In this document: positions 1-64,000 of the stretch, piece after piece
How the letters are laid out: the number at the start of each line of letters is the position of its first letter
Position numbering within the stretch: position 1 is the first letter of the stretch
Translations under genes and position numbers: made by a program
NCBI RefSeq assembly: GCF_037976325.1
Contig: NZ_CP150265.1
Span: forward strand, 2,971,501-3,035,500
Origin: Paenibacillus sp. FSL K6-3182
GTDB taxonomy: Bacteria; Bacillota; Bacilli; Paenibacillales; Paenibacillaceae
Length of the DNA stretch: 64,000 bases
Direction of reading: 5' to 3'
Notes under the pieces: generated by a model
What the model saw: only the letters and a program-made list of their open reading frames with translations
Databases searched by the model: none
Told to the model about the DNA's origin: nothing

Positions 1-1
1 G

Positions 2-787
2 CTTCAATTCAGCTTCCATAAGCTGACGCTTAATTCGGAAGGCTACTCGCTTCAATATGTCGGCCTTGAAAATTATCGCAACATCTTTTTCGTTGATGCG
101 TGGTACGTTCGTTCCTTAACGGAAGCCGTTACGGTGATGGCATTAAACGTACCGCTCATTATTTTTTTCAGTTTATTTACAGCCACATTATTGGTGCAGA
201 AATTCAAAGGGAGAATGCTTGCGAGAGCGATCATATTCCTGCCAGTCGTGTTAGCCTCAGGGGTTATAGCTAAGCTTGATAACGGCAATTTTCTAGCTCA
301 AATGATCGGCTCCGCTTCAACCGACATGGAGGGCAACTATTCTGGACTGCGAAGCATTGAGCTAAGGCCGCTGCTCTTCCAAGCTGGTCTTAGCCGGGAC
401 ATTGTGGAGTATTTGACTAGTGCGGTTGATCGAATCTACCAGATCATCAGCTCGTCTGGCGTCCAGATACTCATTTTTTTAGCGGGGCTGCAGTCGATCT
501 CACCTTCTCTTTATGAAGCGGCGAAGATGGAAGGGGCCACAGGTTATGAAGCCTTCTGGAAAATAACATTTCCCATGATTTCGCCGCTCATTCTGACGAA
601 TGTGGTGTATACCATCATCGATTCCTTCTATGACAATAAAATGACGCAAATGATTCAGGACGCAGCTTTTGGTCGATTGGACTTTGGCGTCAGCTCGGCG
701 ATGTCATGGATTTACTTTCTAGTCATCTCGATCATTCTAGTCGTATCGACGTATCTGATTTCGAAGCGTGTATTCTACTATGACTAA
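2..787 (+). CDS. CUT1 sugar ABC transporter permease, MalF/UgpA type (5' partial)
   Basis: Inner-membrane subunit of a binding-protein-dependent sugar importer. The reading frame is open from the left edge, so the N-terminus is outside the window; the first in-window ATG at 134 is internal. The sequence before it (YVGLENYRNIFF) is the usual CUT1 motif preceding the transmembrane core. The EAA loop, which docks onto the ATPase, is clear: SLYEAAKMEGATGYEAFW followed by KITFPMISPL. Several hydrophobic segments follow. The next permease starts 15 bp downstream behind AGGAGG, so the two form the usual heterodimer pair. The binding protein is presumably just upstream, outside the window. No ATPase is visible; CUT1 systems in Bacillota often share MsmX. 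The substrate is unknown, but the NanE-like gene downstream suggests an amino-sugar-related compound (inference). Confidence 0.9.
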   Translation, partial: LQFSFHKLTLNSEGYSLQYVGLENYRNIFFVDAWYVRSLTEAVTVMALNVPLIIFFSLFTATLLVQKFKGRMLARAIIFLPVVLASGVIAKLDNGNFLAQMIGSASTDMEGNYSGLRSIELRPLLFQAGLSRDIVEYLTSAVDRIYQIISSSGVQILIFLAGLQSISPSLYEAAKMEGATGYEAFWKITFPMISPLILTNVVYTIIDSFYDNKMTQMIQDAAFGRLDFGVSSAMSWIYFLVISIILVVSTYLISKRVFYYD

Positions 788-802
788 CAAGGAGGAAGAG
801 AT

Positions 803-1798
803 ATGGAAGCTGAGACGAAGGTGAAAGGCCGCATCTCGGACTCTGCCTTAGTGCGGGCCGCAACGAGCTGGTACGATCGCCATAGCCCAGTTGAAAAAGC
901 GAAGCATTGGCTTTGGATATTCATCCGTACCGTACTCATCGTCGGGATTTGTTTTATCATTTTGTATCCGATCATTACGAAGCTGTCCATCGCGTTGCGC
1001 GACAAGCAGGATATGTTCGATGCAACCGTCGTATGGCTGCCGCGGCATTTTACACTGGATAATATCAAAATCGTCATGGGTTATTTAAAATATTCGGAAT
1101 CCGTCACTAACACGCTGCTGCTTAGCCTTGGGACGTCGCTGCTTCAACTCGCTTCCTGCGCACTGGCTGGTTATGGCTTTGCAAGGCTCAAGTTCCGGGG
1201 CAGCGCCATTTTGTTCGGAGTCGTCATCTTCACCATCGTTGTGCCGCCGCAAACGATTATGGTTCCTACGTATTTGCATTATCGCTTTTTTGATGTGTTT
1301 GGGCTCTATCATCTGTTCACGGGAAAAGATGGCGTGAATCTGCTGGAGAGCTTCTGGCCTTTCTTTATTTCTTCGGGGCTTGCGATGGGCTTGAAAAACG
1401 GTCTGTATATTTATATTTTCCGTCAATTTTTCCGCTCACTGCCGAAGGATTTGGAAGAGGCCGCGTATGTGGACGGAGCGGGCATTCCGGGTACCTTTGC
1501 AAGAGTCATGCTGCCTAATGCTGTACCTGCGATAGCTACGGTCATGCTGTTCTCGTTCATCTGGCAATGGAATGACAGCTACTTTGTAAATCTTTTTGCG
1601 CCAAATTATACCCTTCTAGCAAGAATGCTCGATTTGCTGCCTGGTGCTGTTCGACCCGAATATGTTGGTGGTATTTCTCATACATCTTTATATTTGAACA
1701 CTGGAACACTGCTCGGCATTTTACCGATCTTTATTCTTTATTTATTCGCACAAAGATACTTTGTAGAGAGCATAGAGCGCACAGGATTGGTAGGCTAG
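803..1798 (+). CDS. CUT1 sugar ABC transporter permease, MalG/UgpE type
   Basis: Second membrane subunit of the importer begun upstream. It starts at ATG behind a strong AAGGAGGAAGAG. The N-terminal ~35 residues are cytosolic, followed by about six hydrophobic segments. The EAA loop is LPKDLEEAAYVDGAG with VMLPNAVPAIA after it, fully canonical, so the protein should couple to an ATPase. At 331 aa it is slightly longer than the usual 270-300, because of the N-terminal extension and an insertion in a loop (GLYHLFTGKDGVNLLESF). It is 15 bp from the preceding permease and about 100 bp from nanE, most likely in one transcript. Confidence 0.92.
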   Translation: MEAETKVKGRISDSALVRAATSWYDRHSPVEKAKHWLWIFIRTVLIVGICFIILYPIITKLSIALRDKQDMFDATVVWLPRHFTLDNIKIVMGYLKYSESVTNTLLLSLGTSLLQLASCALAGYGFARLKFRGSAILFGVVIFTIVVPPQTIMVPTYLHYRFFDVFGLYHLFTGKDGVNLLESFWPFFISSGLAMGLKNGLYIYIFRQFFRSLPKDLEEAAYVDGAGIPGTFARVMLPNAVPAIATVMLFSFIWQWNDSYFVNLFAPNYTLLARMLDLLPGAVRPEYVGGISHTSLYLNTGTLLGILPIFILYLFAQRYFVESIERTGLVG

Positions 1799-1840
1799 CG
1801 ATTATTCGGGCAACCGTACTTACGATTGGAGGGTTCTGCA

Positions 1841-1900
1841 ATGAACGATGCCATAGGAGTAGATAGCGAGGGGTTCTTGGATAAGCAGGTGACCCTATGA
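1841..1900 (+). CDS. 19-codon leader ORF coupled to nanE
   Basis: A short ORF (MNDAIGVDSEGFLDKQVTL) starts at ATG 1841, 10 bases after a GGAGGG Shine-Dalgarno. Its TGA overlaps the nanE start as ATGA (1897-1900). nanE has no strong ribosome-binding site of its own, so translation of this ORF probably loads ribosomes onto nanE by termination-reinitiation. The peptide shows no recognisable domain. It could be a leader peptide or the remnant of a larger gene fused or deleted here. The overlap and the ribosome-binding site are seen directly; the coupling is inferred. Confidence 0.5.
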   Translation: MNDAIGVDSEGFLDKQVTL

Positions 1901-2580
1901 TCCCACCATTAATCGCCGGACTAAAAAAAGGATTTATCGTATCCTGTCAGGCGCTTGAGCATGAGCCATTGTACGGCTCCGATATTATGGCTGCGATGGC
2001 AGCGGCAGCGGAATCCGGAGGGGCATCAGCTATTCGTGCCAATACGCCGCAGGATATTGCCGCTATCAAACGCAAATGCAAGATTCCGGTTATCGGACTA
2101 TATAAAAAACATTATCCCGATAGCGATGTCTACATTACTCCAACCTTGCTAGAGGTAGGGGAAGTGATCCGAGCGGGTGCTGATATCGTGGCTATAGACT
2201 GCACTTCCATGCCGAGGCCAAGAAACGAGAAGCTGGATCATGTCATTGCTGCTATTCGCAAAAATTTCCCTAATACGCTGATCATGGCGGATATTTCTAC
2301 TTTTGAGGAAGGCGTATCCGCCATGAAGCTTGGCGTAGATGTCGTCTCTACGACGATGTCGGGTTATACGCCACAAAGTCCGAAGCTGCAAACCCCTGAT
2401 TTTGAGTTGATCGGAAAATTAGCTGCGCTTGGTCAGACACCCGTTTTTGCGGAAGGAAGAATATGGTCGATCGAGGATTGCTTGCGCTGCTTTGACGCTG
2501 GCGCGCACGCTGTCGTAATCGGAACCGCTATTACAAGGCCGCAAGAGGTTGTGAGACGTTTTGTAACGAGCATCAAGTAA
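1897..2580 (+). CDS. nanE: Putative N-acetylmannosamine-6-phosphate 2-epimerase
   Basis: NanE-family TIM-barrel enzyme; the family converts ManNAc-6-phosphate to GlcNAc-6-phosphate in sialic acid and ManNAc breakdown. Family features seen: LIVSCQA-type N-terminus (FIVSCQALEHEPL), SGGASAIRAN, IPVIGLYKKHYP with the barrel lysine, ITPTLLEV, GADIVAIDCT, MADISTFEEG, TTMSGYT, VFAEGRI and GAHAVVIGTAITRP. Length 227 aa is normal. The ATG overlaps the stop of the small upstream ORF. No NagA, NagB, NanA or ROK kinase is present in the window, so the substrate may be a related phosphosugar. It sits between sugar permeases and a DUF4855 gene 18 bp downstream. Confidence 0.88.
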   Translation: MIPPLIAGLKKGFIVSCQALEHEPLYGSDIMAAMAAAAESGGASAIRANTPQDIAAIKRKCKIPVIGLYKKHYPDSDVYITPTLLEVGEVIRAGADIVAIDCTSMPRPRNEKLDHVIAAIRKNFPNTLIMADISTFEEGVSAMKLGVDVVSTTMSGYTPQSPKLQTPDFELIGKLAALGQTPVFAEGRIWSIEDCLRCFDAGAHAVVIGTAITRPQEVVRRFVTSIK

Positions 2581-2598
2581 TGAGTAGGAGGCAGCGAT

Positions 2599-3657
2599 AT
2601 GGAGCGATCGGATAGTGGAGCATTTCTTCGTTCAGGGGAACAAACGGCAGGAATAAACAATCTGATGTTATTTTATAACGGTCATTATAAAAACGATGCG
2701 GGCGTATGGAGGAAAGAGCAATTTATACCCTATATCAGCTACATCGATGCTGAAGGCAAGCCGCTCGAATGGCTGTTTGACGGGGCTTTGTTTCTAGCCA
2801 AGTGGTCTCATTCTTCAAATGGATTTGAAGAATCAGAGGAGCATCCAAACGATGAAAAAGACTGGAAATGGTACTTGGAAAAGACTTTTGCAGAATCAGG
2901 TGAACTGTCAGCATTAAATGAAGCGATGGAGGAAGTTGCTGTAAAATTAGCAGACCCGGAGCATAAAATGAAGGTTGTGCTCATGATTCCCTATCCGGCT
3001 CCGAATCAACAAAACTTTGGAGCAATAAGCGATGACAACAACTCGCTTTGCTTCGATCATACGATTGTTTCTGCAGTCGAAGCGACTCGAAATAAACAAA
3101 AAGCGCTTGAGTGGTATATTGGTCAACTGCTAGAGCGCTGGGAGCGTGCTGACTTGCCCTTTCTCGAGCTGAAGGCGCTCTATTGGATGAATGAAGCAGT
3201 GAATACGAGTGTTCCCTACGAGGAAGGGCTGATTGGCTGGACGGGAGATATGGTTCGCGCGAAAGGGCTGAAATTTTTCTGGATTCCCTATTACAGGGCC
3301 AGCTTGTATTGGAAATGGAAGGAGCTAGGCTTTGACGCAGCAGCAATGCAGCCTAATCACTTTTTTACTAAGACAGGTGAATCGAGAGTCGGTATCGCAG
3401 CCAATATGGCCAAACAAGCCGGCATGGGCGTAGAGATCGAGGTCGATTCTCGGGTTTTTGAAAGCGATGGCGATTTCCGCGCAAAATATGAGAATTATTT
3501 GGCAGGCGGCGCAAGGTATGGTTATAGCGGGGAAGTATTTAAAGGTTATTATCAAGACGTCAAGCTGCTCTTTGATGCAGCATATGCGGAGGAGCCGGAA
3601 AAAAGGGATATTTATGATTTGACCTATCAATTTATAAAGGGGCGTTATAAACGATGA
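2599..3657 (+). CDS. DUF4855 family protein
   Basis: A 352-aa protein that resembles the DUF4855 family, common in Paenibacillus and in Bacteroidetes polysaccharide loci, with unknown function. Features include an N-terminal LMLFYNGHYKND, then FIPYISYID and WLFDGALFLAK, the signature of that family, and aromatic-rich blocks GLKFFWIPYYRASLYWKW and MQPNHFF that would fit a TIM-barrel glycosidase-like fold. There is no signal peptide, so it is probably cytosolic. It starts at ATG behind AGGAGG and overlaps the next gene by four bases (ATGA), so it is translationally coupled to the oxidoreductase. A sugar hydrolase or lyase role is inferred from context only. Confidence 0.65.
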   Translation: MERSDSGAFLRSGEQTAGINNLMLFYNGHYKNDAGVWRKEQFIPYISYIDAEGKPLEWLFDGALFLAKWSHSSNGFEESEEHPNDEKDWKWYLEKTFAESGELSALNEAMEEVAVKLADPEHKMKVVLMIPYPAPNQQNFGAISDDNNSLCFDHTIVSAVEATRNKQKALEWYIGQLLERWERADLPFLELKALYWMNEAVNTSVPYEEGLIGWTGDMVRAKGLKFFWIPYYRASLYWKWKELGFDAAAMQPNHFFTKTGESRVGIAANMAKQAGMGVEIEVDSRVFESDGDFRAKYENYLAGGARYGYSGEVFKGYYQDVKLLFDAAYAEEPEKRDIYDLTYQFIKGRYKR

Positions 3658-4715
3658 CAAAAGTGAATATTGGCGTGATCGGGGCAGGCTCTATTTCGGA
3701 GGTTCATCTGAATGCGTATGCAGGCAATCCAGAAGTTAACCTTTATGCCATATGTGATTTAAACGAAGAGCGCGCCCAAAACAAAGCAAGTAGATTTGGC
3801 GCGCAGAAGGTGTTCACGGACTACCGCGAGCTGCTTGCTGATCCAGCAATCGATGCAGTAAGCATTTGCACATGGAACAACTCGCATGCTGAAATTAGCA
3901 TTGCTGCTGTAGAGGCCGGCAAGCATGTGCTCGTGGAGAAGCCGCTTTGCAAAACCGTTGCAGAAGCGGAGCGGGTAGAGCAAGCGGTGAAAAATAGCGG
4001 CAAGGTTTTGCAGGTTGGTTTCGTGAGGCGCTACGGCTCGAATACGGACGTTTTGCAGCGTTTCATCAGTGCAGGTGAGCTTGGCAGCATTTATTATGCA
4101 AAGGCGACTTGTTTGCGAAGGTTAGGGAACCCAGGCGGTTGGTTCTCTGACAAGGAGCGTTCGGGCGGGGGACCTTTAATCGATCTTGGCGTACACATCA
4201 TTGATTTATGCTGGTACTTAATGGGCAAGCCGAAAGTAAAGTCGATCAGCGGCAATACTTATCGTCAGCTAGGGAATCGGGCAAATGTCCAAAATCTATC
4301 GTTTTACAAAGCATCCGACTATGATTCCAGCAAAAACACCGTTGAGGATCTGGCAAACGCGCTTATCCGTTTCGACAACGGGGCATCACTTTTGGTGGAT
4401 GTAAGCTTTACGCTGCATGCCAAAAAGGATGAGATTACCGTCAAAATTTTTGGTGACAAGGGCGGCGCCGAAATCGAGCCGGAGCTGTTCATCGTTGCAG
4501 AGAAACATGATACGATTCTGAACATTACGCCTCAGGTTGACCAGCTAGGCTTTGATTTCGCCAGCGGATTCCAAAATGAAATCAACCATTTCATCGACAG
4601 CTGCCTCGGACGAAAAGAGACATTAAGTCCAGTGCAAGATGGTCTTGAAGTGATGAAAATGCTGTGCGGCATATACGAATCAGCAGAGAAAGGTGAAGAA
4701 ATTCAATTCAGCTGA
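3654..4715 (+). CDS. Gfo/Idh/MocA family NAD(P)-dependent oxidoreductase
   Basis: Sugar or inositol dehydrogenase-like enzyme of 353 aa. The N-terminal Rossmann fold shows IGVIGAGSISEVHL; the catalytic-region EKP motif is at residues 95-97; the C-terminal domain carries GGGPLIDLGVHIIDL with the conserved Asp and His. Family members oxidise or reduce a sugar hydroxyl, often as the first step in opening a glycosidic bond or in epimerisation. The ATG overlaps the DUF4855 stop, which suggests a shared substrate. A terminator follows immediately, closing this transcript. A second paralogue lies at 8071 in the same cluster. Confidence 0.88.
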   Translation: MTKVNIGVIGAGSISEVHLNAYAGNPEVNLYAICDLNEERAQNKASRFGAQKVFTDYRELLADPAIDAVSICTWNNSHAEISIAAVEAGKHVLVEKPLCKTVAEAERVEQAVKNSGKVLQVGFVRRYGSNTDVLQRFISAGELGSIYYAKATCLRRLGNPGGWFSDKERSGGGPLIDLGVHIIDLCWYLMGKPKVKSISGNTYRQLGNRANVQNLSFYKASDYDSSKNTVEDLANALIRFDNGASLLVDVSFTLHAKKDEITVKIFGDKGGAEIEPELFIVAEKHDTILNITPQVDQLGFDFASGFQNEINHFIDSCLGRKETLSPVQDGLEVMKMLCGIYESAEKGEEIQFS

Positions 4716-4731
4716 GCTTTAAAGGATTATT

Positions 4732-4774
4732 AAAAATGCTGTTCCATCGGGCAAGCCTAGGAACAGCATTTTTA
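4732..4774 (+). terminator. Rho-independent terminator of the permease-nanE-oxidoreductase transcript
   Basis: A perfect 14-bp inverted repeat: AAAAATGCTGTTCC at 4732-4745 and GGAACAGCATTTTT at 4760-4773, ending in a U tract. It lies 17 bp after the oxidoreductase stop and before the convergent DUF4127 gene. The leading A tract means it could also work for the opposing gene. Confidence 0.85.
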
Positions 4775-4805
4775 TATCTGATGTTGATCGCTTGCGAGCG
4801 CTGTG

Positions 4806-6344
4806 CTATAAGGATAAATCGACTTCAAACATGCGATTCCAAGGGAGATAGGCTTTTAATTCGTCGATTCTGCCCTCAGCGAGTTCAGCTAAATAATCAT
4901 TGCAGAAGCGCTGCAGCTTTTGGGTGATGAGCTGAGATACATGCTCTTTAACTTGGCTCACATCAAAGTAGTTGGCTCCGAGCTCTGGCAGTTGATGAGC
5001 GACTTCCTGTCTTACGATCGTTTGATAACCCCAATCTTCAATCAAACGATAGAGCATGAAATGCTCGCTCATCAGTGTGCTTGATTCTTGGTTATTACTT
5101 TGTTGGCGATAGTAGGAAGCTACGATGGCATGCGCTATCACCGTTCCGAGTGTATTGCCGGACGTATTCCAGCCAGCGTAAGCGGAGAGGCGGGAAATTA
5201 GGTTTTTCTTGGATAACAGTTTTAAGAGACTATTATCGGCGCCATTGCATGAAGCGACATCAGCCAGTGCGACCATGCAGCCTTTATTAGCTATCGCTTC
5301 AATCGCCGTAACGAATTCAGCTATATGCACCTCAGAGAAGTAGGAACGGTGACGATCCCGGTATAAATTTGGTGATTCAGCTGCATCATGCGAAGACACT
5401 GGAGGAGAATGTACCATGAGTACAAAATCGGCTGTCATCGAGGAATCACCCATGAAGGCGCCTCCTGAAGTTAAGTGAGATTTTATGCTTTCATTCAGAC
5501 TGCGATCCTCGTATTTCGGAATGATCGTTGGCCCAAGTGTCGAGGAGTAACGAACAAAAACCTCAGGTTGATATTTTTTGATCGTGCAAAACACCTTGGC
5601 GAATAAGATGTTTCCTATTTCGTCAGCACCAGGGTAAATAAGCACATTATCCATGAGATTGTACTGCTCTACCGAGATAAGAAGCTTGCGCTGCTCCATC
5701 GGACTGAAGCCGTATTTCGAATTATCGTCCAGAGGAATAACAAGATGATCAATGATGCCGGATTGTACGAGCGTGATCATATGTTCATTTACTTGTGAGT
5801 TCGTTTCTCTGCGCTGTAGAAAGTCATTTAGAATGGCGCTTGGTATAGAACTATGAAGCTGAAGCCATTCGTTTTGTTCATCATCGTTCAGCAGCTCGGA
5901 GGTCTGCTTGTCTTTTAACCAGCCATAGCGATAAATCGAGTGTCCATAATGCGCGTAATAATCAGGTTCCTCGTCACTGCTGTTGTAAGCTGGGGCTCTC
6001 ATAATTAAATTGAACGCATAAATGCGAAGTGCCGGATTGCGCTGCTTCAGCTGCTCAAGCAGTTGGAGATGTTCCATGCATGCTTGAAGCGATAATTGAT
6101 GCAGACGGGAAGGAACAATGCCGCCGTAAACGAGCATATCAACGGAAAGTATCAAATAGTCTGCATTAGCAGCTTGCTGCAACAGCCAGTCATGTACCCC
6201 TTCATAGCGGGCAGGCTGTTTCTTTCTTCCGAGCAATTCTAGTGGCGGAGCGACGAGCGAGAGATCGCTGATTGCAGCTATCATTTGTGGGAATTTTGCA
6301 TTGCAAGGACGTTCGTCTAGCGGAAGGTAAACGACTTTACTCAT
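4806..6344 (-). CDS. DUF4127 family protein
   Basis: A 512-aa protein matching DUF4127, a family of unknown function found in Bacillota. The hallmark N-terminus VVYLPLDERPCNAKFP is present, followed by ADYLILSVDMLVYGG with IVPSR after it, then PLDDNSKYG and PGADEIG; these acidic clusters could bind metal or sugar. It has no signal peptide or membrane segment. It starts at ATG behind GGAGGT. It is transcribed against the two sugar gene blocks that flank it, converging on one and diverging from the other, so it is probably expressed separately but belongs to the same locus. A role in sugar catabolism is inferred. Confidence 0.75.
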   Translation of the reverse strand: MSKVVYLPLDERPCNAKFPQMIAAISDLSLVAPPLELLGRKKQPARYEGVHDWLLQQAANADYLILSVDMLVYGGIVPSRLHQLSLQACMEHLQLLEQLKQRNPALRIYAFNLIMRAPAYNSSDEEPDYYAHYGHSIYRYGWLKDKQTSELLNDDEQNEWLQLHSSIPSAILNDFLQRRETNSQVNEHMITLVQSGIIDHLVIPLDDNSKYGFSPMEQRKLLISVEQYNLMDNVLIYPGADEIGNILFAKVFCTIKKYQPEVFVRYSSTLGPTIIPKYEDRSLNESIKSHLTSGGAFMGDSSMTADFVLMVHSPPVSSHDAAESPNLYRDRHRSYFSEVHIAEFVTAIEAIANKGCMVALADVASCNGADNSLLKLLSKKNLISRLSAYAGWNTSGNTLGTVIAHAIVASYYRQQSNNQESSTLMSEHFMLYRLIEDWGYQTIVRQEVAHQLPELGANYFDVSQVKEHVSQLITQKLQRFCNDYLAELAEGRIDELKAYLPWNRMFEVDLSL

Positions 6345-6384
6345 ACAATGACCTCCATTTATGGATAAATGATGAATTACACCT

Positions 6385-6390
6385 ATTATA
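6385..6390 (-). promoter_or_regulatory. -10 element for the DUF4127 gene
   Basis: On the minus strand TATAAT occurs at 6390-6385, about 40 bases before the DUF4127 start and its GGAGGT. I see no convincing -35 hexamer, so this is a partial prediction. The 313-base divergent interval 6345-6657 is otherwise AT-rich, with A and T tracts around 6415-6440 and 6575-6595, and shows no other gene. Confidence 0.4.
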
Positions 6391-6615
6391 CATCAAGCAG
6401 AGTGTATGGAATATTTTTTTATAAAAAAAATTTAAAAAGGATTTTTTCTCTAAAATGGTCATAAAAATTGGATTATGAGATCTCACATCAGCTATTGGAT
6501 GATCATTTATGAGGCGTGGTCTCGTTTTACTAGAAAAGTCGTAATTGTGATGATTGGAGGATTTATTCTAAAAATTTAAAATAAATAAAAAAATATTCCG
6601 TTATCAATTAATAGG

Positions 6616-6624
6616 TGGTACACT
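6616..6624 (+). promoter_or_regulatory. Extended -10 promoter for the TIM-barrel/oxidoreductase operon
   Basis: TGGTACACT at 6616-6624 has the TGn extension plus TACACT (4/6 to TATAAT). The -35 region is weak. The predicted start near 6631 leaves a leader of under 30 bases before the TTG start at 6658, with AAAGGAGGT at 6641-6649. Confidence 0.35.
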
Positions 6625-6657
6625 ACAAGTGAAATTGGAAAAAGGAGGTATAACTGG

Positions 6658-8025
6658 TTGTCTACGTTGTTTAAGGACTCATTTCGCAACCAAGCCGTTT
6701 CTGGTCCTAGCATCCAGATTGATCCCTCATTTCCCTATTATCAGCAAAGGTCGCCAGAGAGTATTGTTGAAGAAATTATGCTTGCAGGGTATCAAAGCGT
6801 CCATTATTTTGTTGTAAATGAACATGTCATTCAGAAGGAGTTGCTGCTTGCCTTCCGTCAAAATGGAATTCCGGTGTGGGCGATGGTGATAGGAAACGGT
6901 ACCTTCTCTACCGACAGGTTTCCAGAAGAATGGCCTTCTTGGCAGATGAAGCTGCTTAAGGAGCCGAATGACGGCTTCTGGCGATTGTCGCCATTTAGTG
7001 AAGGCTACGTGCAGTGGAAAAAATCAGCGATGGCTAAGCTTGTGACGGAGTATCCTTTCGACGGGATAGAAATTGCCGAGCCGTATTTTCCAGAGTGGGG
7101 CGGGATTGAGAGAGGGGTTTACGGTGATGTTGGGCCGCTTGCTCAGTCGGCGTTCCGAGCACGTTACGGCGTAGATATGCCTGATTTTACAAATGCAGCT
7201 GCTCCTAACTATTACCTTCGGGATGTTCAAACCTACAACAAGTGGATCGAGTTCCGTGTAGAAGCAGTCAATGGCTTTATAAATGAAATGATAAATGGAG
7301 AAGGAGGCGTTCGTGAGGTTAGGCCAGATATCGTTGTTGCCACTTGGTCGCTTGCGATTAATGCAGGACAGGATAGCGTCGAACGACTCCGTGAAGACCA
7401 AGGCCTTGATGCTCCATCGATGATTGAAAAGGTAAACCCGGATATCCATTTCTTGCAAACGCATTGGCCCGATTGGCTGCGTGGAGATCTGCCAGCTGAT
7501 TACGTAAAAGGCTACCAGCCTTTTGTCGATCAGATTAAGGAGCGATTTCCCGAGCTGCCATTAGCCGTTCAGGCGGATATCGGTTCTGCACAACCAATGA
7601 TTAAAAGCGGGGAATGGCTGGAGACATTCAGTCAAACGGCTTTTGCGCTCGGCTATGCATCTTGGACAGCTTATGAGTATCATACAGGCGGTTATATGTA
7701 TGATCATAAGCCGTTTCCCATGCTTACTGAACGGAGAAGCAGAAACGAAATTGTGATTTCATTCAACAAACGAATTGACGAACACTCGGCTATGAATGAT
7801 TCCTGCTACAAGCTTTGGAATAACGGCGCTTCTATTTCTCTGGTATGGGATAGTATAGCGGTTGATGGAAATAGAGTTATTCTTCGTTCGGAACAGCTGC
7901 CGGCAGCTTCATTTGTGCTAGAGCTAAGTGATATTCGTGATACGCCGGAGAGTTGGTTGTTTAAGGATAGACCCGCAAATGTGATTCCAAATGGTACGAG
8001 ATTGTCCATTCTAGGAGTTTATTGA
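6658..8025 (+). CDS. Putative TIM-barrel glycosidase-like protein
   Basis: A 455-aa protein I cannot assign to a named family. It starts at TTG behind an ideal AAAGGAGGT with eight-base spacing; no ATG fits better. It shows the layout of a (beta/alpha)8 barrel: SIVEEIMLAGYQSVHYFVVN near the N-terminus, IPVWAMVIG, FDGIEIAEPYFPEWGG with adjacent acids near residue 140, IVVATWSLAINAG, and FALGYASWTAYEYHTGG. The C-terminal ~90 residues look like a small beta domain. It has no signal peptide. It is first in an operon with an oxidoreductase, an isomerase, a PhnP-like hydrolase and an ADP-ribosylglycohydrolase, so an intracellular carbohydrate-acting role is likely but inferred. Confidence 0.55.
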   Translation: MSTLFKDSFRNQAVSGPSIQIDPSFPYYQQRSPESIVEEIMLAGYQSVHYFVVNEHVIQKELLLAFRQNGIPVWAMVIGNGTFSTDRFPEEWPSWQMKLLKEPNDGFWRLSPFSEGYVQWKKSAMAKLVTEYPFDGIEIAEPYFPEWGGIERGVYGDVGPLAQSAFRARYGVDMPDFTNAAAPNYYLRDVQTYNKWIEFRVEAVNGFINEMINGEGGVREVRPDIVVATWSLAINAGQDSVERLREDQGLDAPSMIEKVNPDIHFLQTHWPDWLRGDLPADYVKGYQPFVDQIKERFPELPLAVQADIGSAQPMIKSGEWLETFSQTAFALGYASWTAYEYHTGGYMYDHKPFPMLTERRSRNEIVISFNKRIDEHSAMNDSCYKLWNNGASISLVWDSIAVDGNRVILRSEQLPAASFVLELSDIRDTPESWLFKDRPANVIPNGTRLSILGVY

Positions 8026-8070
8026 GCAAGAGCGCTGCAATCATTACTCATGGGGAGTGAAGATGAATAT

Positions 8071-9030
8071 ATGCAAAATATTCATATTGGTTTTATAGGT
8101 ACTGGCGGTATCGCACAGCTTCATGCTGGTCAGATGCAAGCGCTGGAAGGCGTGGAAATCGTTGCAGTGGCAGACCCAAATGAACAGTCTGCTCTGCAGT
8201 TTCTATCCACATTCCATTTGACCAATACCCGACGATACGCATGCCATAAAGAAATGCTCGAAGAAGGCGGTTTGGATGCCGTTATTATATGCTCACCGCA
8301 TACTTTGCATTTTGCCCAAGCACTTGATGTATTGAATGCAGGCTGCCATGTCTTGATTGAGAAGCCGATGACCTGCACCTCCCAAGAAGCTGAACAATTA
8401 ATAAACGCTGCAGAGGCAAATTCGAGGCTGCTTCAGGTTTCCTACCAAAGGCATTTCCAACCGGAGTTCATCTTTATTCGCCAAGCGATAGCAGATGGCG
8501 TAATAGGCAAACTAAGCTCGATTAACGCAACGCTCTATCAGGATTGGAAACGAAGCCAAACAGGCACATGGCGACAAAATGCTGCGCTTTCTGGAGGCGG
8601 TATGCTAATGGATTCAGGCAGCCATATTATTGACGTTCTGTTATGGACGACAGGCCTTACACCGCTTGAGGTGAAGTCGACCCTTAGCAGCTATGGTGCA
8701 CCGGTGGAAATCGATTCTTTTACGAGCATCACCTTTGAAGAGGGTGCCATTGCTGCGCTGAACATTATTGGTTATGTACCGGGCTATAAGGAGTTTTATT
8801 CCTTCTGCGGCGATTTAGGCGTTATCTATCTCGAGAATGGCAGAATTGAGATTTCAACCTATAAGGATGGCGTTCTGCCAGTTCAGCTGCCAGCTCAAAG
8901 CACGAATCAGGATAAAAGCTTCATTGACGCGATCAGAGGAGAACATGAAATATTGGTATCGGGAGAATATGCTAGGAAGGTTATCCAATTGACTGAAGCA
9001 ATATATCGTTCAGCAGACTATCAAGTTTGA
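8071..9030 (+). CDS. Gfo/Idh/MocA family NAD(P)-dependent oxidoreductase (second paralogue)
   Basis: Rossmann N-terminus IHIGFIGTGGIAQLHAGQM, then CSPHTLHFAQAL, VLIEKPMTC with the conserved EKP, and GGGMLMDSGSHIIDVLLW in the C-terminal domain. At 319 aa it is at the short end of the family. The frame extends to ATG 8050, but that start has no ribosome-binding site; ATG 8071 has GGGGAGTG about 11 bases upstream and gives the normal N-terminus, so I chose it. It differs clearly from the paralogue at 3654, so the cluster probably has two distinct redox steps, or one oxidation and one reduction. Confidence 0.85.
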   Translation: MQNIHIGFIGTGGIAQLHAGQMQALEGVEIVAVADPNEQSALQFLSTFHLTNTRRYACHKEMLEEGGLDAVIICSPHTLHFAQALDVLNAGCHVLIEKPMTCTSQEAEQLINAAEANSRLLQVSYQRHFQPEFIFIRQAIADGVIGKLSSINATLYQDWKRSQTGTWRQNAALSGGGMLMDSGSHIIDVLLWTTGLTPLEVKSTLSSYGAPVEIDSFTSITFEEGAIAALNIIGYVPGYKEFYSFCGDLGVIYLENGRIEISTYKDGVLPVQLPAQSTNQDKSFIDAIRGEHEILVSGEYARKVIQLTEAIYRSADYQV

Positions 9031-9067
9031 TTTGGCACTTCTAATTTCCATGAGGAGCGTGATTGGT

Positions 9068-9910
9068 TTGAACGTTAGCTTAAGTATGTGGAGCGTGCAT
9101 AAATATTGGTATGAGGGAAAATGGGATACCGTTGATTTTCTAGCATTTGCCTCCGAGACAGGGGTTAAGGGAGTGGAGCTGCTCAGTTGTTTTTGGAAGG
9201 AAAAGGAGAAGGATATCCCACTAATCGATGAAGCGCTTCGTAAATATGGTTTGCAGGTTGCGTGCTTCAGCGCGTGCAACAACTTTGTGGTAGCAGATGA
9301 TTCACAAAGGCAAGCCCAAGTAAAGGAAGTAACGGATGCTGTCGACGCGGCTGTTCATTTTGGAGCCAAGGTCGTTCGTGTATTCTCAGGGGATTTGCCC
9401 AATGACTCCATATCGTTTGAGCAGGGAATGCAATTCGTAATTGATGGACTTCGTGCAGCGGCTGATTATGCCGAACAGAAGGGTGTCACACTTTGCCTAG
9501 AAAATCACGGGTTATTTGCAGGACGCAGCGACCAGGTTATGGCTATTATCCAACAGGTTAATTCCCAGGCGCTGCGAAGCACGTTCGATACCGGAAATTT
9601 TCTGCTCGTTGGCCAAAGCTCTAGCGATGCGATTGATGAGCTGAATGGGTATGTTGGTCATGTGCATGTTAAGGACTTTTTACCAGTGCCGGAAGGTACG
9701 GCTGGCGGCGTCACTCGGGCTTTAACGGGGGAGCTGTTTCTAGGGAAAATTGCTGGAGAAGGCGCTGTCGATTTGAAGTATATTTTCGGCGAGCTGAAAA
9801 AATCAGGTTTTGACGGGTGGCTTACCGTAGAGTTCGAAGGCGAAGAAGAGCCTAAGCTTGGCTCTATTGAAGCGGTTAATCATGTAACACGAATAGTGGC
9901 AGGCCTTTAA
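9068..9910 (+). CDS. Sugar phosphate isomerase/epimerase (xylose isomerase-like TIM barrel)
   Basis: AP-endonuclease-2/xylose isomerase-like TIM-barrel protein. Seen: LSMWSVHKYWYEGKWD at the N-terminus, GVKGVELLSCFW, LCLENHGLFAG with the metal-binding Glu, STFDTGNFLLVG, VGHVHVKDF, and GWLTVEFEGEEEP at the C-terminus; these carry the usual Glu/Asp/His metal ligands. The frame opens at TTG 9032, but TTG 9068 has GAGGAG 10 bases upstream and gives the family-typical start, so I chose it. About 280 aa. It follows the oxidoreductase by 37 bp. Such pairs often work on keto-sugar intermediates made by the dehydrogenase. Confidence 0.85.
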   Translation: MNVSLSMWSVHKYWYEGKWDTVDFLAFASETGVKGVELLSCFWKEKEKDIPLIDEALRKYGLQVACFSACNNFVVADDSQRQAQVKEVTDAVDAAVHFGAKVVRVFSGDLPNDSISFEQGMQFVIDGLRAAADYAEQKGVTLCLENHGLFAGRSDQVMAIIQQVNSQALRSTFDTGNFLLVGQSSSDAIDELNGYVGHVHVKDFLPVPEGTAGGVTRALTGELFLGKIAGEGAVDLKYIFGELKKSGFDGWLTVEFEGEEEPKLGSIEAVNHVTRIVAGL

Positions 9911-9990
9911 GAAAGCATTAAATGATAAAGGATAGTTAGTTGATTGTGTCTACGACCAAAACTTAAAAACGATTTGGAAGGAGATATATC

Positions 9991-10803
9991 GTGAAGGTGC
10001 ATTTTCTTGGCACTGCTGCTGCGGAAGGTTTTCCAGCGATGTTTTGTCGTTGTGTGCACTGCTTGAAGGCAAGAGAACTTGGCGGTAAAAATGTGAGAAC
10101 ACGGAGCTCCGTCCTTATTGATGGCGTATTAAAGGTTGATTTTCCGCCAGATACGCTTCATCATGTTTTGACGGGCGGCATCGATCTCGGTCTTGTGAAG
10201 GATTTGTTCATCACGCACACGCATTTGGATCATCTTCGTGCAGAGGATTTGGAGATGCGGATGCCTGTTTATGCTCATGGATTGGATGCGCCGTTGCATG
10301 TTTACGGCCACGATGCTGTCATTCGCAAATGCCGGGATGCTGTTGGCAGACCAGATGCAGAGCGGTTGGTGCTGCGAAAAATAGATCTGTTCGAAACCGT
10401 CGATACCGGAAACGCCAAGGTGACGGCGCTGCCGGCAAATCATGATCCCGATGAAACCTGTTTGCTCTTTCTAATCGAAAAGGATGGGAAGCGTATCTTT
10501 TATGGACACGATACCGGGCTTCTTCCTGAAGAAACATGGCGATGGCTGGAACAGACGAAATTGGACCTCACCATATTGGATTGTACGAACGGCCATCTGC
10601 CGTTTACAGGCGGACATCTCAACATCGCAGCCGTTCTTGATATTAGGAACCGGTTACGCAGCAATGGGATATTCAGCCCGGATAGCAAGGTTGTGGTCAC
10701 ACATTTCTCTCACAATATAGGATTGCTGCACGATGATCTTACGCAGTTTTTTGATCAAGAGGATATCATAGTAGCTTTTGACGGTATGATTTTGCAGCTA
10801 TAA
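9991..10803 (+). CDS. PhnP-like metallo-beta-lactamase fold hydrolase
   Basis: MBL-fold metal-dependent phosphodiesterase-like protein, 270 aa. The N-terminus FLGTAAAEGFPAMFCRC includes a cysteine cluster (C19, C21, C24) like the structural zinc site of PhnP, followed by RTRSSVLID. The metal motif is HTHLDH at residues 76-81, with later His/Asp ligands in FYGHDTG and VVTHFSHNIG. PhnP hydrolyses cyclic ribose phosphates in phosphonate breakdown, but no phn genes are near. In this sugar operon it may act on a cyclic or anhydro phosphosugar (inference). The ribosome-binding site is AAGGAG, eight bases upstream. Confidence 0.78.
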   Translation: MKVHFLGTAAAEGFPAMFCRCVHCLKARELGGKNVRTRSSVLIDGVLKVDFPPDTLHHVLTGGIDLGLVKDLFITHTHLDHLRAEDLEMRMPVYAHGLDAPLHVYGHDAVIRKCRDAVGRPDAERLVLRKIDLFETVDTGNAKVTALPANHDPDETCLLFLIEKDGKRIFYGHDTGLLPEETWRWLEQTKLDLTILDCTNGHLPFTGGHLNIAAVLDIRNRLRSNGIFSPDSKVVVTHFSHNIGLLHDDLTQFFDQEDIIVAFDGMILQL

Positions 10804-10824
10804 TAAGGTTCCTGAAAGGAGTGA

Positions 10825-12213
10825 ATGCCGTTCATGAAAGCCTCCGAACAGTACTACTTGCAATACAGCCATCATGTTGAAATTGAAAGGCAGCAGGCAA
10901 TGGATGAGGGGAAACAGATCAGCGCAGAATTGGCTGCTACGTATGAGAAGCTGGCTTCCATGGAGTGGAATGACCCGCAACGTGAACAAATGGCTGCGGC
11001 TTATATCGACGAAATGGGGAAGCTGCCTTTAAGAGCTGACTTTCCTTTTGTTGAGCCCTCTAACCTGCCGGAAATAGTAGCGGAAAGACCAGTTGCCGAA
11101 TTTCCGGTGCAACAACCTGCTCTTTATGAAGATTTGGCAGATAAAATGTATGGTGCCTGGCTCGGTCGATCCGCAGGCTGCTTATTGGGGCAGCCGATCG
11201 AAGGGTGGAGAAAGGAACGAATTACAGGCTTGTTAAAGGAAACAAACAATTTACCAGTTCATTATTATATTTCATCCGAAATTGATCCGGAAATTGCGGA
11301 AAAGTACGGCGTCATCAACGAGGGCGGGTCGTATGGAAACGAGCTCGTAAGCTGGATTAATAATGTGAAGCATATGGTCGAGGACGATGATATGAATTAT
11401 ACGATCATCAGCCTTGCTGTATTAGAAAAATTCGGCTATGACTTCTCTCCTGACGATGTAGCAGAAACATGGCTTAACCTGTTGCCATTGCTGCGCACCT
11501 GTACTGCAGAACGCATTGCTTACCGGAATCTCGTTAATCGCTTAGATCCACCACTCTCAGCTACATATCGCAATGTCTATAGAGAGTGGATTGGCGCTCA
11601 GATTCGTGTTGATTTGTATGGCTACATTAATCCTGGGAATCCAGCGAAAGCAGCTGAAATGGCTTGGAGAGATGCTTCGATCTCGCATGTGAAAAATGGC
11701 ATCTACGGCGCCATGTGGACTGCAGCTATGCTGGCAATGGCTGCTGTGACGGACAACAGGCAGGATGTGATCAGAGCCGGTCTCGGTCAAATTCCTGCAA
11801 ATTGCAGGCTTGCAGACGATATTCGGACGGTGTTACGCTGGTATGAGGAGCAGATGACCTTTGATTCAGTAGTAGAGCGTATCCACCATAAATATGATGA
11901 AAGCAATGCACATCATTGGTGCCATACGATCTCAAATGCGATGATTGTAGCCGCGTCTCTGCTGTATGGTGAAGGTGACCTGGAAGCAACAATAGGTTTA
12001 GCAATCATTTCGGGCTTTGACACGGATTGCAATGCGGCTACCTCAGGTTCTATCGTAGGTATGCAAAAAGGTGCGAGCCAACTACCCGAGAAATGGGTAA
12101 AGCCGTTAAACGATAAAATTCGTTCAGGCGTAGATGGCTTCGGCATCGTGCCTCTTTCTCATTTGGCAGAGCGAACGGTGAAGTTGATTGCAAATAATCC
12201 TTATTTGAAGTAA
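10825..12213 (+). CDS. ADP-ribosylglycohydrolase family protein, divergent
   Basis: 462 aa. Residues ~1-100 are a charged extension; the ADP-ribosylglycohydrolase fold starts at KMYGAWLGRSAGCLLGQPIE. The two metal-ligand clusters are present but altered: EDDDMNYT at 186-193, where classical members have DDTxMT-type motifs, and GFDTDCNAATSG at 397-408, with D399 and D401 kept. The family removes ADP-ribose from proteins or small molecules, but this divergent form sits last in a sugar operon, so a glycoside substrate is more likely (inference). Start: ATG 10825 lies only 3 bases after AAAGGAG; ATG 10834, 12 bases after it, is an equal candidate. A terminator follows. Confidence 0.8.
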   Translation: MPFMKASEQYYLQYSHHVEIERQQAMDEGKQISAELAATYEKLASMEWNDPQREQMAAAYIDEMGKLPLRADFPFVEPSNLPEIVAERPVAEFPVQQPALYEDLADKMYGAWLGRSAGCLLGQPIEGWRKERITGLLKETNNLPVHYYISSEIDPEIAEKYGVINEGGSYGNELVSWINNVKHMVEDDDMNYTIISLAVLEKFGYDFSPDDVAETWLNLLPLLRTCTAERIAYRNLVNRLDPPLSATYRNVYREWIGAQIRVDLYGYINPGNPAKAAEMAWRDASISHVKNGIYGAMWTAAMLAMAAVTDNRQDVIRAGLGQIPANCRLADDIRTVLRWYEEQMTFDSVVERIHHKYDESNAHHWCHTISNAMIVAASLLYGEGDLEATIGLAIISGFDTDCNAATSGSIVGMQKGASQLPEKWVKPLNDKIRSGVDGFGIVPLSHLAERTVKLIANNPYLK

Positions 12214-12247
12214 TGGAGTTGCTATAATTTGAAAGCGATACAAAAAC

Positions 12248-12284
12248 AATAAACCCAATACCGCCAAGGTGTTGGGTTTATTGT
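12248..12284 (+). terminator. Rho-independent terminator of the sugar operon
   Basis: AATAAACCCAATACC at 12248-12262 pairs with GGTGTTGGGTTTATT at 12268-12282 across a five-base loop. The U tract is short. It follows the ADP-ribosylglycohydrolase gene and separates it from the small gene at 12350. Confidence 0.75.
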
Positions 12285-12349
12285 ATACTGGGAGAAAAGG
12301 GTAATCATTTCATCTTATAATAAGAGCTATATTTGGAGGAGATCATTCA

Positions 12350-12553
12350 ATGCGTTATGAAGTTAGATTGAATGCGATAGAACAGAAATGGGATATTGTA
12401 GCTGGCCGAAAAGAGATCATAAAAGGAATGACGGATAAAATTTTTGCTGAGAAAATTGCTGAAGAATTAAATAAAGCCTACGATCAAGGCAGTGCTGATA
12501 GAGAAAATGTAGATAAGAAAATCAATGACAGCATAAAAAATTTATTTTTTTAA
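12350..12553 (+). CDS. Small hypothetical protein (67 aa)
   Basis: The ORF starts at ATG with GGAGGAG ten bases upstream, which supports translation. The product is charged, with many Lys, Glu and Asp, and is probably largely helical; it has no signal peptide or membrane segment. I do not recognise it. It ends in Lys-Asn-Leu-Phe-Phe. Its base use is AT-richer than the sugar operon, like the next few genes, which mark a change in the character of the region. Confidence 0.55.
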   Translation: MRYEVRLNAIEQKWDIVAGRKEIIKGMTDKIFAEKIAEELNKAYDQGSADRENVDKKINDSIKNLFF

Positions 12554-12675
12554 GAGTTAATAGAGTTTTGTTGAAGTATTGAAGAGCTAATTGGACATTT
12601 AATTAAGAATGAGAAATTCGAAAGAGTTTTTGACAAGTGTATGGATTGAACTAAAACAGAATCGAGGTGTGAGAA

Positions 12676-13560
12676 TTGAACCAAATTATTATACAAAAAT
12701 ATGATCCTCAAAGAGATAAAGCTCAAATCGAACGCATGCTGCTTAACTACAATCATCTATTGAATATATTTTATAATGATGAAAAAAGTAACAAAGATAA
12801 TATTTTGGTTGCACTCAATAATACTTCAAGCATTGGGTTTCTTTCATTTAATGGTTTCGGCAGAAAACCTCAGGCCATATTATATGTTAACAAAGAGCAT
12901 GATGCAGCGGATATCGGCTCAATGCTAATACAAGAATATGAAAAAATGCTTATTCCAAATGAAAAAGTAGAGCATACCCTATTTACATGTTCTCATCATG
13001 ACACTGATTTAATCAGTCTTTTGGACAATAACGGATACAGATTATATTTATCCTCCTACATTATGGAGCGTAAGGGTGAATCATTCCCCTCAGATAACAT
13101 CATAGTTAGAAATTATGAAGAGAATGATTATTTTGAATGGGATAGAATTTGCGAATTAGCTTTCTTTCATATGCGACAGCGTATAGGATTGTATCCTTCG
13201 TTTTTTTATAAGCCTGTGGAATGGGAACGCGAGCAGTTTGCACAAAATAAAAATAATATGTTTGTAATGATAGTTGATAATACTATAGTAGCCATAGGAA
13301 AAATTGAAGGAAATAAAATATGTACCGTTGCAATTTCCATAGAACATCAATCACGCGGTTATGGAAGAGTTTTTGTGAAATACCTGGTTAATGAAATCAT
13401 CAGCAGGGGTGAAGAAAAGGTAATCCTTGACGTTGCAAAAGGTAATTTTGCGAAAACGTTATATGAAAGCCTTGGGTTTGAAGAAACGGCGTTTTACCAC
13501 CACTATATTAAATATTTTAGACCGGATACAAGACTAAGTGCTCCACCCGACGGTTATTAA
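12676..13560 (+). CDS. GNAT family N-acetyltransferase, tandem-domain type
   Basis: 294 aa with a TTG start behind GAGGTG. The C-terminal half is a clear GNAT domain: the acetyl-CoA loop is HQSRGYGRVFVKYL (Q/RxxGxG/A form) and the end is NFAKTLYESLGFEETAFYH. The N-terminal half, with LNNTSSIGFLSFNG and IGSMLIQEYEKML, looks like a degenerate second GNAT domain. Such proteins acetylate small molecules or protein N-termini; the substrate is unknown. It is AT-rich and stands alone. Confidence 0.8.
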   Translation: MNQIIIQKYDPQRDKAQIERMLLNYNHLLNIFYNDEKSNKDNILVALNNTSSIGFLSFNGFGRKPQAILYVNKEHDAADIGSMLIQEYEKMLIPNEKVEHTLFTCSHHDTDLISLLDNNGYRLYLSSYIMERKGESFPSDNIIVRNYEENDYFEWDRICELAFFHMRQRIGLYPSFFYKPVEWEREQFAQNKNNMFVMIVDNTIVAIGKIEGNKICTVAISIEHQSRGYGRVFVKYLVNEIISRGEEKVILDVAKGNFAKTLYESLGFEETAFYHHYIKYFRPDTRLSAPPDGY

Positions 13561-13599
13561 ACAATACTTATGGATGCTGAAAAGTGCCTGGAAATGAAG

Positions 13600-14208
13600 C
13601 TAAAGCTCGGAAGGCAATCCATTCAAATACATATGAATAGCGTTTGTACTTTGTTTAAGTACTTGAATCGTTTTAGAGTTAGGCTGTTTATATATTTCTA
13701 AATAGTCTATCTCGTTATATTGTTGCCGTATAGGAAAAGCTAATTTTTCTTCAGTTAAAGAAAACTCCGCAGCAATGCCGGCTTTATTTCCACGAGCATC
13801 AAAGCGAACCCATCTTCCAATGCTGTTGATAAAAGCGGCATTAAGAGCATGAATGCAGTATCCTGTGTCGGGTGTATCCCCGATTGTAAGTCGCTGATAA
13901 CAAAATCCTGTTGGAATCCCTTTGCTTCTTAACAGTGCAGATAATAAATTTGATTTGGCGTAACAAATACCTTCTTTATAAAATAGGACATCTGAAGCGC
14001 TGCATGTTATCCGATTGCTTTGAATGTCCCAAGAGTGCGCTATTTGATCTCGAACAAATTCGTAAGCATTTTTTATAAAATCGACTTCGTTAGAAGATCT
14101 AGAAAATAATCCATCTGATAAATCGTTGATTGCCGGATGACTGAAATCGATGACTTCTGTTTCCTCCAAATAATCTAATATGTTATCCGATTCACACGAT
14201 ATGTTCAT
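13600..14208 (-). CDS. Transglutaminase-like domain protein
   Basis: 202 aa of papain-like transglutaminase fold. The triad is visible: Cys82 in EGICYAKSNLLSALLRSKG, His120 in YCIHALNAAF, and Asp137 in WVRFDARG. There is no signal peptide, so it is probably a cytosolic cysteine protease or amidase-like enzyme, as is usual for short bacterial members. It converges with the GNAT gene and diverges from the DUF2199 gene. The start at ATG 14208 follows GGAGG on the minus strand. Confidence 0.82.
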   Translation of the reverse strand: MNISCESDNILDYLEETEVIDFSHPAINDLSDGLFSRSSNEVDFIKNAYEFVRDQIAHSWDIQSNRITCSASDVLFYKEGICYAKSNLLSALLRSKGIPTGFCYQRLTIGDTPDTGYCIHALNAAFINSIGRWVRFDARGNKAGIAAEFSLTEEKLAFPIRQQYNEIDYLEIYKQPNSKTIQVLKQSTNAIHMYLNGLPSEL

Positions 14209-14341
14209 AGCATAATGCCTCCAGTTATTCGTTTACCTTCAGGAATTATTATGCATTTAAATGAATTAATATACAAGATGTAATTTCGTTCAACCATTGT
14301 TAACCTAGTAGTTTTTATGACTGAATAATGAAATGCAATAT

Positions 14342-14349
14342 GGTACAAT
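14342..14349 (+). promoter_or_regulatory. Extended -10 promoter for the DUF2199 gene
   Basis: GGTACAAT with a preceding T gives TGGTACAAT (TGn plus TACAAT, 5/6). The -35 region (CTGAAT, 14321-14326) is 3/6 with a 17-base spacer. It implies a leader of about 115 bases before the start at 14470. Confidence 0.4.
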
Positions 14350-14469
14350 AGAACGGATTATTATTGAGAAAATGCAATTTTATACGGTAGAATATAGAAG
14401 TAAAGTGCTTTAAGAATTAACATAATTTAGTGGTTGTAAAAATATTAGAAACAGGCAGGAGTAGAAACG

Positions 14470-14964
14470 ATGAAATGCCCTCATTGCAACAACGAATTAA
14501 GGGAAGTCCCTTTATGTTACGGAATTGAAGCACCAGACTATTTTTACAAGGTGCCAGAAGAGCAAAGAACAGAGTTAATTAGAGATTTTTGCGTAATTGA
14601 TGAACAGTTTTTTTATATTAGAGGACACATTGAAATACCAATTATTAATAGTAATGAAAAATTTATATGGAGTGTTTGGGTTTCACTTAGTGGCGAAAAT
14701 TTTTTGAAATCCAATGAATTATTGAATGTACAAGGAAGAGAAAATGAGCAACCATATTTTGGTTGGTTGTCGACGGAACTTTCAATATATCCAATATCAA
14801 CACTGTCGTTGAAAACAATGGTACATACACAAGAAGTTGGCGCCGTTCCATTAATAGAACTGGAACAGACGGATCATCCCCTTGCAGTTGAACAAAGAGA
14901 AGGAATTACAATGGAGAGAGTAATAGAGATTGCTCATTTAACCAATCACCACATGAACGATTGA
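14470..14964 (+). CDS. DUF2199 domain-containing protein
   Basis: 164 aa. It begins with a CPHC zinc-ribbon-like half-site (MKCPHCNNEL) and has FCVIDEQFFYIRGHIEIPI, WSVWVSLS, and YFGWLSTELSIYP with LSLKTMVH, the conserved core of DUF2199. The function of the family is unknown; members are scattered single genes, often near toxin-immunity or stress loci. It starts at ATG behind GGCAGGAG. It is AT-rich and followed by a long hairpin. Confidence 0.8.
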   Translation: MKCPHCNNELREVPLCYGIEAPDYFYKVPEEQRTELIRDFCVIDEQFFYIRGHIEIPIINSNEKFIWSVWVSLSGENFLKSNELLNVQGRENEQPYFGWLSTELSIYPISTLSLKTMVHTQEVGAVPLIELEQTDHPLAVEQREGITMERVIEIAHLTNHHMND

Positions 14965-15040
14965 ATAACCAATGAAAACTGACTTTTATGAACATTTATT
15001 TTCAATAAAAATGAGTGAATCGCAAAATTACGCAACAAGA

Positions 15041-15088
15041 AAACCACTTCGTTATCATGAATTAAGTATCATGATAACGAAGTGGTTT
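15041..15088. terminator. 20-bp perfect hairpin, bidirectional terminator
   Basis: The arms 15041-15060 and 15069-15088 pair perfectly over 20 bp across an eight-base loop. They lie between the DUF2199 gene and the opposing tRNA-Leu. Flanking A and T runs on both sides (GAAAACC and GGTTTAAATTT) fit termination in both directions. Confidence 0.75.
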
Positions 15089-15163
15089 AAATTTACAAAA
15101 TGTTGTCTCATATTGACCACTAGATTAAACATCGTCTAAAATAGTCTATAAACCCAATAAGGA

Positions 15164-15247
15164 TGCGGTCGAGAGGACTCGAACCTCCACGGCTGTTACA
15201 CCACTAGAACCTGAATCTAGCGCGTCTGCCAATTCCGCCACGACCGC
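15164..15247 (-). tRNA. tRNA-Leu, anticodon CAG
   Basis: Read on the minus strand, the 84-base gene starts GCGGTCG and ends CGACCGC plus discriminator A, a perfect seven-base-pair acceptor stem. The anticodon stem CTAGA/TCTAG encloses TTCAGGT, giving anticodon CAG for CTG codons. The T arm has GGTTCGAGTCC, and a long variable arm is present as expected for a class II tRNA. The CCA end is not encoded (ATCC follows). It is a lone tRNA gene, and no integrated element is attached to it. Confidence 0.95.
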
Positions 15248-15281
15248 AAAACATGTTTTAACAAAAAATATCGTATCATGA

Positions 15282-15920
<639 letters not shown>

Positions 15921-15996
15921 TCAACAAGTTGTATGTAACTAAATTGCTCACAGAAATTTAAGTTCGAACAAATTATAAATAGGATTCAATGACAAG

Positions 15997-16024
15997 GGAG
16001 GCCTAAATCAGGTCTCTTTTTTTT
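15997..16024 (+). terminator. Terminator after xpt
   Basis: GAGGCCT pairs with AGGTCTC (one G-U) across a short loop and is followed by eight or more T residues from 16017. It lies about 75 bases past the xpt stop. Confidence 0.8.
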
Positions 16025-16129
16025 ATATATTTATAAGTTAGGTTTATGCTTCTGATATTATGCTGCATTCGCATATTTTCCAGCATTTTCACAAACAATA
16101 ACAGCAAACGGTGAAAGGTGCGTGCAGCA

Positions 16130-17035
16130 ATGAGCAGACAGCATAATGTAATTGAGGAAAGAGAAATACAGAAATTTCGTAAAATGAGATGGTCATCGTT
16201 TGCTAAGACAGCTGCGACAGTCTTGCTGCTGAGTGCATTTTCAGCTGCTACGAGCCCGCTCAGCTATAATCATGTTTCTGCTCAAAGTTCAGCTAAAGGG
16301 ATAAGTGCGGCTGCGCAGGTGGATGAACGGAAGCCAGTGGCAATCGTAATTGACGATTTTGGCAATAACATGAGCGGAACAGAGGACATGATGAAGCTTC
16401 CAGTCAAAATTACAGCGGCGATTATGCCTTTTATGCCAACGACTAAGAAGGATGCAGAGGAAGCGTATAGGCTTGGCCACGATGTCATTGTTCATATGCC
16501 GATGGAACCGAACAAAGGGCTAAAAAGCTGGTTGGGCCCTGGAGCGCTTACGACTGATTTAAGCGATGCAGAGGTGCGTAAACGGGTAGAGGATGCCATT
16601 GACGATGTGCCTCATGCCATTGGCATGAATAATCATATGGGCTCAAAGGTGACAGCAGATGAACGAATGATGCGAATTGTGCTAAGCGTGTGCAAGGAGC
16701 GGGGGCTCTTTTTTCTAGATAGCCGGACCACCTTCAAAACGGTTGTTCCCAAATTAGCCAAAGAGCTGGGCGTGCCGACAGTCTCCAATGATGTTTTTCT
16801 TGATGACGTTTATACCGTTCAGCATATATCTAAGCAAATCGGCGTGCTTCGCAAGCATTTGGAGTCACATGACAGCTGCATCACGATCGGACATGTTGGA
16901 GCTCCTGGGAAATATACCTCCTCGGTTCTTCATCAGTCCATACCTGCGATGCAGCCTACTGTGAGATTCGTGAAGCTGACTGCGCTTATTGGCGGAGAAT
17001 CAATGAACGATCCACTTGTATTGCCTAATCCCTGA
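16130..17035 (+). CDS. Divergent polysaccharide deacetylase family protein, secreted
   Basis: About 300 aa. An N-terminal signal segment (AATVLLLSAFSAATSPLS) is followed by the YibQ-like divergent polysaccharide deacetylase domain: VAIVIDDFGNNMSGTE, AIMPFMPTTKKDAEEA, DVIVHMPMEP, AIGMNNHMGS, GLFFLDSRTT and DDVYTVQHI. The paired Asp and His residues resemble the metal site of NodB-type deacetylases, but activity in this branch is not established. The frame opens at GTG 16118; ATG 16130 has GAAAGG 11 bases upstream and is preferred. It overlaps the convergent amidase gene by 36 bases. Confidence 0.85.
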   Translation: MSRQHNVIEEREIQKFRKMRWSSFAKTAATVLLLSAFSAATSPLSYNHVSAQSSAKGISAAAQVDERKPVAIVIDDFGNNMSGTEDMMKLPVKITAAIMPFMPTTKKDAEEAYRLGHDVIVHMPMEPNKGLKSWLGPGALTTDLSDAEVRKRVEDAIDDVPHAIGMNNHMGSKVTADERMMRIVLSVCKERGLFFLDSRTTFKTVVPKLAKELGVPTVSNDVFLDDVYTVQHISKQIGVLRKHLESHDSCITIGHVGAPGKYTSSVLHQSIPAMQPTVRFVKLTALIGGESMNDPLVLPNP

Positions 17036-17701
17036 CGCAATGGCTTCAGCAACTTCTTGCTGACGCTGCGGATCTGTCAGCATCGTACGATCATGCTCGC
17101 TGCTAATAAAGCCCATTTCTACAATTACAGCAGGGTCCTGCACCCTTCTAAGTAAATAAAACGGTTTTCCTTCCCTTGGGAGGAAAGCCGTATTTTGTTG
17201 TCGATTAAGTGCATCTTGTATGCAAAATGCAAGCAATGAGCTTTCACCGCTGCTCTGATGCAGTACTAAAGGGCCTTTCTGCATACTTTTCTTAGACCAA
17301 TTGACATGCAAGCTAATGAGCAGTTCACTTTCAATTTCATCGGTTAATTGCCGGCGCTGCGATAAATCTTTACGATGTCTTGAGCGTGAATTATGCCAAC
17401 GATTATCGTCACTGAGTGCATAGTCGCCGGTTCGATTGAGTACAGCCGGTATGTTTTGGCTTCGCAAAATAAAATACAGCTTACGCGCAACAGCTAAGTT
17501 AATGTCCTTTTCTAAAATATCAGCTGATGAGGCTCCCCCGTCAATCCCGCCATGCCCAGCATCAATGATGACGACAGTTGACGGAAGCGCCCAATCTTGA
17601 TTGTAGCCTACCGGCAAAAGAGGCCATGCAAAAGCGCTGGATGAGCTGCTGGAAGCAGCCAGCCATATTACAACAAAGGTTAGTGCCATTTTACGAAACA
17701 T
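17000..17701 (-). CDS. cwlD: N-acetylmuramoyl-L-alanine amidase, CwlD type
   Basis: Cleaves the lactyl-peptide bond in peptidoglycan; CwlD makes the muramic lactam of spore cortex. The Amidase_3 pattern is clear: VVIIDAGHGGIDGGA with the zinc His, EKDINLAVA, LISLHVNW, and VIVEMGFISSEHD with the catalytic Glu. A signal segment (MALTFVVIWLAASSSSSS) is at the N-terminus. The frame extends to 17764, but ATG 17701 has GGAGGA nine bases upstream, giving 233 aa, the usual CwlD length. The assignment to CwlD rather than another amidase is by length and domain only. Confidence 0.8.
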   Translation of the reverse strand: MFRKMALTFVVIWLAASSSSSSAFAWPLLPVGYNQDWALPSTVVIIDAGHGGIDGGASSADILEKDINLAVARKLYFILRSQNIPAVLNRTGDYALSDDNRWHNSRSRHRKDLSQRRQLTDEIESELLISLHVNWSKKSMQKGPLVLHQSSGESSLLAFCIQDALNRQQNTAFLPREGKPFYLLRRVQDPAVIVEMGFISSEHDRTMLTDPQRQQEVAEAIASGIRQYKWIVH

Positions 17702-17837
17702 GCTGATTGTTCCTCCAGATTTCTTTGACATACGGTTAGCGTGGCTGTTTGGAGGGAAACTCATGCATGTTTAGATTGGATGGTTAAGGGGCAAACTTAA
17801 ATTATTAATTCATACGGTATTGAAAGGACTGATTAGC

Positions 17838-18032
17838 ATGGCAAAAGGCGATGAATACGTAAAATTTATGACTGAAAAATTTATAAATTATATGGAGACA
17901 CCAAGGGAAGAACGGAAACAAACCAACGTATTAGCCAAATCTCGGAGAGAGCCTTGGCTGACGCGTTGGTTCGGATGGGGACCAGTGAGTGTAATGTTAT
18001 GGTGGCGTGGACGGGCTGAGCGTCATCGGTAA
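17838..18032 (+). CDS. yqzE: YqzE family protein
   Basis: A 64-aa protein matching the YqzE family: MAKGDEYVKFMTEKFINYME, then the conserved EPWLTRWFGWGPVS and a short hydrophobic end with WWRGR. In Bacillus yqzE lies by the competence comG operon, and its function is not known; no com genes are here. ATG 17838 has GAAAGGA ten bases upstream; the longer TTG start at 17820 is not needed. It overlaps the convergent secreted-protein gene by 10 bases. Confidence 0.85.
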   Translation: MAKGDEYVKFMTEKFINYMETPREERKQTNVLAKSRREPWLTRWFGWGPVSVMLWWRGRAERHR

Positions 18033-18916
18033 AAGTGACCAAGCTCGATTAAAAGCTGAAGGGGAATATAGCGACGATCAGAACCATCCTCGCTTGCTTC
18101 AAGAGCGACATAGATTTGACCGTTATCCCATTTGTTATATCCGACGACAGACCAGACATATAACATCTGGCCATCAAACAGCTCAGCGGTAAAGCGGAGC
18201 TGTTCTTTGTTGTTTATTTTGGCAAAGAGAGGTGTGTAGGAATTAGAGCTTAAGGTGATGGGTTTGTTCGTTAGCCAGGGAAGCTTATCGAATGGATTAA
18301 ATGACGGCAGTGAGACTTGTTTAATAAGGACTGCTTTCTGAGTGTTAAGTAATGGAGCCGCTTTATCAAGCTTAGTTGCGGCAGCATTTGTCCAATTTTC
18401 CTTCTTGGCAGGGAGCGATTCACCGCTGACAGCATCTGCATAATACGTTTCTTTCTCTGTCGTTATTTTCCATGCGGCGAGGAGAGGATGAACATATATT
18501 CGATCAATTTGGGTTGCAGGCTTTAGAAGCTCAAGTTGCTTTATCGCTCGTGTAAGTGTGCTTTCATCGAATAATGGATGACTGTTTGTTCCGTATTCAC
18601 CTAGCTGATATCCACCTGACTCTACCGCATTAATGACAAGATAACCGACAGTATTTTTATTTTGCATGACAAGCACAAGCCAGCTATGCGTTCCAGGACC
18701 AATAGGAGAAACAATGAGCGTCGACTTCTTCCATGCGGCAAATGAAGGCTGTACAGCCAGTTCTTCAACCCAGCGCTGCGCTTGCTGCTGAACAGGCTCA
18801 TAAACGGTTGTAGGATTAGAAACGGCCGCAGCAGCTTGAGGCTGCAATCCGCCTGCATACAATACAATAGCGGTCAAAACACATGCCGCTGTAAGCTTGA
18901 TGAATTTTTTTGGCAT
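18023..18916 (-). CDS. Secreted protein of unknown function
   Basis: 297 aa with a clear signal peptide (KLTAACVLTAIVLYAGG, cleavage near QAAAA). The rest is a mixed beta-rich exported region with LIVSPIGPGTHSWLVLV, NTVGYLVINAVESGGYQLGEYG, IYVHPLLAAWKI and the C-terminal LYVWSVVGYNKWDNGQ. I do not recognise a named domain. It starts at ATG behind GGAGGTG. It probably acts outside the membrane, perhaps in the spore or cell wall given the neighbouring amidase, but that is inference. Confidence 0.65.
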   Translation of the reverse strand: MPKKFIKLTAACVLTAIVLYAGGLQPQAAAAVSNPTTVYEPVQQQAQRWVEELAVQPSFAAWKKSTLIVSPIGPGTHSWLVLVMQNKNTVGYLVINAVESGGYQLGEYGTNSHPLFDESTLTRAIKQLELLKPATQIDRIYVHPLLAAWKITTEKETYYADAVSGESLPAKKENWTNAAATKLDKAAPLLNTQKAVLIKQVSLPSFNPFDKLPWLTNKPITLSSNSYTPLFAKINNKEQLRFTAELFDGQMLYVWSVVGYNKWDNGQIYVALEASEDGSDRRYIPLQLLIELGHFYR

Positions 18917-18982
18917 AATTAATCACCTCCATATCATTATATAGGACAAGCCTTAAGAAGGCTGTTGCAACCTGTCGCGTAA

Positions 18983-19008
18983 GGGCGGCCTTGTGACCGC
19001 CTTTTTTT
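18983..19008 (+). terminator. Terminator-like hairpin in unexpected orientation
   Basis: GGGCGGCC and GACCGCC form a GC-rich stem around TTGT, followed by T7 at 19002-19008 on the plus strand. Both adjacent genes are on the minus strand, so a plus-strand terminator has no obvious client. It may block antisense read-through into yqhG or belong to an unseen small transcript. On the minus strand the stem is preceded by A7 and lacks a U tract. Confidence 0.5.
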
Positions 19009-19040
19009 GACGTATTGCTGCAGATAACGTCAGATCCATG

Positions 19041-20000
19041 TCAATCGATACCCTCGAGATGAAAGATGCCGCAGTTAATGGCGGACGCAGTCACCCTAGG
19101 CTCATATTGCCATCTGATTTCGGATTGACGCTGAGCGAATTGCTCCTCAATCGCTGGTTTGTTTTCTTCGATTGCATTCTTAACAAGCGGCTCGTAGTAG
19201 CCGTTAATTCGGTCAAGCTCTTCCTTCAACCTTGCTGATGCACTCTCAGCCCAGCTGTAATCATAGCTGCGAAGCTTGCGCTCTAGCGTTTGCTCTATGA
19301 TGCTAAGCGCTTTATTGAAGGAGAGGCCATTTTTGGTGATATGAATATTTGCCGGCAGGCGAGGCGTAAGCTTGTGCGTAAGCAAGCGATCGTAGAAATG
19401 CTCCACACATTGGCCAGTCGCGAGTGAGACACCGTAGCTATGAATTTCTTCGCGTTTGCGATCACAAGCGAACTCTACCCGCATATTGACAGACAGCCAT
19501 GCCGTGTAAGGGGTCGAGGTAAAGGGATTGTTCGAGCGTTTGTCTGGCTCCTGAAACAAATGGACGAAGCTGCCCTTAGCTTTTGCAGCATCAAATATTT
19601 GTTCGAGCTTGCGTGCGCCAAAAAACAAGTCTTCACGCGGGATGCGAACGGGTGCCGCTAAGCTGCCGTGAATAAAGCCTAGCGAACGCTCAAGAGCGGC
19701 ATTCGCTGCTGTATCTTGCGCGTTCAGTGCAGCATCCTGATCGGTATTCACGACTTCAATTTTTTTGAGCTCCTCGGCAGCGTCATATTTGTTCTTGTCC
19801 GTTACAAATAAGAATGTCATCGTCTCTGGTTCTGCGTCGACACGATCGACGAAGCTCCAGTAGTAGGGACGATTCGTAAGTTCACGGTCGGCGTGAGGAG
19901 AGAGCTTCACCGTGAAATGACTTGGTGATTTTTCTAAAATTGAGCATTCGGTAGCTTCTAAATAGCGGTTTACAAATTTGTGCACCTGTTTTTCGTTCAA
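19041..20000 (-). CDS. yqhG: YqhG family protein
   Basis: 319 aa matching YqhG, a conserved Bacillales protein of unknown function found beside the helicase YqhH. Seen: NEKQVHKFVNRYLEATEC, SPSHFTVKLSPHADRELTNR with PYYWSFVDR, FVTDKNKYDAAEELKK-type blocks and a helical C-terminal half with KEELDRINGYYEPL. It is soluble. The ATG overlaps the yqhH stop by four bases, so it is coupled to the helicase and probably its partner. Confidence 0.85.
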   Translation of the reverse strand: MNEKQVHKFVNRYLEATECSILEKSPSHFTVKLSPHADRELTNRPYYWSFVDRVDAEPETMTFLFVTDKNKYDAAEELKKIEVVNTDQDAALNAQDTAANAALERSLGFIHGSLAAPVRIPREDLFFGARKLEQIFDAAKAKGSFVHLFQEPDKRSNNPFTSTPYTAWLSVNMRVEFACDRKREEIHSYGVSLATGQCVEHFYDRLLTHKLTPRLPANIHITKNGLSFNKALSIIEQTLERKLRSYDYSWAESASARLKEELDRINGYYEPLVKNAIEENKPAIEEQFAQRQSEIRWQYEPRVTASAINCGIFHLEGID

Positions 20001-21823
20001 GGCTGCACCTCCACGGTTTGTCCAAGCGTATCCAAATTCACTAGTAGGTCGGGACTTGTCGGCAGTGGGTTTTCGCCTGTCAGCACCTCTTCACGAATGC
20101 GGCTGAGGGAGGAGCCCAAATGATTAATTTTTTGTTTTAAATCCGTATCGTTGCCCGATTCTAGCAGCATTCGAGCAAGCCGCTGCTCCAGCGAGCCATC
20201 CCCTTTTTCAAAACGCTCCAAAATATGATCCAGCTCGCCAATAACAAGCTCGAACAGGTTTATTTTTTCATGCAATAGGTTGACGATATGCTCTTCAATA
20301 GTACCGATTGTGCACAGATTGTAGATTTTTACATCTTCCTTTTGCCCGAGGCGATGCACCCGTCCAATGCGTTGTTCGACTCTCATTGGATTCCAAGGCA
20401 GGTCGAAATTAATCATGTGGTGGCAAAATTGCAGGTTTATCCCTTCGCCGCCTGCTTCCGTTGCGATGAGGATTTGCGCGCGCCCGCGAAATAAATCCAT
20501 CATCCAATCCTTTTTGCCGCGGTTCATACCGCCGCGATAAGGGACGGCAATCATATTTTGAGCGCGGAAAAACTGCAGCAAATATTCCTGAGTAGCCCTG
20601 TATTCAGTGAAAATGATAACCTTGTCGTCCATTTCCTTGACAAGCTCCATCGCTTTTTCTGCTTTGGTATTGGCTTTGATATTACGAATTTTTTCTACAA
20701 GCTCCCATATTTTTGGACGCATCGGGGAGTCCTCGGACGTTTTCTTAAATAGATTTACAAGCGTTAGAAAAACCGCATCTCGGCTGCTGCAAACTTCACG
20801 CTGAAGGGTAACGAGTGAGAGCATGCTCGATAAATCGCCGCCGCTTTCTTCATACCGTTCCTTGACAAAGCCCGTCACCGCGTCGTACAGCGCTTTCTCT
20901 TCTTCTGAGAGAGTAAGCGGTATATTTTTGACAAAACGTTTCGTGAAATGAATGCCGCCGTCCCCGCGCCGATTCCGAATCATGACGCCAGAGAGTGCTT
21001 CCTGCAGCTGATCTTCATTTTTCGGAAGCCGCTTGTCGACAACAAAGTTTGCTGCAAATTCACTTTGACCTCCCAGCTGACCAGGCTTGAGCAGTGTAAT
21101 GAGATTGAACAGCTCGTCCATATCGTTTTGGATTGGGGTAGCCGTAAGGAGCAAGCAATATTTTTTGCGTAAAAGATTAGCAAACTGATAGTTCGTCGTT
21201 TTCTTGTTTTTCAGCTTATGTGCTTCATCGATGATGATGATGTCATAATCTGTTCCAAGCACAATCTCGCGATGCGGATCACGCTTTGCGGTATCGATAG
21301 AAGCGACAACTACATCATATCCCCATGTATGCTCCTTCTTCTGAGCTACGGCTGAGATGCCGAATTTCTGATTAAGCTCACGCACCCATTGAAGCACAAG
21401 GGAAGCGGGGACAAGAATGAGAATACGCTTAGCTAAACCGCGCACAATATATTCTTTGAGCACGAGTCCTGCTTCGATCGTTTTGCCAAGCCCAACCTCA
21501 TCGGCCAAAATCGCACGGCCGCCCATCTCATGCACCACTTTGCGCGCTGTGCTGATTTGATGTGCCATTGGCTCGAAGGCTGGAAGAGATCGCAAGCATA
21601 ACAATTCTTCGAAGCTTTCAATTCGTTTCGCTTGCTCGGCTTCCATAGCGAGCTGATATAACGTCCAATCATCCCATGGGCCGCCTTTTGTTAAACGGTT
21701 TTGCAGTTCTTCAAACCAAGAGCGGTCATGCTGCAGCTCAACTAAAGGATGAAGCTTGCGAGAAGTAAAGGCGGCAGTGCCTGCTTCACCTGAGGCAGCC
21801 TGCGGCGTCGTCTGAAATGTCAT
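19997..21823 (-). CDS. yqhH: SNF2 family DEAD/DEAH-box helicase YqhH
   Basis: 608-aa SNF2-type ATPase. Motif I is ILADEVGLGKTIEAGL near residue 100; motif II is IIIIDEAHKLKN; motif III LLTATPIQND; motif V/VI EAGGEGINLQ and MRVEQRIGRVHRLGQ. The family remodels protein-nucleic acid complexes using ATP; RapA is a distant relative. It starts at ATG behind AAGGAG. It diverges from nrdJ with a 277-base shared upstream region and forms an operon with yqhG. Confidence 0.9.
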   Translation of the reverse strand: MTFQTTPQAASGEAGTAAFTSRKLHPLVELQHDRSWFEELQNRLTKGGPWDDWTLYQLAMEAEQAKRIESFEELLCLRSLPAFEPMAHQISTARKVVHEMGGRAILADEVGLGKTIEAGLVLKEYIVRGLAKRILILVPASLVLQWVRELNQKFGISAVAQKKEHTWGYDVVVASIDTAKRDPHREIVLGTDYDIIIIDEAHKLKNKKTTNYQFANLLRKKYCLLLTATPIQNDMDELFNLITLLKPGQLGGQSEFAANFVVDKRLPKNEDQLQEALSGVMIRNRRGDGGIHFTKRFVKNIPLTLSEEEKALYDAVTGFVKERYEESGGDLSSMLSLVTLQREVCSSRDAVFLTLVNLFKKTSEDSPMRPKIWELVEKIRNIKANTKAEKAMELVKEMDDKVIIFTEYRATQEYLLQFFRAQNMIAVPYRGGMNRGKKDWMMDLFRGRAQILIATEAGGEGINLQFCHHMINFDLPWNPMRVEQRIGRVHRLGQKEDVKIYNLCTIGTIEEHIVNLLHEKINLFELVIGELDHILERFEKGDGSLEQRLARMLLESGNDTDLKQKINHLGSSLSRIREEVLTGENPLPTSPDLLVNLDTLGQTVEVQP

Positions 21824-21988
21824 CTAGTACAGCTCCTTCCGCAGTAAAAGGGATAAGTTGTTATTAGTATTGCCTTTTCATCTAATATTAATAAGATGCT
21901 GCTTAAAAAAGAGGATGGACTAGCAATATAACGAGAGTGGGCATGTAAGCGGACAGGTTTGCTAAATTTCGCCACAAACGAGCATGTG

Positions 21989-22037
21989 AATCAATATGTA
22001 GTATAGTATAATGGTTTTATGACACAATATATTGTGC
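21989..22037 (+). promoter_or_regulatory. Tandem NrdR-like boxes upstream of nrdJ
   Basis: ACACAATATATTGTGC at 22022-22037 is a near-perfect match to the NrdR consensus (acaCwAtATaTwGtgt). A weaker copy, AATCAATATGTAGTAT, lies at 21989-22004, 33 bases upstream, close to three helical turns as is usual for paired NrdR boxes. A TATAAT at 22007-22012 sits between them. NrdR represses ribonucleotide reductase genes when dATP is high. nrdR itself is not in the window. Confidence 0.8.
22007..22012 (+). promoter_or_regulatory. -10 element of the nrdJ promoter
   Basis: Consensus TATAAT between the two NrdR-like boxes. The -35 region 21985-21990 (TGTGAA, 3/6 at 16-base spacing) is weak and overlaps the first box. 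A bound repressor would cover both the promoter core and the start site. Confidence 0.65.
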
Positions 22038-22100
22038 TAAAAGCATATCTGATCTTACCTATGCCTTCAGCACGTTAGTATGAGGGAGGAAGCAGCTGCG

Positions 22101-24650
22101 ATGGAGATGTCTGGTGGAAATCGGCTTGAGGGCCTTAGTGAAAAAATCTTTTTGGATCGATATGCGTGGAAAAATGCAGATACGAGTAAAACGGCGATCG
22201 GCGATATCGTGCTTGTTCTAACGAAGGATGATCCGAAATTCCCTGTTAAGGAAGTCGGAGAAGTTATCGGCCGTGATGGCAGCAAGGTGACCGTAAAGCT
22301 TAGAAACGGCGAGCATGTGGAGTCTACAACAGAGAAACTTACGCTGACGATTGAGAAAACGCCTGAGGAAGTGTGGGATCGTCTTGCAGATGCAATGGCA
22401 TCCGTTGAAGATGGATCAGAGAAACAAAAGGAATGGCGGGACAAATTCAGATACTTATTAGATGATTGGAAGCTGGTTCCAGGCGGGAGAATTGCAGCGG
22501 GGGCTGGAGCCAGTGAAGAGCTGACGCTATTTAATTGTTATGTCATTCCCTCACCGAAGGATAGCCGGGGCGGCATCATGACAACGCTCACGGAGATGAC
22601 TGAAATTATGGCGCGCGGCGGCGGTGTTGGGATGAATTTATCTTCACTGCGACCTCGAAGAGCGATAGTTGCAGGTGTTAACGGTTCATCGAGCGGTGCT
22701 GTGTCATGGGGCGGGTTGTTTAGCTATGCAACGGGACTCATTGAGCAGGGCGGCAGCCGCCGCGGTGCCTTGATGCTTATGATCAATGATTGGCACCCGG
22801 ACGTATTAGAGTTTATAACGGTCAAACAAACGATGGGTCAAGTGACAAATGCCAATCTGTCGGTATGTATCAGCAACGCTTTTATGCGGGCTGTAAAGGA
22901 AGATTTGGAATGGGAGCTCGTATTTCCAGATACCAAAGATATAGAGTATAACGAGCTCTGGACCGGCGATCTGGATGCATGGCGCAAGCTTGGCAAAAAG
23001 GTTATCCCCTACAAAACGGTGCGCGCTCGTGAAATATGGCAAGCGATTATTGAATCCGCATGGAAGTCAGCCGAGCCAGGCGTTGTCTTTATGGAGTATT
23101 ATAATCAAATGTCGAACAGCTGGTATTTCAATCCCATTATTAGTACGAACCCTTGCGGTGAACAAGGCTTGCCAGGCTGGGGCGTCTGTAACTTGTCAGC
23201 TGTAAACCTGTCGAAGTTTTATGATGAAGAGAAGCATGACGTTGCTTGGGATGAACTTGCTAAAGTTACGCGCTGGTCTGTAAGATTCCTTGATAATGTC
23301 ATCGACAAAACACCCTATCATTTTGAAGAAAATGAGCGCAATCAGAAGCTTGAGCGGCGTATCGGGCTCGGTACGATGGGACTAGCTGAGCTTATGATTA
23401 AGCTGCGTATCCGATATGGCAGCGCAGAGTCATTGGTTTTTCTAGATAAGCTGTATGGATTTATGGCTAGGGAGTCTTATTTGGCGTCTTCGGAAATCGC
23501 TGCTGAGAAAGGTTCGTTCCAAGCGTTTGAAGCGGATAAATATGTTCAGAGCGGATTTATGAAGCAATTGATAGCTGAATTTCCGGAGATTGGCGACAAT
23601 GTGACCCTGAACGGCATGCGAAATGTGACGGTCATTACACAAGCGCCGACTGGCAGCACGGGAACAATGGTCGGAACGTCTACGGGAATCGAGCCTTATT
23701 TTGCATTCGAATACTATCGTCAAAGTCGTCTTGGTTTTGATAAACAAGATGTTCCGATTGCAGCGTCTTGGAAGGCGTCTCATCCGGAGGAGGAGCTTCC
23801 AGATTATTTTGTAACCTCGATGAGTTTGTCGGCTGAGGATCATATTCGGGTACAGGCGGCTATTCAGCGCTGGGTGGACAGCTCTATTTCCAAAACAGCG
23901 AATTGCCCGGCAGATTTCACAGTGGAAGAAACAGGAAGATTGTATGAGCTTGCTTTTGAGCTCGGCTGCAAAGGTGTGACGATTTACCGAGATGGCAGTC
24001 GTGATGTTCAAGTTCTCTCTACGTCATCAGAAGAAGAGAAAACAGAAGCACCATTTGATGCGGATTTGGTGGAAGCCGTTATCCCAGCAGCCGTACAACC
24101 TGAGCAGGAGCTGGATAAGCAGTATAAACGCAGACCGCAGGTGCTGCGGGGTGCGACCTATAAGGTGAACACACCATTTGGCATGGCTTATATTACGATA
24201 AATGATCTCAATGGCACACCTGCAGAAATTTTCTTGAACGTAGGCAAGGCAGGTTCGGATGTGTTTGCGATGGCTGAGGCATTAGGGCGTGTGTGTTCGT
24301 TATTTCTGCGTTATGGCGATCATGGAAACAAGGTGAAGCTGCTCGTCAAGCATTTGAAAGGGATTGGCGGATCGGGGGCGATCGGATTCGGAGTCAACCG
24401 AGTGGAGTCCATTGCGGATGCCGTTGCAAAATCGCTTGAGATTCATATGGAGAATGGGACGGAGCAGGAGACGGCAGCGAAAATAGTACAAAGAGAAGAA
24501 GCAGCAGCGTCTGTGGATTATCCGGCGATCTCCAAATCTGCTGTAGACACTTCTTCCGTTGATTTGTGCCCCTCTTGCGGCTCAGCAGCGCTTATTAATA
24601 TAGAAGGCTGCAAGCAATGTACGCAGTGCGGCTTTAGCAAGTGTAATTGA
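22101..24650 (+). CDS. nrdJ: Vitamin B12-dependent (class II) ribonucleotide reductase
   Basis: Reduces ribonucleotides to deoxyribonucleotides with adenosylcobalamin, independent of oxygen. Seen: an N-terminal inserted segment with DIVLVLTKDDPKFP, LVPGGRIAAGAGA, GGGVGMNLSSLRPRRA, the active-site ISTNPCGEQGLPG (C352, E354), GLGTMGLAELMIK, TQAPTGSTGTMVGTSTGIEP, TANCPADF and GVTIYRDGSR. A C-terminal domain ends in CPSC and CTQCGFSKCN, which could carry the reducing cysteines or zinc. The frame opens at ATG 22080, but ATG 22101 has GGGAGGA ten bases upstream. The product is 849 aa. Confidence 0.95.
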   Translation: MEMSGGNRLEGLSEKIFLDRYAWKNADTSKTAIGDIVLVLTKDDPKFPVKEVGEVIGRDGSKVTVKLRNGEHVESTTEKLTLTIEKTPEEVWDRLADAMASVEDGSEKQKEWRDKFRYLLDDWKLVPGGRIAAGAGASEELTLFNCYVIPSPKDSRGGIMTTLTEMTEIMARGGGVGMNLSSLRPRRAIVAGVNGSSSGAVSWGGLFSYATGLIEQGGSRRGALMLMINDWHPDVLEFITVKQTMGQVTNANLSVCISNAFMRAVKEDLEWELVFPDTKDIEYNELWTGDLDAWRKLGKKVIPYKTVRAREIWQAIIESAWKSAEPGVVFMEYYNQMSNSWYFNPIISTNPCGEQGLPGWGVCNLSAVNLSKFYDEEKHDVAWDELAKVTRWSVRFLDNVIDKTPYHFEENERNQKLERRIGLGTMGLAELMIKLRIRYGSAESLVFLDKLYGFMARESYLASSEIAAEKGSFQAFEADKYVQSGFMKQLIAEFPEIGDNVTLNGMRNVTVITQAPTGSTGTMVGTSTGIEPYFAFEYYRQSRLGFDKQDVPIAASWKASHPEEELPDYFVTSMSLSAEDHIRVQAAIQRWVDSSISKTANCPADFTVEETGRLYELAFELGCKGVTIYRDGSRDVQVLSTSSEEEKTEAPFDADLVEAVIPAAVQPEQELDKQYKRRPQVLRGATYKVNTPFGMAYITINDLNGTPAEIFLNVGKAGSDVFAMAEALGRVCSLFLRYGDHGNKVKLLVKHLKGIGGSGAIGFGVNRVESIADAVAKSLEIHMENGTEQETAAKIVQREEAAASVDYPAISKSAVDTSSVDLCPSCGSAALINIEGCKQCTQCGFSKCN

Positions 24651-24680
24651 TAGGGTATAGAAATGAATTAGGTAAGCAAA

Positions 24681-24709
24681 AAAAAGAGAACCTCAACGTT
24701 CTCTTTTTT
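24681..24709 (+). terminator. nrdJ terminator
   Basis: AAAAAGAGAAC at 24681-24691 pairs with GTTCTCTTTTT at 24698-24708, leaving a six-base loop and a U tract. It begins about 30 bases after the nrdJ stop. Confidence 0.85.
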
Positions 24710-24719
24710 ATTTTGTGTA

Positions 24720-25017
24720 GTCTTTCCATTAATGCAAAAGAGTTAGGCTGGCTCTGGAAAGATATGATGACGCTCCAGCAAATACCAGCAAACCAAGTTA
24801 AGTTTATTCGCAATTATAGAGGGATTGTATACAGCTTTCAGAAAATATACCATATGTCGCCGATTACCAAACTGATCGATGGGTCCCCCATGAAATCGCA
24901 GCGTTAATGAATAAGTTTACAATTTTAAAACATAAATCTAATGTTTTGACTCCACATTTGGATGAGATTGCTCAGCAATTCAATGCCAAGTTTGTAGAAA
25001 TAGCGAAACAAAACTAA
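24720..25017 (+). pseudogene. Possible decayed coding remnant
   Basis: The 433-base gap after nrdJ holds protein-like sequence in two frames. Frame A reads AKELGWLWKDMMTLQQIPAN and continues to VKFIRNYRG. From near 24825 another frame reads IQLSENIPYVADYQTDRWVP, then HEIAALMNKFTILKHKSN and ends HLDEIAQQFNAKFVEIAKQN with TAA at 25015-25017. Joined by one frameshift the two give about 95 residues with no start of their own. I do not recognise the family. The join is inference; the second frame alone has a typical coding look. Confidence 0.35.
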
Positions 25018-25031
25018 TATGATTTTCAAAC

Positions 25032-25074
25032 AAAAAAGACCATTCTCCTCGTATAGGTGAAGGGTTTGGTCTTT
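25032..25074 (-). terminator. uppS terminator
   Basis: On the minus strand AAAGACCA (25074-25067) pairs with TGGTCTTT (25042-25035), with further pairing inside, followed by a T6 tract ending at 25032. It lies just past the uppS stop at 25084. Confidence 0.75.
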
Positions 25075-25083
25075 GCAGGTTCA

Positions 25084-25800
25084 TTATTCCCGTTCTTTTC
25101 TTTTCGAATAATTTTGTATCGCATCGTTCAATAGGGCATAGTTGAAATCCGGCCAGCTTTTATCTGTAAACCATAATTCAGCATACGCTGCCTGCCATAG
25201 TAGGAAGTTGCTCAGTCTCTTTTCACCGCTTGTCCGAATGATTAAATCAACTGGCGGATAATCGGAGGTAGCGATCGTTTTCTCAAATTGTTCATCGAAA
25301 GTGAGCGGGTCTGCTCCGCTTGCGATGAGCTTTTTTGCAGCTTGCAGAATTTCAGTTCTCCCCCCGTAATTAAGAGCCATATTTAGAAGCATGCCAGTGT
25401 TGTTCTTCGTTATTTCACATGTTCTCTGAATGACATCCACCGTATGAGCAGGAAACGAGCTAATGTCGCCGATATAAGTTACTTTTACATTTTTTTTATT
25501 TAGTTCTTCGATCGTTTGATTCTGAAAATATTTGATAGGCAGCTCCAATAAATAATCAACCTCGGCTTTGGGCCTTCTCCAGTTCTCTGTTGAAAATGCA
25601 TATAAGGTCAAGCAGCTAAGCTTTAGCGAAATTGATCTTTTTATGATTTTCTGCATCGTTTTCATCCCGTAAAAGTGTCCAACGTTTCGTGGCAGCCCTT
25701 TACGAGTTGCCCATCTCCCGTTGCCGTCCATAATGATCGCGATATGTTTTGGAAAAAATTTATAACGATCCTGCTTGAAAAATAAATGTGACCACAGCAT
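25084..25800 (-). CDS. uppS: Isoprenyl transferase, UppS family
   Basis: Undecaprenyl pyrophosphate synthase-like cis-prenyltransferase, which makes the C55 lipid carrier for cell-wall synthesis. Seen: HIAIIMDGNGRWATRKGLPR with the catalytic Asp, GHFYGMKTMQKII, LTLYAFSTENWRRP, NMALNYGGR, and VDLIIRTSGEKRLSNFLLWQ. The frame opens at TTG 25815, but ATG 25800 has GAGGAGG six bases upstream, giving 238 aa. The usual uppS-cdsA-dxr context is absent and Amj is immediately upstream, so this is probably a second, accessory copy. It is 18 bp from amj in one operon. Confidence 0.88.
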   Translation of the reverse strand: MLWSHLFFKQDRYKFFPKHIAIIMDGNGRWATRKGLPRNVGHFYGMKTMQKIIKRSISLKLSCLTLYAFSTENWRRPKAEVDYLLELPIKYFQNQTIEELNKKNVKVTYIGDISSFPAHTVDVIQRTCEITKNNTGMLLNMALNYGGRTEILQAAKKLIASGADPLTFDEQFEKTIATSDYPPVDLIIRTSGEKRLSNFLLWQAAYAELWFTDKSWPDFNYALLNDAIQNYSKRKERE

Positions 25801-25833
25801 GACTTTCCTCCTCAAGCAAGTTAACTTTCTTTT

Positions 25834-26628
25834 TTATCTAGATACGACCCACAAAATCAAGGTTGCTGCCGGTACGAGCAGTAATTGTGCCAGCACGGTG
25901 CCCATCACACGGGACAACATAAGCAAACCGAATACTTTAGTTAACGCAGCGCTTTTTTTCTCTCCCTTTAGCACTTTATCCGTCAATAAGCCAATTTCAG
26001 GATCAATAAGAAGTGCTAACAATATCGTTGCTACCCCATTGATTAGTCCTGATGATTGAGAAGCTGCGATCGCATGCTCAGTCGTAATGGAAGAAGCGAG
26101 TAAAGCAGCCAGAACGCCAATCGTATAGATCGCAGTTACGATAATGTTGAGTAGAAACAATCGTTTTGGTATGCCGCCAATTCTTAATCGCGCCAGCATT
26201 CCCAGCTTTGGCAGCCGGATGTGTGAACGCGAGTTTTTAAGTTTCTCAATGGATACCGTCGTTCTAAGCAAGCCTGGGATAGAGCCTGCTACCTCCAAAT
26301 GGGCAATGACTCGTCTAGCCAGCATCACCGCGGTTGGAAATGCTAGCATTGCAGCAATTGTTCCGAGTGACGCGCTTAAGATTATAATTCGAAATTGCTC
26401 AATCAGTGAATACTCCATGGAAGTTTTGGCAGAATCGATGAGCTTTCCCATAAGCGGTGCTTGCACCATGTTGGCTGTTCGCGATACGAGCAGGATAATG
26501 CCGGTTAACGATATAGCGACAGCTATTTTTCCCATACGCACGCCTGCTAATCGAAGAGAGTATGTAATCGTTTCTGCAAAATGAATAATAAACGTAAAGC
26601 TGCTAACTAGAATAATCTGCTCAAGCAT
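25834..26628 (-). CDS. amj: Lipid II flippase family protein Amj
   Basis: 264-aa polytopic membrane protein matching Amj (YdaH), the alternate lipid II flippase that in B. subtilis can replace MurJ and is induced by envelope stress. Seen: FIIHFAETITYSLRLAGVR, SRTANMVQAPLMGKLID, LGTIAAMLAFPTAVMLARR, and GLINGVATILLALLIDPEIG. About six hydrophobic segments. It starts at ATG behind GAGGTG. I saw no clear sigma-M-type promoter in the 260 bases upstream. The pairing with a UppS gene suggests a backup lipid-carrier module. Confidence 0.88.
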   Translation of the reverse strand: MLEQIILVSSFTFIIHFAETITYSLRLAGVRMGKIAVAISLTGIILLVSRTANMVQAPLMGKLIDSAKTSMEYSLIEQFRIIILSASLGTIAAMLAFPTAVMLARRVIAHLEVAGSIPGLLRTTVSIEKLKNSRSHIRLPKLGMLARLRIGGIPKRLFLLNIIVTAIYTIGVLAALLASSITTEHAIAASQSSGLINGVATILLALLIDPEIGLLTDKVLKGEKKSAALTKVFGLLMLSRVMGTVLAQLLLVPAATLILWVVSR

Positions 26629-26840
26629 GGCAGCACCTCTTTCCCTTATGGAGGTAAGATTCTACTATCATTAAATAGGAAATACCGAAATTAATAAATA
26701 GAAAGTAAATAAGCAAGTTTTTCTTATTTTATGTTCGAAGGAGCGTTATCATCTCTCATCTAGCAAAATATTAGTTGTGAAAATGGTAAACTCAGACTCT
26801 ATCGGCTTGTAAGCAATGCTTGCAAAAAGAGAGCGCTTTA

Positions 26841-26869
26841 TTGACAAAATACATATAATCGAATAAGAT
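26841..26869 (+). promoter_or_regulatory. Promoter of the FadR-type regulator gene
   Basis: TTGACA at 26841-26846, a 17-base spacer, and TAAGAT at 26864-26869 (4/6). A cre-like sequence, AGAGAGCGCTTTAT, overlaps the -35 from 26829; it matches the catabolite control consensus at about 11 of 14 positions and is only a weak candidate. Confidence 0.65.
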
Positions 26870-26871
26870 TC

Positions 26872-26886
26872 ACCTATCTGAAAGGT
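26872..26886 (+). promoter_or_regulatory. Candidate FadR-type operator, ACCT-N7-AGGT (copy 1)
   Basis: ACCTATCTGAAAGGT begins two bases after the -10 of the regulator's own promoter. The same arms with the same seven-base spacing (ACCTATCATACAGGT) occur at the equivalent place in front of the binding-protein gene. The right arm also contributes to the Shine-Dalgarno region, so a bound regulator would block both RNA polymerase and the start site. Confidence 0.65.
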
Positions 26887-26893
26887 AAAAAGG

Positions 26894-27583
26894 ATGATAG
26901 AAATGATTCAGAAAGTTAAGAAGCAAAATGTCCATGAGTTGGTCTCAGAAGAGATTCAAAAATACATCGAGGTTAAAGGTTTGCAGGAGGGAGACAAGCT
27001 TCCATCAGCCGAAGAACTGACTAAATTATTAGGTGTAGGACGTTCCTCTTTGCGCGAAGCACTGAGGTATCTTGAAGCTATCGATATTGTTAAAGTGGTG
27101 AATGGAAAAGGTATATTTGTTAATGATTCTGAGTCCTATCGCTATAGCGGAAAGGTGAAAATTGAGAATGAGAAGAAGTTTCTTCTTCATATTCTTGACG
27201 TGCGCAGAGCTTTGGAAGGAAAGGCTGTAGAGCTTGCTGCTATACGGATTAGCAACGAAAAAATCGAGAAGATGAGACTATGTTTAGAAGAGTATGATGT
27301 GTGCAAAAACAGAGGTCTGGATACATCGGCAATTGACTATAAGTTTCACCAGCATATTTATGATGCTGCCGCTAATCCGCTGCTTCACAGCGTCTATGAA
27401 TCTATCTCTGAATTAATCAAACGTTTCTTTGCTGGCCCGTTCGGCGTTAAGGAATTATTTGATAACACGTATCCGTTCCATCGTACGTTATTTGATGGTA
27501 TTGCCAAACATGATGTACAGCATGCATTAGCTGAATTTAACAAAATGATGGATATTATCGAGGAAACGATACGTCATTATTAA
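26894..27583 (+). CDS. FadR/GntR family transcriptional regulator
   Basis: 229 aa. The N-terminal winged helix shows LPSAEELTKLLGVGRSSLRE and ALRYLEAIDIVKVVNGKGIF; the C-terminal FCD domain is helical with LDVRRALEGKAVELAAIR, DYKFHQHIYDAAANP and FHRTLFDGIAKHD, which carry the His/Asp metal and ligand site of FadR types. Two starts are possible: ATG 26894 (AAAGG eight bases upstream) and ATG 26903 (AAAAGGA nine bases upstream). It is upstream of, and probably represses, the ABC transporter operon; the shared operator supports this. Confidence 0.9.
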   Translation: MIEMIQKVKKQNVHELVSEEIQKYIEVKGLQEGDKLPSAEELTKLLGVGRSSLREALRYLEAIDIVKVVNGKGIFVNDSESYRYSGKVKIENEKKFLLHILDVRRALEGKAVELAAIRISNEKIEKMRLCLEEYDVCKNRGLDTSAIDYKFHQHIYDAAANPLLHSVYESISELIKRFFAGPFGVKELFDNTYPFHRTLFDGIAKHDVQHALAEFNKMMDIIEETIRHY

Positions 27584-27596
27584 TTAAAATTAGTTA

Positions 27597-27626
27597 TTGA
27601 CAAGATGAAAGTGCTTACATTATATT
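27597..27626 (+). promoter_or_regulatory. Promoter of the ABC transporter/PLP enzyme operon
   Basis: TTGACA at 27597-27602, an 18-base spacer, and TATATT at 27621-27626 (5/6). It lies 13 bases after the regulator stop. Confidence 0.7.
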
Positions 27627-27628
27627 TA

Positions 27629-27643
27629 ACCTATCATACAGGT
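27629..27643 (+). promoter_or_regulatory. Candidate FadR-type operator, ACCT-N7-AGGT (copy 2)
   Basis: ACCTATCATACAGGT starts two bases after the -10, the same offset as copy 1 at 26872. The two sites share ACCTATC and AGGTA, and differ in the central bases. Confidence 0.65.
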
Positions 27644-27678
27644 AGATAGTATGACACTACGTCTTTAGGGGGATTCAT

Positions 27679-29007
27679 ATGTTTGGTAAACCAATGAAAA
27701 CATGGATGTTATCCGCTTTGACGGCTGTAATGGTTTTTACTCTCACTACAGCTTGCAGTTCATCAAATGATGGGAAAAAGCCTGACAGCGGAAGTAAAGA
27801 GAAAGTAATTACGCTTCGCATGATTGAAAGCTTGACCAGCCCGAGTCGTACAGCATTGATTAAAGCAAGCATCGACAAATTCATGGCCCAGAACACGAAT
27901 ATCAAGGTTGAATTGATTTCTCCACCGTTTGATCAGGCTGATAACAAAATCAGAACGATGTTGGCCGCCAAACAACCGCTAGACGTTTTGGAAGTACGCG
28001 ATCTTAACGTTGCGGAATTCGTAAATAACAACTACGTAGAGCCATTGAACGATTATACAGGCTCATGGAGCGACTTTGGCACTGTAACGGCTGTTGCCAA
28101 ATCCGTTGCTTCCGTCAAGGATAAGCTCTACTTCATACCAAACGGATTGTATCAGCGCCAATTGTTTTATCGTGCAGATTGGTTGAAGGAAGCGGGAATC
28201 AATGCTCCGGTTACCTACGAAGAGTTAGTTAATGCTTCTGTTAAGCTGACGGACGCTGCGAAGAACCGTTATGGCTTCTCATTCCGTGGCGGTCCTGGTG
28301 CCAACGGTGTTCCTGATACATTGATTCAAGCGTACGACGCAGACAAGATCAATGTTGATGATGCGATGTTCCTGAAAGATGGCGGAACAATCTACTCTTC
28401 TCCAGAAGCCAAAACGGCATTGGATCTATATGTGAAGCTGTACAAAGAAGGATCACCTCCGGATTCCATTAACTGGGGCTTCCAAGAGCAAGTACAGGCA
28501 TTTACTTCTGGTGTAACTGCATTCCTTTTGCAAGATCCAGACGTTATTCAAGTATTGGGCGAGAACATGCAAGAAGGCACATGGGCAACAGCTCCAATGC
28601 CTACTGGCCCATCAGGTAAAGCGATGATTTCTGCAGGTGGAGCAGGTTGGGGTATCACTTCACACTCGGAGAACAAAGAAGCTGCTTGGAAATTAATTAC
28701 TTTCCTATCCTCCCCTGAGGAGAATACACAGCTATCCAAAAGCCATGGTACTGTACCGATCCACTCTTCGGCTACAGAGGATGAGTTTTTCCAAAAAGGA
28801 CCTTACAAAACTTTGCTTGATATGACGAACAAACCAGATACTTTCATCAATTTCAAACCGCCATTCGAATATCCTGCTAATGGACAATGGGGTACGGTCG
28901 CTATGGAAAGTGGTCAGGCGATGCTACTAGGCCAAACTTCAGTTGAGGATACGTTAACGAAGTGGAATGAATATTGGGCGAAAGCGAAAGCGGACATGAA
29001 CAAATAA
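27679..29007 (+). CDS. Extracellular solute-binding lipoprotein, CUT1 family
   Basis: 442-aa binding protein of a sugar-type ABC importer. The signal peptide ends in a lipobox LTTAC with Cys26, followed by a Ser/Asn/Lys linker, so it is a membrane-anchored lipoprotein. Family-1 binding-protein pattern: KASIDKFMAQNTNIKVELIS, LDVLEVRDLNVAEFV, YFIPNGLYQRQLFYRADWLK, and AAWKLITFLSSPEENTQLSK. It starts at ATG behind AGGGGG. A hairpin follows before the permeases, as often seen when the binding protein is made in excess. The substrate is unknown. Confidence 0.92.
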   Translation: MFGKPMKTWMLSALTAVMVFTLTTACSSSNDGKKPDSGSKEKVITLRMIESLTSPSRTALIKASIDKFMAQNTNIKVELISPPFDQADNKIRTMLAAKQPLDVLEVRDLNVAEFVNNNYVEPLNDYTGSWSDFGTVTAVAKSVASVKDKLYFIPNGLYQRQLFYRADWLKEAGINAPVTYEELVNASVKLTDAAKNRYGFSFRGGPGANGVPDTLIQAYDADKINVDDAMFLKDGGTIYSSPEAKTALDLYVKLYKEGSPPDSINWGFQEQVQAFTSGVTAFLLQDPDVIQVLGENMQEGTWATAPMPTGPSGKAMISAGGAGWGITSHSENKEAAWKLITFLSSPEENTQLSKSHGTVPIHSSATEDEFFQKGPYKTLLDMTNKPDTFINFKPPFEYPANGQWGTVAMESGQAMLLGQTSVEDTLTKWNEYWAKAKADMNK

Positions 29008-29018
29008 TCTGAAAAATA

Positions 29019-29053
29019 GTGATGGGTGGCTCAGCAGCCGCCCATCGCATTTT
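29019..29053 (+). terminator. Intercistronic hairpin between binding protein and permease genes
   Basis: GTGATGGGTGGC at 29019-29030 pairs with GCCGCCCATCGC at 29037-29048 around a six-base loop, followed by ATTTTC. The weak U tract suggests partial termination or 3' end protection, which would raise binding-protein mRNA over permease mRNA. The longest reading frame of the permease would start inside this hairpin (GTG 29026), which argues for the later start. Confidence 0.7.
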
Positions 29054-29076
29054 CTAAGTCAAGGGCGGTGATTGCA

Positions 29077-29958
29077 TTGAGAAAGCAGCGAACGTATATT
29101 TTGCTCAGCTTGCTACCAGCTTTGGTGTTGCTGCTCATATTTACGTTTTATCCATTCCTGCAAGGGGTAGTCATGGCGTTTCAGAACTATGTTCTGTTCG
29201 ATCTGACGAACGTTCGATTCATCGGATTCCAGAACTTTGTAACCGCATTCCAAGATGCTAAGTTTCTAAAAGCAATGACGAATAGCGCATACTGGGTGTT
29301 TTTCTCCTTAACGTTTCAATTTTTGATTGGCCTCTCACTTGCACTGATTTTGCGCAAACCGTTTAAAGGCAGAGGGGTATATCAAGGGTTTATCTTTTAC
29401 TCTTGGGCTTTGTCTGGTTTCTTAATCGGCTTGATTTGGAAATGGATGTTCAACTCCCAAATGGGCGTTATTAATGATCTTTTAATGCGCATCGGCCTTA
29501 TTGATACTAGAATCGGTTTTCTCTCTGACCCAGATTGGGCGATGTCATCGGTCATTATCGCCAATGTATGGTACGGGATCGCGTTTTTTGCAATCATGCT
29601 GCTTGCGGCACTTCAATCGGTGCCAGCTGATTTGTATGAGGCAGCGGATATGGATGGAGCGGGGAGCATTCGCAAATTTGTTAATGTCACCTTTCCTTTT
29701 ATTCTTCCTACGATTATCGCAACGACGTTGCTCAGAGCGATATGGATATTCAATGATCCAACGATTATTTACGGTTTGACTAACGGCGGTCCTGCGGGAA
29801 CAACCCATATTTTATCCTCATTAATGCTGGATAAAATTATTTACGGCGGGGACTACGGGATGGCATCGGCAATTGGTGTTACGATGATCGGCATTCTAAT
29901 CTTGTACACGATTTTCTATTTGTTTGTGACCAAGTCGGAAAAGGTGGGTGATTTTTAA
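29077..29958 (+). CDS. CUT1 ABC transporter permease, MalF/UgpA type
   Basis: About 293 aa. TTG 29077 has AAGGGCGG eight bases upstream and follows the intercistronic hairpin; longer starts at GTG 29026 and GTG 29068 lack a proper ribosome-binding site. First segment: YILLSLLPALVLLLIFTFYP, then YVLFDLTNVRFIGFQNF. The EAA loop is canonical: DLYEAADMDGAGSIRKF with VTFPFILPTII. It ends with IFYLFVTKSEKVGDF. It pairs with the permease that starts one base after its stop. Confidence 0.9.
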   Translation: MRKQRTYILLSLLPALVLLLIFTFYPFLQGVVMAFQNYVLFDLTNVRFIGFQNFVTAFQDAKFLKAMTNSAYWVFFSLTFQFLIGLSLALILRKPFKGRGVYQGFIFYSWALSGFLIGLIWKWMFNSQMGVINDLLMRIGLIDTRIGFLSDPDWAMSSVIIANVWYGIAFFAIMLLAALQSVPADLYEAADMDGAGSIRKFVNVTFPFILPTIIATTLLRAIWIFNDPTIIYGLTNGGPAGTTHILSSLMLDKIIYGGDYGMASAIGVTMIGILILYTIFYLFVTKSEKVGDF

Positions 29959-29959
29959 G

Positions 29960-30787
29960 ATGAAGCCACGCATACTGACAGGTCTGAAGGTGCTGTATCT
30001 AGCGTTGCATTTTGTAATCATGGTATTTCCTTTATACTGGATCGTCATTACTTCACTTAAGCCTCAAAAGGATATATTCTCTTTCCCGCTTCAATATTGG
30101 CCAAAGCAATTCACGCTGGATAACTACATCCAGATTTTTAAAATATCGAAATTCCATATTTACATTTTCAACAGCTTATTGGTGGCTGTTCTTGCTGCCG
30201 CGATCGTTATTTTTATAGCGACTCTAAGCGCTTATGTCATGGCCCGCTTTCAGTTTAGAGGGCATAAACAGATTATGATGGCGTTTTTCGTTACGCAAAT
30301 GCTTCCGGGATTTATTGCACTAGCTCCATTGTACTTATTGATGGCGGACTTGGATTTGATTAATTCAAGGATGTCATTAATTATCTGCTACACGGTTATG
30401 CTTATTCCATTCTCAACTATTATGCTTCGAGGCTTTTTCCAACGCGTTCCGAGCAGCTTAGAGGAGGCAGCCATGATTGATGGTTGTTCACGTCTGACGG
30501 CGTTGTTAAGAGTGATCATTCCGGTCATGTTGCCGGGCATTGCTTCAACCTTCATCTTTGCATTTGTACAAAACTGGAATGAGCTGTTTATGGCTGTCAT
30601 GTTTATCGATGACGAGGCATTGAAGACGTTGCCGGTAGCTATGAACTCCTTCGTTATGAAATTTGATGTCGATTGGGGTGCAATGTCGGCTGGAACGGTA
30701 CTATCGGTCATTCCTACCGTCGTATTGTTCGCTTTTGCCCAGCGTTTCATCGTAGAGGGATTAACACAGGGAGCAGAAAAAGGATAA
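29960..30787 (+). CDS. CUT1 ABC transporter permease, MalG/UgpE type
   Basis: About 275 aa. ATG 29960 has AAGGTGG eleven bases upstream; an upstream in-frame GTG at 29948 overlaps the previous gene and is less likely. Seen: MVFPLYWIVITSLKPQKDIF, FTLDNYIQIF, the EAA loop SSLEEAAMIDGCSRLTALLR with IIPVMLPGIA, and QNWNELFMAVMF. This completes the membrane pair of the importer whose binding protein starts at 27679. No ATPase gene is present; a shared MsmX-type ATPase is probable. Confidence 0.92.
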   Translation: MKPRILTGLKVLYLALHFVIMVFPLYWIVITSLKPQKDIFSFPLQYWPKQFTLDNYIQIFKISKFHIYIFNSLLVAVLAAAIVIFIATLSAYVMARFQFRGHKQIMMAFFVTQMLPGFIALAPLYLLMADLDLINSRMSLIICYTVMLIPFSTIMLRGFFQRVPSSLEEAAMIDGCSRLTALLRVIIPVMLPGIASTFIFAFVQNWNELFMAVMFIDDEALKTLPVAMNSFVMKFDVDWGAMSAGTVLSVIPTVVLFAFAQRFIVEGLTQGAEKG

Positions 30788-30818
30788 TAAATTCATGGAA
30801 TGGATAGAGGGAAACGAC

Positions 30819-31997
30819 ATGATGGAGAGAAAAGAAATGGATAATCAACTGCATACAAAAGTCTCTCACGATCAGGTAGACAAACAACATTACGGTGCGG
30901 TAACCATACCGATCTATCAAAATAGCTTATTTACTTTCGAGAATCATGAAACCTTCGATCAAGCGATGCAGGATGTATTAGCTGCCAACGTATATTCCCG
31001 CGGCAACAATCCAACGGTAAAATATTTGGAAAGCAAAATCGCCGAATTGGAGTGCGGTGAGCAGTCGCGCTGCTTCGCATCGGGCATGGCTGCAATTGCA
31101 GGAACGCTGCATGCGCTGCTTAGTTCAGGCGATCATGTCATCTGTGTTGATCAGGCTTACGGGCCAACACGAGAGTTTCTAAACGAGATGTCAGAGAGGT
31201 ATCAGGTTGAAGTCACTTATGTAGATGGCAGTTTGCTCTCCGATTTCGAGGATGCAGTACAGCCAAATACAAAAATTATATACGTGGAAAGCCCTACTTC
31301 AGGACTTTTCCAGCTGCAAGATCTTGAAGGAATAGCTGAGCTGGCGAAAAAAACAGGGATCATTACAATGATAGATGGCAGCTGGGCAACACCTTGTTTC
31401 CAAAGGCCGCTGACTATGGGAATCGATCTCGTGCTGCATTCAATGACTAAGTTTTTTTCAGGACATAGTGATTGTCTAGGCGGAGTTGTAACTGGAAGTG
31501 CTGCGCTAATTAGTAAAATTGAGAACAAAGGGTATATGCTGCTAGGAGGAATCATGACCGCTCATACAGCGTCGTTGATGATTCGTGGTTTACGTACGCT
31601 TCCGCTTCGTATGGAGCGCCATCAGAAGAGCGGCATGATCATCGCGGAGTATTTGGAGAAACACCCTATGGTCAATCGTGTAAACCATCCAGCTCTTCGT
31701 TCACACCCTCAGCATGAACTGGCACAGAAACAACTGGACGGATACAGCAGCTTGTTTTCTTTCGAAAGCAAGCTTCCCGTTGCTGTCATGAAGCAGTGGG
31801 CTGATGCGCTGCATTATTTCCGGATTGCAGTCAGCTGGGGCGGTTATGAGAGTCTCGTTACGGTCAATACAACGCCTGAGCGTAGAAACCCGGACGGAAC
31901 GAACCCTTCAGTAGCCAGATTGTACATCGGTATGGAAGATCCATATACGCTGATCGATGATATGGAGAGAGCGTGGAAGCTAGTAAAAGCTTATTAG
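30819..31997 (+). CDS. Cys/Met metabolism PLP-dependent enzyme (cystathionine synthase/lyase family)
   Basis: Trans-sulfuration family enzyme, about 392 aa. Seen: NVYSRGNNPTVKYLESKIAE, CFASGMAAIAGTLHALLSSG, IIYVESPTSGLFQLQDL, IDGSWATP, and the PLP lysine in LVLHSMTKFFSGHSDCLGG. Members are gamma-synthases, beta-lyases or gamma-lyases; the exact reaction cannot be read here. The starts ATG 30819 and 30822 follow AGAGGGA; the longer frame from 30795 lacks a ribosome-binding site. Its place as the last gene of a sugar-type ABC operon is unusual and suggests an imported sulfur- or amino-containing glycoconjugate (inference). Confidence 0.88.
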   Translation: MMERKEMDNQLHTKVSHDQVDKQHYGAVTIPIYQNSLFTFENHETFDQAMQDVLAANVYSRGNNPTVKYLESKIAELECGEQSRCFASGMAAIAGTLHALLSSGDHVICVDQAYGPTREFLNEMSERYQVEVTYVDGSLLSDFEDAVQPNTKIIYVESPTSGLFQLQDLEGIAELAKKTGIITMIDGSWATPCFQRPLTMGIDLVLHSMTKFFSGHSDCLGGVVTGSAALISKIENKGYMLLGGIMTAHTASLMIRGLRTLPLRMERHQKSGMIIAEYLEKHPMVNRVNHPALRSHPQHELAQKQLDGYSSLFSFESKLPVAVMKQWADALHYFRIAVSWGGYESLVTVNTTPERRNPDGTNPSVARLYIGMEDPYTLIDDMERAWKLVKAY

Positions 31998-32324
31998 GGT
32001 AAATAGTGACTCATCGGGAGTAATAGCTGCTCTTTCACCGTAGTTGCTCCAGCGAGCAGCAGTATTATCTTATTGGAACGAAGGTTGTCGGGGAAGGTTG
32101 GCGGATTGCTAGCATGGGAGCTTTAGAATCCTCGTTCCTTGCGCAGCTTATCGAGCGTAATTGGAGCAACTTGCGGATATTGGGATGGGAAACGAAGGTT
32201 GCTGAGAAGCATTAAAGGATACGATTGCTTTAGTGGATTGATCTTTCTCAACATGCTGTTAGAGCACTTTTTTAACGATTTTCGGTTTTTTTGAAAATTA
32301 TGCGAATATCAAGCGAATATCTTC
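31998..32324. other. Noncoding interval after the PLP enzyme gene
   Basis: I see no gene with a ribosome-binding site here. Short related blocks occur: GGAACGAAGGTTG near 32077 and GAAACGAAGGTTG near 32190 in direct orientation, and AGTTGCTCCA near 32042 against TTGGAGCAAC near 32162 in inverted orientation. These look like decayed repeats and run into the better-preserved repeat field downstream. Confidence 0.4.
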
Positions 32325-32354
32325 AAGGCCACTTCTTCGGAAGTGGCTTTTTTG
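32325..32354 (+). terminator. Terminator hairpin in the noncoding interval
   Basis: GCCACTTC at 32328-32335 pairs with GAAGTGGC at 32340-32347 around TTCG, followed by a T6 tract. It is 330 bases past the PLP enzyme gene, so it either ends a long 3' untranslated region or a separate small transcript. Confidence 0.7.
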
Positions 32355-32420
32355 TATTATTAGAGCGTAGCAAAGGGGGAGCAGTCTCGAGTTTTCGAGT
32401 TTTTGAGGTTTTGAGCAGTG

Positions 32421-32500
32421 CTAACGGACATCAGTTCCGCTAAATTACGGTTTAAGGGGGTTTGTAAGTATGTAACGGACATGAGATCCGTTATTTGTGA
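32421..32500 (-). repeat. Inverted copies of the 50-bp repeat
   Basis: Two reverse-oriented copies of the core of the downstream repeat: CTAACGGACATCAGTTCCGC at 32421 and GTAACGGACATGAGATCCGT at 32472, spaced 51 bases apart. Each has a small internal dyad (CGGA...TCCG). Their complements match the CGGAACTTATGTCCG core of the forward array. Confidence 0.65.
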
Positions 32501-32530
32501 TAAACCTCCCGAAATTACGCAGATTTATAG

Positions 32531-32730
32531 CAAATAGCGGAACCTATGTCCGTAGAACTCTCAAAATGGGCTAATATTCACAAATAACGGAACTTATGTC
32601 CGCAAGATAAGCAAAATGAGGTTAAATGTTCGAAGATTAGAATCAATGTCCGTACGATGAGCAAAATGAGCTAATATTCACAAATAGTGGAGCCTATGTC
32701 CTTAAAATAAGCAAAATGAGCAGATGTTAG
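32531..32730 (+). repeat. Four tandem units of a 50-bp repeat
   Basis: Units begin at 32531, 32581, 32631 and 32681, exactly 50 bases each. The common pattern is CAAATAgCGGAAcCTATGTC followed by CG, then GCAAAATGAG near position 31 and CTAATATTCA at the end. Units 1, 2 and 4 are closest; unit 3 has drifted at its left end. There is no open reading frame and no conserved repeat-spacer division. Similar gGGACATnnnnTCCG-rich blocks are familiar from Paenibacillus intergenic regions, though I cannot verify copy number elsewhere. Confidence 0.75.
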
Positions 32731-32784
32731 CCATTACGTCTTACATTCATCTGTCCAATCTTGGTAGGCAACCTTGCTCCAAAG

Positions 32785-33117
32785 CTAGTATTTGTCCTCG
32801 TAATCAACGACGAATGGACCTAACGTTGTAGAATCCGAAAAGGCTTGTAATGCTCCATTGACAAGGACACCTATCACGCCGATCCCACCAGTTTCAGCGT
32901 TCCTATTGATTCCGCCGACCTCAGTGATTCTTCCGATCTCACCGACACCTCCGACCTCATCGATTCCAATGATCCCACCAATCTCAGCGTTCCTATTAAT
33001 TCCGCCGACTTCCACTGACCCCACCAATCTCACCGAATCAACCGACTTCATCGATTCTTCTGGTCCCACTGATCTCGCCGATCGCACGGACTCCATCGAC
33101 CCCATCGATTCCACCAT
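32785..33117 (-). CDS. Repeat-containing hypothetical ORF (doubtful)
   Basis: A 110-codon minus-strand frame over the 90-bp repeats. It holds two GGINRNAE blocks 30 residues apart (VEVGGINRNAEIGGI and TEVGGINRNAETGGI), a run rich in Gly, Ile and Val, and a C-terminus SDSTTLGPFVVDYEDKY without repeats. The end looks somewhat like small spore germination or coat proteins, but I cannot assign it. I find no ribosome-binding site before ATG 33117. A plus-strand frame (32858-33148) across the same repeats is also open, so coding is unproven. Confidence 0.3.
   Translation of the reverse strand: MVESMGSMESVRSARSVGPEESMKSVDSVRLVGSVEVGGINRNAEIGGIIGIDEVGGVGEIGRITEVGGINRNAETGGIGVIGVLVNGALQAFSDSTTLGPFVVDYEDKY
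32881..33117. repeat. 90-bp tandem repeat, about 2.6 units
   Basis: Units start at 32881 (GATCCCACCAGTTTCAGCG), 32971 (GATCCCACCAATCTCAGCG) and 33061 (GGTCCCACTGATCTCGCC), exactly 90 bases apart; the third is cut short at about 33117. Inside each unit are shorter GATTCC/GACCTC/ACCGA blocks of roughly 15 bases, so the array probably grew by slippage of a short motif. Confidence 0.75.
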
Positions 33118-33161
33118 CGGATTAAAATTGAATTTGATCTACGAATAGCTGCGGACTAGGA

Positions 33162-34058
33162 CTACGCTGTAGCCTCTTCCGGTACAATCACCTGAATATG
33201 ACGAGGCATACTGCTTATTTGGATGGGCAAGGAGGGTCCTTCTTCACCATCAACGTTAGTCCTTACTGATTCAGGCGAGCTTATACTTACATTTTTGGCT
33301 GTAAAATAAACCACGTCTTTATGATTCTTAAAATTGCCGAACAGCAATGACAGGCTGGCTGTAATCGTATTGAATATAGTCAAATCCTTTATAATAAAAC
33401 AGTGAAGCAGACCATCGTCAACAGCCGCGTCGGGTGCCAACCTCTCAAATCCGCCTACTGAATTGGTTAACGCAGCGAGAAAGAGTGGAGATTCTCCTTC
33501 CCATGTTTCTCCATCATATTGAATGCAAAGAGGATGAGTCGGCTGGTTCATAAGCTCTTTGATCCCTTCTTTTACGTAGGCTAAAGCGCCGAACCGGGAT
33601 TTATCGTCTGACGTAACGGAAGAGAGTGATTCAGCAAATGAGCCTACAGCAACGGTGTTGACGAACAATTGGTCATTTAATTGGCCCAAATCTGCAATTT
33701 TTATTCGGGAAGAAGAGAGGGTCTGAATCGCTTTGTCGGGAAGAAGCGGTATCTGTAATGCGCGAGCAAAATCATTAACTGTTCCAAGAGGGACTACTCC
33801 AAGCTTTGGAAGATGTTCTTGATTGATAAGTCCATTAATCGTTTCGTGAAGCGTTCCATCCCCTCCGATTGAAACGACCAAATCATAACTGGCCTCACAC
33901 GCAGAAATACAAAACAGGGTTGCGTCCTGTTCTTTTGCCGTCTCCTTGACCGTAACCTCGTACCTTTGATCAGTCAAAAGGTCTTCCACGTTTCTGACAT
34001 AGTTGAGTGCCTCTTCTTTACCAGAAGTGGGATTAATAATGATCATCGCTTTTTTCAT
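33162..34058 (-). CDS. Diacylglycerol/lipid kinase family protein
   Basis: ATP-dependent lipid kinase of the DgkB/YegS fold. Seen: KAMIIINPTSGKEEALNYV at the N-terminus, LVVSIGGDGTLHETINGL with the GGDGT nucleotide motif, LGVVPLGTVNDFARAL, and the C-terminal NVDGEEG. Likely substrates are diacylglycerol or a related membrane lipid. The frame opens at 34082, but ATG 34058 with GAGAGGA nine bases upstream is the natural start, giving 298 aa. It diverges from the BlaI gene. Confidence 0.88.
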   Translation of the reverse strand: MKKAMIIINPTSGKEEALNYVRNVEDLLTDQRYEVTVKETAKEQDATLFCISACEASYDLVVSIGGDGTLHETINGLINQEHLPKLGVVPLGTVNDFARALQIPLLPDKAIQTLSSSRIKIADLGQLNDQLFVNTVAVGSFAESLSSVTSDDKSRFGALAYVKEGIKELMNQPTHPLCIQYDGETWEGESPLFLAALTNSVGGFERLAPDAAVDDGLLHCFIIKDLTIFNTITASLSLLFGNFKNHKDVVYFTAKNVSISSPESVRTNVDGEEGPSLPIQISSMPRHIQVIVPEEATA

Positions 34059-34232
34059 AAATAGTATCCTCTCTATGGACATTTCTATTAAATTCGTTCG
34101 TTAACACTTACTATTACCCCTCAGGGTTCGTCGTTAATCTGAAAGACTAGGAGAAAACGATGTAATCTTAATGGTTTAAAACCTTCAACAATTAACCTCC
34201 ACCAACAGCTGTCAGTTAGCTACAGGAATGAT

Positions 34233-34261
34233 TTGACAGTCAGAGGTTACTGTTGTAAACT
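34233..34261 (+). promoter_or_regulatory. Promoter of the blaI-M56 operon
   Basis: Consensus TTGACA at 34233-34238, a 17-base spacer, and TAAACT at 34256-34261 (4/6). The -10 lies inside the inverted repeat annotated as operator. Confidence 0.75.
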
Positions 34262-34277
34262 CTAATCAGAGTCTACA
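34254..34277 (+). promoter_or_regulatory. BlaI/MecI-type operator
   Basis: TGTAAACTCT at 34254-34263 and AGAGTCTACA at 34268-34277 are inverted repeats with 9 of 10 matching, around AATC. The TGTA...TACA ends are typical of BlaI/MecI sites. It covers the -10 and start region of the regulator's own promoter, so autoregulation is expected. Confidence 0.75.
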
Positions 34278-34301
34278 TACGTAACCTTGAGGAGTGGGAT
34301 G

Positions 34302-34676
34302 ATGAGCAGCTTAGTTTCAAAGATAACGGATTCAGAGCTTGAAGTTATGCGTGTATTATGGGAAGCCGGGACCGAGCTGCCTATATCTGAAATTAGAAAA
34401 TGTCTTGAAAAATCAAGCAGCTGGGAAAGCTCTACAATAAAAACCTTGCTTCGGAGATTGTGCGAGAAGGGTGTAGTCATTGCAACCAAGAAGGAAGTGT
34501 TCTATTACAAGCCACAAGTGAGCGAGCAAGAATATAACGAGCATGCGACACAAACATTAATCGATCGTTTATATTCAGGCAGTGCAAAAAGTCTAGTGGC
34601 AACGCTATTAGGAGGCAATAAGCTAAATGAAGCAGACATTAAGGAGCTGCGTACCTTATTTAAGGTAGGTGACTGA
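34302..34676 (+). CDS. BlaI/MecI/CopY family transcriptional repressor
   Basis: 124 aa. Penicillinase-repressor winged helix: KITDSELEVMRVLWEAGTEL, ISEIRKCLEKSSSWESSTIK, TLLRRLCEKGVV and TKKEVFYYKPQVSE; the C-terminal half forms the dimer and holds the protease-cut region. Start ATG 34302 (after GAGGAG, seven bases) is chosen over ATG 34299 and TTG 34287. One base separates it from the M56 gene. By analogy with BlaR1/BlaI, cleavage triggered by the M56 partner would lift repression. Confidence 0.9.
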   Translation: MSSLVSKITDSELEVMRVLWEAGTELPISEIRKCLEKSSSWESSTIKTLLRRLCEKGVVIATKKEVFYYKPQVSEQEYNEHATQTLIDRLYSGSAKSLVATLLGGNKLNEADIKELRTLFKVGD

Positions 34677-34677
34677 A

Positions 34678-36195
34678 TTGAATGACATCATGAAACTTAT
34701 ATTGTCGCTTTCGATATCAGGAAGCATCCTCTTCATTTTATTGTTTTTAATGAAGCCAAGAATCCAGCATAAATTCTCGAAGTCGTTTCAGTATTACATC
34801 TGGATCGTGGTTCTCCTAAGATTGACGATTCCGTTTTCGTTTGATGAGAGTATTATGAATGATGTTTTTAACAAAAATCCATTTCTAACAGGTCCCATTT
34901 TACAAGGTGGGGAAGCTGCAAACTTTGATATAGAGATCGACCCAACTCATGCGATCACCCTACCTCAAGCAAATGATGCTCAAGCAGTAGAAAGTATCAG
35001 AGCTGATAATTCAGAAATTTTTGTGATTACAATAATTAAGCAATATGCCATTTACGTTTGGCTAATTGGGACAATACTATCACTCTTTATAAAATTAAGA
35101 GGTTATACTCGATTTTTAAAGTATATGAAGACAACCAGCAAACCTGCATATGATTGTGAAAATAGGATGCTTGGCATGATGTTGAATGGACGGTATAAAG
35201 CGAAGCTTGTACGCAACTCCTACATCACCACTCCTATGCTTATAGGAATGATTAGGCCAATAATCATCTTACCGGATACCCACTTCACTGAGGTTCAGCT
35301 CAAAAATATTTTGATTCACGAAATCACACATCTGAAACGGTTTGATATTGTTGTAAAATGGTTTTCCATGCTCGTTACTTCTCTGCATTGGTTTAACCCC
35401 GTAGTTTATTTTGTAGAAAAAGAGACTAACCGTCTTTGTGAGCTGTCTTGCGATGAAGTGGTTATTCGTAAATTCACCTCATCAGAGAAGCAGGAATACG
35501 GTGAAACCTTAATTGCGTTAGCCTCAAATGAACAATACCCCGTTGGAGGATTACAAGCTACTTTTAGCGATGAGAAGACGATTTTAAGAGAAAGGCTGGT
35601 GGCTATTATGCGACCTAGCAAAAGATCGACATTCATAATATTATCCTCATTCGTATTAGCTGCAGTTGTCATTTTTAGTGCAATTGCACTTGGGGCTAGT
35701 GTGGGAGCAAGCAATTCCAATGTAAGCAGCATCATCAGTCCAGTTGAGCCACCCGCAATTGTTATCTCACATGAGAGAAATGCTGATCCCATCGAAAATT
35801 ATTCAATATTAAAATCAAGTTGGAATGGGGTTAAGTATGATCGAATGTCCTTTTACCAAGCAGCTTGGCATAGTGAGCCTACTCTTCTAACAGGTCTGCG
35901 TCGTTTAAAGCCAGGTGAGAAATTGAAAGTCGATTTTGGAGAAAATACACCAGATAAAGTTACAGTGAAAATGGCTTTTTTGACTGAAAGCTTTGAGCAA
36001 TCGTTATTGCCGATTGAAAAAGTTGCCGTAAACCATGTTAATGGAAAGATTGAATTCATTAATCCACCAACAACTGTGAGCGACATTCCGACAACTGGCC
36101 GAGTTTATAGCATCACAGCCACTTGGGGGCAAAATAGCTGCGAATATGTTTTCGCTTCGGATGGAAAGTTTGATTACGAGCAGTTTCCCGAATAA
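34678..36195 (+). CDS. M56 family membrane metallopeptidase, BlaR1-like sensor with non-PBP sensor domain
   Basis: 505 aa from TTG 34678, chosen because AGGTAGGTGA stands just upstream; GTG 34669 is possible. Membrane segments lie at ~5-25, ~38-52, ~115-140 and ~310-332. The cytosolic zinc protease loop has HEITH at 214-218 and CELSCDE near 254-260. After the last segment come about 170 residues outside the membrane (from SNSNVSS). This region lacks the SxxK penicillin-binding fold of BlaR1, so the signal is probably not a classical beta-lactam acylation. It is coupled to the BlaI-like repressor. Confidence 0.9.
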   Translation: MNDIMKLILSLSISGSILFILLFLMKPRIQHKFSKSFQYYIWIVVLLRLTIPFSFDESIMNDVFNKNPFLTGPILQGGEAANFDIEIDPTHAITLPQANDAQAVESIRADNSEIFVITIIKQYAIYVWLIGTILSLFIKLRGYTRFLKYMKTTSKPAYDCENRMLGMMLNGRYKAKLVRNSYITTPMLIGMIRPIIILPDTHFTEVQLKNILIHEITHLKRFDIVVKWFSMLVTSLHWFNPVVYFVEKETNRLCELSCDEVVIRKFTSSEKQEYGETLIALASNEQYPVGGLQATFSDEKTILRERLVAIMRPSKRSTFIILSSFVLAAVVIFSAIALGASVGASNSNVSSIISPVEPPAIVISHERNADPIENYSILKSSWNGVKYDRMSFYQAAWHSEPTLLTGLRRLKPGEKLKVDFGENTPDKVTVKMAFLTESFEQSLLPIEKVAVNHVNGKIEFINPPTTVSDIPTTGRVYSITATWGQNSCEYVFASDGKFDYEQFPE

Positions 36196-36216
36196 ATAGA
36201 TGGTTTATTACGATTA

Positions 36217-36253
36217 AGAGTCGCCCAAGCAGCATGCGGGCGGCTCTTTTTTT
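36217..36253 (+). terminator. Terminator after the M56 gene
   Basis: AGAGTCGCCC at 36217-36226 pairs with GGGCGGCTCT at 36238-36247 (one G-U) and is followed by T7. It closes the blaI-M56 transcript before the serine hydrolase gene. Confidence 0.88.
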
Positions 36254-36361
36254 GTAAAAACTAGCGAGGTTCACTCTGCGTTCACAAGCTTATGTTATGC
36301 TCTCACAAGCAAGTCGAGAGTAGGTTGTCAAAAAAAATGCGCAGAATGTTGGAGGCTTATC

Positions 36362-38320
36362 ATGTTATCGATTATGAAGAAAATAGGTTACAAAATGATG
36401 TTAGTCACATTACTTGTAGCTGTTGCAGGTTCGAGTTTATTCGGAGCTCAGGCGCCGATATCGGCAGCGCAGTCCACACCCGTAAAGTCTGAGGGAGAAG
36501 CCAATTCTCTAAACGATGTCGCTGGGCTAACGGCGTTCATTGATGGTATTATGAAAGTGCATATGGACAATTTCAAGTTTCCAGGTGCGGTTATTTCAAT
36601 CGTCAAGGATGGGGAAATCCTGCTCGCTAAGGGGTATGGTTACTCTAACCTCGAGAAGAACCAGTTGGCGAACCCAGAGACAGATCTATTTCGAATCGCT
36701 TCAACAACGAAGCTGTTTACTTGGACCGCTGTGATGCAGCTTGTTGAGCAAGGCAAGATCGATCTGGACACAGACGTTAATACCTATTTGAAAACGGTGA
36801 AAATACCGAATACCTATTCAGAGCCGATTACGATGCGTCATCTAATGACCCATACCGCTGGCTTTGAAGAAGGCGGAGTCGGCTATCAAATTACTACAGA
36901 TCCTAAAAAGCTGCCGGTATCGATTTCGGAAACGCTTGCCAAGCATATGCCGGCACGAGTAAGGCCTCCGGGCGAGATGTCGTCTTATTCCAACTATGGC
37001 GCCGCGCTAGCAGGATTAATCGTCGAGGAAGTTAGCGGGATAGCGTACAATGATTATATACAAAAGTATGTTTTTGATTCGCTGGATATGAAATACGCTA
37101 CGGTTCAAGAGCCTATCCCTGCTGCATTAGAAGCTTTTTCTGTACCGGGTTATGCCAAGGAAAACGGCGTATTCGCAGCTCAGCCGCCAACGTTTGAGGG
37201 AGGATTTCGGCCTGCGGGATCTGCTGCAGTATCTGCAATTGATATGGCTCATTTCATGATTGCTCATCTTCAGAATGGACGTTATGGAGAAAAGCAACTT
37301 TTGAAGCCAGAAACTGCCCTATTGATGCATGCACCGGCTTTCCAGTTTCATAAGGATTTACCAGCAATGGATCTTGGTTTCTATGAGCTGTACATGAACG
37401 GGCGGAAGGTTATTTCCCACGGCGGAGCAGATATGCAGTTTAATACGGAGCTATATCTTGTTCCAGATAAGCAGATCGGCATTTTTGTTTCTTACAATGG
37501 CGGTGACGGCGCATTAGCTGCGGATGGGCTCGCAAAAGCCTTTTTAGACCGCTATTTCCCAGTCGAGGAAGCCAGCCTGCCTCTAGTATCCTCTGAACTT
37601 AATGATGCTGTACAAAAATATGCGGGTTCCTATCAATTTACTCGTCGCAATCATACCGATATTGATAAGTTTTATAGTTTTATGTCCAAGATCAGTGTAG
37701 CGGCTGCAGGTAATCGTTTATTCATTGGGAGTGGTGCCGAACAGCAAGTATTTGAACCTATTGGACCTGATGTATTTCAACAGGTAGGCGGAGAGGGACG
37801 GATTGGATTCCGCACCGACGAATCAGGAAAAGTCACGCATTTGCTTCTTGATTTCTTACCTGCGATGCCGCTTGAACGCGCGTCGCTGCTGGATCAAACA
37901 TCGTTCTGGTTTCCATTGCTTGGCATCTCAGTTTTTCTATTTATTACGGTAATATTAGGCTTCCTATATCGCAGGCGTGAAATCAGCGCAATGCCAAATG
38001 AGCAGAAGTGGGCATATCGGCTGTCTGCAGCCACCGCCGTTTGGGCACTATCAACCATTGTTGCGACGCTTGTTATCGTGATGAATATGGATTTGCTCAC
38101 TCGACTTAGCCGCATTACACAGTCGTTGAATCTTTATTTGTTTATGCCTATTCTACTCGTTGGATTTACTTTGGCAATGATCGTTTTGAGTGTGCTTGCT
38201 TGGAAAAACAAATATTGGACGGTACTAAAACGCGTGCATTACTCTCTTATTATGCTATCGGCAGTAGCACTCAGTTTGTTTTTCTATCATTGGAACTTGC
38301 TTGGATGGCATTTTGGTTGA
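36362..38320 (+). CDS. Membrane-bound serine hydrolase, class C beta-lactamase/PBP4* fold
   Basis: 652 aa. A signal peptide (KMMLVTLLVAVAGSSLFG) leads into a beta-lactamase-like domain with SxxK at S114-K117 (IASTTKLFT), YSN at 209-211 and SHGGADM as the third motif. After residue ~400 comes a lipocalin-like stretch, then about four membrane segments (WFPLLGISVFLFITVILGFL onward). The family are D-Ala-D-Ala peptidases, esterases or resistance proteins; activity cannot be named. It starts at ATG behind GGAGG. It is followed by a two-component system 56 bp downstream, probably as one operon. Confidence 0.88.
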   Translation: MLSIMKKIGYKMMLVTLLVAVAGSSLFGAQAPISAAQSTPVKSEGEANSLNDVAGLTAFIDGIMKVHMDNFKFPGAVISIVKDGEILLAKGYGYSNLEKNQLANPETDLFRIASTTKLFTWTAVMQLVEQGKIDLDTDVNTYLKTVKIPNTYSEPITMRHLMTHTAGFEEGGVGYQITTDPKKLPVSISETLAKHMPARVRPPGEMSSYSNYGAALAGLIVEEVSGIAYNDYIQKYVFDSLDMKYATVQEPIPAALEAFSVPGYAKENGVFAAQPPTFEGGFRPAGSAAVSAIDMAHFMIAHLQNGRYGEKQLLKPETALLMHAPAFQFHKDLPAMDLGFYELYMNGRKVISHGGADMQFNTELYLVPDKQIGIFVSYNGGDGALAADGLAKAFLDRYFPVEEASLPLVSSELNDAVQKYAGSYQFTRRNHTDIDKFYSFMSKISVAAAGNRLFIGSGAEQQVFEPIGPDVFQQVGGEGRIGFRTDESGKVTHLLLDFLPAMPLERASLLDQTSFWFPLLGISVFLFITVILGFLYRRREISAMPNEQKWAYRLSAATAVWALSTIVATLVIVMNMDLLTRLSRITQSLNLYLFMPILLVGFTLAMIVLSVLAWKNKYWTVLKRVHYSLIMLSAVALSLFFYHWNLLGWHFG

Positions 38321-38376
38321 AACAGCAATCCACCCATATGGGAGGCGCATGTTAAAGAGGGGAGACGTACATCTTA

Positions 38377-39051
38377 ATGGCCAAAATTCTGATCGCGGAT
38401 GACGATGCACATATTCGCGAATTGATGTCTTTATTTTTGAAAAACGAAGGTTTCGAAATTTTAGAGGCAAAAGACGGTGCGGAGGCGCAAGGAATTTGGG
38501 AAAACAATCAAATTGATATGGTTATCCTCGATATTATGATGCCTCACGTAGACGGTTGGGAATTATGCAGGGAGATTAGACGTGTTGATTCCAATATTCC
38601 TCTTCTGATGGTCACAGCCAAGGGAGAGTCTGTGCAAAAAGTGAAGGGATTTCAGCTTGGCACGGACGATTATTTAACGAAGCCGTTTGACCCAATGGAG
38701 CTTGTGATGAGAGTAAAAGCGCTGCTGAAGCGTTATATGATTGTGTCTTCACAAACGATACAGCTTGGCGGTGTTACCCTCAATCGCCGCAACTATCAAG
38801 TAATTCGAGGAGATGAAACGCTAACTCTTCCATTGAAGGAGTTTGAGCTGCTGTTTAAAATGGCGAACCATCCTGGGCAAATTTTTACGAGGGAACAGCT
38901 GATCACCCAGATCTGGGGCAAAAATTATGAAGGTGACGATCGAACCGTCGATGTTCATATTAAACGGCTAAGGGAAAGATTTGCTGGCGATGTACAGCAT
39001 TTTCAGATTGAAACCGCCCGTAGTCTGGGTTATCGACTTGTCATCACATGA
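38377..39051 (+). CDS. OmpR/PhoB family response regulator
   Basis: 224 aa. Receiver domain with acidic ILIADDDAHIRELM, phosphoacceptor D52 in VILDIMMPHVDGW, T in LLMVTAKG and K in DDYLTKPFDP. The C-terminal winged helix has LTLPLKEFELLFKMANHPGQ, FTREQLITQIWG and RTVDVHIKRLRERF. It starts at ATG after GAGGGGAG. Its stop overlaps the kinase start as ATGA. It probably controls the hydrolase operon and perhaps its own. Confidence 0.95.
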   Translation: MAKILIADDDAHIRELMSLFLKNEGFEILEAKDGAEAQGIWENNQIDMVILDIMMPHVDGWELCREIRRVDSNIPLLMVTAKGESVQKVKGFQLGTDDYLTKPFDPMELVMRVKALLKRYMIVSSQTIQLGGVTLNRRNYQVIRGDETLTLPLKEFELLFKMANHPGQIFTREQLITQIWGKNYEGDDRTVDVHIKRLRERFAGDVQHFQIETARSLGYRLVIT

Positions 39052-40400
39052 TCAATACATTATATGTCCGCATCATTTGCACGTTTCTCGCCGTCATCAT
39101 TTTCAGCTTATTGTCTTCATTTTTTATAGGCTATTCTATATTCAAGAAAGAAATAAACCATGTCGGTCAGAACGACATGCTTGCAGCAGGAGAGGAAATG
39201 ATTACTCTCTATGAACAAACAAGGCCGGATGATCTGAGTGTTTTCCTAACAAGAATGGTAAAGGTGTCCGCTTATCCAATCCACATGTATGATGCATCCG
39301 GAAATGTTACGATCTATGCTTTAAACAATACGAGTAATGTGAAAATTGCGCCGGAGGCTGTTCAGCAGGTGCTTCGAGGGCAATTTTATCGCTCACCTGG
39401 TAAGGAAGGTCAAACATTCGTTGGTATTCCTTTTCCCATCGATGGGAAGATACAGGCCATGTTTATGCAGTTTTCAGCGCAAAATGAAGATATTATAAAT
39501 CGAATGATGCTGCTCATACTGCTTCTTGGCTTATTTATTGGGAGCCTATGCATCCTCATTGCGGCTCGTTATTTGGTGAAACCGATTCAAGCGATGACGC
39601 AAGCGACCAAGAGGCTTGCCAAGGGAGATTTCGATGTGGAAATCAAACTGAAAAGCGCGGATGAAATAGGAGTCTTAAGCCATAGCTTTAATGAAATGGC
39701 GAGTGAACTGAAACAGCTGGAGCAGATGCGGCAGGATTTTGTATCGAATGTATCGCACGAAATTCAAACACCGCTAACGTCTATATCGGGTTTTGCAATG
39801 GCGATGAAGAACAACAGCTTGGTAGCAGAAAATAATCGTAATTATTATTTGGATATTATTATTATGGAGAGCGGGCGGCTATCGAGGCTTAGCGATAATT
39901 TGCTGAGGCTTGCCTCGCTTGATTCCGATCAGCATCCATTCGAGCCGATGACGTATAATCTCGACGAGCAAATTAGACAAATCGTCGTTACTTGCGAGCC
40001 TCAATGGTCGTCCAAAGACATTCGTATCGATTTAGAATGGGCGAACACGATCAAGATTACAGCAGATCAGGATCAGTTGAACCAAGTTTGGATGAATTTA
40101 CTCGGCAACAGCATCAAATTCACACCTGAAGGCGGACATATCGAAATTTCTTTAACTCAATCCGATACTGAAGTGCTATTCACAATAACCGATTCAGGTA
40201 TTGGCATTGCGGCAGATAAGCTTGAGCATGTGTTTGAGCGGTTTTACAAGTCGGACCAATCGCGCAACCGCAATATTAGCGGCAATGGTTTGGGGCTTGC
40301 GATCGCCAAAAAAATTGTTACTCTTCATCATGGAACGATCGAAATGAAAAGTAGGCTAGGCGAAGGTACGACAGTAATGGTATATTTACCCATTCAATAA
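39048..40400 (+). CDS. Sensor histidine kinase, HAMP-HisKA-HATPase
   Basis: 450 aa. Membrane segment ~8-30, an extracellular sensor loop of about 120 residues, second segment ~153-173, HAMP to ~228 (VKPIQAMTQATKRLAKGDFD), HisKA with H237 in SNVSHEIQTPLTSISGF, and ATPase boxes DQLNQVWMNLLGNSIKFTPE, ITDSGIGIA, FERFYKSDQ and NGLGLAIAKKIV. Overlaps the response regulator by four bases. Its signal is unknown; the neighbouring hydrolase suggests an envelope cue. A terminator follows. Confidence 0.95.
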   Translation: MINTLYVRIICTFLAVIIFSLLSSFFIGYSIFKKEINHVGQNDMLAAGEEMITLYEQTRPDDLSVFLTRMVKVSAYPIHMYDASGNVTIYALNNTSNVKIAPEAVQQVLRGQFYRSPGKEGQTFVGIPFPIDGKIQAMFMQFSAQNEDIINRMMLLILLLGLFIGSLCILIAARYLVKPIQAMTQATKRLAKGDFDVEIKLKSADEIGVLSHSFNEMASELKQLEQMRQDFVSNVSHEIQTPLTSISGFAMAMKNNSLVAENNRNYYLDIIIMESGRLSRLSDNLLRLASLDSDQHPFEPMTYNLDEQIRQIVVTCEPQWSSKDIRIDLEWANTIKITADQDQLNQVWMNLLGNSIKFTPEGGHIEISLTQSDTEVLFTITDSGIGIAADKLEHVFERFYKSDQSRNRNISGNGLGLAIAKKIVTLHHGTIEMKSRLGEGTTVMVYLPIQ

Positions 40401-40412
40401 TAATAATTGGAG

Positions 40413-40447
40413 TGATCGGTCAAATGACCGATCATTTCTTTTTTTTT
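40413..40447 (+). terminator. Terminator of the hydrolase/two-component operon
   Basis: A perfect 10-bp inverted repeat, TGATCGGTCA and TGACCGATCA at 40413-40434 with a two-base centre, followed by TTTCTTTTTTTTT. Confidence 0.88.
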
Positions 40448-40500
40448 AGCATACTGTTGAACCCAATTTGAAACTAAAAAACGATTTTTCAAAAAAAAAG

Positions 40501-40529
40501 TAAAACAATATGTGACCAATCTACGTTCT
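40501..40529 (+). promoter_or_regulatory. Candidate ECF sigma promoter
   Basis: TAAAACA at 40501 resembles the ECF -35 TGAAACA, and CGTTCT at 40524-40529 resembles the CGTC-type -10, with a 17-base spacer. It lies 35 bases before the sigma factor start, where an autoregulated promoter would be. Confidence 0.4.
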
Positions 40530-40564
40530 TAATTGTGTTAATGGGTAAAGGAGGTCATATTACA

Positions 40565-41050
40565 ATGCCAAGCAGTTCGCTCCGGCCGGGCGTCGATTTT
40601 GGGGAAACCTATCTTTTATACGGCAAAATGCTTTACCGAATCGCAATGATTCACCTCGGAAACAAAGAGGACGCAGAAGAAGCCATGCAGGAAACATTTG
40701 CGAAATTATTGTATAAATCACCTGAATTTAATGATCAGAATCATAAAAAGGCATGGCTCATAAGAGTCATCACGAACCAATGCAAAAATATGTTAGGCAG
40801 CTTATGGCGAAGACGTGTAGTGAAGATGGAAGAAATGAATGATTTTTTTGAATCGGAAACGGACCGTACCGTTATGGATCATGTCATGGCACTGCCGTTT
40901 AAATTCAAAGCGGTGATTCATCTTTATTATTATGAGGATTACTCGGTCAACCAAATTGCAGACATATTGCAAATTAGTGAGTCTGCAGTAAAGATGCGTT
41001 TGCAACGGGGAAGGCAGCGGTTAAAGCTTGAATTGGAAGGAGAACGATAA
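40565..41050 (+). CDS. ECF-type RNA polymerase sigma factor
   Basis: 161 aa. Sigma-70 region 2: LYGKMLYRIAMIHLGNKEDA, EEAMQETFAKLLY, HKKAWLIRVITNQCKNML. Region 4: LPFKFKAVIHLYYYEDYSVN and IADILQISESAVKMRLQRGR. The frame opens at 40535, but AAAGGAGGT at 40546-40554 points to ATG 40565. It is followed one base later by a single-span membrane protein, the usual layout for a sigma/anti-sigma pair. Confidence 0.92.
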   Translation: MPSSSLRPGVDFGETYLLYGKMLYRIAMIHLGNKEDAEEAMQETFAKLLYKSPEFNDQNHKKAWLIRVITNQCKNMLGSLWRRRVVKMEEMNDFFESETDRTVMDHVMALPFKFKAVIHLYYYEDYSVNQIADILQISESAVKMRLQRGRQRLKLELEGER

Positions 41051-41051
41051 T

Positions 41052-42023
41052 ATGAATCACAAGGCGTACAAGCATATGATGGATCAAATAGAGCCGGAGG
41101 CAGATTTACAGAATAGAATCGCTCAACAGCTGCTTCGTCAGAAACCAGCGAGTCCATTTCGAATCAAACGATTTCAATATATTGTGGGTAGTTTACTGTT
41201 GGTCGTTATCCTTGGATGGATAGGTGCAGATAGGTGGATGAGTGATAATAAACTTCTTATTGATATAACGGAGCCCATTGTACAAAGAGACCCAGTTGAA
41301 CCTATAAACGACCCGAATGCGATTGCGATTCCGAAAATAAAGCTTCCAGATCAATCAAATGCCATGGCTGATATGATCGGTCTAATCGTTTATAAAGGCA
41401 ATATTTATACACAAACGCAAACTCGCATCTCTGCGGAAAATGCGAAGGAGCTGCGCGGCGACAAGCTTGGACGTACAAAAGCTGGTATTGACGAGTGGAG
41501 CAAGCAAACAGATTATGTTGAACTAGCTTCAACGATTGGCGTTGCTGACATTTATTCCGTGAACGGATACGATAGTGATTTTAGAATTATGTCCTACCAA
41601 GAGCATGAGGGACAGATCTATGCTGAATTGTATGAACATCTAAATGGCATTACGATTGCGAATGGCGAAGATTTAATAGGAAAAACGAAAGTAAAGGATC
41701 ATATGGAATCAGTAAGATGGCAGGATTATAATAGCTGGAATTATAGCAAGCCGCAATTTAATAAGTTCCCAATCGATCAAACGCTTCATGTGTTCATGAC
41801 AGCATTATATGATGCTAAGCCTATTGATGAGGATAAGCTGTACAAGGAAGGCATATACAATGAAGGTGCACAAAATCAGAAGGTTTTGTTCTTTAAGCTG
41901 GAGGATCAGACGGAAGTGCAGATGTGGTTGTTTAAAGGAAACTATGTAAAATATTCAAATGCACCTGTCTTTTTTCAGTTAGAGCCGGCAGCTTTCTCAG
42001 CGCTTTGGGATCGTTTGCAATAA
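41052..42023 (+). CDS. Putative anti-sigma factor, single-span membrane protein
   Basis: 323 aa. The N-terminal ~45 residues are cytosolic and charged (KHMMDQIEPEADLQNRIAQQ), followed by one membrane segment (YIVGSLLLVVILGWIGA) and a ~250-residue extracellular region with LIVYKGNIYTQTQTRISAEN and QEHEGQIYAELYEH. ATG 41052 after GGAAGGAGA is chosen over the overlapping 41028 start. Position next to the sigma gene and topology support an anti-sigma role; no ZAS zinc motif is seen, so it is not of the classical zinc type. Confidence 0.7.
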   Translation: MNHKAYKHMMDQIEPEADLQNRIAQQLLRQKPASPFRIKRFQYIVGSLLLVVILGWIGADRWMSDNKLLIDITEPIVQRDPVEPINDPNAIAIPKIKLPDQSNAMADMIGLIVYKGNIYTQTQTRISAENAKELRGDKLGRTKAGIDEWSKQTDYVELASTIGVADIYSVNGYDSDFRIMSYQEHEGQIYAELYEHLNGITIANGEDLIGKTKVKDHMESVRWQDYNSWNYSKPQFNKFPIDQTLHVFMTALYDAKPIDEDKLYKEGIYNEGAQNQKVLFFKLEDQTEVQMWLFKGNYVKYSNAPVFFQLEPAAFSALWDRLQ

Positions 42024-42063
42024 GGCAGCAAGTTTTTTGGTAATAAAATATCGACAATAAAGG

Positions 42064-42092
42064 TTGACCTTTCGTTGTTGCCGTACTATAAT
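42064..42092 (+). promoter_or_regulatory. Promoter upstream of the T-box leader
   Basis: TTGACC at 42064-42069 (5/6), a 17-base spacer, and consensus TATAAT at 42087-42092. The expected start is near 42099. This is one of the best sigma-A promoters in the window. Confidence 0.75.
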
Positions 42093-42098
42093 TCCGTA

Positions 42099-42211
42099 GA
42101 CTATTAATAGCGTAAGAGCGATAAGCAGGAAACAAAATTTGTTTTCAATTAGGGTGGTACCGTGTGAATAGCCTCGTCCCTATCGTTAAAGATAGAGATG
42201 TGGCTTTTTTT
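42099..42211 (+). promoter_or_regulatory. T-box leader, unusually short
   Basis: AGGGTGGTACCGTG at 42151-42164 is the T-box motif (consensus AGGGTGGNACCGCG) that pairs with the tRNA 3' end. Downstream, AGCCTCGTCCCTATC (42170-42184) and GATAGAGATGTGGCT (42191-42205) form a terminator with a T tract to 42211; the TCCCT block can alternatively pair with AGGG. A small stem (AAACAA/TTTGTTT) lies at about 42131-42145. Only about 50 bases lie between the predicted start and the T-box motif, too few for a normal Stem I with specifier loop. The amino acid it would sense cannot be read. Confidence 0.8.
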
Positions 42212-42264
42212 GTCTTTTACATTTTAAAAAAAAGACATAATAAAAATAGACTGGATTGATTTGT

Positions 42265-43626
42265 ATGCAAACATCAGCGCAATGGACATCGAAGATTGGT
42301 TTTATTTTATCCGCGGCAGGCTCTGCTATTGGAGTGGGCGCAATATGGAAACTTCCCTATGTTACGGGGATAAGCGGGGGAGGGGCATTTTTTCTCTTAT
42401 TTATTTTATTCACTTTTTTTATGGGTTTCCCATTGTTATTAGCAGAGTTTGTAATCGGGAGAAGCACACAAAAAGAAGCCATTAGTGCTTATCGCAGCTT
42501 AGCTCCTCATAGCAATTGGCATTGGATCGGAAAGCTCGGGGTATTTACCTGCTTTCTTTTATTGTCTTTTTATAGCGTTATTGGCGGTTGGATTGTTATT
42601 TATTTTGCAAAAGGTTTGTTTGGTGGAATCATTAGTGAAGGCGCAAATTATGGAGCGGTCTTTAACGATACCATTGCTAATCCTATTTTAGTTATTGCGG
42701 CACAATTTGTGTTTTTGGCTTTGACAGTTGTTGTAGTGGCAAAAGGGATTCAAAACGGTATTGAAAAGGTGAGCAAAATTTTGATGCCAGCTTTATTTGT
42801 ACTCTTTATCGTACTCATCATTCGCTCACTTACGCTTGATAACGCGATGGAAGGTGTGAAGTTTTTTCTAGCACCTGATTTCTCAAGGATCACATCCCAA
42901 AGTGTATTGTTTGCGATGGGTCAAGCGTTTTTCTCCTTAAGTGTCGGAGTATCCGTAATGGTTACATACAGCTCTTATTTGTCAAAAAAAGAAAGCTTGA
43001 TTCAACCGGCTATTTCCATCGTAACCATGAATTTGCTGATTGCATTATTAGCAGGATTGGCCATCTTTCCGGCTGTATTTTCACTAGGTTTAGAACCAGC
43101 GGAAGGACCTGGCTTGTTGTTTGTTGTATTGCCCGCGGTATTTGATCAAATTATTTTTGGAGAAGTTTTTTTATTAGGCTTTTTAGCATTATTTTTATTT
43201 GCAACATTAACGTCGGCCTTCTCAATGCTAGAAATCATTGTAGCTTCTATGGTTAAAGGCAAAGAGGAGAAGAGAACAAAATATGCCTATATGCTTGGTG
43301 CATTCATATTTGCGGTGGGCATTCCGTCTGCGTTATCTTATAGTGCTTTTGCCGACATTTTAATCTTTTCGAAAAATCTATTTGATTCAGCTGATTATTT
43401 AGTAAGTAATATTTTGATGCCGCTTGGCGTGTTTTTGATTTCGATTTTTGTACCGCTTAAAATGAAGAAAAGCACGCTGCGAGAGGAGTTATTGCAGCAT
43501 TCTCGTTTTGGCGCTACTGCCTTTACTATTTGGTTTTTTATTATCAGGTTTATTATTCCTCTAGTCATTATCATCGTATTTCTTGATATTACTGGGGTGC
43601 TTGATAAAATAACTTCATTATTGTAG
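42265..43626 (+). CDS. Sodium-dependent neurotransmitter-type symporter (SNF/NSS family)
   Basis: 453 aa, about 11-12 membrane segments. NSS signature: [20 protein letters not shown] then [17 protein letters not shown], with the sodium- and substrate-binding region in segment 1; [15 protein letters not shown]; and [20 protein letters not shown] in segment 6. Bacterial members such as LeuT and MhsT carry amino acids with sodium. A T-box leader immediately upstream supports an amino acid substrate. The start ATG 42265 has only a weak ribosome-binding site (GGAT); a TTG at 42256 is possible. Confidence 0.9.
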
Positions 43627-43648
43627 TATCCAACATTATGAGCAAAAG

Positions 43649-43680
43649 AAAGGGATACCCATAACCGGGTATCCCTTTCT
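43649..43680. terminator. Bidirectional terminator
   Basis: AAAGGGATACCC at 43649-43660 pairs perfectly with GGGTATCCCTTT at 43667-43678. It lies between the convergent symporter and methyltransferase genes and can serve both. Confidence 0.85.
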
Positions 43681-43683
43681 ATT

Positions 43684-44433
43684 TTATTTCCTTGCTGTAA
43701 TCATAAATCGTTCTGAATTTGTTCTGATTCCTTGTTCGGTTTGGTTGTTTTTAATAAATTGTTGAAGGATTTGAAAATCTGTCTCGGATTGTCCGAAGTT
43801 CGGAATAATTGGCGTGTGTTTCAATAGAAAAATAAAGTCTTCAGCCGTCTCAAAATAATCGGTTGCGTTGTATTCAAATGACTGAATGTCTGTGAAGCCT
43901 GCATCAGCTAACTCCGCAATATATTGATTTTTCAACACACCTTTTTTTGTACCAAATGACTGTCCTCTTCCGAATGCCTCTTTAAGGTTGAGCTTATCGT
44001 ACTCACTAACCTGTTGGGTAAAAAATACACCATCGTTCACCAATACTTTTGCGATTTCTTTGGCAGAAAAAGCGGAATGTCTGCAAGAGACTACATTGAA
44101 AAAGTGGTCAGGAAAATCGAGCTTCTCCGCATCCATTTGTAAAAAGCGTATATTTGATTTATTTGATTGTTTTACGTTATTTAATGCGGTCTCAATCATG
44201 CCTGTGGAAAGATCAATGCCAATTAAAAGCAATGCTGAATCTGCTATTGATAATAATGCTTCTCCGCCGCCAGTGCCGATATCAAGCAAAAGATCAGACT
44301 TCTTGCAATACTGGATGACTTCTTCATAAAAATCCCATGCGATTCCTTCTGAGACAGATTTCACTTTGCTGAAATCCCAACCGTTGATTTTCCCGACTTG
44401 ATCATAAAATTGTTTGTATTCTACTGCATTCAT
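43684..44433 (-). CDS. Class I SAM-dependent methyltransferase
   Basis: 249 aa. Motif I is DLLLDIGTGGGEALLSIA; motif II IGIDLSTGMIETAL; FLQMDAEKLDFPDHFFNVV with SCRHSAF follows, as in Methyltransf_11 proteins; the end is RTNSERFMITARK. The substrate is unknown. The frame opens at 44496, but ATG 44433 follows GGAAGGTGGAAG and is the family-typical start. Confidence 0.82.
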   Translation of the reverse strand: MNAVEYKQFYDQVGKINGWDFSKVKSVSEGIAWDFYEEVIQYCKKSDLLLDIGTGGGEALLSIADSALLLIGIDLSTGMIETALNNVKQSNKSNIRFLQMDAEKLDFPDHFFNVVSCRHSAFSAKEIAKVLVNDGVFFTQQVSEYDKLNLKEAFGRGQSFGTKKGVLKNQYIAELADAGFTDIQSFEYNATDYFETAEDFIFLLKHTPIIPNFGQSETDFQILQQFIKNNQTEQGIRTNSERFMITARK

Positions 44434-44766
44434 ATTTCTTCCACCTTCCAAAGAGGATAATAAAAAACAAATGGATTGCTGCCGATATCCGTTCAAAATT
44501 TAGTTTCATGTGGTCAGAAGGACAGACAATCCCCTCTGCAGCTGGTACGCGTTTTATCCAGCCCGGAAACTAATTACTTCGAACCATTCGGAAAGACATT
44601 CCATTCACCTCGATTGAAAGATTGTTCTCATTATATGGCAAAGTGAGCTTATCAATCAAGCCATCGTGCAAAATGTGCCGTTCCCATATGGATGGAAGAA
44701 TCAATGAAACTAAAATAATACAGACGGCCCCTTCATATACATAAATACATGAGGGGGGATTAGAAA
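44434..44766. other. Divergent intergenic interval without a recognisable gene
   Basis: 333 bases between divergent genes. A TGAAAC at 44704 with CGG 14 bases later was considered as an ECF promoter but the spacing is too short. No terminator, RNA or ORF with a ribosome-binding site is evident. The glycosyltransferase ribosome-binding site GAGGGGGG is at its right end. Confidence 0.4.
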
Positions 44767-45861
44767 ATGTGGATGCTCATTCTAATGCTAGTCGGATGTC
44801 TCTCTGGTTTTTTTCTGTTCAGGAAAAATACTCTGACCGTCACTAATCAGACAGATCAGAGCGTGTGGAAACTGTCCATTATTATTCCAGCTAGAAATGA
44901 AGAATGTAATTTACCACATTTGCTTGAATCCCTTAAGTCGCAAACGGTTCAACCCTTTGAAATTATTGTGGTAGATGATTATTCCGATGATCGAACCAAA
45001 GAAATAGCTGAAGGCTATGGGGTCAAAGTTATTTCAAATAGCAGCCTCCCTAAAGGCTGGACAGGTAAGAACTGGGCGGTATGGAATGGATATTTGCATG
45101 CCTCTGGTGATATGTTTGTATTTTTAGATGCGGATATAAGACTGGCGCCTAACGCCTTGGCTTCATTAATAAAGGCTAGGGAGCGATCGAAGGGTGTTAT
45201 TTCAGTTGTTCCTTTTCATCACACCGAGAAGCTATATGAGAAGCTTGCTTTGATTATGAATGTGCTTGGGATATTTGCGTTTACATCGGTCTTTGAAAAG
45301 AAAAACCGGATGAAAGGGCTCTATGGCTCCTGCATTGTTGCTTTAAGGGAGGATTACGAAAAAATCAATGGCCACGAAAGCGTAAAAGCTGAAGTGCTGG
45401 ACGATTTGTTTCTAGGCTCCAAATTTATGGCAGCGGGGGTACCAGTCACTAATTTTATCGGATATGGCTTGGTTTCTTTCCGCATGTATCCGCAAGGCAT
45501 TCAAAGCGAAATTGAAGGATTTAGCAAAGGGGCGGTGTTAAGCACTTCGACGCTTAGTCCGTGGACAATTATCCCGATAGCTATTTGGGTGGTAGGACTG
45601 CTTCTATCGGAAACGGTGTTTATATTTGCGAATACTTCATGGGCTTTACCTTTCTTAATCGGTTATTTTGTCTATATGTTTCAATTATTTTACTTCACGA
45701 AGTATGTAGGCGCTTTTGGGATCGTTATTCCGCTGCTCCATGTTTTTGCTTCGTTATTTTTTATCATTGTTATGCTTTATTCCATGTATCAGGTGGTTAT
45801 TCTAGGGCATGTAAGCTGGAAAGGCAGGCACATCCGGGTAGGGGGCAAGAGGGACCTATGA
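44767..45861 (+). CDS. Family 2 glycosyltransferase, membrane-associated
   Basis: 364 aa. N-terminal anchor (MLILMLVGCLSGFFLF), then a GT-A domain: LSIIIPARNEECNLPHLLES, EIIVVDDYSDDRTKEIAEG, the metal-binding DAD in FVFLDADIRLAP, and EVLDDLFLGSKFMAAG. Three or four C-terminal membrane segments follow (WTIIPIAIWVVGLLLSETVF onward). It resembles CrtQ-type carotenoid glycosyltransferases, but no carotenoid genes are nearby. Overlaps the PlsY-like gene by ATGA, so the two enzymes are coupled and may build one glycolipid. Confidence 0.85.
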   Translation: MWMLILMLVGCLSGFFLFRKNTLTVTNQTDQSVWKLSIIIPARNEECNLPHLLESLKSQTVQPFEIIVVDDYSDDRTKEIAEGYGVKVISNSSLPKGWTGKNWAVWNGYLHASGDMFVFLDADIRLAPNALASLIKARERSKGVISVVPFHHTEKLYEKLALIMNVLGIFAFTSVFEKKNRMKGLYGSCIVALREDYEKINGHESVKAEVLDDLFLGSKFMAAGVPVTNFIGYGLVSFRMYPQGIQSEIEGFSKGAVLSTSTLSPWTIIPIAIWVVGLLLSETVFIFANTSWALPFLIGYFVYMFQLFYFTKYVGAFGIVIPLLHVFASLFFIIVMLYSMYQVVILGHVSWKGRHIRVGGKRDL

Positions 45862-46472
45862 TCATATTTTGGATTGCGGGTTCATTTCTATCGGGCTCTC
45901 TTATGTTTTCGTATTGGCTTGGTCTGCTCCGCAAAAAAAACATAAAAACGGTTGGCGACGGTAACCCTGGTGCTTTGAATCTTTGGAAGTCATCTGGATA
46001 TAAATTTGGTGTGGTCGGTATTTTATTGGATTTTTTGAAAGGATACTTGCCGGTGCTTTTTATAATGGGAAGCAGCTATAATCATGGTTATCTAATCGTT
46101 CCGCTTGCCATCGCGCCTGTAGCAGGGCATGCCTTTTCTCCTTTCCTGAAAGGGAAGGGCGGCAAAGCTATTGCAGTAACATTCGGAATATGGAGTGCGC
46201 TCACGGGGTTCGAGGTTTCATTGGCTTATGCCGTAATTCTAGCGCTGATGGCCGGCGTGAGCCGTATGATATATAAAAATAAGCCTAAATCCACCGAGGC
46301 GGATGGCTTGCAGGTTGTGGTTGGTATGCTGCTTCTTTCCGTTTATTTGTATATAAGGATGTTCTCAGCTGCCATACTCCTCATATGGCTTGGAAATTTT
46401 GCAATTCTTGTTTATAAGCACAGAGTTGAAATAGGGAAGTCGTGGAAAAAAGGATATGACAAAGGTGTCTAA
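45858..46472 (+). CDS. PlsY-like glycerol-3-phosphate acyltransferase family protein
   Basis: 204-aa polytopic membrane protein with PlsY motifs: IAGSFLSGSLMFSYWLG, DGNPGALNLWKSSGYKFGVV, LDFLKGYLPVLF, and GHAFSPFLKGKGGKAIAVTF. PlsY acylates glycerol-3-phosphate from acyl-phosphate. The GNPGA motif is kept, but the preceding GSGN is changed (GDGN). The true start is ATG 45858 inside the glycosyltransferase stop; the frame is open further upstream only as a shadow. Being paired with a glycosyltransferase, it is more likely a specialised acyltransferase than the housekeeping PlsY. Confidence 0.8.
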   Translation: MIIFWIAGSFLSGSLMFSYWLGLLRKKNIKTVGDGNPGALNLWKSSGYKFGVVGILLDFLKGYLPVLFIMGSSYNHGYLIVPLAIAPVAGHAFSPFLKGKGGKAIAVTFGIWSALTGFEVSLAYAVILALMAGVSRMIYKNKPKSTEADGLQVVVGMLLLSVYLYIRMFSAAILLIWLGNFAILVYKHRVEIGKSWKKGYDKGV

Positions 46473-46478
46473 AATGAA

Positions 46479-46523
46479 AAAGAGATTGTCTCTTAAGGTG
46501 ATGCCTACCGAGATAATCTCTTT
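46479..46523. terminator. Hairpin between convergent genes
   Basis: AAAGAGATTGTCTC at 46479-46492 pairs with GAGATAATCTCTTT at 46510-46523 in 13 of 14 positions. It lies between the PlsY-like gene and the convergent VOC gene. The minus-strand side is followed by T5, so it suits the VOC gene best. Confidence 0.6.
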
Positions 46524-46569
46524 AATTATGTTCCCGCCGAACGAGCCTTCATCAGGAGTTGTATTTATA

Positions 46570-47031
46570 CTACGAACGGGAATTTTCACGCATAGCGCCC
46601 AATACGATGTGATATCCATCTGGGTCTTTGATATAAGCGTTTTTAAATTCGTGATTGCCGTGAGCATCAGTAAACGGTTCGACCGCAATATGTCCGCCAA
46701 GCCTACGCACTTCCTCGATAATGGAGTCCAAGTCCTCCCAACTAACGTGAATAAATGTGTCCCAACCATAGTCAGGGCCTTCCCATTCCGTTGGGTAGTC
46801 TGGACGTTTTTGTGAGCGTGCATTAGGTCGTACATCTTCTGGGGAAACCGCCTGTTGTAGAATCACGGTCATTCCGTCTCGTTCCGCATGTCCCCAGTTA
46901 TCTACATGGCAACCGAGAACGTCACGGTAGTATTCCTGCGATTTCTTTAAGTCTGAGACCAACCGAACTTGAATGGTTTGACCGAATTTTGCTTTTTGAC
47001 CTGTCAGAGTCTTTGCAGCTTGCTCGCTCAT
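46570..47031 (-). CDS. VOC (glyoxalase/bleomycin resistance) family protein
   Basis: 153 aa with beta-alpha-beta repeats: FGQTIQVRLVSDLKKSQEYY and DVLGCHVDNWGHAERDGMTV, then HVSWEDLDSIIEEVRRLGGH and KDPDGYHIVLG at the end, the usual pattern with a C-terminal metal-ligand region. Function (isomerase, dioxygenase or resistance) cannot be told. Monocistronic, with a ribosome-binding site AAAGGAG. Confidence 0.8.
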   Translation of the reverse strand: MSEQAAKTLTGQKAKFGQTIQVRLVSDLKKSQEYYRDVLGCHVDNWGHAERDGMTVILQQAVSPEDVRPNARSQKRPDYPTEWEGPDYGWDTFIHVSWEDLDSIIEEVRRLGGHIAVEPFTDAHGNHEFKNAYIKDPDGYHIVLGAMRENSRS

Positions 47032-47228
47032 TTTATTTCTCCTTTGTCATCAGAAATTTTTCTAAGCATGCCTGACTTTATTCGATTATTCACCAAAGTT
47101 TTCCTGCAAGTTGGTTTAAAAATTGCCCTGTAATCTGGTGTTACGATAATCATCCGTAAGACTTCTATTGCTATTTTATATACATATACTTATAATAAGT
47201 TTAAAATTTACCATTATGGGAGGTACAG

Positions 47229-47582
47229 ATGAACATACACGAAGCTGGAATCATCATTTTTATGGAAAATTATAAGGAAACATTAGACTTCTATAAGACT
47301 AAGTTAGGACTTCCTGTTAGAGAACAGAAAGAGGATTTGACTATTTTTGATTTCGGAAAAAGCTATCTCATGGTTGAGGATCATGGAGTGTCCTCGGCCG
47401 CTGAAAAAACAAGAGCTCAAAATCCAACTGTATTAAGGTTAGATGTGACTGATTTTGATGTAACTATAAAAGAAATAAGAGATCGCGGTATTGAAGTCAA
47501 AGTATACACACCCAGTTGGGGAACCATTGGAGTTATTATCGACCCTGAAGGAAATAGAATAGAAATTAAAGAAGCCATTTAA
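47229..47582 (+). CDS. VOC family protein, glyoxalase-like
   Basis: 117 aa, single-module VOC: IIIFMENYKETLDFYKTKLG, LPVREQKEDLTIFDFGKSYL, and IDPEGNRIEIKE at the C-terminus with the conserved DPEGN and Glu. Likely forms a dimer that binds a small substrate. It starts at ATG behind GGGAGG. A methyltransferase gene begins 52 bp downstream. Confidence 0.82.
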   Translation: MNIHEAGIIIFMENYKETLDFYKTKLGLPVREQKEDLTIFDFGKSYLMVEDHGVSSAAEKTRAQNPTVLRLDVTDFDVTIKEIRDRGIEVKVYTPSWGTIGVIIDPEGNRIEIKEAI

Positions 47583-47634
47583 AATGGTAGAATGAATAAT
47601 AGAAATGAGAATGCAGCGGTTGGAAAGGGGATTT

Positions 47635-48483
47635 ATGGACAGCGACGAAACGATTCAAACCATTGTGAACTGTATGGCTGTTTCAGGTGAGGATACTTCG
47701 ATACAAAAAATACAGACGGAGCATCGACTGAAATTAGCACAATTCTGGGGCATAACAAAAGGCAGCAGAGTGCTGGAAATAGGCTGCGGTCAAGGGGATA
47801 CAACAGCAGTTCTTGCCTTTTTGACTGGAGAAAGCGGTCTTGTTCAAGGGATTGATATCGCATCTGCTAATTATGGAAGTCCAATCACATTAGGTGAAGC
47901 TTATGAGTACTTGAAAAAATCTGAATTAGGAAATCAACTAGAAATGAGCTTTGAAGTTGATATTTTATCCGATAAGATAAATTATCCTGATCAATCCTTC
48001 GATTTTATTGTATTGTCTCATTGCTCATGGTATTTAGAATCGTTTGAACATTTAACGAGCATTATGGAAAAAGTGAAGAAATGGGGGAAACAGCTTTGTT
48101 TTGCTGAATGGGATTTAAGAGTTCAATATCCGGAGCAAACTCCTCATTTCTTAGCGGCTTTAATCCAAGCACAATGTGAATGTTTTAAGGAAAACAGCTC
48201 GTCTAATATACGCACGCTGTTTTCTCAAAGTGATATTCGAAATATTATAGAGAACGCTGGCTGGGAGATAACTGATGAAATATCGATATATTCCTCGGAG
48301 TTGCAGGATGGCAAATGGGAAATTAATATGACATTAGAAGATTATCCACATGAGCTGAAAGCTCTTACCAAAATACCAAGCAAGCTAAAAACGCTCATTA
48401 ACTCGGAGATTGGTTTACTTCTAGAAGCGGTGAAGCAAGATCATACAAAACCAATGTCGACTTTTGCATTGGTTGCACGATAA
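47635..48483 (+). CDS. Class I SAM-dependent methyltransferase
   Basis: 282 aa. Motif I is GSRVLEIGCGQGDTTAVLAF; acidic loop VQGIDIASANYGSP; post-motif DQSFDFIVLSHCSWYLES; the C-terminal half is helical. It is not closely similar to the methyltransferase at 43684. ATG 47635 follows GAAAGGGG closely; the frame is open to 47605 but that start has no ribosome-binding site. Possibly transcribed with the VOC gene. The substrate is unknown. Confidence 0.82.
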   Translation: MDSDETIQTIVNCMAVSGEDTSIQKIQTEHRLKLAQFWGITKGSRVLEIGCGQGDTTAVLAFLTGESGLVQGIDIASANYGSPITLGEAYEYLKKSELGNQLEMSFEVDILSDKINYPDQSFDFIVLSHCSWYLESFEHLTSIMEKVKKWGKQLCFAEWDLRVQYPEQTPHFLAALIQAQCECFKENSSSNIRTLFSQSDIRNIIENAGWEITDEISIYSSELQDGKWEINMTLEDYPHELKALTKIPSKLKTLINSEIGLLLEAVKQDHTKPMSTFALVAR

Positions 48484-48633
48484 TGTAAATGCTAGAAATG
48501 AATATTTATACGTTTGTAACGCTAGCTTGAATATAGATAAAAGTCCAAATCTATAAAACAATCAAATGTCTGGTTACAAAAGATAGAGTTGGTTCATATG
48601 TTGTAAGTATCTTCTAGAGGAGGTATTACAAAT

Positions 48634-48984
48634 ATGCCAAAAGAAAAGAAAAATGCAAAAAACAGCTCAACAGGCAATCGTAGCGAAGGAAACCGTACAG
48701 GCGGTAACCGTACCGGTGGAAATCGTACGGGAGGAAATCGTACAGGTGGCAACCGCACAGGCGGAAATCGTACTGGAGGTAACCGAACAGGAGGCAATCG
48801 CACAGGCGGCAACCGTACAGGCGGTAATCGCACGGGAGGCAACCGTACTGGTGGAAACCGTACTGGAGGCAACCGTACTGGTGGAAATCGTACCGGAGGC
48901 AACCGTACTGGTGGAAATCGTACCGGAGGAAACCGCACAGGCGGCTATCCTTTAGGTGACACAGCTCCAGGCAACGAAGTTTAA
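48634..48984 (+). CDS. NRTGG pentapeptide-repeat protein
   Basis: 116 aa. A basic N-terminus (MPKEKKNAKNSSTGNRSEG) leads to 17 perfect tandem copies of Asn-Arg-Thr-Gly-Gly, then YPLGDTAPGNEV. ATG 48634 has GAGGAGG about ten bases upstream, so translation is well supported. The repeat is rich in Arg and Gly, has no hydrophobic residues, and should be disordered and very basic (17 Arg). Codon choice varies between copies (AAC/AAT, CGT/CGC, ACA/ACC/ACG/ACT) while the protein is constant, which points to selection on the peptide. RNA, DNA or spore-surface binding are guesses. A terminator follows. Confidence 0.8.
   Translation: MPKEKKNAKNSSTGNRSEGNRTGGNRTGGNRTGGNRTGGNRTGGNRTGGNRTGGNRTGGNRTGGNRTGGNRTGGNRTGGNRTGGNRTGGNRTGGNRTGGNRTGGYPLGDTAPGNEV
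48691..48945 (+). repeat. 15-bp coding tandem repeat, 17 units
   Basis: AACCGTACAGGCGGT-type units, 15 bases each, run 17 times without interruption. Differences are nearly all at third codon positions. Because of the 15-base period, other frames on both strands are also open; those are shadows. Confidence 0.92.
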
Positions 48985-49034
48985 TTGACGCAAATGAAGC
49001 TATAGTTGTGTAGAGACTATGCTTGAACAAGATG

Positions 49035-49069
49035 GCAGCTCATGACTCTTAGAGAAATGAGCTGCTTTT
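49035..49069 (+). terminator. Terminator after the NRTGG gene
   Basis: GCAGCTCAT at 49035-49043 pairs perfectly with ATGAGCTGC at 49057-49065 and is followed by TTTTG. It may also slow read-through of the convergent reductase gene. Confidence 0.8.
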
Positions 49070-49103
49070 GTTTTCAAAGATTCATAGGAAGCGGCTGATC
49101 GAC

Positions 49104-49967
49104 TCAACCTTTACCCTTGCGCGTCATTTCAGCCAGCTCATCCCATTGCTTATCGGACACCTCTGCTAAGCTGTTGAATTGCCCTGCACCTTGCAGCCAC
49201 TCGCCGCCATCAATCGTTACAACTTCACCGTTCAAATAATGTGCGAAATCCGAAACTAAATAGGCGGCCAAATTAGCTAGTTCTTCTTTATTGCCAACAC
49301 GTTTTAAGGGGATGCGGCTAATCATCTTCTCTTCAAGCTCAGGAGTGGGAGAGAGGCGAGACCAAGCGCCTTCTGTCGGAAAGGGACCTGGTGCAATCGC
49401 AACTTGGCGAATACCGTAAGGTGCCCATTCAACGGCGAGCGATCTTGTAAGCGCAAGAACGCCAGCTTTTGCAGCAGCGGAAGGTACAACATATCCCGAG
49501 CCGGTAGAAGCATAGGTGGTGACGATGTTCAACATCGTACCGCCTCTTCCTTGTTCAATCCACCGCTTGCCCACTTCCAGAGTCGTATAAAAGGTGCCAT
49601 GTAAAACAATATGTAAGATTGTATCTACTGCTCTTGGAGAGAGCCTCTCGGTAGGACTGATGAAATTTCCAGCAGCGTTGTTGACGAGGATATCGATATG
49701 TCCAAAATGGTTCTCGACGGCTTCAATCAGCTCATGAACTTGTGATGGATCACGAACGTCACAGCTTTTGTAGTAAACGGTGCTGGTGGGCAAGCTCATT
49801 TCTTCAGCCGCTTGCTTCAATACCGCCTCACGGCGGCTGGCAATTGCGAGTTTAGCACCTAACGCAACAAATTTCTCACCCATGGCGCGTCCAAGTCCGG
49901 TCGCTCCTCCCGTTATTAGAACGACCTTTCCTTGCAATAAATCGTTTGTAAATGGTCCCAAATGCAC
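49104..49967 (-). CDS. fadH: Short-chain dehydrogenase, 2,4-dienoyl-CoA reductase type
   Basis: 287 aa. Rossmann motif VVLITGGATGLGRAMGEKFV, NNAAGNF at ~96-102, and an active site spaced as in dienoyl-CoA reductases rather than FabG: Y152 in TTYASTGSG, S163 and K167 in YVVPSAAAKAGV (Tyr, +11 Ser, +15 Lys). The family removes the second double bond in beta-oxidation of unsaturated fatty acids using NADPH. It stands alone, without other fad genes. A fadH-type name follows the Bacillus homologue; the exact substrate is inferred. Confidence 0.85.
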   Translation of the reverse strand: MHLGPFTNDLLQGKVVLITGGATGLGRAMGEKFVALGAKLAIASRREAVLKQAAEEMSLPTSTVYYKSCDVRDPSQVHELIEAVENHFGHIDILVNNAAGNFISPTERLSPRAVDTILHIVLHGTFYTTLEVGKRWIEQGRGGTMLNIVTTYASTGSGYVVPSAAAKAGVLALTRSLAVEWAPYGIRQVAIAPGPFPTEGAWSRLSPTPELEEKMISRIPLKRVGNKEELANLAAYLVSDFAHYLNGEVVTIDGGEWLQGAGQFNSLAEVSDKQWDELAEMTRKGKG

Positions 49968-50055
49968 ACTCTCCTCTGAATCAGAATGATTCTGTCTGTT
50001 TATTCATATCAGGGAGTGGTATAGGTTATGTGCAAAATAAAGAATCATTTAGACA

Positions 50056-51075
50056 CTATCCATTCATAACATATCGACTGAGAAATGCCGCCACTTTTTG
50101 TTCATAGGCTGTTGTATCCGTACCATAGGACATGCCGTGACCAGCACCCTCGGCGATATAAATATCTTTGTCAGCTTTACAAGCTTCATAAAGCCTCCAC
50201 ACCATTTCTGTAGGTACAAAAGTATCGGCGGAACCATGAATAAAGAACATGGGCAGCTTATTTTTATCCAGCTGCTTGATTGCAGATGCCTCCTCGAAGC
50301 TATAACCTGCTTTAAGGCGGGTTAATAAGCTAGTTGCAGGCAAAATCGGAAAAGCAGGCAGCTTGTACATCCGCTTTAGTTGATAAGAGAGCTGATCGGT
50401 AACTGACGTATAGCCGCAGTCCTCCACAATGACCTTGACTTGTTTTGGAACATTTTCACCGCTTACCATCATCACAGTCGCTCCACCCATTGAAATGCCG
50501 TGCAGCACGATTTGCACCGATTCACCAAGTTTCTGTACGACCTCGTCTATCCAAAGGAGATAATCCTTCCGATCTGGCCAGCCGAAGCCGATGTAATCGC
50601 CTTCACTATCGCCATGACCTCGATCATCAGGCATGAGCACGTTATACCCAAGCTTGTCATAATAAAATTTAGCGAAGCTGCCCATATCTTTCCCTTGCGA
50701 GGAATAGCCGTGTGCAAGAATGACGGTTTTGGACGTCAAAGTTTTGGCTTCAAGGTAATAGCCAACCAAGGAGAGACCGTCACTTGAAGTAAGATGCCAA
50801 ATTTCATAAGCTTGTTTTTCTATCCATTCTACCCCTATAGCCTCTACCGGTGTTGGACCAGATTCATCTGCTAATGCAATGGCAGCTTGATCATCCATTT
50901 CCTTTTCTCCGTGAATTTGCGCTAAATCCTGATTATTGCTTAAAAATGCTTTGGAGTTTCGTTTGATTGCCACGTAATAGAAATAATAACTAATCACGGT
51001 AAGTAAACCGATAAAAAGGACCGCCAAACCTCCTATTCCAAGTACAATTCTGCTCATCAGCATCGTCATAGTCAT
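50056..51075 (-). CDS. Membrane-anchored alpha/beta hydrolase
   Basis: 339 aa. An N-terminal membrane anchor (IVLGIGGLAVLFIGLLTVIS) and a ~50-residue linker precede an alpha/beta hydrolase domain: VILAHGYSSQGKDMGSFAKF for the oxyanion hole, DDRGHGDSEG, nucleophile S195 in LHGISMGGATV, acid in FIHGSADTFVP, and His in AEGAGHGMSYG. It resembles YfhR/BEM46-type hydrolases. The first ATG (51075) is four bases after GGAGGA; an in-frame ATG at 51069 has better spacing. The substrate is unknown. Confidence 0.85.
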   Translation of the reverse strand: MTMTMLMSRIVLGIGGLAVLFIGLLTVISYYFYYVAIKRNSKAFLSNNQDLAQIHGEKEMDDQAAIALADESGPTPVEAIGVEWIEKQAYEIWHLTSSDGLSLVGYYLEAKTLTSKTVILAHGYSSQGKDMGSFAKFYYDKLGYNVLMPDDRGHGDSEGDYIGFGWPDRKDYLLWIDEVVQKLGESVQIVLHGISMGGATVMMVSGENVPKQVKVIVEDCGYTSVTDQLSYQLKRMYKLPAFPILPATSLLTRLKAGYSFEEASAIKQLDKNKLPMFFIHGSADTFVPTEMVWRLYEACKADKDIYIAEGAGHGMSYGTDTTAYEQKVAAFLSRYVMNG

Positions 51076-51380
51076 TCATTCCTCCAAGTAGGCGGTTATG
51101 TGTGAATTTGTGCTATGTCTCTATCATACTGAAGAAAGCTGCTAAAAGGGAGCGGATTGTTGAAGTGATGGTTTGATTGTGGAGATTATAAAGGTATTGC
51201 CAGCTTCTTTATGGAATCAATCGTTATTATTGTTTCTTTTCTAATGAAAATCATTCCTTGTCTGCAATATTTCTAGTCTAAGCTCATTAGCTTACCTTTA
51301 TCAATGATGTTCATTACCAAAAAATAGTATATACTAGGCTCATATCGTACATATTCGGGTTTATGAGGGGTATAAGAGGC
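51076..51380. other. Divergent interval between hydrolase and amidase
   Basis: 305 bases. A TATACT at 51330-51335 could be the -10 for the amidase gene but has no clear -35. Otherwise AT-rich, with no ORF, RNA or hairpin that I can support. Confidence 0.35.
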
Positions 51381-52832
51381 ATGGAAATCGTAGAGGCAAC
51401 CATTTCGTCCATTCAAGCCGCTTTGGAATCTGGCGAGATCACATCTCGCGAGCTTGTACTATTTTATTTTGACCGAATTGCAGCGCATGATAAAGATGGA
51501 CTCACGATAAATTCGGTGCTTGAGCTTAACACCGATGCTTTATTTATAGCTTCTGCATTAGACAGCGAACGAGCTGTCCAAGGCCCAAGAGGTCCGCTTC
51601 ACGGCATCCCCATCATGCTCAAGGATAATATTAATACAGGGGATAACATGCATACGAGCGCTGGCTCGCTTGCGCTTGCCAATTCCTATGCGGGAGAAGA
51701 TGCTTTTATTGTAAAAAGGCTGCGCGAAGCGGGGGGCATTATATTAGGGAAAGTGAATATGACGGAGTTTGCTAACTTTATGACAGATGGAATGCCGTCT
51801 GGCTATAGCTCGCGGGGCGGCCAAGTTCTTAATCCTTACAACATATCAACGCCGACTGGGGGATCAAGCGCTGGTTCAGGCGTCGCGGTGGCTTGTAATT
51901 TTTGTATGGCTTCGATTGGCACGGAAACCTCAGGATCGATCTTAAATCCAGGCAATTTAAGCTCAACCGTTGGCATTAAGCCGACTGTTGGACTGGTGAG
52001 CCGATCAGGCATATTGCCACTCTCGAACTCACAGGATACTGCGGGACCAATGGCAAGAACCGTAACGGATGCAGTGCTCGTATTAAACGCTATAACGGAG
52101 CATGATGACAGGGATGCTGCAATGGGTGCGGGGTACTTTAAAAAACATAAGGATTATCGTGTTTTCCTTGATCCGAAAGGTCTTGGGGGTGCACGAATTG
52201 GCATTCCTAGAGATTATTTTTTTGAGGAATTAACGGACGAGCAGCTAGCCATATTTAACGACGCAGTAGAGGTGATGAGAAAACAAGGCGCTGTCATCAT
52301 TGACCCGGCTGATGTAAGAACTGCTAGGCAAATCGTTTATTCATCGGTAGTGCTGAATGAATTCAAATCCTCGATAAACGCTTATTTGTCCAAGCTGCCT
52401 CCAAACGGCAAAATTCGCTCGCTCAAGGACATTATTGCTTTTAATAACGAGCATCCGGTTGAAACCTTGAAGTATGGACAGTCTACTCTGCTGCTAGCAG
52501 AAACGACGACTTCAGGTACGCAGACGGAGCTTCCATATCTTCGAGATCGGATTGCAGATCTCCGTTTATGCAAGGAAGAGGGAATAGATGCGACGATGAA
52601 GGAGCATCAGCTTGACGCGCTGCTTTTTCCTGCTGACTTTGGAGCAAGGATTACATCGCGTGCAGGTTATCCATCGATTGTCGTCCCAGCTGGCTATACT
52701 TCAAAAGGAGTGCCGTTTGGTGTGACATTCGCTGCGAGAGCTTTCGAGGAGCCGATGCTCATTAAACTCGCTTATGCATACGAGCAGCACAGCATGGTGA
52801 GGCGTCCGCCTTCATTAAAGAGCTTTATTTAA
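51381..52832 (+). CDS. Amidase signature family protein
   Basis: 483 aa. The Ser-cisSer-Lys triad is visible: K81 in GIPIMLKDNINTGD, cis-Ser in TPTGGSSAGSGVAV near 162, and S186 in ETSGSILNPG. Usual amidase layout: TSRELVLFYFDRIAA at the N-terminus, ILGKVNMTEFANFM, KPTVGLVSRSGILPLSNSQD, and GYPSIVVPAGYTSKGVPFGV at the end. It is a free-standing amidase rather than GatA, as gatB and gatC are absent. ATG 51381 is chosen over 51363, which lies in the ribosome-binding region (GAGGGG). The substrate is unknown. Confidence 0.87.
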   Translation: MEIVEATISSIQAALESGEITSRELVLFYFDRIAAHDKDGLTINSVLELNTDALFIASALDSERAVQGPRGPLHGIPIMLKDNINTGDNMHTSAGSLALANSYAGEDAFIVKRLREAGGIILGKVNMTEFANFMTDGMPSGYSSRGGQVLNPYNISTPTGGSSAGSGVAVACNFCMASIGTETSGSILNPGNLSSTVGIKPTVGLVSRSGILPLSNSQDTAGPMARTVTDAVLVLNAITEHDDRDAAMGAGYFKKHKDYRVFLDPKGLGGARIGIPRDYFFEELTDEQLAIFNDAVEVMRKQGAVIIDPADVRTARQIVYSSVVLNEFKSSINAYLSKLPPNGKIRSLKDIIAFNNEHPVETLKYGQSTLLLAETTTSGTQTELPYLRDRIADLRLCKEEGIDATMKEHQLDALLFPADFGARITSRAGYPSIVVPAGYTSKGVPFGVTFAARAFEEPMLIKLAYAYEQHSMVRRPPSLKSFI

Positions 52833-53009
52833 TGGGATAGGACGAGATGCCGCATCTCGACTATTATACGTTTGACGGAGATTTGACTCAGAGCTTTTTA
52901 AGCGCGTAACAAGCAAAAACGCCTTCGGCTTCCTTTAGACGCTGTGTAGCTTTGACGGTGAAATATAAGATAAGAATGAGAAAATGATATGCTTTCCTAT
53001 ATTTTTAAA

Positions 53010-53042
53010 AAATCCTCTCGACTGTTGGAGTCGGGAGGATTT
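53010..53042 (-). terminator. Terminator of the DUF2536-like gene
   Basis: On the minus strand AAATCCTCCCGAC (53042-53030) pairs with GTCGAGAGGATTT (53022-53010, one G-U), followed by a T-rich tract to 53006. It is 17 bases past the stop at 53059. Confidence 0.8.
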
Positions 53043-53058
53043 GTATGCCTTTAAAGCG

Positions 53059-53268
53059 CTATTTCTTCGCTTTAAAGTGAACAACCGCACTATAAAGCAT
53101 CTTTTCGATTTTAGGATTAAAAACAGCATGATGGCTGACGTGGAACACTTCCAGCAGCAAGCCTTTATTATTTTCAATTTGCTGATCAATCTTGCGCTCT
53201 AGCGTCTTCAAGTCATAGGCTTCAAAAAATTCGATCTTATTTTCAATTAAATCTAAACGAAAGTCCAT
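53059..53268 (-). CDS. DUF2536 family protein (YrzA-like)
   Basis: 69 aa. The pattern MDFRLDLIENKIEFFEAYDL, a helical Lys/Glu-rich centre, NNKGLLLEVFHVSHHAV and a C-terminal YSAVVHFKAKK matches the small Bacillales family DUF2536. Function unknown. It starts at ATG behind GGAGA, with a TATAAT on the minus strand at 53312-53307, about 40 bases upstream, giving its own promoter after the sugar porter gene. Confidence 0.65.
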   Translation of the reverse strand: MDFRLDLIENKIEFFEAYDLKTLERKIDQQIENNKGLLLEVFHVSHHAVFNPKIEKMLYSAVVHFKAKK

Positions 53269-53320
53269 TTGTTTATCTCCTATAAATAGATTTATAACCT
53301 AAACCCATTATACAGAGATA

Positions 53321-54694
53321 TTACTTCGCCCACAAAGCTTCAATTTCTTCAAGTGATTTTCCTTTGGTTTCCGGTACAACACGCCATGTAAACAAGAAGG
53401 CGAGCAAGGCCATGCCACCATAAATCCAGAATGTAGCGGCAGGTCCTGCGGAGCTAAGCATAGGCGGGAACGACTGTGAAACGAGATAATCCGCTGCCCA
53501 GAGCGCCATTGCAGCAATAGCCGTCGCTTTTCCGCGAATACGGTTAGGAAAGATCTCAGACATGATGACCCATACGACCGGTCCAAGCGAAATAGCAAAT
53601 GAAGCCACATACAATAAAATGAAGATAAGCACGAGTGGACCTGCTGCATGTCCCGTTTGAAAAGCGATGCCTATAACAATCAAACAAATTGTCATAGAAG
53701 CCGAACCAACGAGCAGAAGCGCTTTGCGTCCTACTTTATCAATGAGCCATAGAGCAACGAGGGTGAACAATAAGTTGATAAAGCCGACCAAAATCGTTTG
53801 GATCAATGAAGCGTTTGTTCCTGCGCCAGTTGCTTTGAAAATTTCTGGGGCATAATACATGACGGCGTTGATGCCTGTCACCTGTTGGAGCACAGCAAGT
53901 CCAACTCCTACAATTAAAGCAATTCGAAGCCCTGGAGAGAATAGCTGCCGAATCGAACCGCTCTCTTGCTCGAAAGAATGCTTAATATCGATCACTTCTT
54001 TTTTGGCGAGCTCTTCGCCGTGAATACGCAATAAGATCGGAAGAGCTGCCGCTGCGCGCCTTTGTTTGATCAGCCATCTTGGGCTCTCGGGCACAAAAAA
54101 TAGCAAAATCAAAAATAACAAACCAGGTATAGCGCCAACTCCGAACATCCAGCGCCAAGCGGAGGCGATGCCCCATGCTTCGTCACCTGAGCCGGAAATC
54201 CATAGGTTTACGAAATAAGTAAGAAAGATGCCTGTAACGATGGCGAGTTGGTTAAGTGCAACAAGTCTGCCGCGATATTTTGCAGGTGCAATTTCGGCAT
54301 TGTAAAGCGGGCATAACGTAGAGGTAATTCCGATTCCGATTCCACCAATAATCCGAGCCACAATAAACGCGGAAAAAGTATCCGGAACAGCTGAGCCAAT
54401 CGAGCTGATAATAAATAGAGTCGCGGCAGCAATAAGAACCTTTTTACGTCCGAAGCGGTCTCCCAAAATACCAGACATAGCCGCGCCGACAATACAGCCA
54501 ATAATTAAGCTCGATACAGCCCATCCCACTTGTAGCTTAGATAAGTCGAATCGATCCTCCATAAAACCGACAGCACCTGATACGACTGCTGTATCGAATC
54601 CGAATAATAATCCGCCAAGAGCGGAAACAATGGAAACAAGCGTCACAAATTTCATGCTTACTTGTTCATTTTTGTTAGTAATCGGCATTTCCAT
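53321..54694 (-). CDS. Sugar porter family MFS transporter (XylE/AraE type)
   Basis: 457 aa, 12 membrane segments. Sugar porter signatures: GGLLFGFDTAVVSGA, GDRFGRKKVL, RIIGGIGIGITSTLCPLYNA with EIAPAKYRGRLV, PESPRWLI, QQVTGINAVMYYAPEIFK, DKVGRKALLL and PETKGKSLEEIE. Proton-sugar symport of xylose, arabinose, galactose or glucose is likely; the exact sugar cannot be told. It starts behind GAGGAG. A cre-like site lies just after its -10. It is downstream of the three-component sensor on the same strand but has its own promoter. Confidence 0.92.
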   Translation of the reverse strand: MEMPITNKNEQVSMKFVTLVSIVSALGGLLFGFDTAVVSGAVGFMEDRFDLSKLQVGWAVSSLIIGCIVGAAMSGILGDRFGRKKVLIAAATLFIISSIGSAVPDTFSAFIVARIIGGIGIGITSTLCPLYNAEIAPAKYRGRLVALNQLAIVTGIFLTYFVNLWISGSGDEAWGIASAWRWMFGVGAIPGLLFLILLFFVPESPRWLIKQRRAAAALPILLRIHGEELAKKEVIDIKHSFEQESGSIRQLFSPGLRIALIVGVGLAVLQQVTGINAVMYYAPEIFKATGAGTNASLIQTILVGFINLLFTLVALWLIDKVGRKALLLVGSASMTICLIVIGIAFQTGHAAGPLVLIFILLYVASFAISLGPVVWVIMSEIFPNRIRGKATAIAAMALWAADYLVSQSFPPMLSSAGPAATFWIYGGMALLAFLFTWRVVPETKGKSLEEIEALWAK

Positions 54695-54730
54695 TTCCGT
54701 TTCTCCTCTCTGTCAAAAACCTTTCCTGCG

Positions 54731-54750
54731 TGAAAACGAACTTTATTATA
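54731..54750 (-). promoter_or_regulatory. -10 element and cre-like site for the sugar porter gene
   Basis: On the minus strand TATAAT lies at 54750-54745, about 50 bases before the start. Immediately downstream, TGAAAACGAACTTT (plus strand, 54731-54744) fits the relaxed cre consensus WTGNAANCGNWNNCW at most positions but lacks the final C. A CcpA roadblock there would fit a sugar transporter. A short hairpin (GAGCG/CGCTC then T5) precedes the -10 at about 54757-54780. Confidence 0.4.
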
Positions 54751-54881
54751 GCATGCAAAAAGAGCGAATCCGCTCGTAAAAACCTGCATTAATGAGTGTT
54801 GTTCCCGCATTTATTTTAGACATTGCAAGCATAGGGAAACGAATAAAGAGAACTAGCATTTTGTTGTCATCCCAGCACAAA

Positions 54882-54910
54882 AAAGTCCATGTCGTTGCAG
54901 CATGGACTTT
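54882..54910. terminator. Terminator of the three-component operon
   Basis: AAAGTCCATG at 54882-54891 pairs perfectly with CATGGACTTT at 54901-54910. On the minus strand it is followed by T6, fitting the response regulator gene that ends at 54928. Confidence 0.85.
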
Positions 54911-54927
54911 ACTTTTTTGCTCATTTT

Positions 54928-56262
54928 TTATCCCCGGTAGTCGGAGGGGGGGACACCGGTCACTTTTTTAAAGACACGGCTAAAATAGTTTGGATCATTA
55001 TAACCGACCTCGAAGCAAACTTCCTTTAAACTTAGTTTTCCAGTTGCCATTAACGCTTTCGCCTTTTCGATACGAAGGGCAGTGACATATTCGATAAAGG
55101 TTGTGCCTACTTGCTGCTTAAATATTTTACTGAAATAGTGTGGGTTTAGATGAACGGATTCGGCTACTTCTTCGAGTGAGAGGTCCTTTGTATAGTTGTC
55201 CTGAATAAAACGTTGTGCACGGTCAAGCACGGATTGGGTTTGCTGCTCCCGCTGCTCTCGAATACGCTGCATTGCTGAGATAACATACGCTTCAGGTATA
55301 GCTTCCACATGTTCATGCTGCTTGTTATTACGATTCAGTGAAGGGACTGCACCATGTATCAATTCATCAAAGTGGCATATCTTGCCGCATTGCTCATAAT
55401 AATTGGAGGCAAATACAGCCTCAAAATAGGATTTGCGCAAACCCTCAACACCCGAGCGCGTTTTTCCGATTCCGACTAAGATGTCAACCTCTAGCTGACG
55501 TGCTGCGATCGTGCATAGTTCTTCACCTAAAGCGGTTCCGGCTGCCTTCCAATCTGCGTCCACAACAGATTTATCATGATTGATGAAGATAGCCATATGG
55601 CGATCAATTAAGGAGCTTACAATACTATTCGTTAAAGATGATTTGATAAAGCTTCTAATCGTATCGTAAACTTTTTGCTTGGGATTAGCTTTGACATGCT
55701 CGGGAAATGCGATCACGATCACACAGCCTTGTTCTAGTGGAAAGCTGAGCCATTCTGATAATTGCTCGATATCGGTATTTGTAACATGATCGACCATAAA
55801 CATCATAGCGAGTTCATTTTCTGCTAAAGGCATTAATTGAGAAACTTTATGCCGCAGCTCTAGTTCATCCGAGCGTTTCCTCTTCTCCAGCTCGAGTTCC
55901 TGTATGAGCTGCTGAAGCGTATGTACGATTTGCTCGCGTTTGGCAGGCTTGACTAAATATTCCTTCACTCCGAGAGAAAGGGCTTCTTTGGCATAAGCAA
56001 AATAATCATAAGCGGTCACCATGACGAATTTGGCATCCGGCAAGGTATGCTTGATTTCGCGGATCGCTTCTAAACCTTGAATGCCGGGCATATTGACATC
56101 CATAAGTATGATATGGGGGCGATATTCCTCTGCTTTTTCTATCGCGACACGTCCATTCTCGGCATGGATTATTTGAAAGGTATTCGGAAGCATTCGTTCA
56201 ATAATCAATTCCAAGCCTTCCCGCTCAAGTGCTTCATCATCCGCGATTAACAGTCGGTACAT
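54928..56262 (-). CDS. AraC-type response regulator (YesN family)
   Basis: 444 aa. Receiver: LLIADDEALEREGLELIIER, phosphoacceptor D55 in ILMDVNMPGIQGL, FVMVTAYDYFAYAKEAL and EYLVKPAKREQI. A middle region of ~200 residues links to a C-terminal AraC domain: RAQRFIQDNYTKDLSLEEVA, ESVHLNPHYFSKIFKQQVG and the second helix-turn-helix LKEVCFEVGYNDPNYFSRVF. The frame opens at 56334, but ATG 56262 is the family start; it overlaps the kinase gene by 26 bases. Expected to activate sugar transport or hydrolase genes nearby. Confidence 0.93.
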   Translation of the reverse strand: MYRLLIADDEALEREGLELIIERMLPNTFQIIHAENGRVAIEKAEEYRPHIILMDVNMPGIQGLEAIREIKHTLPDAKFVMVTAYDYFAYAKEALSLGVKEYLVKPAKREQIVHTLQQLIQELELEKRKRSDELELRHKVSQLMPLAENELAMMFMVDHVTNTDIEQLSEWLSFPLEQGCVIVIAFPEHVKANPKQKVYDTIRSFIKSSLTNSIVSSLIDRHMAIFINHDKSVVDADWKAAGTALGEELCTIAARQLEVDILVGIGKTRSGVEGLRKSYFEAVFASNYYEQCGKICHFDELIHGAVPSLNRNNKQHEHVEAIPEAYVISAMQRIREQREQQTQSVLDRAQRFIQDNYTKDLSLEEVAESVHLNPHYFSKIFKQQVGTTFIEYVTALRIEKAKALMATGKLSLKEVCFEVGYNDPNYFSRVFKKVTGVPPSDYRG

Positions 56263-57688
56263 GTATGTTTTCACCGTCCTCTCTAACAGGTATTCGGATT
56301 GTGACTGTCGTTCCTTTACCCCGTTCGCTTTCAATATCGACTAATCCATGTAGACCATAAAATAGTTGGAGGCGCTTAAACACATTTTTTGTGCCAAGGC
56401 CTGTTGATTGTTCGGTGAATGCGCCAGCTTCCATTCGGAGCATCGAATCTCGAATTTCTTCAGTCATACCGCTGCCATTGTCGGAAATAGAGATACGTAC
56501 ATGATGTTGATCATGCTTTATTTCAAGGCGGATCTTCGCTCCATTCTCCATACGTTCAATGCCATGAACAAAGGCGTTTTCTACGATGGGTTGAAGTGTG
56601 AGCGCAGGGATGTGATATGACAATGCAGATGGGTCGATATCCTTCACCAGCTGAATGCGTTCGCGAAAGCGTGCTTGTTGAATGGTGAAGTACTCCTCTA
56701 CATGTGCTACCTCATCTCTGAGCGTGACCGCATGCTCCAGATTGCGCAAGTTATATCTCAGTAAATTGGACATCGAAATAATGAGATCACTTGTTTTCTC
56801 GGCTCCTTCAATGAGCGCTAGCTTGGATAATACATTGAGCGTATTAAAGAGAAAATGCGGATTAATTTGGCTTTGCAGCGCTTGCAGCTCTAATTCCTTA
56901 ACGAGTCGATCCTTCTCCAGGCTTTCTTTATCCCGCTCCATCAATTCGAGGAGGTCGCTCGACATTTGCTCGAATGCGCCTGATAATACGCCAAGCTCAT
57001 CCTTGGCTTGCAGCTCGTTTGAGCTTTGCTTTAGATGTCCCTTGGAGATCTGCTTCGCACGTGAGACAAGACTGCTTACAGGTCCAGTAATGCTGCGTGA
57101 AATCCAAATGGCAAGTAAAATGCTCAGCAGGGTGTTCGTTATGAAGACGGCGGCACCGAGCAAATACATGCGTTTATTTTCTGCTTGAATCTGCTCATAT
57201 ACAGGTTCATAAATGTTTAACTCCAATTCAACCAGCTGCTGGCTGTCCTCTTGTATGAAGCTTGCTGTCCTTTCCGCATTCTCGTATTGAGTGAGCGACA
57301 CCTTCGATCTTTCGGCAGAAGCTGCAGTGAAAGCGTCTTGCTGCTGCTCCAAAAAAGTATCTAACAGATGAACGTAGCTAGTAATAGTGGAGGAAGATAT
57401 GGAAACATTCGACTTTTCTTGGAGCAGCAAGCGCAGATCCTGAAGTTCCACTCGACTATGATCGTATCGCTCTTTATTGCTGTCGTCTGGATTAAGTAAA
57501 TAGCTATACAGCGTACTTAAGTTGTTATCTACAATCTTGGAGGACTGGTTGTACAAAAGGATACGATCGATCATTTGATTATAGCTTTGCTGAACCATCT
57601 TTCCACTTTGAAATAAAAAGAACGTAACCAAATTAATAAGGAGAACGAGTAATGGGATGAAAATGAGCAGCTTAGTCCGAATGGTCAT
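56237..57688 (-). CDS. LytS/YesM-type sensor histidine kinase
   Basis: 483 aa. Membrane segments at ~8-27 and ~177-197 enclose a helical extracellular domain of ~150 residues; HAMP follows (SRAKQISKGHLKQSSNELQA). The His_kinase domain has H278 in LQSQINPHFLFNTLNVLSKL; ATPase motifs are LQPIVENAFVHGIE, ISDNGSGMTEE and STGLGTKNVFKRLQ. The ATG overlaps the stop of the sugar-binding protein, so signal capture and kinase are co-translated. The layout is the same as XylFII-LytS-YesN. Confidence 0.93.
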   Translation of the reverse strand: MTIRTKLLIFIPLLVLLINLVTFFLFQSGKMVQQSYNQMIDRILLYNQSSKIVDNNLSTLYSYLLNPDDSNKERYDHSRVELQDLRLLLQEKSNVSISSSTITSYVHLLDTFLEQQQDAFTAASAERSKVSLTQYENAERTASFIQEDSQQLVELELNIYEPVYEQIQAENKRMYLLGAAVFITNTLLSILLAIWISRSITGPVSSLVSRAKQISKGHLKQSSNELQAKDELGVLSGAFEQMSSDLLELMERDKESLEKDRLVKELELQALQSQINPHFLFNTLNVLSKLALIEGAEKTSDLIISMSNLLRYNLRNLEHAVTLRDEVAHVEEYFTIQQARFRERIQLVKDIDPSALSYHIPALTLQPIVENAFVHGIERMENGAKIRLEIKHDQHHVRISISDNGSGMTEEIRDSMLRMEAGAFTEQSTGLGTKNVFKRLQLFYGLHGLVDIESERGKGTTVTIRIPVREDGENIHVPTVNRG

Positions 57689-58680
57689 GGGCTAGTTTCT
57701 CCATTTTCTTGAACGAAGGGCTTCTGGCTTTGTACCGATATTTTCGTAAAATGCTGCACAGGAAGCTCCTTGCCATGGAGGTAATCGTTCAACTGCGATA
57801 CGGCTTCATTGCCCATGTCGTAAGGCTGCTGGACAATGGTTGAATGGATGATTCCACTGAGAATAAGCTCCAGAGTTTCATCGAGCGCGTCAAATGCAAA
57901 AATTTGCAGGCCTTTTGGCCGAATGCGTTCAGTTGCCTCTGCGATGCCGATCGCATCGAGTGCGCTTAATCCGACCATTACATTCAGCTGTGGATAGTGC
58001 TGAAGCAGTTCCTCTGTTTCACCTGATGCTTGGAGGCGTGAAATGTTTGAGGAGCGCACCTCGACAAGATTCAGCTCGGGGTAACGTGAAATAACCTCTC
58101 GAAATCCAGCAAGCCGCAGCTGCTGATTGGGGGCTTGCTCGTTTCCGATTAAAGCGGCGATTTGCCCATGGTTTCCAGCCGCTTCGGCAACCAATTCACC
58201 CATAACTTTGCCTGCATCGAAATTGTTTGTGCCGACATAAGAGAGCCTGCGGCTGTTCGGAGCATCTGTATCAATCGTTAAGACAGGAATGCCATAGCTA
58301 ATCGCTTTATTAATTAATCCGATATACTGCGGGTCGTTAAGCCCCTGTACGAGCAGCGCATCAGCTTTGGCTGCAATAGCTTTCTCCAGCAGCTTCATTT
58401 GCTCCGCGGGATTAATGCGAAACGGACCTGTATATTCAAGCACCATCCCAAATTCAACCGCTGCATCTTTTGCACCTCGTTCAATTGATCGCCAATATGG
58501 ATTATCGATTTCTTGGGAGATGAGGACAATGTGATAAGGAGGTTTCTCGCTTACCTCGGTTGAGAGAATGGGCTGCAGCAGATCCTTTATCCGAAGCGTG
58601 GAGAGAAAGAAGCTTAGCAGAAGGCTGGAAAATACAATAAACAGAATGGCAATGCCTATGTTCCATTTACGATTAGACAT
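57685..58680 (-). CDS. Membrane-anchored sugar-binding sensor protein (Periplas_BP_4 / XylFII-like)
   Basis: 331 aa. An uncleaved N-terminal anchor (IAILFIVFSSLLLSFFLSTL) is followed by a ribose-type binding domain: YHIVLISQEIDNPYWRSIER, DALLVQGLNDPQYIGLINKA, GIPVLTIDTDAPNSRR, YVGTNNFDAGKVMGELVAEA, IAALIGNEQAPNQQLRLAGF and IIHSTIVQQPYDMGNEAV. There is no lipobox. Known relatives bind xylose and dimerise with the kinase sensor domain instead of feeding a transporter. First gene of the sensor operon, divergent from the fused permease. Confidence 0.88.
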   Translation of the reverse strand: MSNRKWNIGIAILFIVFSSLLLSFFLSTLRIKDLLQPILSTEVSEKPPYHIVLISQEIDNPYWRSIERGAKDAAVEFGMVLEYTGPFRINPAEQMKLLEKAIAAKADALLVQGLNDPQYIGLINKAISYGIPVLTIDTDAPNSRRLSYVGTNNFDAGKVMGELVAEAAGNHGQIAALIGNEQAPNQQLRLAGFREVISRYPELNLVEVRSSNISRLQASGETEELLQHYPQLNVMVGLSALDAIGIAEATERIRPKGLQIFAFDALDETLELILSGIIHSTIVQQPYDMGNEAVSQLNDYLHGKELPVQHFTKISVQSQKPFVQENGETSP

Positions 58681-58838
58681 TATACAACTCCCTTACTGCG
58701 TCCATTTATATCGGATTATTATACAAGAACAGGCGAATAATCAAAAGCTGCAGCGAAAATGAGCGATATTGAAGCTATACAACATACAACTAAATCATTA
58801 TAATTTAGTAAAATTACGGAAAAAGAAAGGGGTTTATT

Positions 58839-60575
58839 ATGGAGCATCAACCGCCTAATGCCCAAAGCAATCTACATAACCAACTACATGATCCAGACAG
58901 TCTGCCTCAGAGAATATGGAAGTACAAGCTGCATTACTTGATCGTCATTCCCGCTCTTATGCTCATATTGATTTTTAAGCTGCTTCCATTTGCTAACGGT
59001 ATAATTTTATCGTTTGTCGACTACAAAGTTTTTGTTGGCCTATTTGAGAGTTCGTGGGTAGGCTTTAATCATTTTGCCCAATTGTTTAACGATGAGAACT
59101 TCCAAAGGGTAATTGTAAATACATTTGTTATCAAAACGGGTTATACACTGGCTAGCGGTTGTATCGCATTCCTTCTGGCGCTTGCTCTGAGCAATATTAG
59201 TTACAAGTGGTTGAGAGGGCTGTTCTCGTCTTTATTTCTTATTCCTTTTTTCATTCCTTCTATTGTTTTTGTGTATATTTTCATTTATATACTGTCGATA
59301 AGCACATCTCCCTTTCTAACCTCGGGGACGCTGATTTTGGGTGATGAGACATTATTTCGACCGATCATTGTATTCGTTGAAGTGTTAAAAACATGCGGTA
59401 TTCCGATCATCATCGCGCTTGCAGCTATAGCCTCGAAGCATGCTTCATTGAACCGTCAAGAAACGGGGCTTGCAGGCATCGGGAATAGCTACCTTGTAAT
59501 GAATGTGATTCCAGCACTGAAAGCGGTAGCCGCTTTTATGGTGCTGCAGCTGTCTGCCATCATGTCCACGGACTATGAGCTCATTAGAAGCTTGCTGAAT
59601 CCCTTGGTATCGAAGACAGGAGAGACGCTCGACGCTTATATTTTTCAACTAGGTTTTTTGATGATGAACGTAAGTCCTTCCGCTGCTGCGGGCATTTTTC
59701 AGTATGCGGTTCAACTGCTCTTTACGATCATCGCTTATTTCATTGTAAAAAGACTGTTTTTAAAGCAATTATTCAGTATTCACACAGGTGCAGCTGACAT
59801 TAAAACAACAAATATTGGACGTAGCATAATTGGGATTGTGACAGCTTGCTTATATTCAATCGTTGTCATTTTTTTACTGTATATGCTGTTCATCTATCCG
59901 TTTACTGGAACCGGAGAAGCAAGGCAATCGGTGTGGAGCTTCATATCGTTCTGGAACGTTTTTTCTTATTCAGTCGTTAACTTTGTTGCTGTAATTATAT
60001 TTTTATTGATGACTGTCACACTGGCTTATCCGCTGACTGTCAAACATTTGCCAGGGCGCAGCTGGTATAAGTTGTTTCTGCTTATCGTCATTTCGATGGG
60101 AAGCGGGATGATTAATGAGTACCTATTCGTTCGGAGCCTAGAAATGGTCAATACGATTATTCCGCAAATGATATTCGGCTTTTTTAATTTAGCGGCGGTT
60201 TTTGTTCTCAAAAGTATTTTCAACAGTAGACACGCCGACTTAAAGACTGAGGCCGAGCTATCGGGAAAAGGGGAACTGCATACGTTTTTCACTCTGTTTA
60301 TCCCAAAAATATGGAAGCCACTGCTTGCGCTTGGCGTGCTCCATTTCGTCGTATTATGGAACTCATACTTACCAGCGTTAATTTATATTTCTAATATGGA
60401 GCTGCAAACACCGATAATGAAATTAGTACAGTTAGCAAGCTCAGGAGGAGAAATGGACAGTGCATTAATGCTGCAGCTTGGAGCATTGACAAGCCTGCCG
60501 TCAGTTATGTTATTTCTTATATTCCGGAGATGGCTGACTTCCGAGATATTTATCGGTCAGATCAGAAAGCTTTAG
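58839..60575 (+). CDS. Fused two-domain CUT1-like ABC permease with degenerate EAA loops
   Basis: 578 aa in one uninterrupted frame, with ATG behind AAAGGGG. Residues ~1-300 match a LplB/UgpA-type permease (YLIVIPALMLILIFKLLPFA, WVGFNHFAQLF); residues ~330-578 match a MalG/YtcP-type permease (HFVVLWNSYLPALIYI, MKLVQLASSGG). The EAA loop of the first half reads QETGLAGIGNSYLVMNVIPA (207-226), and of the second KTEAELSGKGELHTFFTLFI (469-491 region), so EAA...DGA is eroded in both. No ATPase or secreted binding-protein gene is adjacent. It may still transport, or may serve as a membrane partner of the divergent sugar sensor. Confidence 0.8.
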   Translation: MEHQPPNAQSNLHNQLHDPDSLPQRIWKYKLHYLIVIPALMLILIFKLLPFANGIILSFVDYKVFVGLFESSWVGFNHFAQLFNDENFQRVIVNTFVIKTGYTLASGCIAFLLALALSNISYKWLRGLFSSLFLIPFFIPSIVFVYIFIYILSISTSPFLTSGTLILGDETLFRPIIVFVEVLKTCGIPIIIALAAIASKHASLNRQETGLAGIGNSYLVMNVIPALKAVAAFMVLQLSAIMSTDYELIRSLLNPLVSKTGETLDAYIFQLGFLMMNVSPSAAAGIFQYAVQLLFTIIAYFIVKRLFLKQLFSIHTGAADIKTTNIGRSIIGIVTACLYSIVVIFLLYMLFIYPFTGTGEARQSVWSFISFWNVFSYSVVNFVAVIIFLLMTVTLAYPLTVKHLPGRSWYKLFLLIVISMGSGMINEYLFVRSLEMVNTIIPQMIFGFFNLAAVFVLKSIFNSRHADLKTEAELSGKGELHTFFTLFIPKIWKPLLALGVLHFVVLWNSYLPALIYISNMELQTPIMKLVQLASSGGEMDSALMLQLGALTSLPSVMLFLIFRRWLTSEIFIGQIRKL

Positions 60576-60584
60576 CATTATATT

Positions 60585-60620
60585 TGGAGGGAGCTTGGCT
60601 AAGGCCAGCTTCCTTTTTTG
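60585..60620 (+). terminator. Terminator after the fused permease gene
   Basis: GGAGGGAGCTTGGC and GGCCAGCTTCC form a stem with a three-base loop, followed by T6 at 60614-60619. It separates the permease transcript from the GH2 gene. Confidence 0.8.
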
Positions 60621-60657
60621 ATTTCAATGAGGATTCACTATATATTAGAGTAACTTA

Positions 60658-60669
60658 ATAGTTAACTAT
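60658..60669 (+). promoter_or_regulatory. 12-bp palindrome upstream of the GH2 gene
   Basis: ATAGTTAACTAT is a perfect palindrome that overlaps a TATAAT at 60669-60674. It is a possible operator. AraC-type regulators usually use direct repeats, so the link to the nearby response regulator is uncertain. Confidence 0.35.
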
Positions 60670-60703
60670 ATAATAGGTTTATCACGGGTTTTCAAAGTAA
60701 TAG

Positions 60704-60733
60704 TTGACAAACAAGTTAATGAAGACGTATTCT
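60704..60733 (+). promoter_or_regulatory. Promoter of the GH2 gene
   Basis: TTGACA at 60704-60709, an 18-base spacer, and TATTCT at 60728-60733 (4/6), about 95 bases before the start codon at 60829. Confidence 0.5.
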
Positions 60734-60828
60734 TGTTACGAAATGGTTGTTATTTCGGTTTATTATTAACTTTTTAATTAATCTTATGAACGTCATCAAA
60801 ATATCAAAGAGAGGCAGTGTGATTAATA

Positions 60829-63585
60829 ATGTCTTTAAATACGGTACATGCATCACAAGTGAACATCCCTCGAGCTGAGTATCCTCGGCCAGATTGGCAG
60901 CGCTCGGAATGGTTGAATTTGAATGGAGCATGGTCCTTTGAATTTGATCATGAGAATCGCGGCATCGGTGCAGATTGGCATAAATCGAAGGGGCAATCCT
61001 TAAAGTCGGAAATCACTGTTCCTTTCTCCTGGTCAAGCCCGTTGTCGGGAATCGGAAGCAATGATAAAGGCATCGCTTGGTACGATAAGGAAGTAGATTG
61101 GGCACCAGAGCTAGCTGATGCCCGAGTAATCCTTCGCTTTGGCGCGGTCGATTTTAAGTCCGACGTATGGGTAAATGGGATCTCCATTGGTTCGCATGAA
61201 GGCGGATATGGCCATTTCGAATTTGATGTAACAGACGTATGGTCAATCGACAGCACAAACTCGATTACGGTTCGTGTTGAAGATTTTGATCATTCATTCC
61301 AAGGCCGTGGCAAGCAAGGTTATGGGGAAATTCGCGGCATTTGGCAGCCCGTATGGCTGGAGGCTCGTCCTCAAAACTATGTACAGGATTCGAAGTTTAA
61401 TACAAAAATGGACGGTACTATACAAGTTACGACTAGAGTGACAGCAAGCCGCGCAGGTCATGCTCAGCTTTCCTTCTTGTTTGCAGAAGGTGCTGTATCA
61501 CATCAATTCGAAGCAGAGCTGACAGAAGGAGCCAATACGATCAGCACTTCATTTGTAGTGGCAGATCCTAAGCTATGGAGTCCAGAATCTCCTTTCTTAT
61601 ATGAAGGCGAAGTTTCCCTGTCCAGCAATGGCCAGTCGGATGTTATAAGCACTTATTTCGGTATTCGTGAAATTTCAACTGCACTTGTAGGCGATCGGAA
61701 TTATCGCTGGATTATGTTGAATGGCAAACCTGTTTATTTGAATGGAACGTTGGATCAATCCTTCCATCCAACCGGATTTTTCACGTACCCGTCCGATCAA
61801 GAAATGCATGATGAAATTTTCCTTTTGAAACGTTTAGGCTTGAACTTTGTTCGGATTCACATTAAGCCGGAAGAGCCGCGCAAGCTTTACTGGGCTGACA
61901 AACTTGGAATTCTCGTAATGGAGGATATGCCATGCTTCTGGGGGGACCCGGATGAGCAGGCACGGCTTGCTTACGAGAGTGAAGCGCGTGAAATTATTGA
62001 TCGTGACTACAATCACCCGTCAATTTTCTCTTGGGTTATGTTTAATGAGACATGGGGCTTGAAAACGGAAAGTGAATCCGCTTCGCTTACAACAGATGCA
62101 TCACATCCGCAAAATTATTTGCCGCAAACGCAGGAGTGGGTTCGTTCCATCTATCGTTGGGCCAAACAGGTTGATCCAACCCGTATAGTTGAAGATAACT
62201 CACCATGTAACTATGATCATGTGGAGTCTGATATTAACACTTGGCATTTCTACATTAATGGCTACAATGAGCTACGAAACCATGTAACAGAGGTCGTTGA
62301 TAAAACGTTCGTAGGTTCTACCTTTAACTATACTGCGGGCAATGTACAATCAGATGCACCATTAATGAATAGCGAATGCGGCAATGTGTGGGGGATCGAA
62401 GGCGGAGCAGGAGATAGTGACTTAGCCTGGCATTACCGCTATATGATGAATGAATTCCGCCGTCATGATAAAATGTGCGGTTTCGTATTTACAGAATTCC
62501 GAGATGTTGTAAATGAGTTTAACGGTTATTACCGTTTGGACGGCACCGACAAGCATTTTGGCTACGAGTGGTTCGTTCCCGGCATGACGATCGCAGATTT
62601 GCACTCGCCAGATTTTATCGTTATTGATGCACCTCCTTGTCAAACGCTGGATACAGGGGCACAGGTTACATTGGAGCTTTTGCGTTCCAGCTTCTCGGAT
62701 CGTTATCATGGTCAAGCGCTTCAGCTGGCGTGGGAGCTGTCGTATGATCATTTTGGTGTACGTACTGTCGCACAATCAGGACACGAAATCATTGACTGGA
62801 ACGGATTTGGCGTGAGTGCATTGCAGCCGCTTTTCTTGAAAATGCCTCAGCAGGATGCGGTTGCGGTAATTGCAGTACGTCTCTTGTCTTCCGATGGCAA
62901 AACGATTACACGCAACTTCGTTACATTCGACGTTCGTAGCGGTCAAACGAATGGAAAATACGAGGTTGACGGTCAAACGATAAGCGTGCCGGTTGCAAGC
63001 TTCACCGATAGCGAGTGGCCGCATAGCTGGAATTCGTTGCAGAATCAGAAAGTGAATGGCGGAATTGCAGGACAATTTACTTATGATGTACAGCTGCCAT
63101 CCATTTCGGAGCAAACGATGATTTATGATATTGAACTGTTTTTTGAAGCGGGCTCTAAGCGTCTGCTAAAACGTGATCTTGAGGAAAGCATTCAGAAAAA
63201 GCTGGACATTTCCTTTATGCATGGTGCGCTGTCTGATCCAGAGTACAACATAAATTCTTATTTTATGACGGATTCGGATCGCCATGAAGCTAAGCTAAAT
63301 GTTCTCATTGATGGACAGCTGGTTGATACTATTGTGTTGACAGATGATCCAGCGGATAGCCGTGGCGTTCTGTCTTGGCACTATCAAGCGGTTTCTAACA
63401 AGCTGGAGGATGCAGGCTCATACGGCTATCTCTGCAAGGTCATTTTGCCTAGTGCGCTGACTGCTAAGCTGAACCAAAACCGCAGCTTTAAGCTTCAGTT
63501 CGAAGCTGAACAAGGCGGTTTGACGCTATACGGACGCAATGCTGGTCGTTATCCGATCGATATTATCGTTCACCATAGAGGTTAA
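60829..63585 (+). CDS. Glycoside hydrolase family 2 protein
   Basis: 918 aa, beta-galactosidase/glucuronidase/mannosidase clan. Order: sugar-binding jelly roll (~1-190; RPDWQRSEWLNLNGAWSFEF, VWVNGISIGSHEGGY, GEIRGIWQPVWLEA), immunoglobulin-like domain (~190-290; PKLWSPESPFLYEG), TIM barrel (~290-600; NGTLDQSFHPTGFF). The acid/base is probably E407 in VMFNETWG and the nucleophile E516 in NSECGNVWG. A ~300-residue C-terminal region completes it. There is no signal peptide, so it acts in the cytosol on imported oligosaccharides. The ribosome-binding site is AAAGAGAGG. It probably answers to the adjacent sugar sensor. Confidence 0.9.
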   Translation: MSLNTVHASQVNIPRAEYPRPDWQRSEWLNLNGAWSFEFDHENRGIGADWHKSKGQSLKSEITVPFSWSSPLSGIGSNDKGIAWYDKEVDWAPELADARVILRFGAVDFKSDVWVNGISIGSHEGGYGHFEFDVTDVWSIDSTNSITVRVEDFDHSFQGRGKQGYGEIRGIWQPVWLEARPQNYVQDSKFNTKMDGTIQVTTRVTASRAGHAQLSFLFAEGAVSHQFEAELTEGANTISTSFVVADPKLWSPESPFLYEGEVSLSSNGQSDVISTYFGIREISTALVGDRNYRWIMLNGKPVYLNGTLDQSFHPTGFFTYPSDQEMHDEIFLLKRLGLNFVRIHIKPEEPRKLYWADKLGILVMEDMPCFWGDPDEQARLAYESEAREIIDRDYNHPSIFSWVMFNETWGLKTESESASLTTDASHPQNYLPQTQEWVRSIYRWAKQVDPTRIVEDNSPCNYDHVESDINTWHFYINGYNELRNHVTEVVDKTFVGSTFNYTAGNVQSDAPLMNSECGNVWGIEGGAGDSDLAWHYRYMMNEFRRHDKMCGFVFTEFRDVVNEFNGYYRLDGTDKHFGYEWFVPGMTIADLHSPDFIVIDAPPCQTLDTGAQVTLELLRSSFSDRYHGQALQLAWELSYDHFGVRTVAQSGHEIIDWNGFGVSALQPLFLKMPQQDAVAVIAVRLLSSDGKTITRNFVTFDVRSGQTNGKYEVDGQTISVPVASFTDSEWPHSWNSLQNQKVNGGIAGQFTYDVQLPSISEQTMIYDIELFFEAGSKRLLKRDLEESIQKKLDISFMHGALSDPEYNINSYFMTDSDRHEAKLNVLIDGQLVDTIVLTDDPADSRGVLSWHYQAVSNKLEDAGSYGYLCKVILPSALTAKLNQNRSFKLQFEAEQGGLTLYGRNAGRYPIDIIVHHRG

Positions 63586-63730
63586 TTCATGAAGTGTAAT
63601 CCGTTATTTGCTACTCCGTCCTTGATGATTTATGATTAGAAAAGTTACGAATTTGTTAACGGATCTGTTGAAAATAATCGAATGGGATCTTGTAAAATAG
63701 AGGGAGTAGACAAAGAGGGGGTACATATAG

Positions 63731-63850
63731 ATGAACGTTCCTGCAGGTGTTTGGATTTTTTCGGGTATTATCGTTGTATTGCTCACATGGCTGACACTTT
63801 GGGTTACAAAAAAAGCCTATTCGAAAAAATGGGATGAATCGGATCATTAG
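63731..63850 (+). CDS. 39-residue single-span membrane protein
   Basis: Too short for most gene finders. MNVPAGVWIFSGIIVVLLTW forms one membrane helix; the end KAYSKKWDESDH is charged and cytosolic. ATG 63731 has GAGGGGG ten bases upstream, and a terminator follows 45 bases after the stop, so it is a complete transcription unit. The layout resembles the small Bacillales protein YtzI (helix followed by KAY), but this is a weak resemblance. Function unknown. Confidence 0.65.
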   Translation: MNVPAGVWIFSGIIVVLLTWLTLWVTKKAYSKKWDESDH

Positions 63851-63894
63851 TTGTAATGATAAACTAAACTTTAGATAAGAAGAGATAGAAGGAG

Positions 63895-63930
63895 AGACTC
63901 TTTAGCTACGCGGCTGAAGAGTCTTTTTTA
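63895..63930 (+). terminator. Terminator after the small membrane protein gene
   Basis: AGACTCTTTAGC at 63895-63906 pairs with GCTGAAGAGTCT at 63913-63924 (one G-U) with a six-base loop, followed by T6. Confidence 0.85.
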
Positions 63931-64000
63931 TGTAAGCAGGGTACTCTGTTAAACTAACAAAGTAAGATTTAAAAGCCACATAGTGGATGAGCAAGAAGCT

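Follow-up and report, generated by a model that had tools for sequence, protein, structure and literature searches.

A three-component sugar sensor with an MFS porter beside a single-chain, EAA-less and probably ATPase-uncoupled CUT1-derived permease in Paenibacillus

The locus of Paenibacillus sp. FSL K6-3182 described here likely combines two independent modules residing side by side, namely a three-component sugar sensor that would activate a neighboring MFS sugar porter through two conserved promoter sites (E1 and E2), and an ATPase-uncoupled, CUT1-derived permease unrelated to the three sensor genes (hereafter the trio). The window, i.e., the whole stretch of 64,000 nucleotides that we analyzed, covers positions 2971501-3035500 of a 7.56-Mb single-contig genome of a soil-type bacterium; among named organisms, Paenibacillus sp. 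FSL A5-0031 and Bacillus sp. FJAT-28004 are closest to it. Re-examination of the open reading frames in the window recovered every one of them, and the gene positions given in the initial annotation hold. Many genomes of the genus carry a shared chromosomal site, which comprises an amidase gene, the MFS-regulator-kinase-SBP genes (SBP, sugar-binding protein), the permease gene, a GH2 gene, and the gene of an M48/ankyrin protein. The features of the locus are as follows.

53321..54694, minus strand: MFS sugar porter resembling XylE, presumed target of the sensor (TIGR00879, relatedness to XylE)
54745..54750, minus strand: putative -10 box of the MFS promoter, TGNTATAAT (intergenic alignment)
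54783..54816, minus strand: element E2, putative regulator site upstream of the MFS gene (intergenic alignment of 22 loci)
54850..54867, minus strand: element E1, putative regulator site upstream of the MFS gene, core AAAATGCTA (intergenic alignment)
54882..54910, no strand assigned: terminator-like hairpin in the regulator/MFS gap (11-pair stem and T tail)
54928..56262, minus strand: YesN-type response regulator, sensor component 3 (Response_reg, GGDEF_2, HTH_18/HTH_AraC)
56237..57688, minus strand: LytS/YesM-type histidine kinase, sensor component 2 (His_kinase, HATPase_c, HAMP)
57685..58680, minus strand: membrane-anchored SBP, sensor component 1 (331 residues; Peripla_BP_4, E 5e-61)
58839..60575, plus strand: single-chain fused permease homologous to AlgM1-AlgM2 / LplB-YtcP (578 residues; EAA motifs absent)
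59430..59489, plus strand: permease loop 1, residues 198-217, without EAA motif (family alignment)
60222..60320, plus strand: permease loop 2, residues 462-494, EAA motif replaced by GrGE...PKxWKPL (family alignment)
60829..63585, plus strand: GH2 glycosidase, adjoining the permease, the trio, or both in some genomes

The domains of the adjacent SBP, kinase, and regulator genes bear out the XylFII-LytS-YesN plan that had been proposed for the trio. The N terminus of the SBP is a hydrophobic anchor in which we found no lipobox cysteine by eye, and the kinase gene overlaps the SBP gene by 4 nucleotides. The open reading frame of the regulator (54928-56334) is open from a TTG codon at 56334, but translation more likely begins with the ATG at 56262. 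Among solved structures, the best relatives of the SBP are 6gq0 (235 bits), which we take to be GanP from the same system as GanS, followed by 5xsj (168 bits), presumably XylFII. The best solved relative of the kinase is 6swj/6swk, titled the kinase domain of GanS, with 46-47% identity. Long helices were predicted for the extracytoplasmic part of the kinase with pLDDT values mostly of 80-90 in a model with a pTM of only 0.38 as a whole, and LytS-N was absent among the 50 matches listed in a structure search with this model. Gene order and sequence relationships support assigning the trio to the three-component sugar sensors of the GanPST / XylFII-LytS-YesN type. Signaling would start with the sugar-loaded, membrane-anchored SBP engaging the extracytoplasmic domain of the kinase; phosphorylation of the AraC-type regulator by the kinase would follow, and the regulator would then switch on the gene of the adjacent XylE-like MFS porter via E1 and E2.

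The trio shares the anchored Peripla_BP_4-type SBP, the LytS-type kinase, and the AraC-type regulator with GanPST from Geobacillus stearothermophilus and XylFII-LytS-YesN from Clostridium beijerinckii. The importers that these known systems control are of the ABC type. The trio differs from these two systems in that its conserved neighboring transporter is an MFS sugar porter. Excerpts of a paper on such systems describe the binding of the SBP to the outer domain of the kinase, transporter genes under the control of the system, and, as the targets of the known members, importers of carbohydrates that employ a second binding protein (PMC10384115).

The MFS porter scores 451.5 bits against TIGR00879 (cut-off 237.8) and 496 bits against the XylE model NF007484, i.e., under the cut-off of 608, and matches E. 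coli XylE (4ja3) with an E-value of 5e-119. A search with the SBP returned 28 matches from 25 of the 51 genomes of the genus. We inspected the surroundings of 23 of them, leaving out L063-L065, L067, and L068 with 37-43% identity. In all 23 loci, the kinase gene is present and the MFS gene lies beside the sensor; 22 of them also have a match to the regulator. The MFS porter is therefore the stable partner of the trio and most likely the sugar pump that this sensor governs.

For the alignment of the regulator-MFS gap, we used 22 loci and left out L095, which has no regulator match. The gap contains, in this order, the terminator-like hairpin, E1, E2, and an extended -10 box; the hairpin with its T run is largely kept, and the -10 box is conserved. 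The E1 stretch TGCTA occurs in all 22 loci. E2 follows the pattern ATGC.GGAACAACAC..AT.A.TG and is weaker in a few loci, e.g., L104 and L105. When we scanned the whole 7.56-Mb genome for the E2 core with up to two mismatches, there was one match and none for the reversed control pattern. A scan of positions 53000-64000 for E1 gave best scores elsewhere of 10.5 bits at 63806 and 7.6 bits at 60569, as compared with maxima of 5.5-13.6 bits in eight mononucleotide shuffles; the corresponding scores for E2 were at best -6.5, with -5.9 to 4.2 in eight such shuffles. The promoters of the permease, SBP, and GH2 genes thus appear to lack an E1/E2 site, because no other score in this region exceeds the shuffle range. 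The second E1-like match, at 60569, is weak and lies inside the shuffle range. No operator common to the trio/MFS genes and the permease was found within 53000-64000, although the matrix would overlook strongly diverged sites, and a search of the window with a CcpA-type consensus gave zero matches. We infer that the regulator activates the MFS gene; E1 and E2, derived from aligning one homologous promoter, are putative sites.

The second module is the permease. The homologue search, which scored the 7996 candidates with the most words in common, identified at least 93 proteins including that of the window. For the alignment, 85 of the 93 were kept as single proteins of 500-600 residues, again with the window protein; P0063, P0083, P0086, P0087, and P0090-P0093 were left out as distant or of a length outside this range. 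The gene is present as a single copy in 37 of 394 genomes of the bacterial family (E<=1e-70), from 5 of 19 genera, and in 20 of the 51 genomes of the genus. An internal stop codon is absent in 36 of the 37. The fusion of both CUT1 permease halves in one 578-residue protein is therefore real and family-wide, and a fusion created by a sequencing error is ruled out by the 85 single-gene members and the intact gene in 36 of 37 genomes. The gene shows dN/dS values of 0.21 (L023), 0.11 (L024), and 0.10 (L025), indicating purifying selection. In the relative L039, just the N-terminal 179 residues align to the permease.

A profile of the fused family matches AlgM1 with its N-terminal half (E 4e-48) and AlgM2 with its C-terminal half (E 2.5e-14). 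The window protein on its own gives no hit in Pfam, and its sole NCBIfam match, of the UgpE-like type, is weak. BPD_transp_1 of Pfam matches 6 of the 85 fused members and both control permeases of L002. According to the structural model, the fused permease keeps the transmembrane fold of type I importers with its two halves. Both halves are homologous to the CUT1 permeases AlgM1-AlgM2 / LplB-YtcP, and the permease is a single-chain descendant of such a pair, from which it differs by the single chain, the loss of the EAA motifs, and the lack of an SBP_bac_1-type SBP gene beside it in the window. The FbpB-type fused permease from Thermus thermophilus (9j4r) shows 14% identity; its structure, titled FbpBC, includes the ATPase, and it belongs to an iron importer outside the sugar class. 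A tblastn search of plasmids returned five records with at most 27% identity, of which four are annotated as ordinary permease genes. The distant relative P0097 bears the name of a Clostridiales MAG, and a search of 398 genomes of the phylum with it matched solely the genome of the window. In the literature searched (titles and abstract openings, with few subscription papers), no fused LplB-YtcP or EAA-less permease family is named.

As controls for the ATPase-docking loops, we used about equally diverged LplB- and YtcP-type permeases from the same genome, taking 27 of 30 control loci (L131, L135, and L138 were left out). The pattern E[AS]x(2-3)DG is found in 26 of 27 LplB-type and 26 of 27 YtcP-type controls but within either loop in none of the 85 fused proteins; P0064 carries it at residue 2, outside the loops. 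The loss of the EAA motif from both loops, observed earlier for the window protein, thus extends to the entire family. The earlier description of both loops as degenerate needs correction, since the two loops differ: loop 1 is unconstrained, whereas loop 2 is rewritten yet conserved.

Loop 1, between I197 and A226, has 8-32 residues in the fused family and 28 in all 27 controls. It has 28 residues in 14 of the 85 members and at most 20 in 22. Its dN/dS values, from few sites, are 0.66 (L023), 0.48 (L024), and 0.51 (L025). Across the fused family, loop 1 is, to judge by the alignment, unconstrained in both sequence and length. The window protein is one of the 14 members keeping the usual 28 residues, and its own loop 1 counts against an uncoupled reading. 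In loop 2, N462 and P489 are separated by 26 residues in 81 of the 85 members. In this region, G476, G478, E479, P489, W492, K493, and P494 are nearly invariant, although the members compared share as little as 33% and up to 87% identity with the window protein. Loops of 12-13 (loop 1) and 12-17 residues (loop 2) are found in eight distant relatives (P0089, P0091, P0092, P0094-P0097, and P0099), and P0088 and P0090 combine a short loop 1 (8 and 10 residues) with a loop 2 of 23 and 26 residues.

Because loop 1 lost both the motif and the length constraint and loop 2 was rewritten, ordinary coupling to an ATPase is disfavored. Some cytoplasmic contact presumably remains, since loop 2 is conserved; with its fixed length and near-invariant residues, loop 2 may still serve as a docking site for an ATPase or for some other partner in the cytoplasm. 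The permease retains the type I importer fold in the model, but its first coupling loop has lost the EAA motif and the length constraint, and its second one has been rewritten. Most likely, it has ceased to be a standard ATPase-driven importer and is kept for a role uncoupled from ATPases, e.g., sensing, gating, or facilitated passage. The permease represents an orphan, probably ATPase-uncoupled family. For the uncoupled role itself, we see a nearly even chance. Slightly short of even is the fuller proposal of a distinct family of single-chain, ATPase-uncoupled CUT1-derived proteins that came to serve as receptors, gates, or passive conduits, with loop 1 deprived of its motif and often shortened considerably, and loop 2 rewritten in Paenibacillaceae or halved in distant relatives.

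The strongest alternative, which we regard as unlikely but not negligible, is that the fused permease still functions as an ABC importer that relies on an unlinked SBP and on an MsmX-type ATPase shared with other importers, with the rewritten loop 2 as its main docking site. The conservation of loop 2, with its constant length of 26 in 81 of 85 members, is in line with this idea, as are the UgpC/MsmX-type ATPases of the window genome, three above cut-off (eight at E<=1e-60), available for 61 LplB-type matches (E<1e-49). Excerpts of PMC11466899 state that MsmX of B. subtilis serves at least six importers. The initial annotation had stressed that neither an ATPase nor a lipoprotein binding protein is nearby. 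We likewise found no SBP_bac_1 gene among the nine neighboring proteins scanned between 49104 and 63585, but the local absence of an ATPase is uninformative and carries no weight, because three such ATPases face 61 LplB-type matches genome-wide and MsmX serves many importers. The surroundings of the gene also favor an importer in two cases: in L078 it follows LplB-like and YtcP-like genes and the gene of a 575-residue lipoprotein-like protein without a Pfam match, and in L032 it precedes the genes of an SBP_bac_1 protein and two BPD_transp_1 permeases. Against an importer stand the absence of the EAA-DG pattern from all 85 members, the loop 1 of at most 20 residues in 22 of them, which in our view leaves too little room for the usual coupling helix, and the eight distant relatives in which both loops are short. 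Furthermore, a conserved binding-protein neighbor was not seen among the neighbors scanned in the 40 permease loci examined. These loci come from 34 of the 37 permease-bearing genomes of the bacterial family, to which L030, L032, L033, L034, L038, and L040 were added (G044, G329, G330, and L039 were left out of this count). No conserved operon partner was seen in the 40 loci, where the widest shared neighbor cluster reaches at most 12. Eight loci, all from one other genus, share the clusters F7 and F8, which lie upstream in the same orientation; we read this recurrence as local synteny. Many of the scanned neighbors come from unrelated families, e.g., RCC1-like, M6 peptidase, FdhD, and GNAT proteins.

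It is rather improbable that the permease serves the downstream GH2 glycosidase by taking up or sensing its products. The GH2 gene lies directly downstream in 6 of the 20 genus genomes with the permease, and 9 of the 51 genomes contain both genes as compared with 5.1 expected (Fisher p 0.019, uncorrected for relatedness). However, 11 of the 20 permease genomes have no match to this GH2 at E<=1e-200, the gene is located elsewhere in three of the nine genomes having both (G001, G012, and G025), and four trio loci have GH2 by the trio with the permease absent. Outside the genus, no examined permease locus adjoins a member of the GH2 cluster.

The proposal that the membrane-anchored SBP docks on the permease, forming a transporter-derived sensor complex, finds no support in gene linkage, and we consider it very improbable. 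Its appeal comes from the adjacent and divergent arrangement of the permease and the trio in the window and four relatives, and from the known principle of permease-derived sensors such as BceB and UhpC. In BceAB-S and UhpBC, a permease-like protein likewise feeds a kinase, but there the permease and the kinase are conserved partners, unlike in the system of the window. When counted, the two-half permease proteins lie beside the trio in just 5 of the 40 permease loci (window, L023, L024, L028, and L069). Among the 51 genus genomes, 14 of the 20 with the permease lack the SBP and 19 of the 25 with the SBP lack the permease; both occur together in 6, as compared with 9.8 expected (two-sided p 0.045 towards avoidance, uncorrected for relatedness). 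At the shared site, each module also occurs alone, namely the trio in L089-L094 and L096, and the permease in L025-L027, L029, L035, L070, and L071. Moreover, the SBP is of the Peripla_BP_4 class, and CUT1-type permeases pair with SBP_bac_1-type proteins. We therefore reject a unit of trio and permease. The permease and SBP genes are divergent neighbors in five genomes, so regulation could be shared there. We read the adjacency as shared residence at one chromosomal site, probably with separate gains or losses. That the permease is a decaying remnant of a permease pair is scarcely credible: against the lost EAA motifs and the match of L039 restricted to the N-terminal part stand the 36 of 37 genomes without an internal stop, the near-invariant residues among diverged members, and the dN/dS of 0.10-0.21, on which we reject decay.

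As for the two modules side by side, the trio is a known kind of sensor, and the permease family is the interesting part of the locus. With its defined candidate operator, the trio lends itself as a clean model for how a three-component sensor is tied to an MFS porter. If the loops of the permease mean what we suggest, the membrane half of an ABC importer has been kept in many species without the interface to its engine. The type I importer fold would then work without ABC ATPases, and the ATPase-free action of a type I permease would become testable.

The window also carries, near the fused permease, the gene for a glycosidase:

60829-63585, GH2 glycosidase

GH2 and the permease occur together in 9 of the 51 genus genomes, above the 5.1 expected, and GH2 also adjoins the three-component sugar sensor in four loci that have no permease. 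Among the distant relatives of the fused permease, both docking loops are short in P0089, P0091, P0092, P0094-P0097 and P0099, and a Pfam scan of four of these proteins (P0089, P0094, P0097 and P0099) returned no match for any of them. In Paenibacillus sedimenti (locus L039, 10001-10537), the alignment with the permease is limited to its N-terminal 179 residues, and this match is possibly a broken copy.

Elsewhere in the window, the ORF listing shows a seemingly ordinary CUT1 cluster at 27679-30787, composed of a binding protein and two permeases with the loops EAADMDGA and EAAMIDGC, and no ATPase gene immediately adjoins it. A tandem repeat with a unit of 15/30 bases (48676-48944) encodes the Asn-Arg-Thr-Gly-Gly repeat of a 116-residue ORF (48634-48984), and its other reading frames likewise hold long ORFs.

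In locus L078 from another genome (3155-8683), the fused permease lies immediately 3' of genes for a 575-residue lipoprotein-like protein, which had no match in the Pfam scan, and for LplB-like and YtcP-like proteins, all on the same strand. This gene order may point to a partner of the fused permease.
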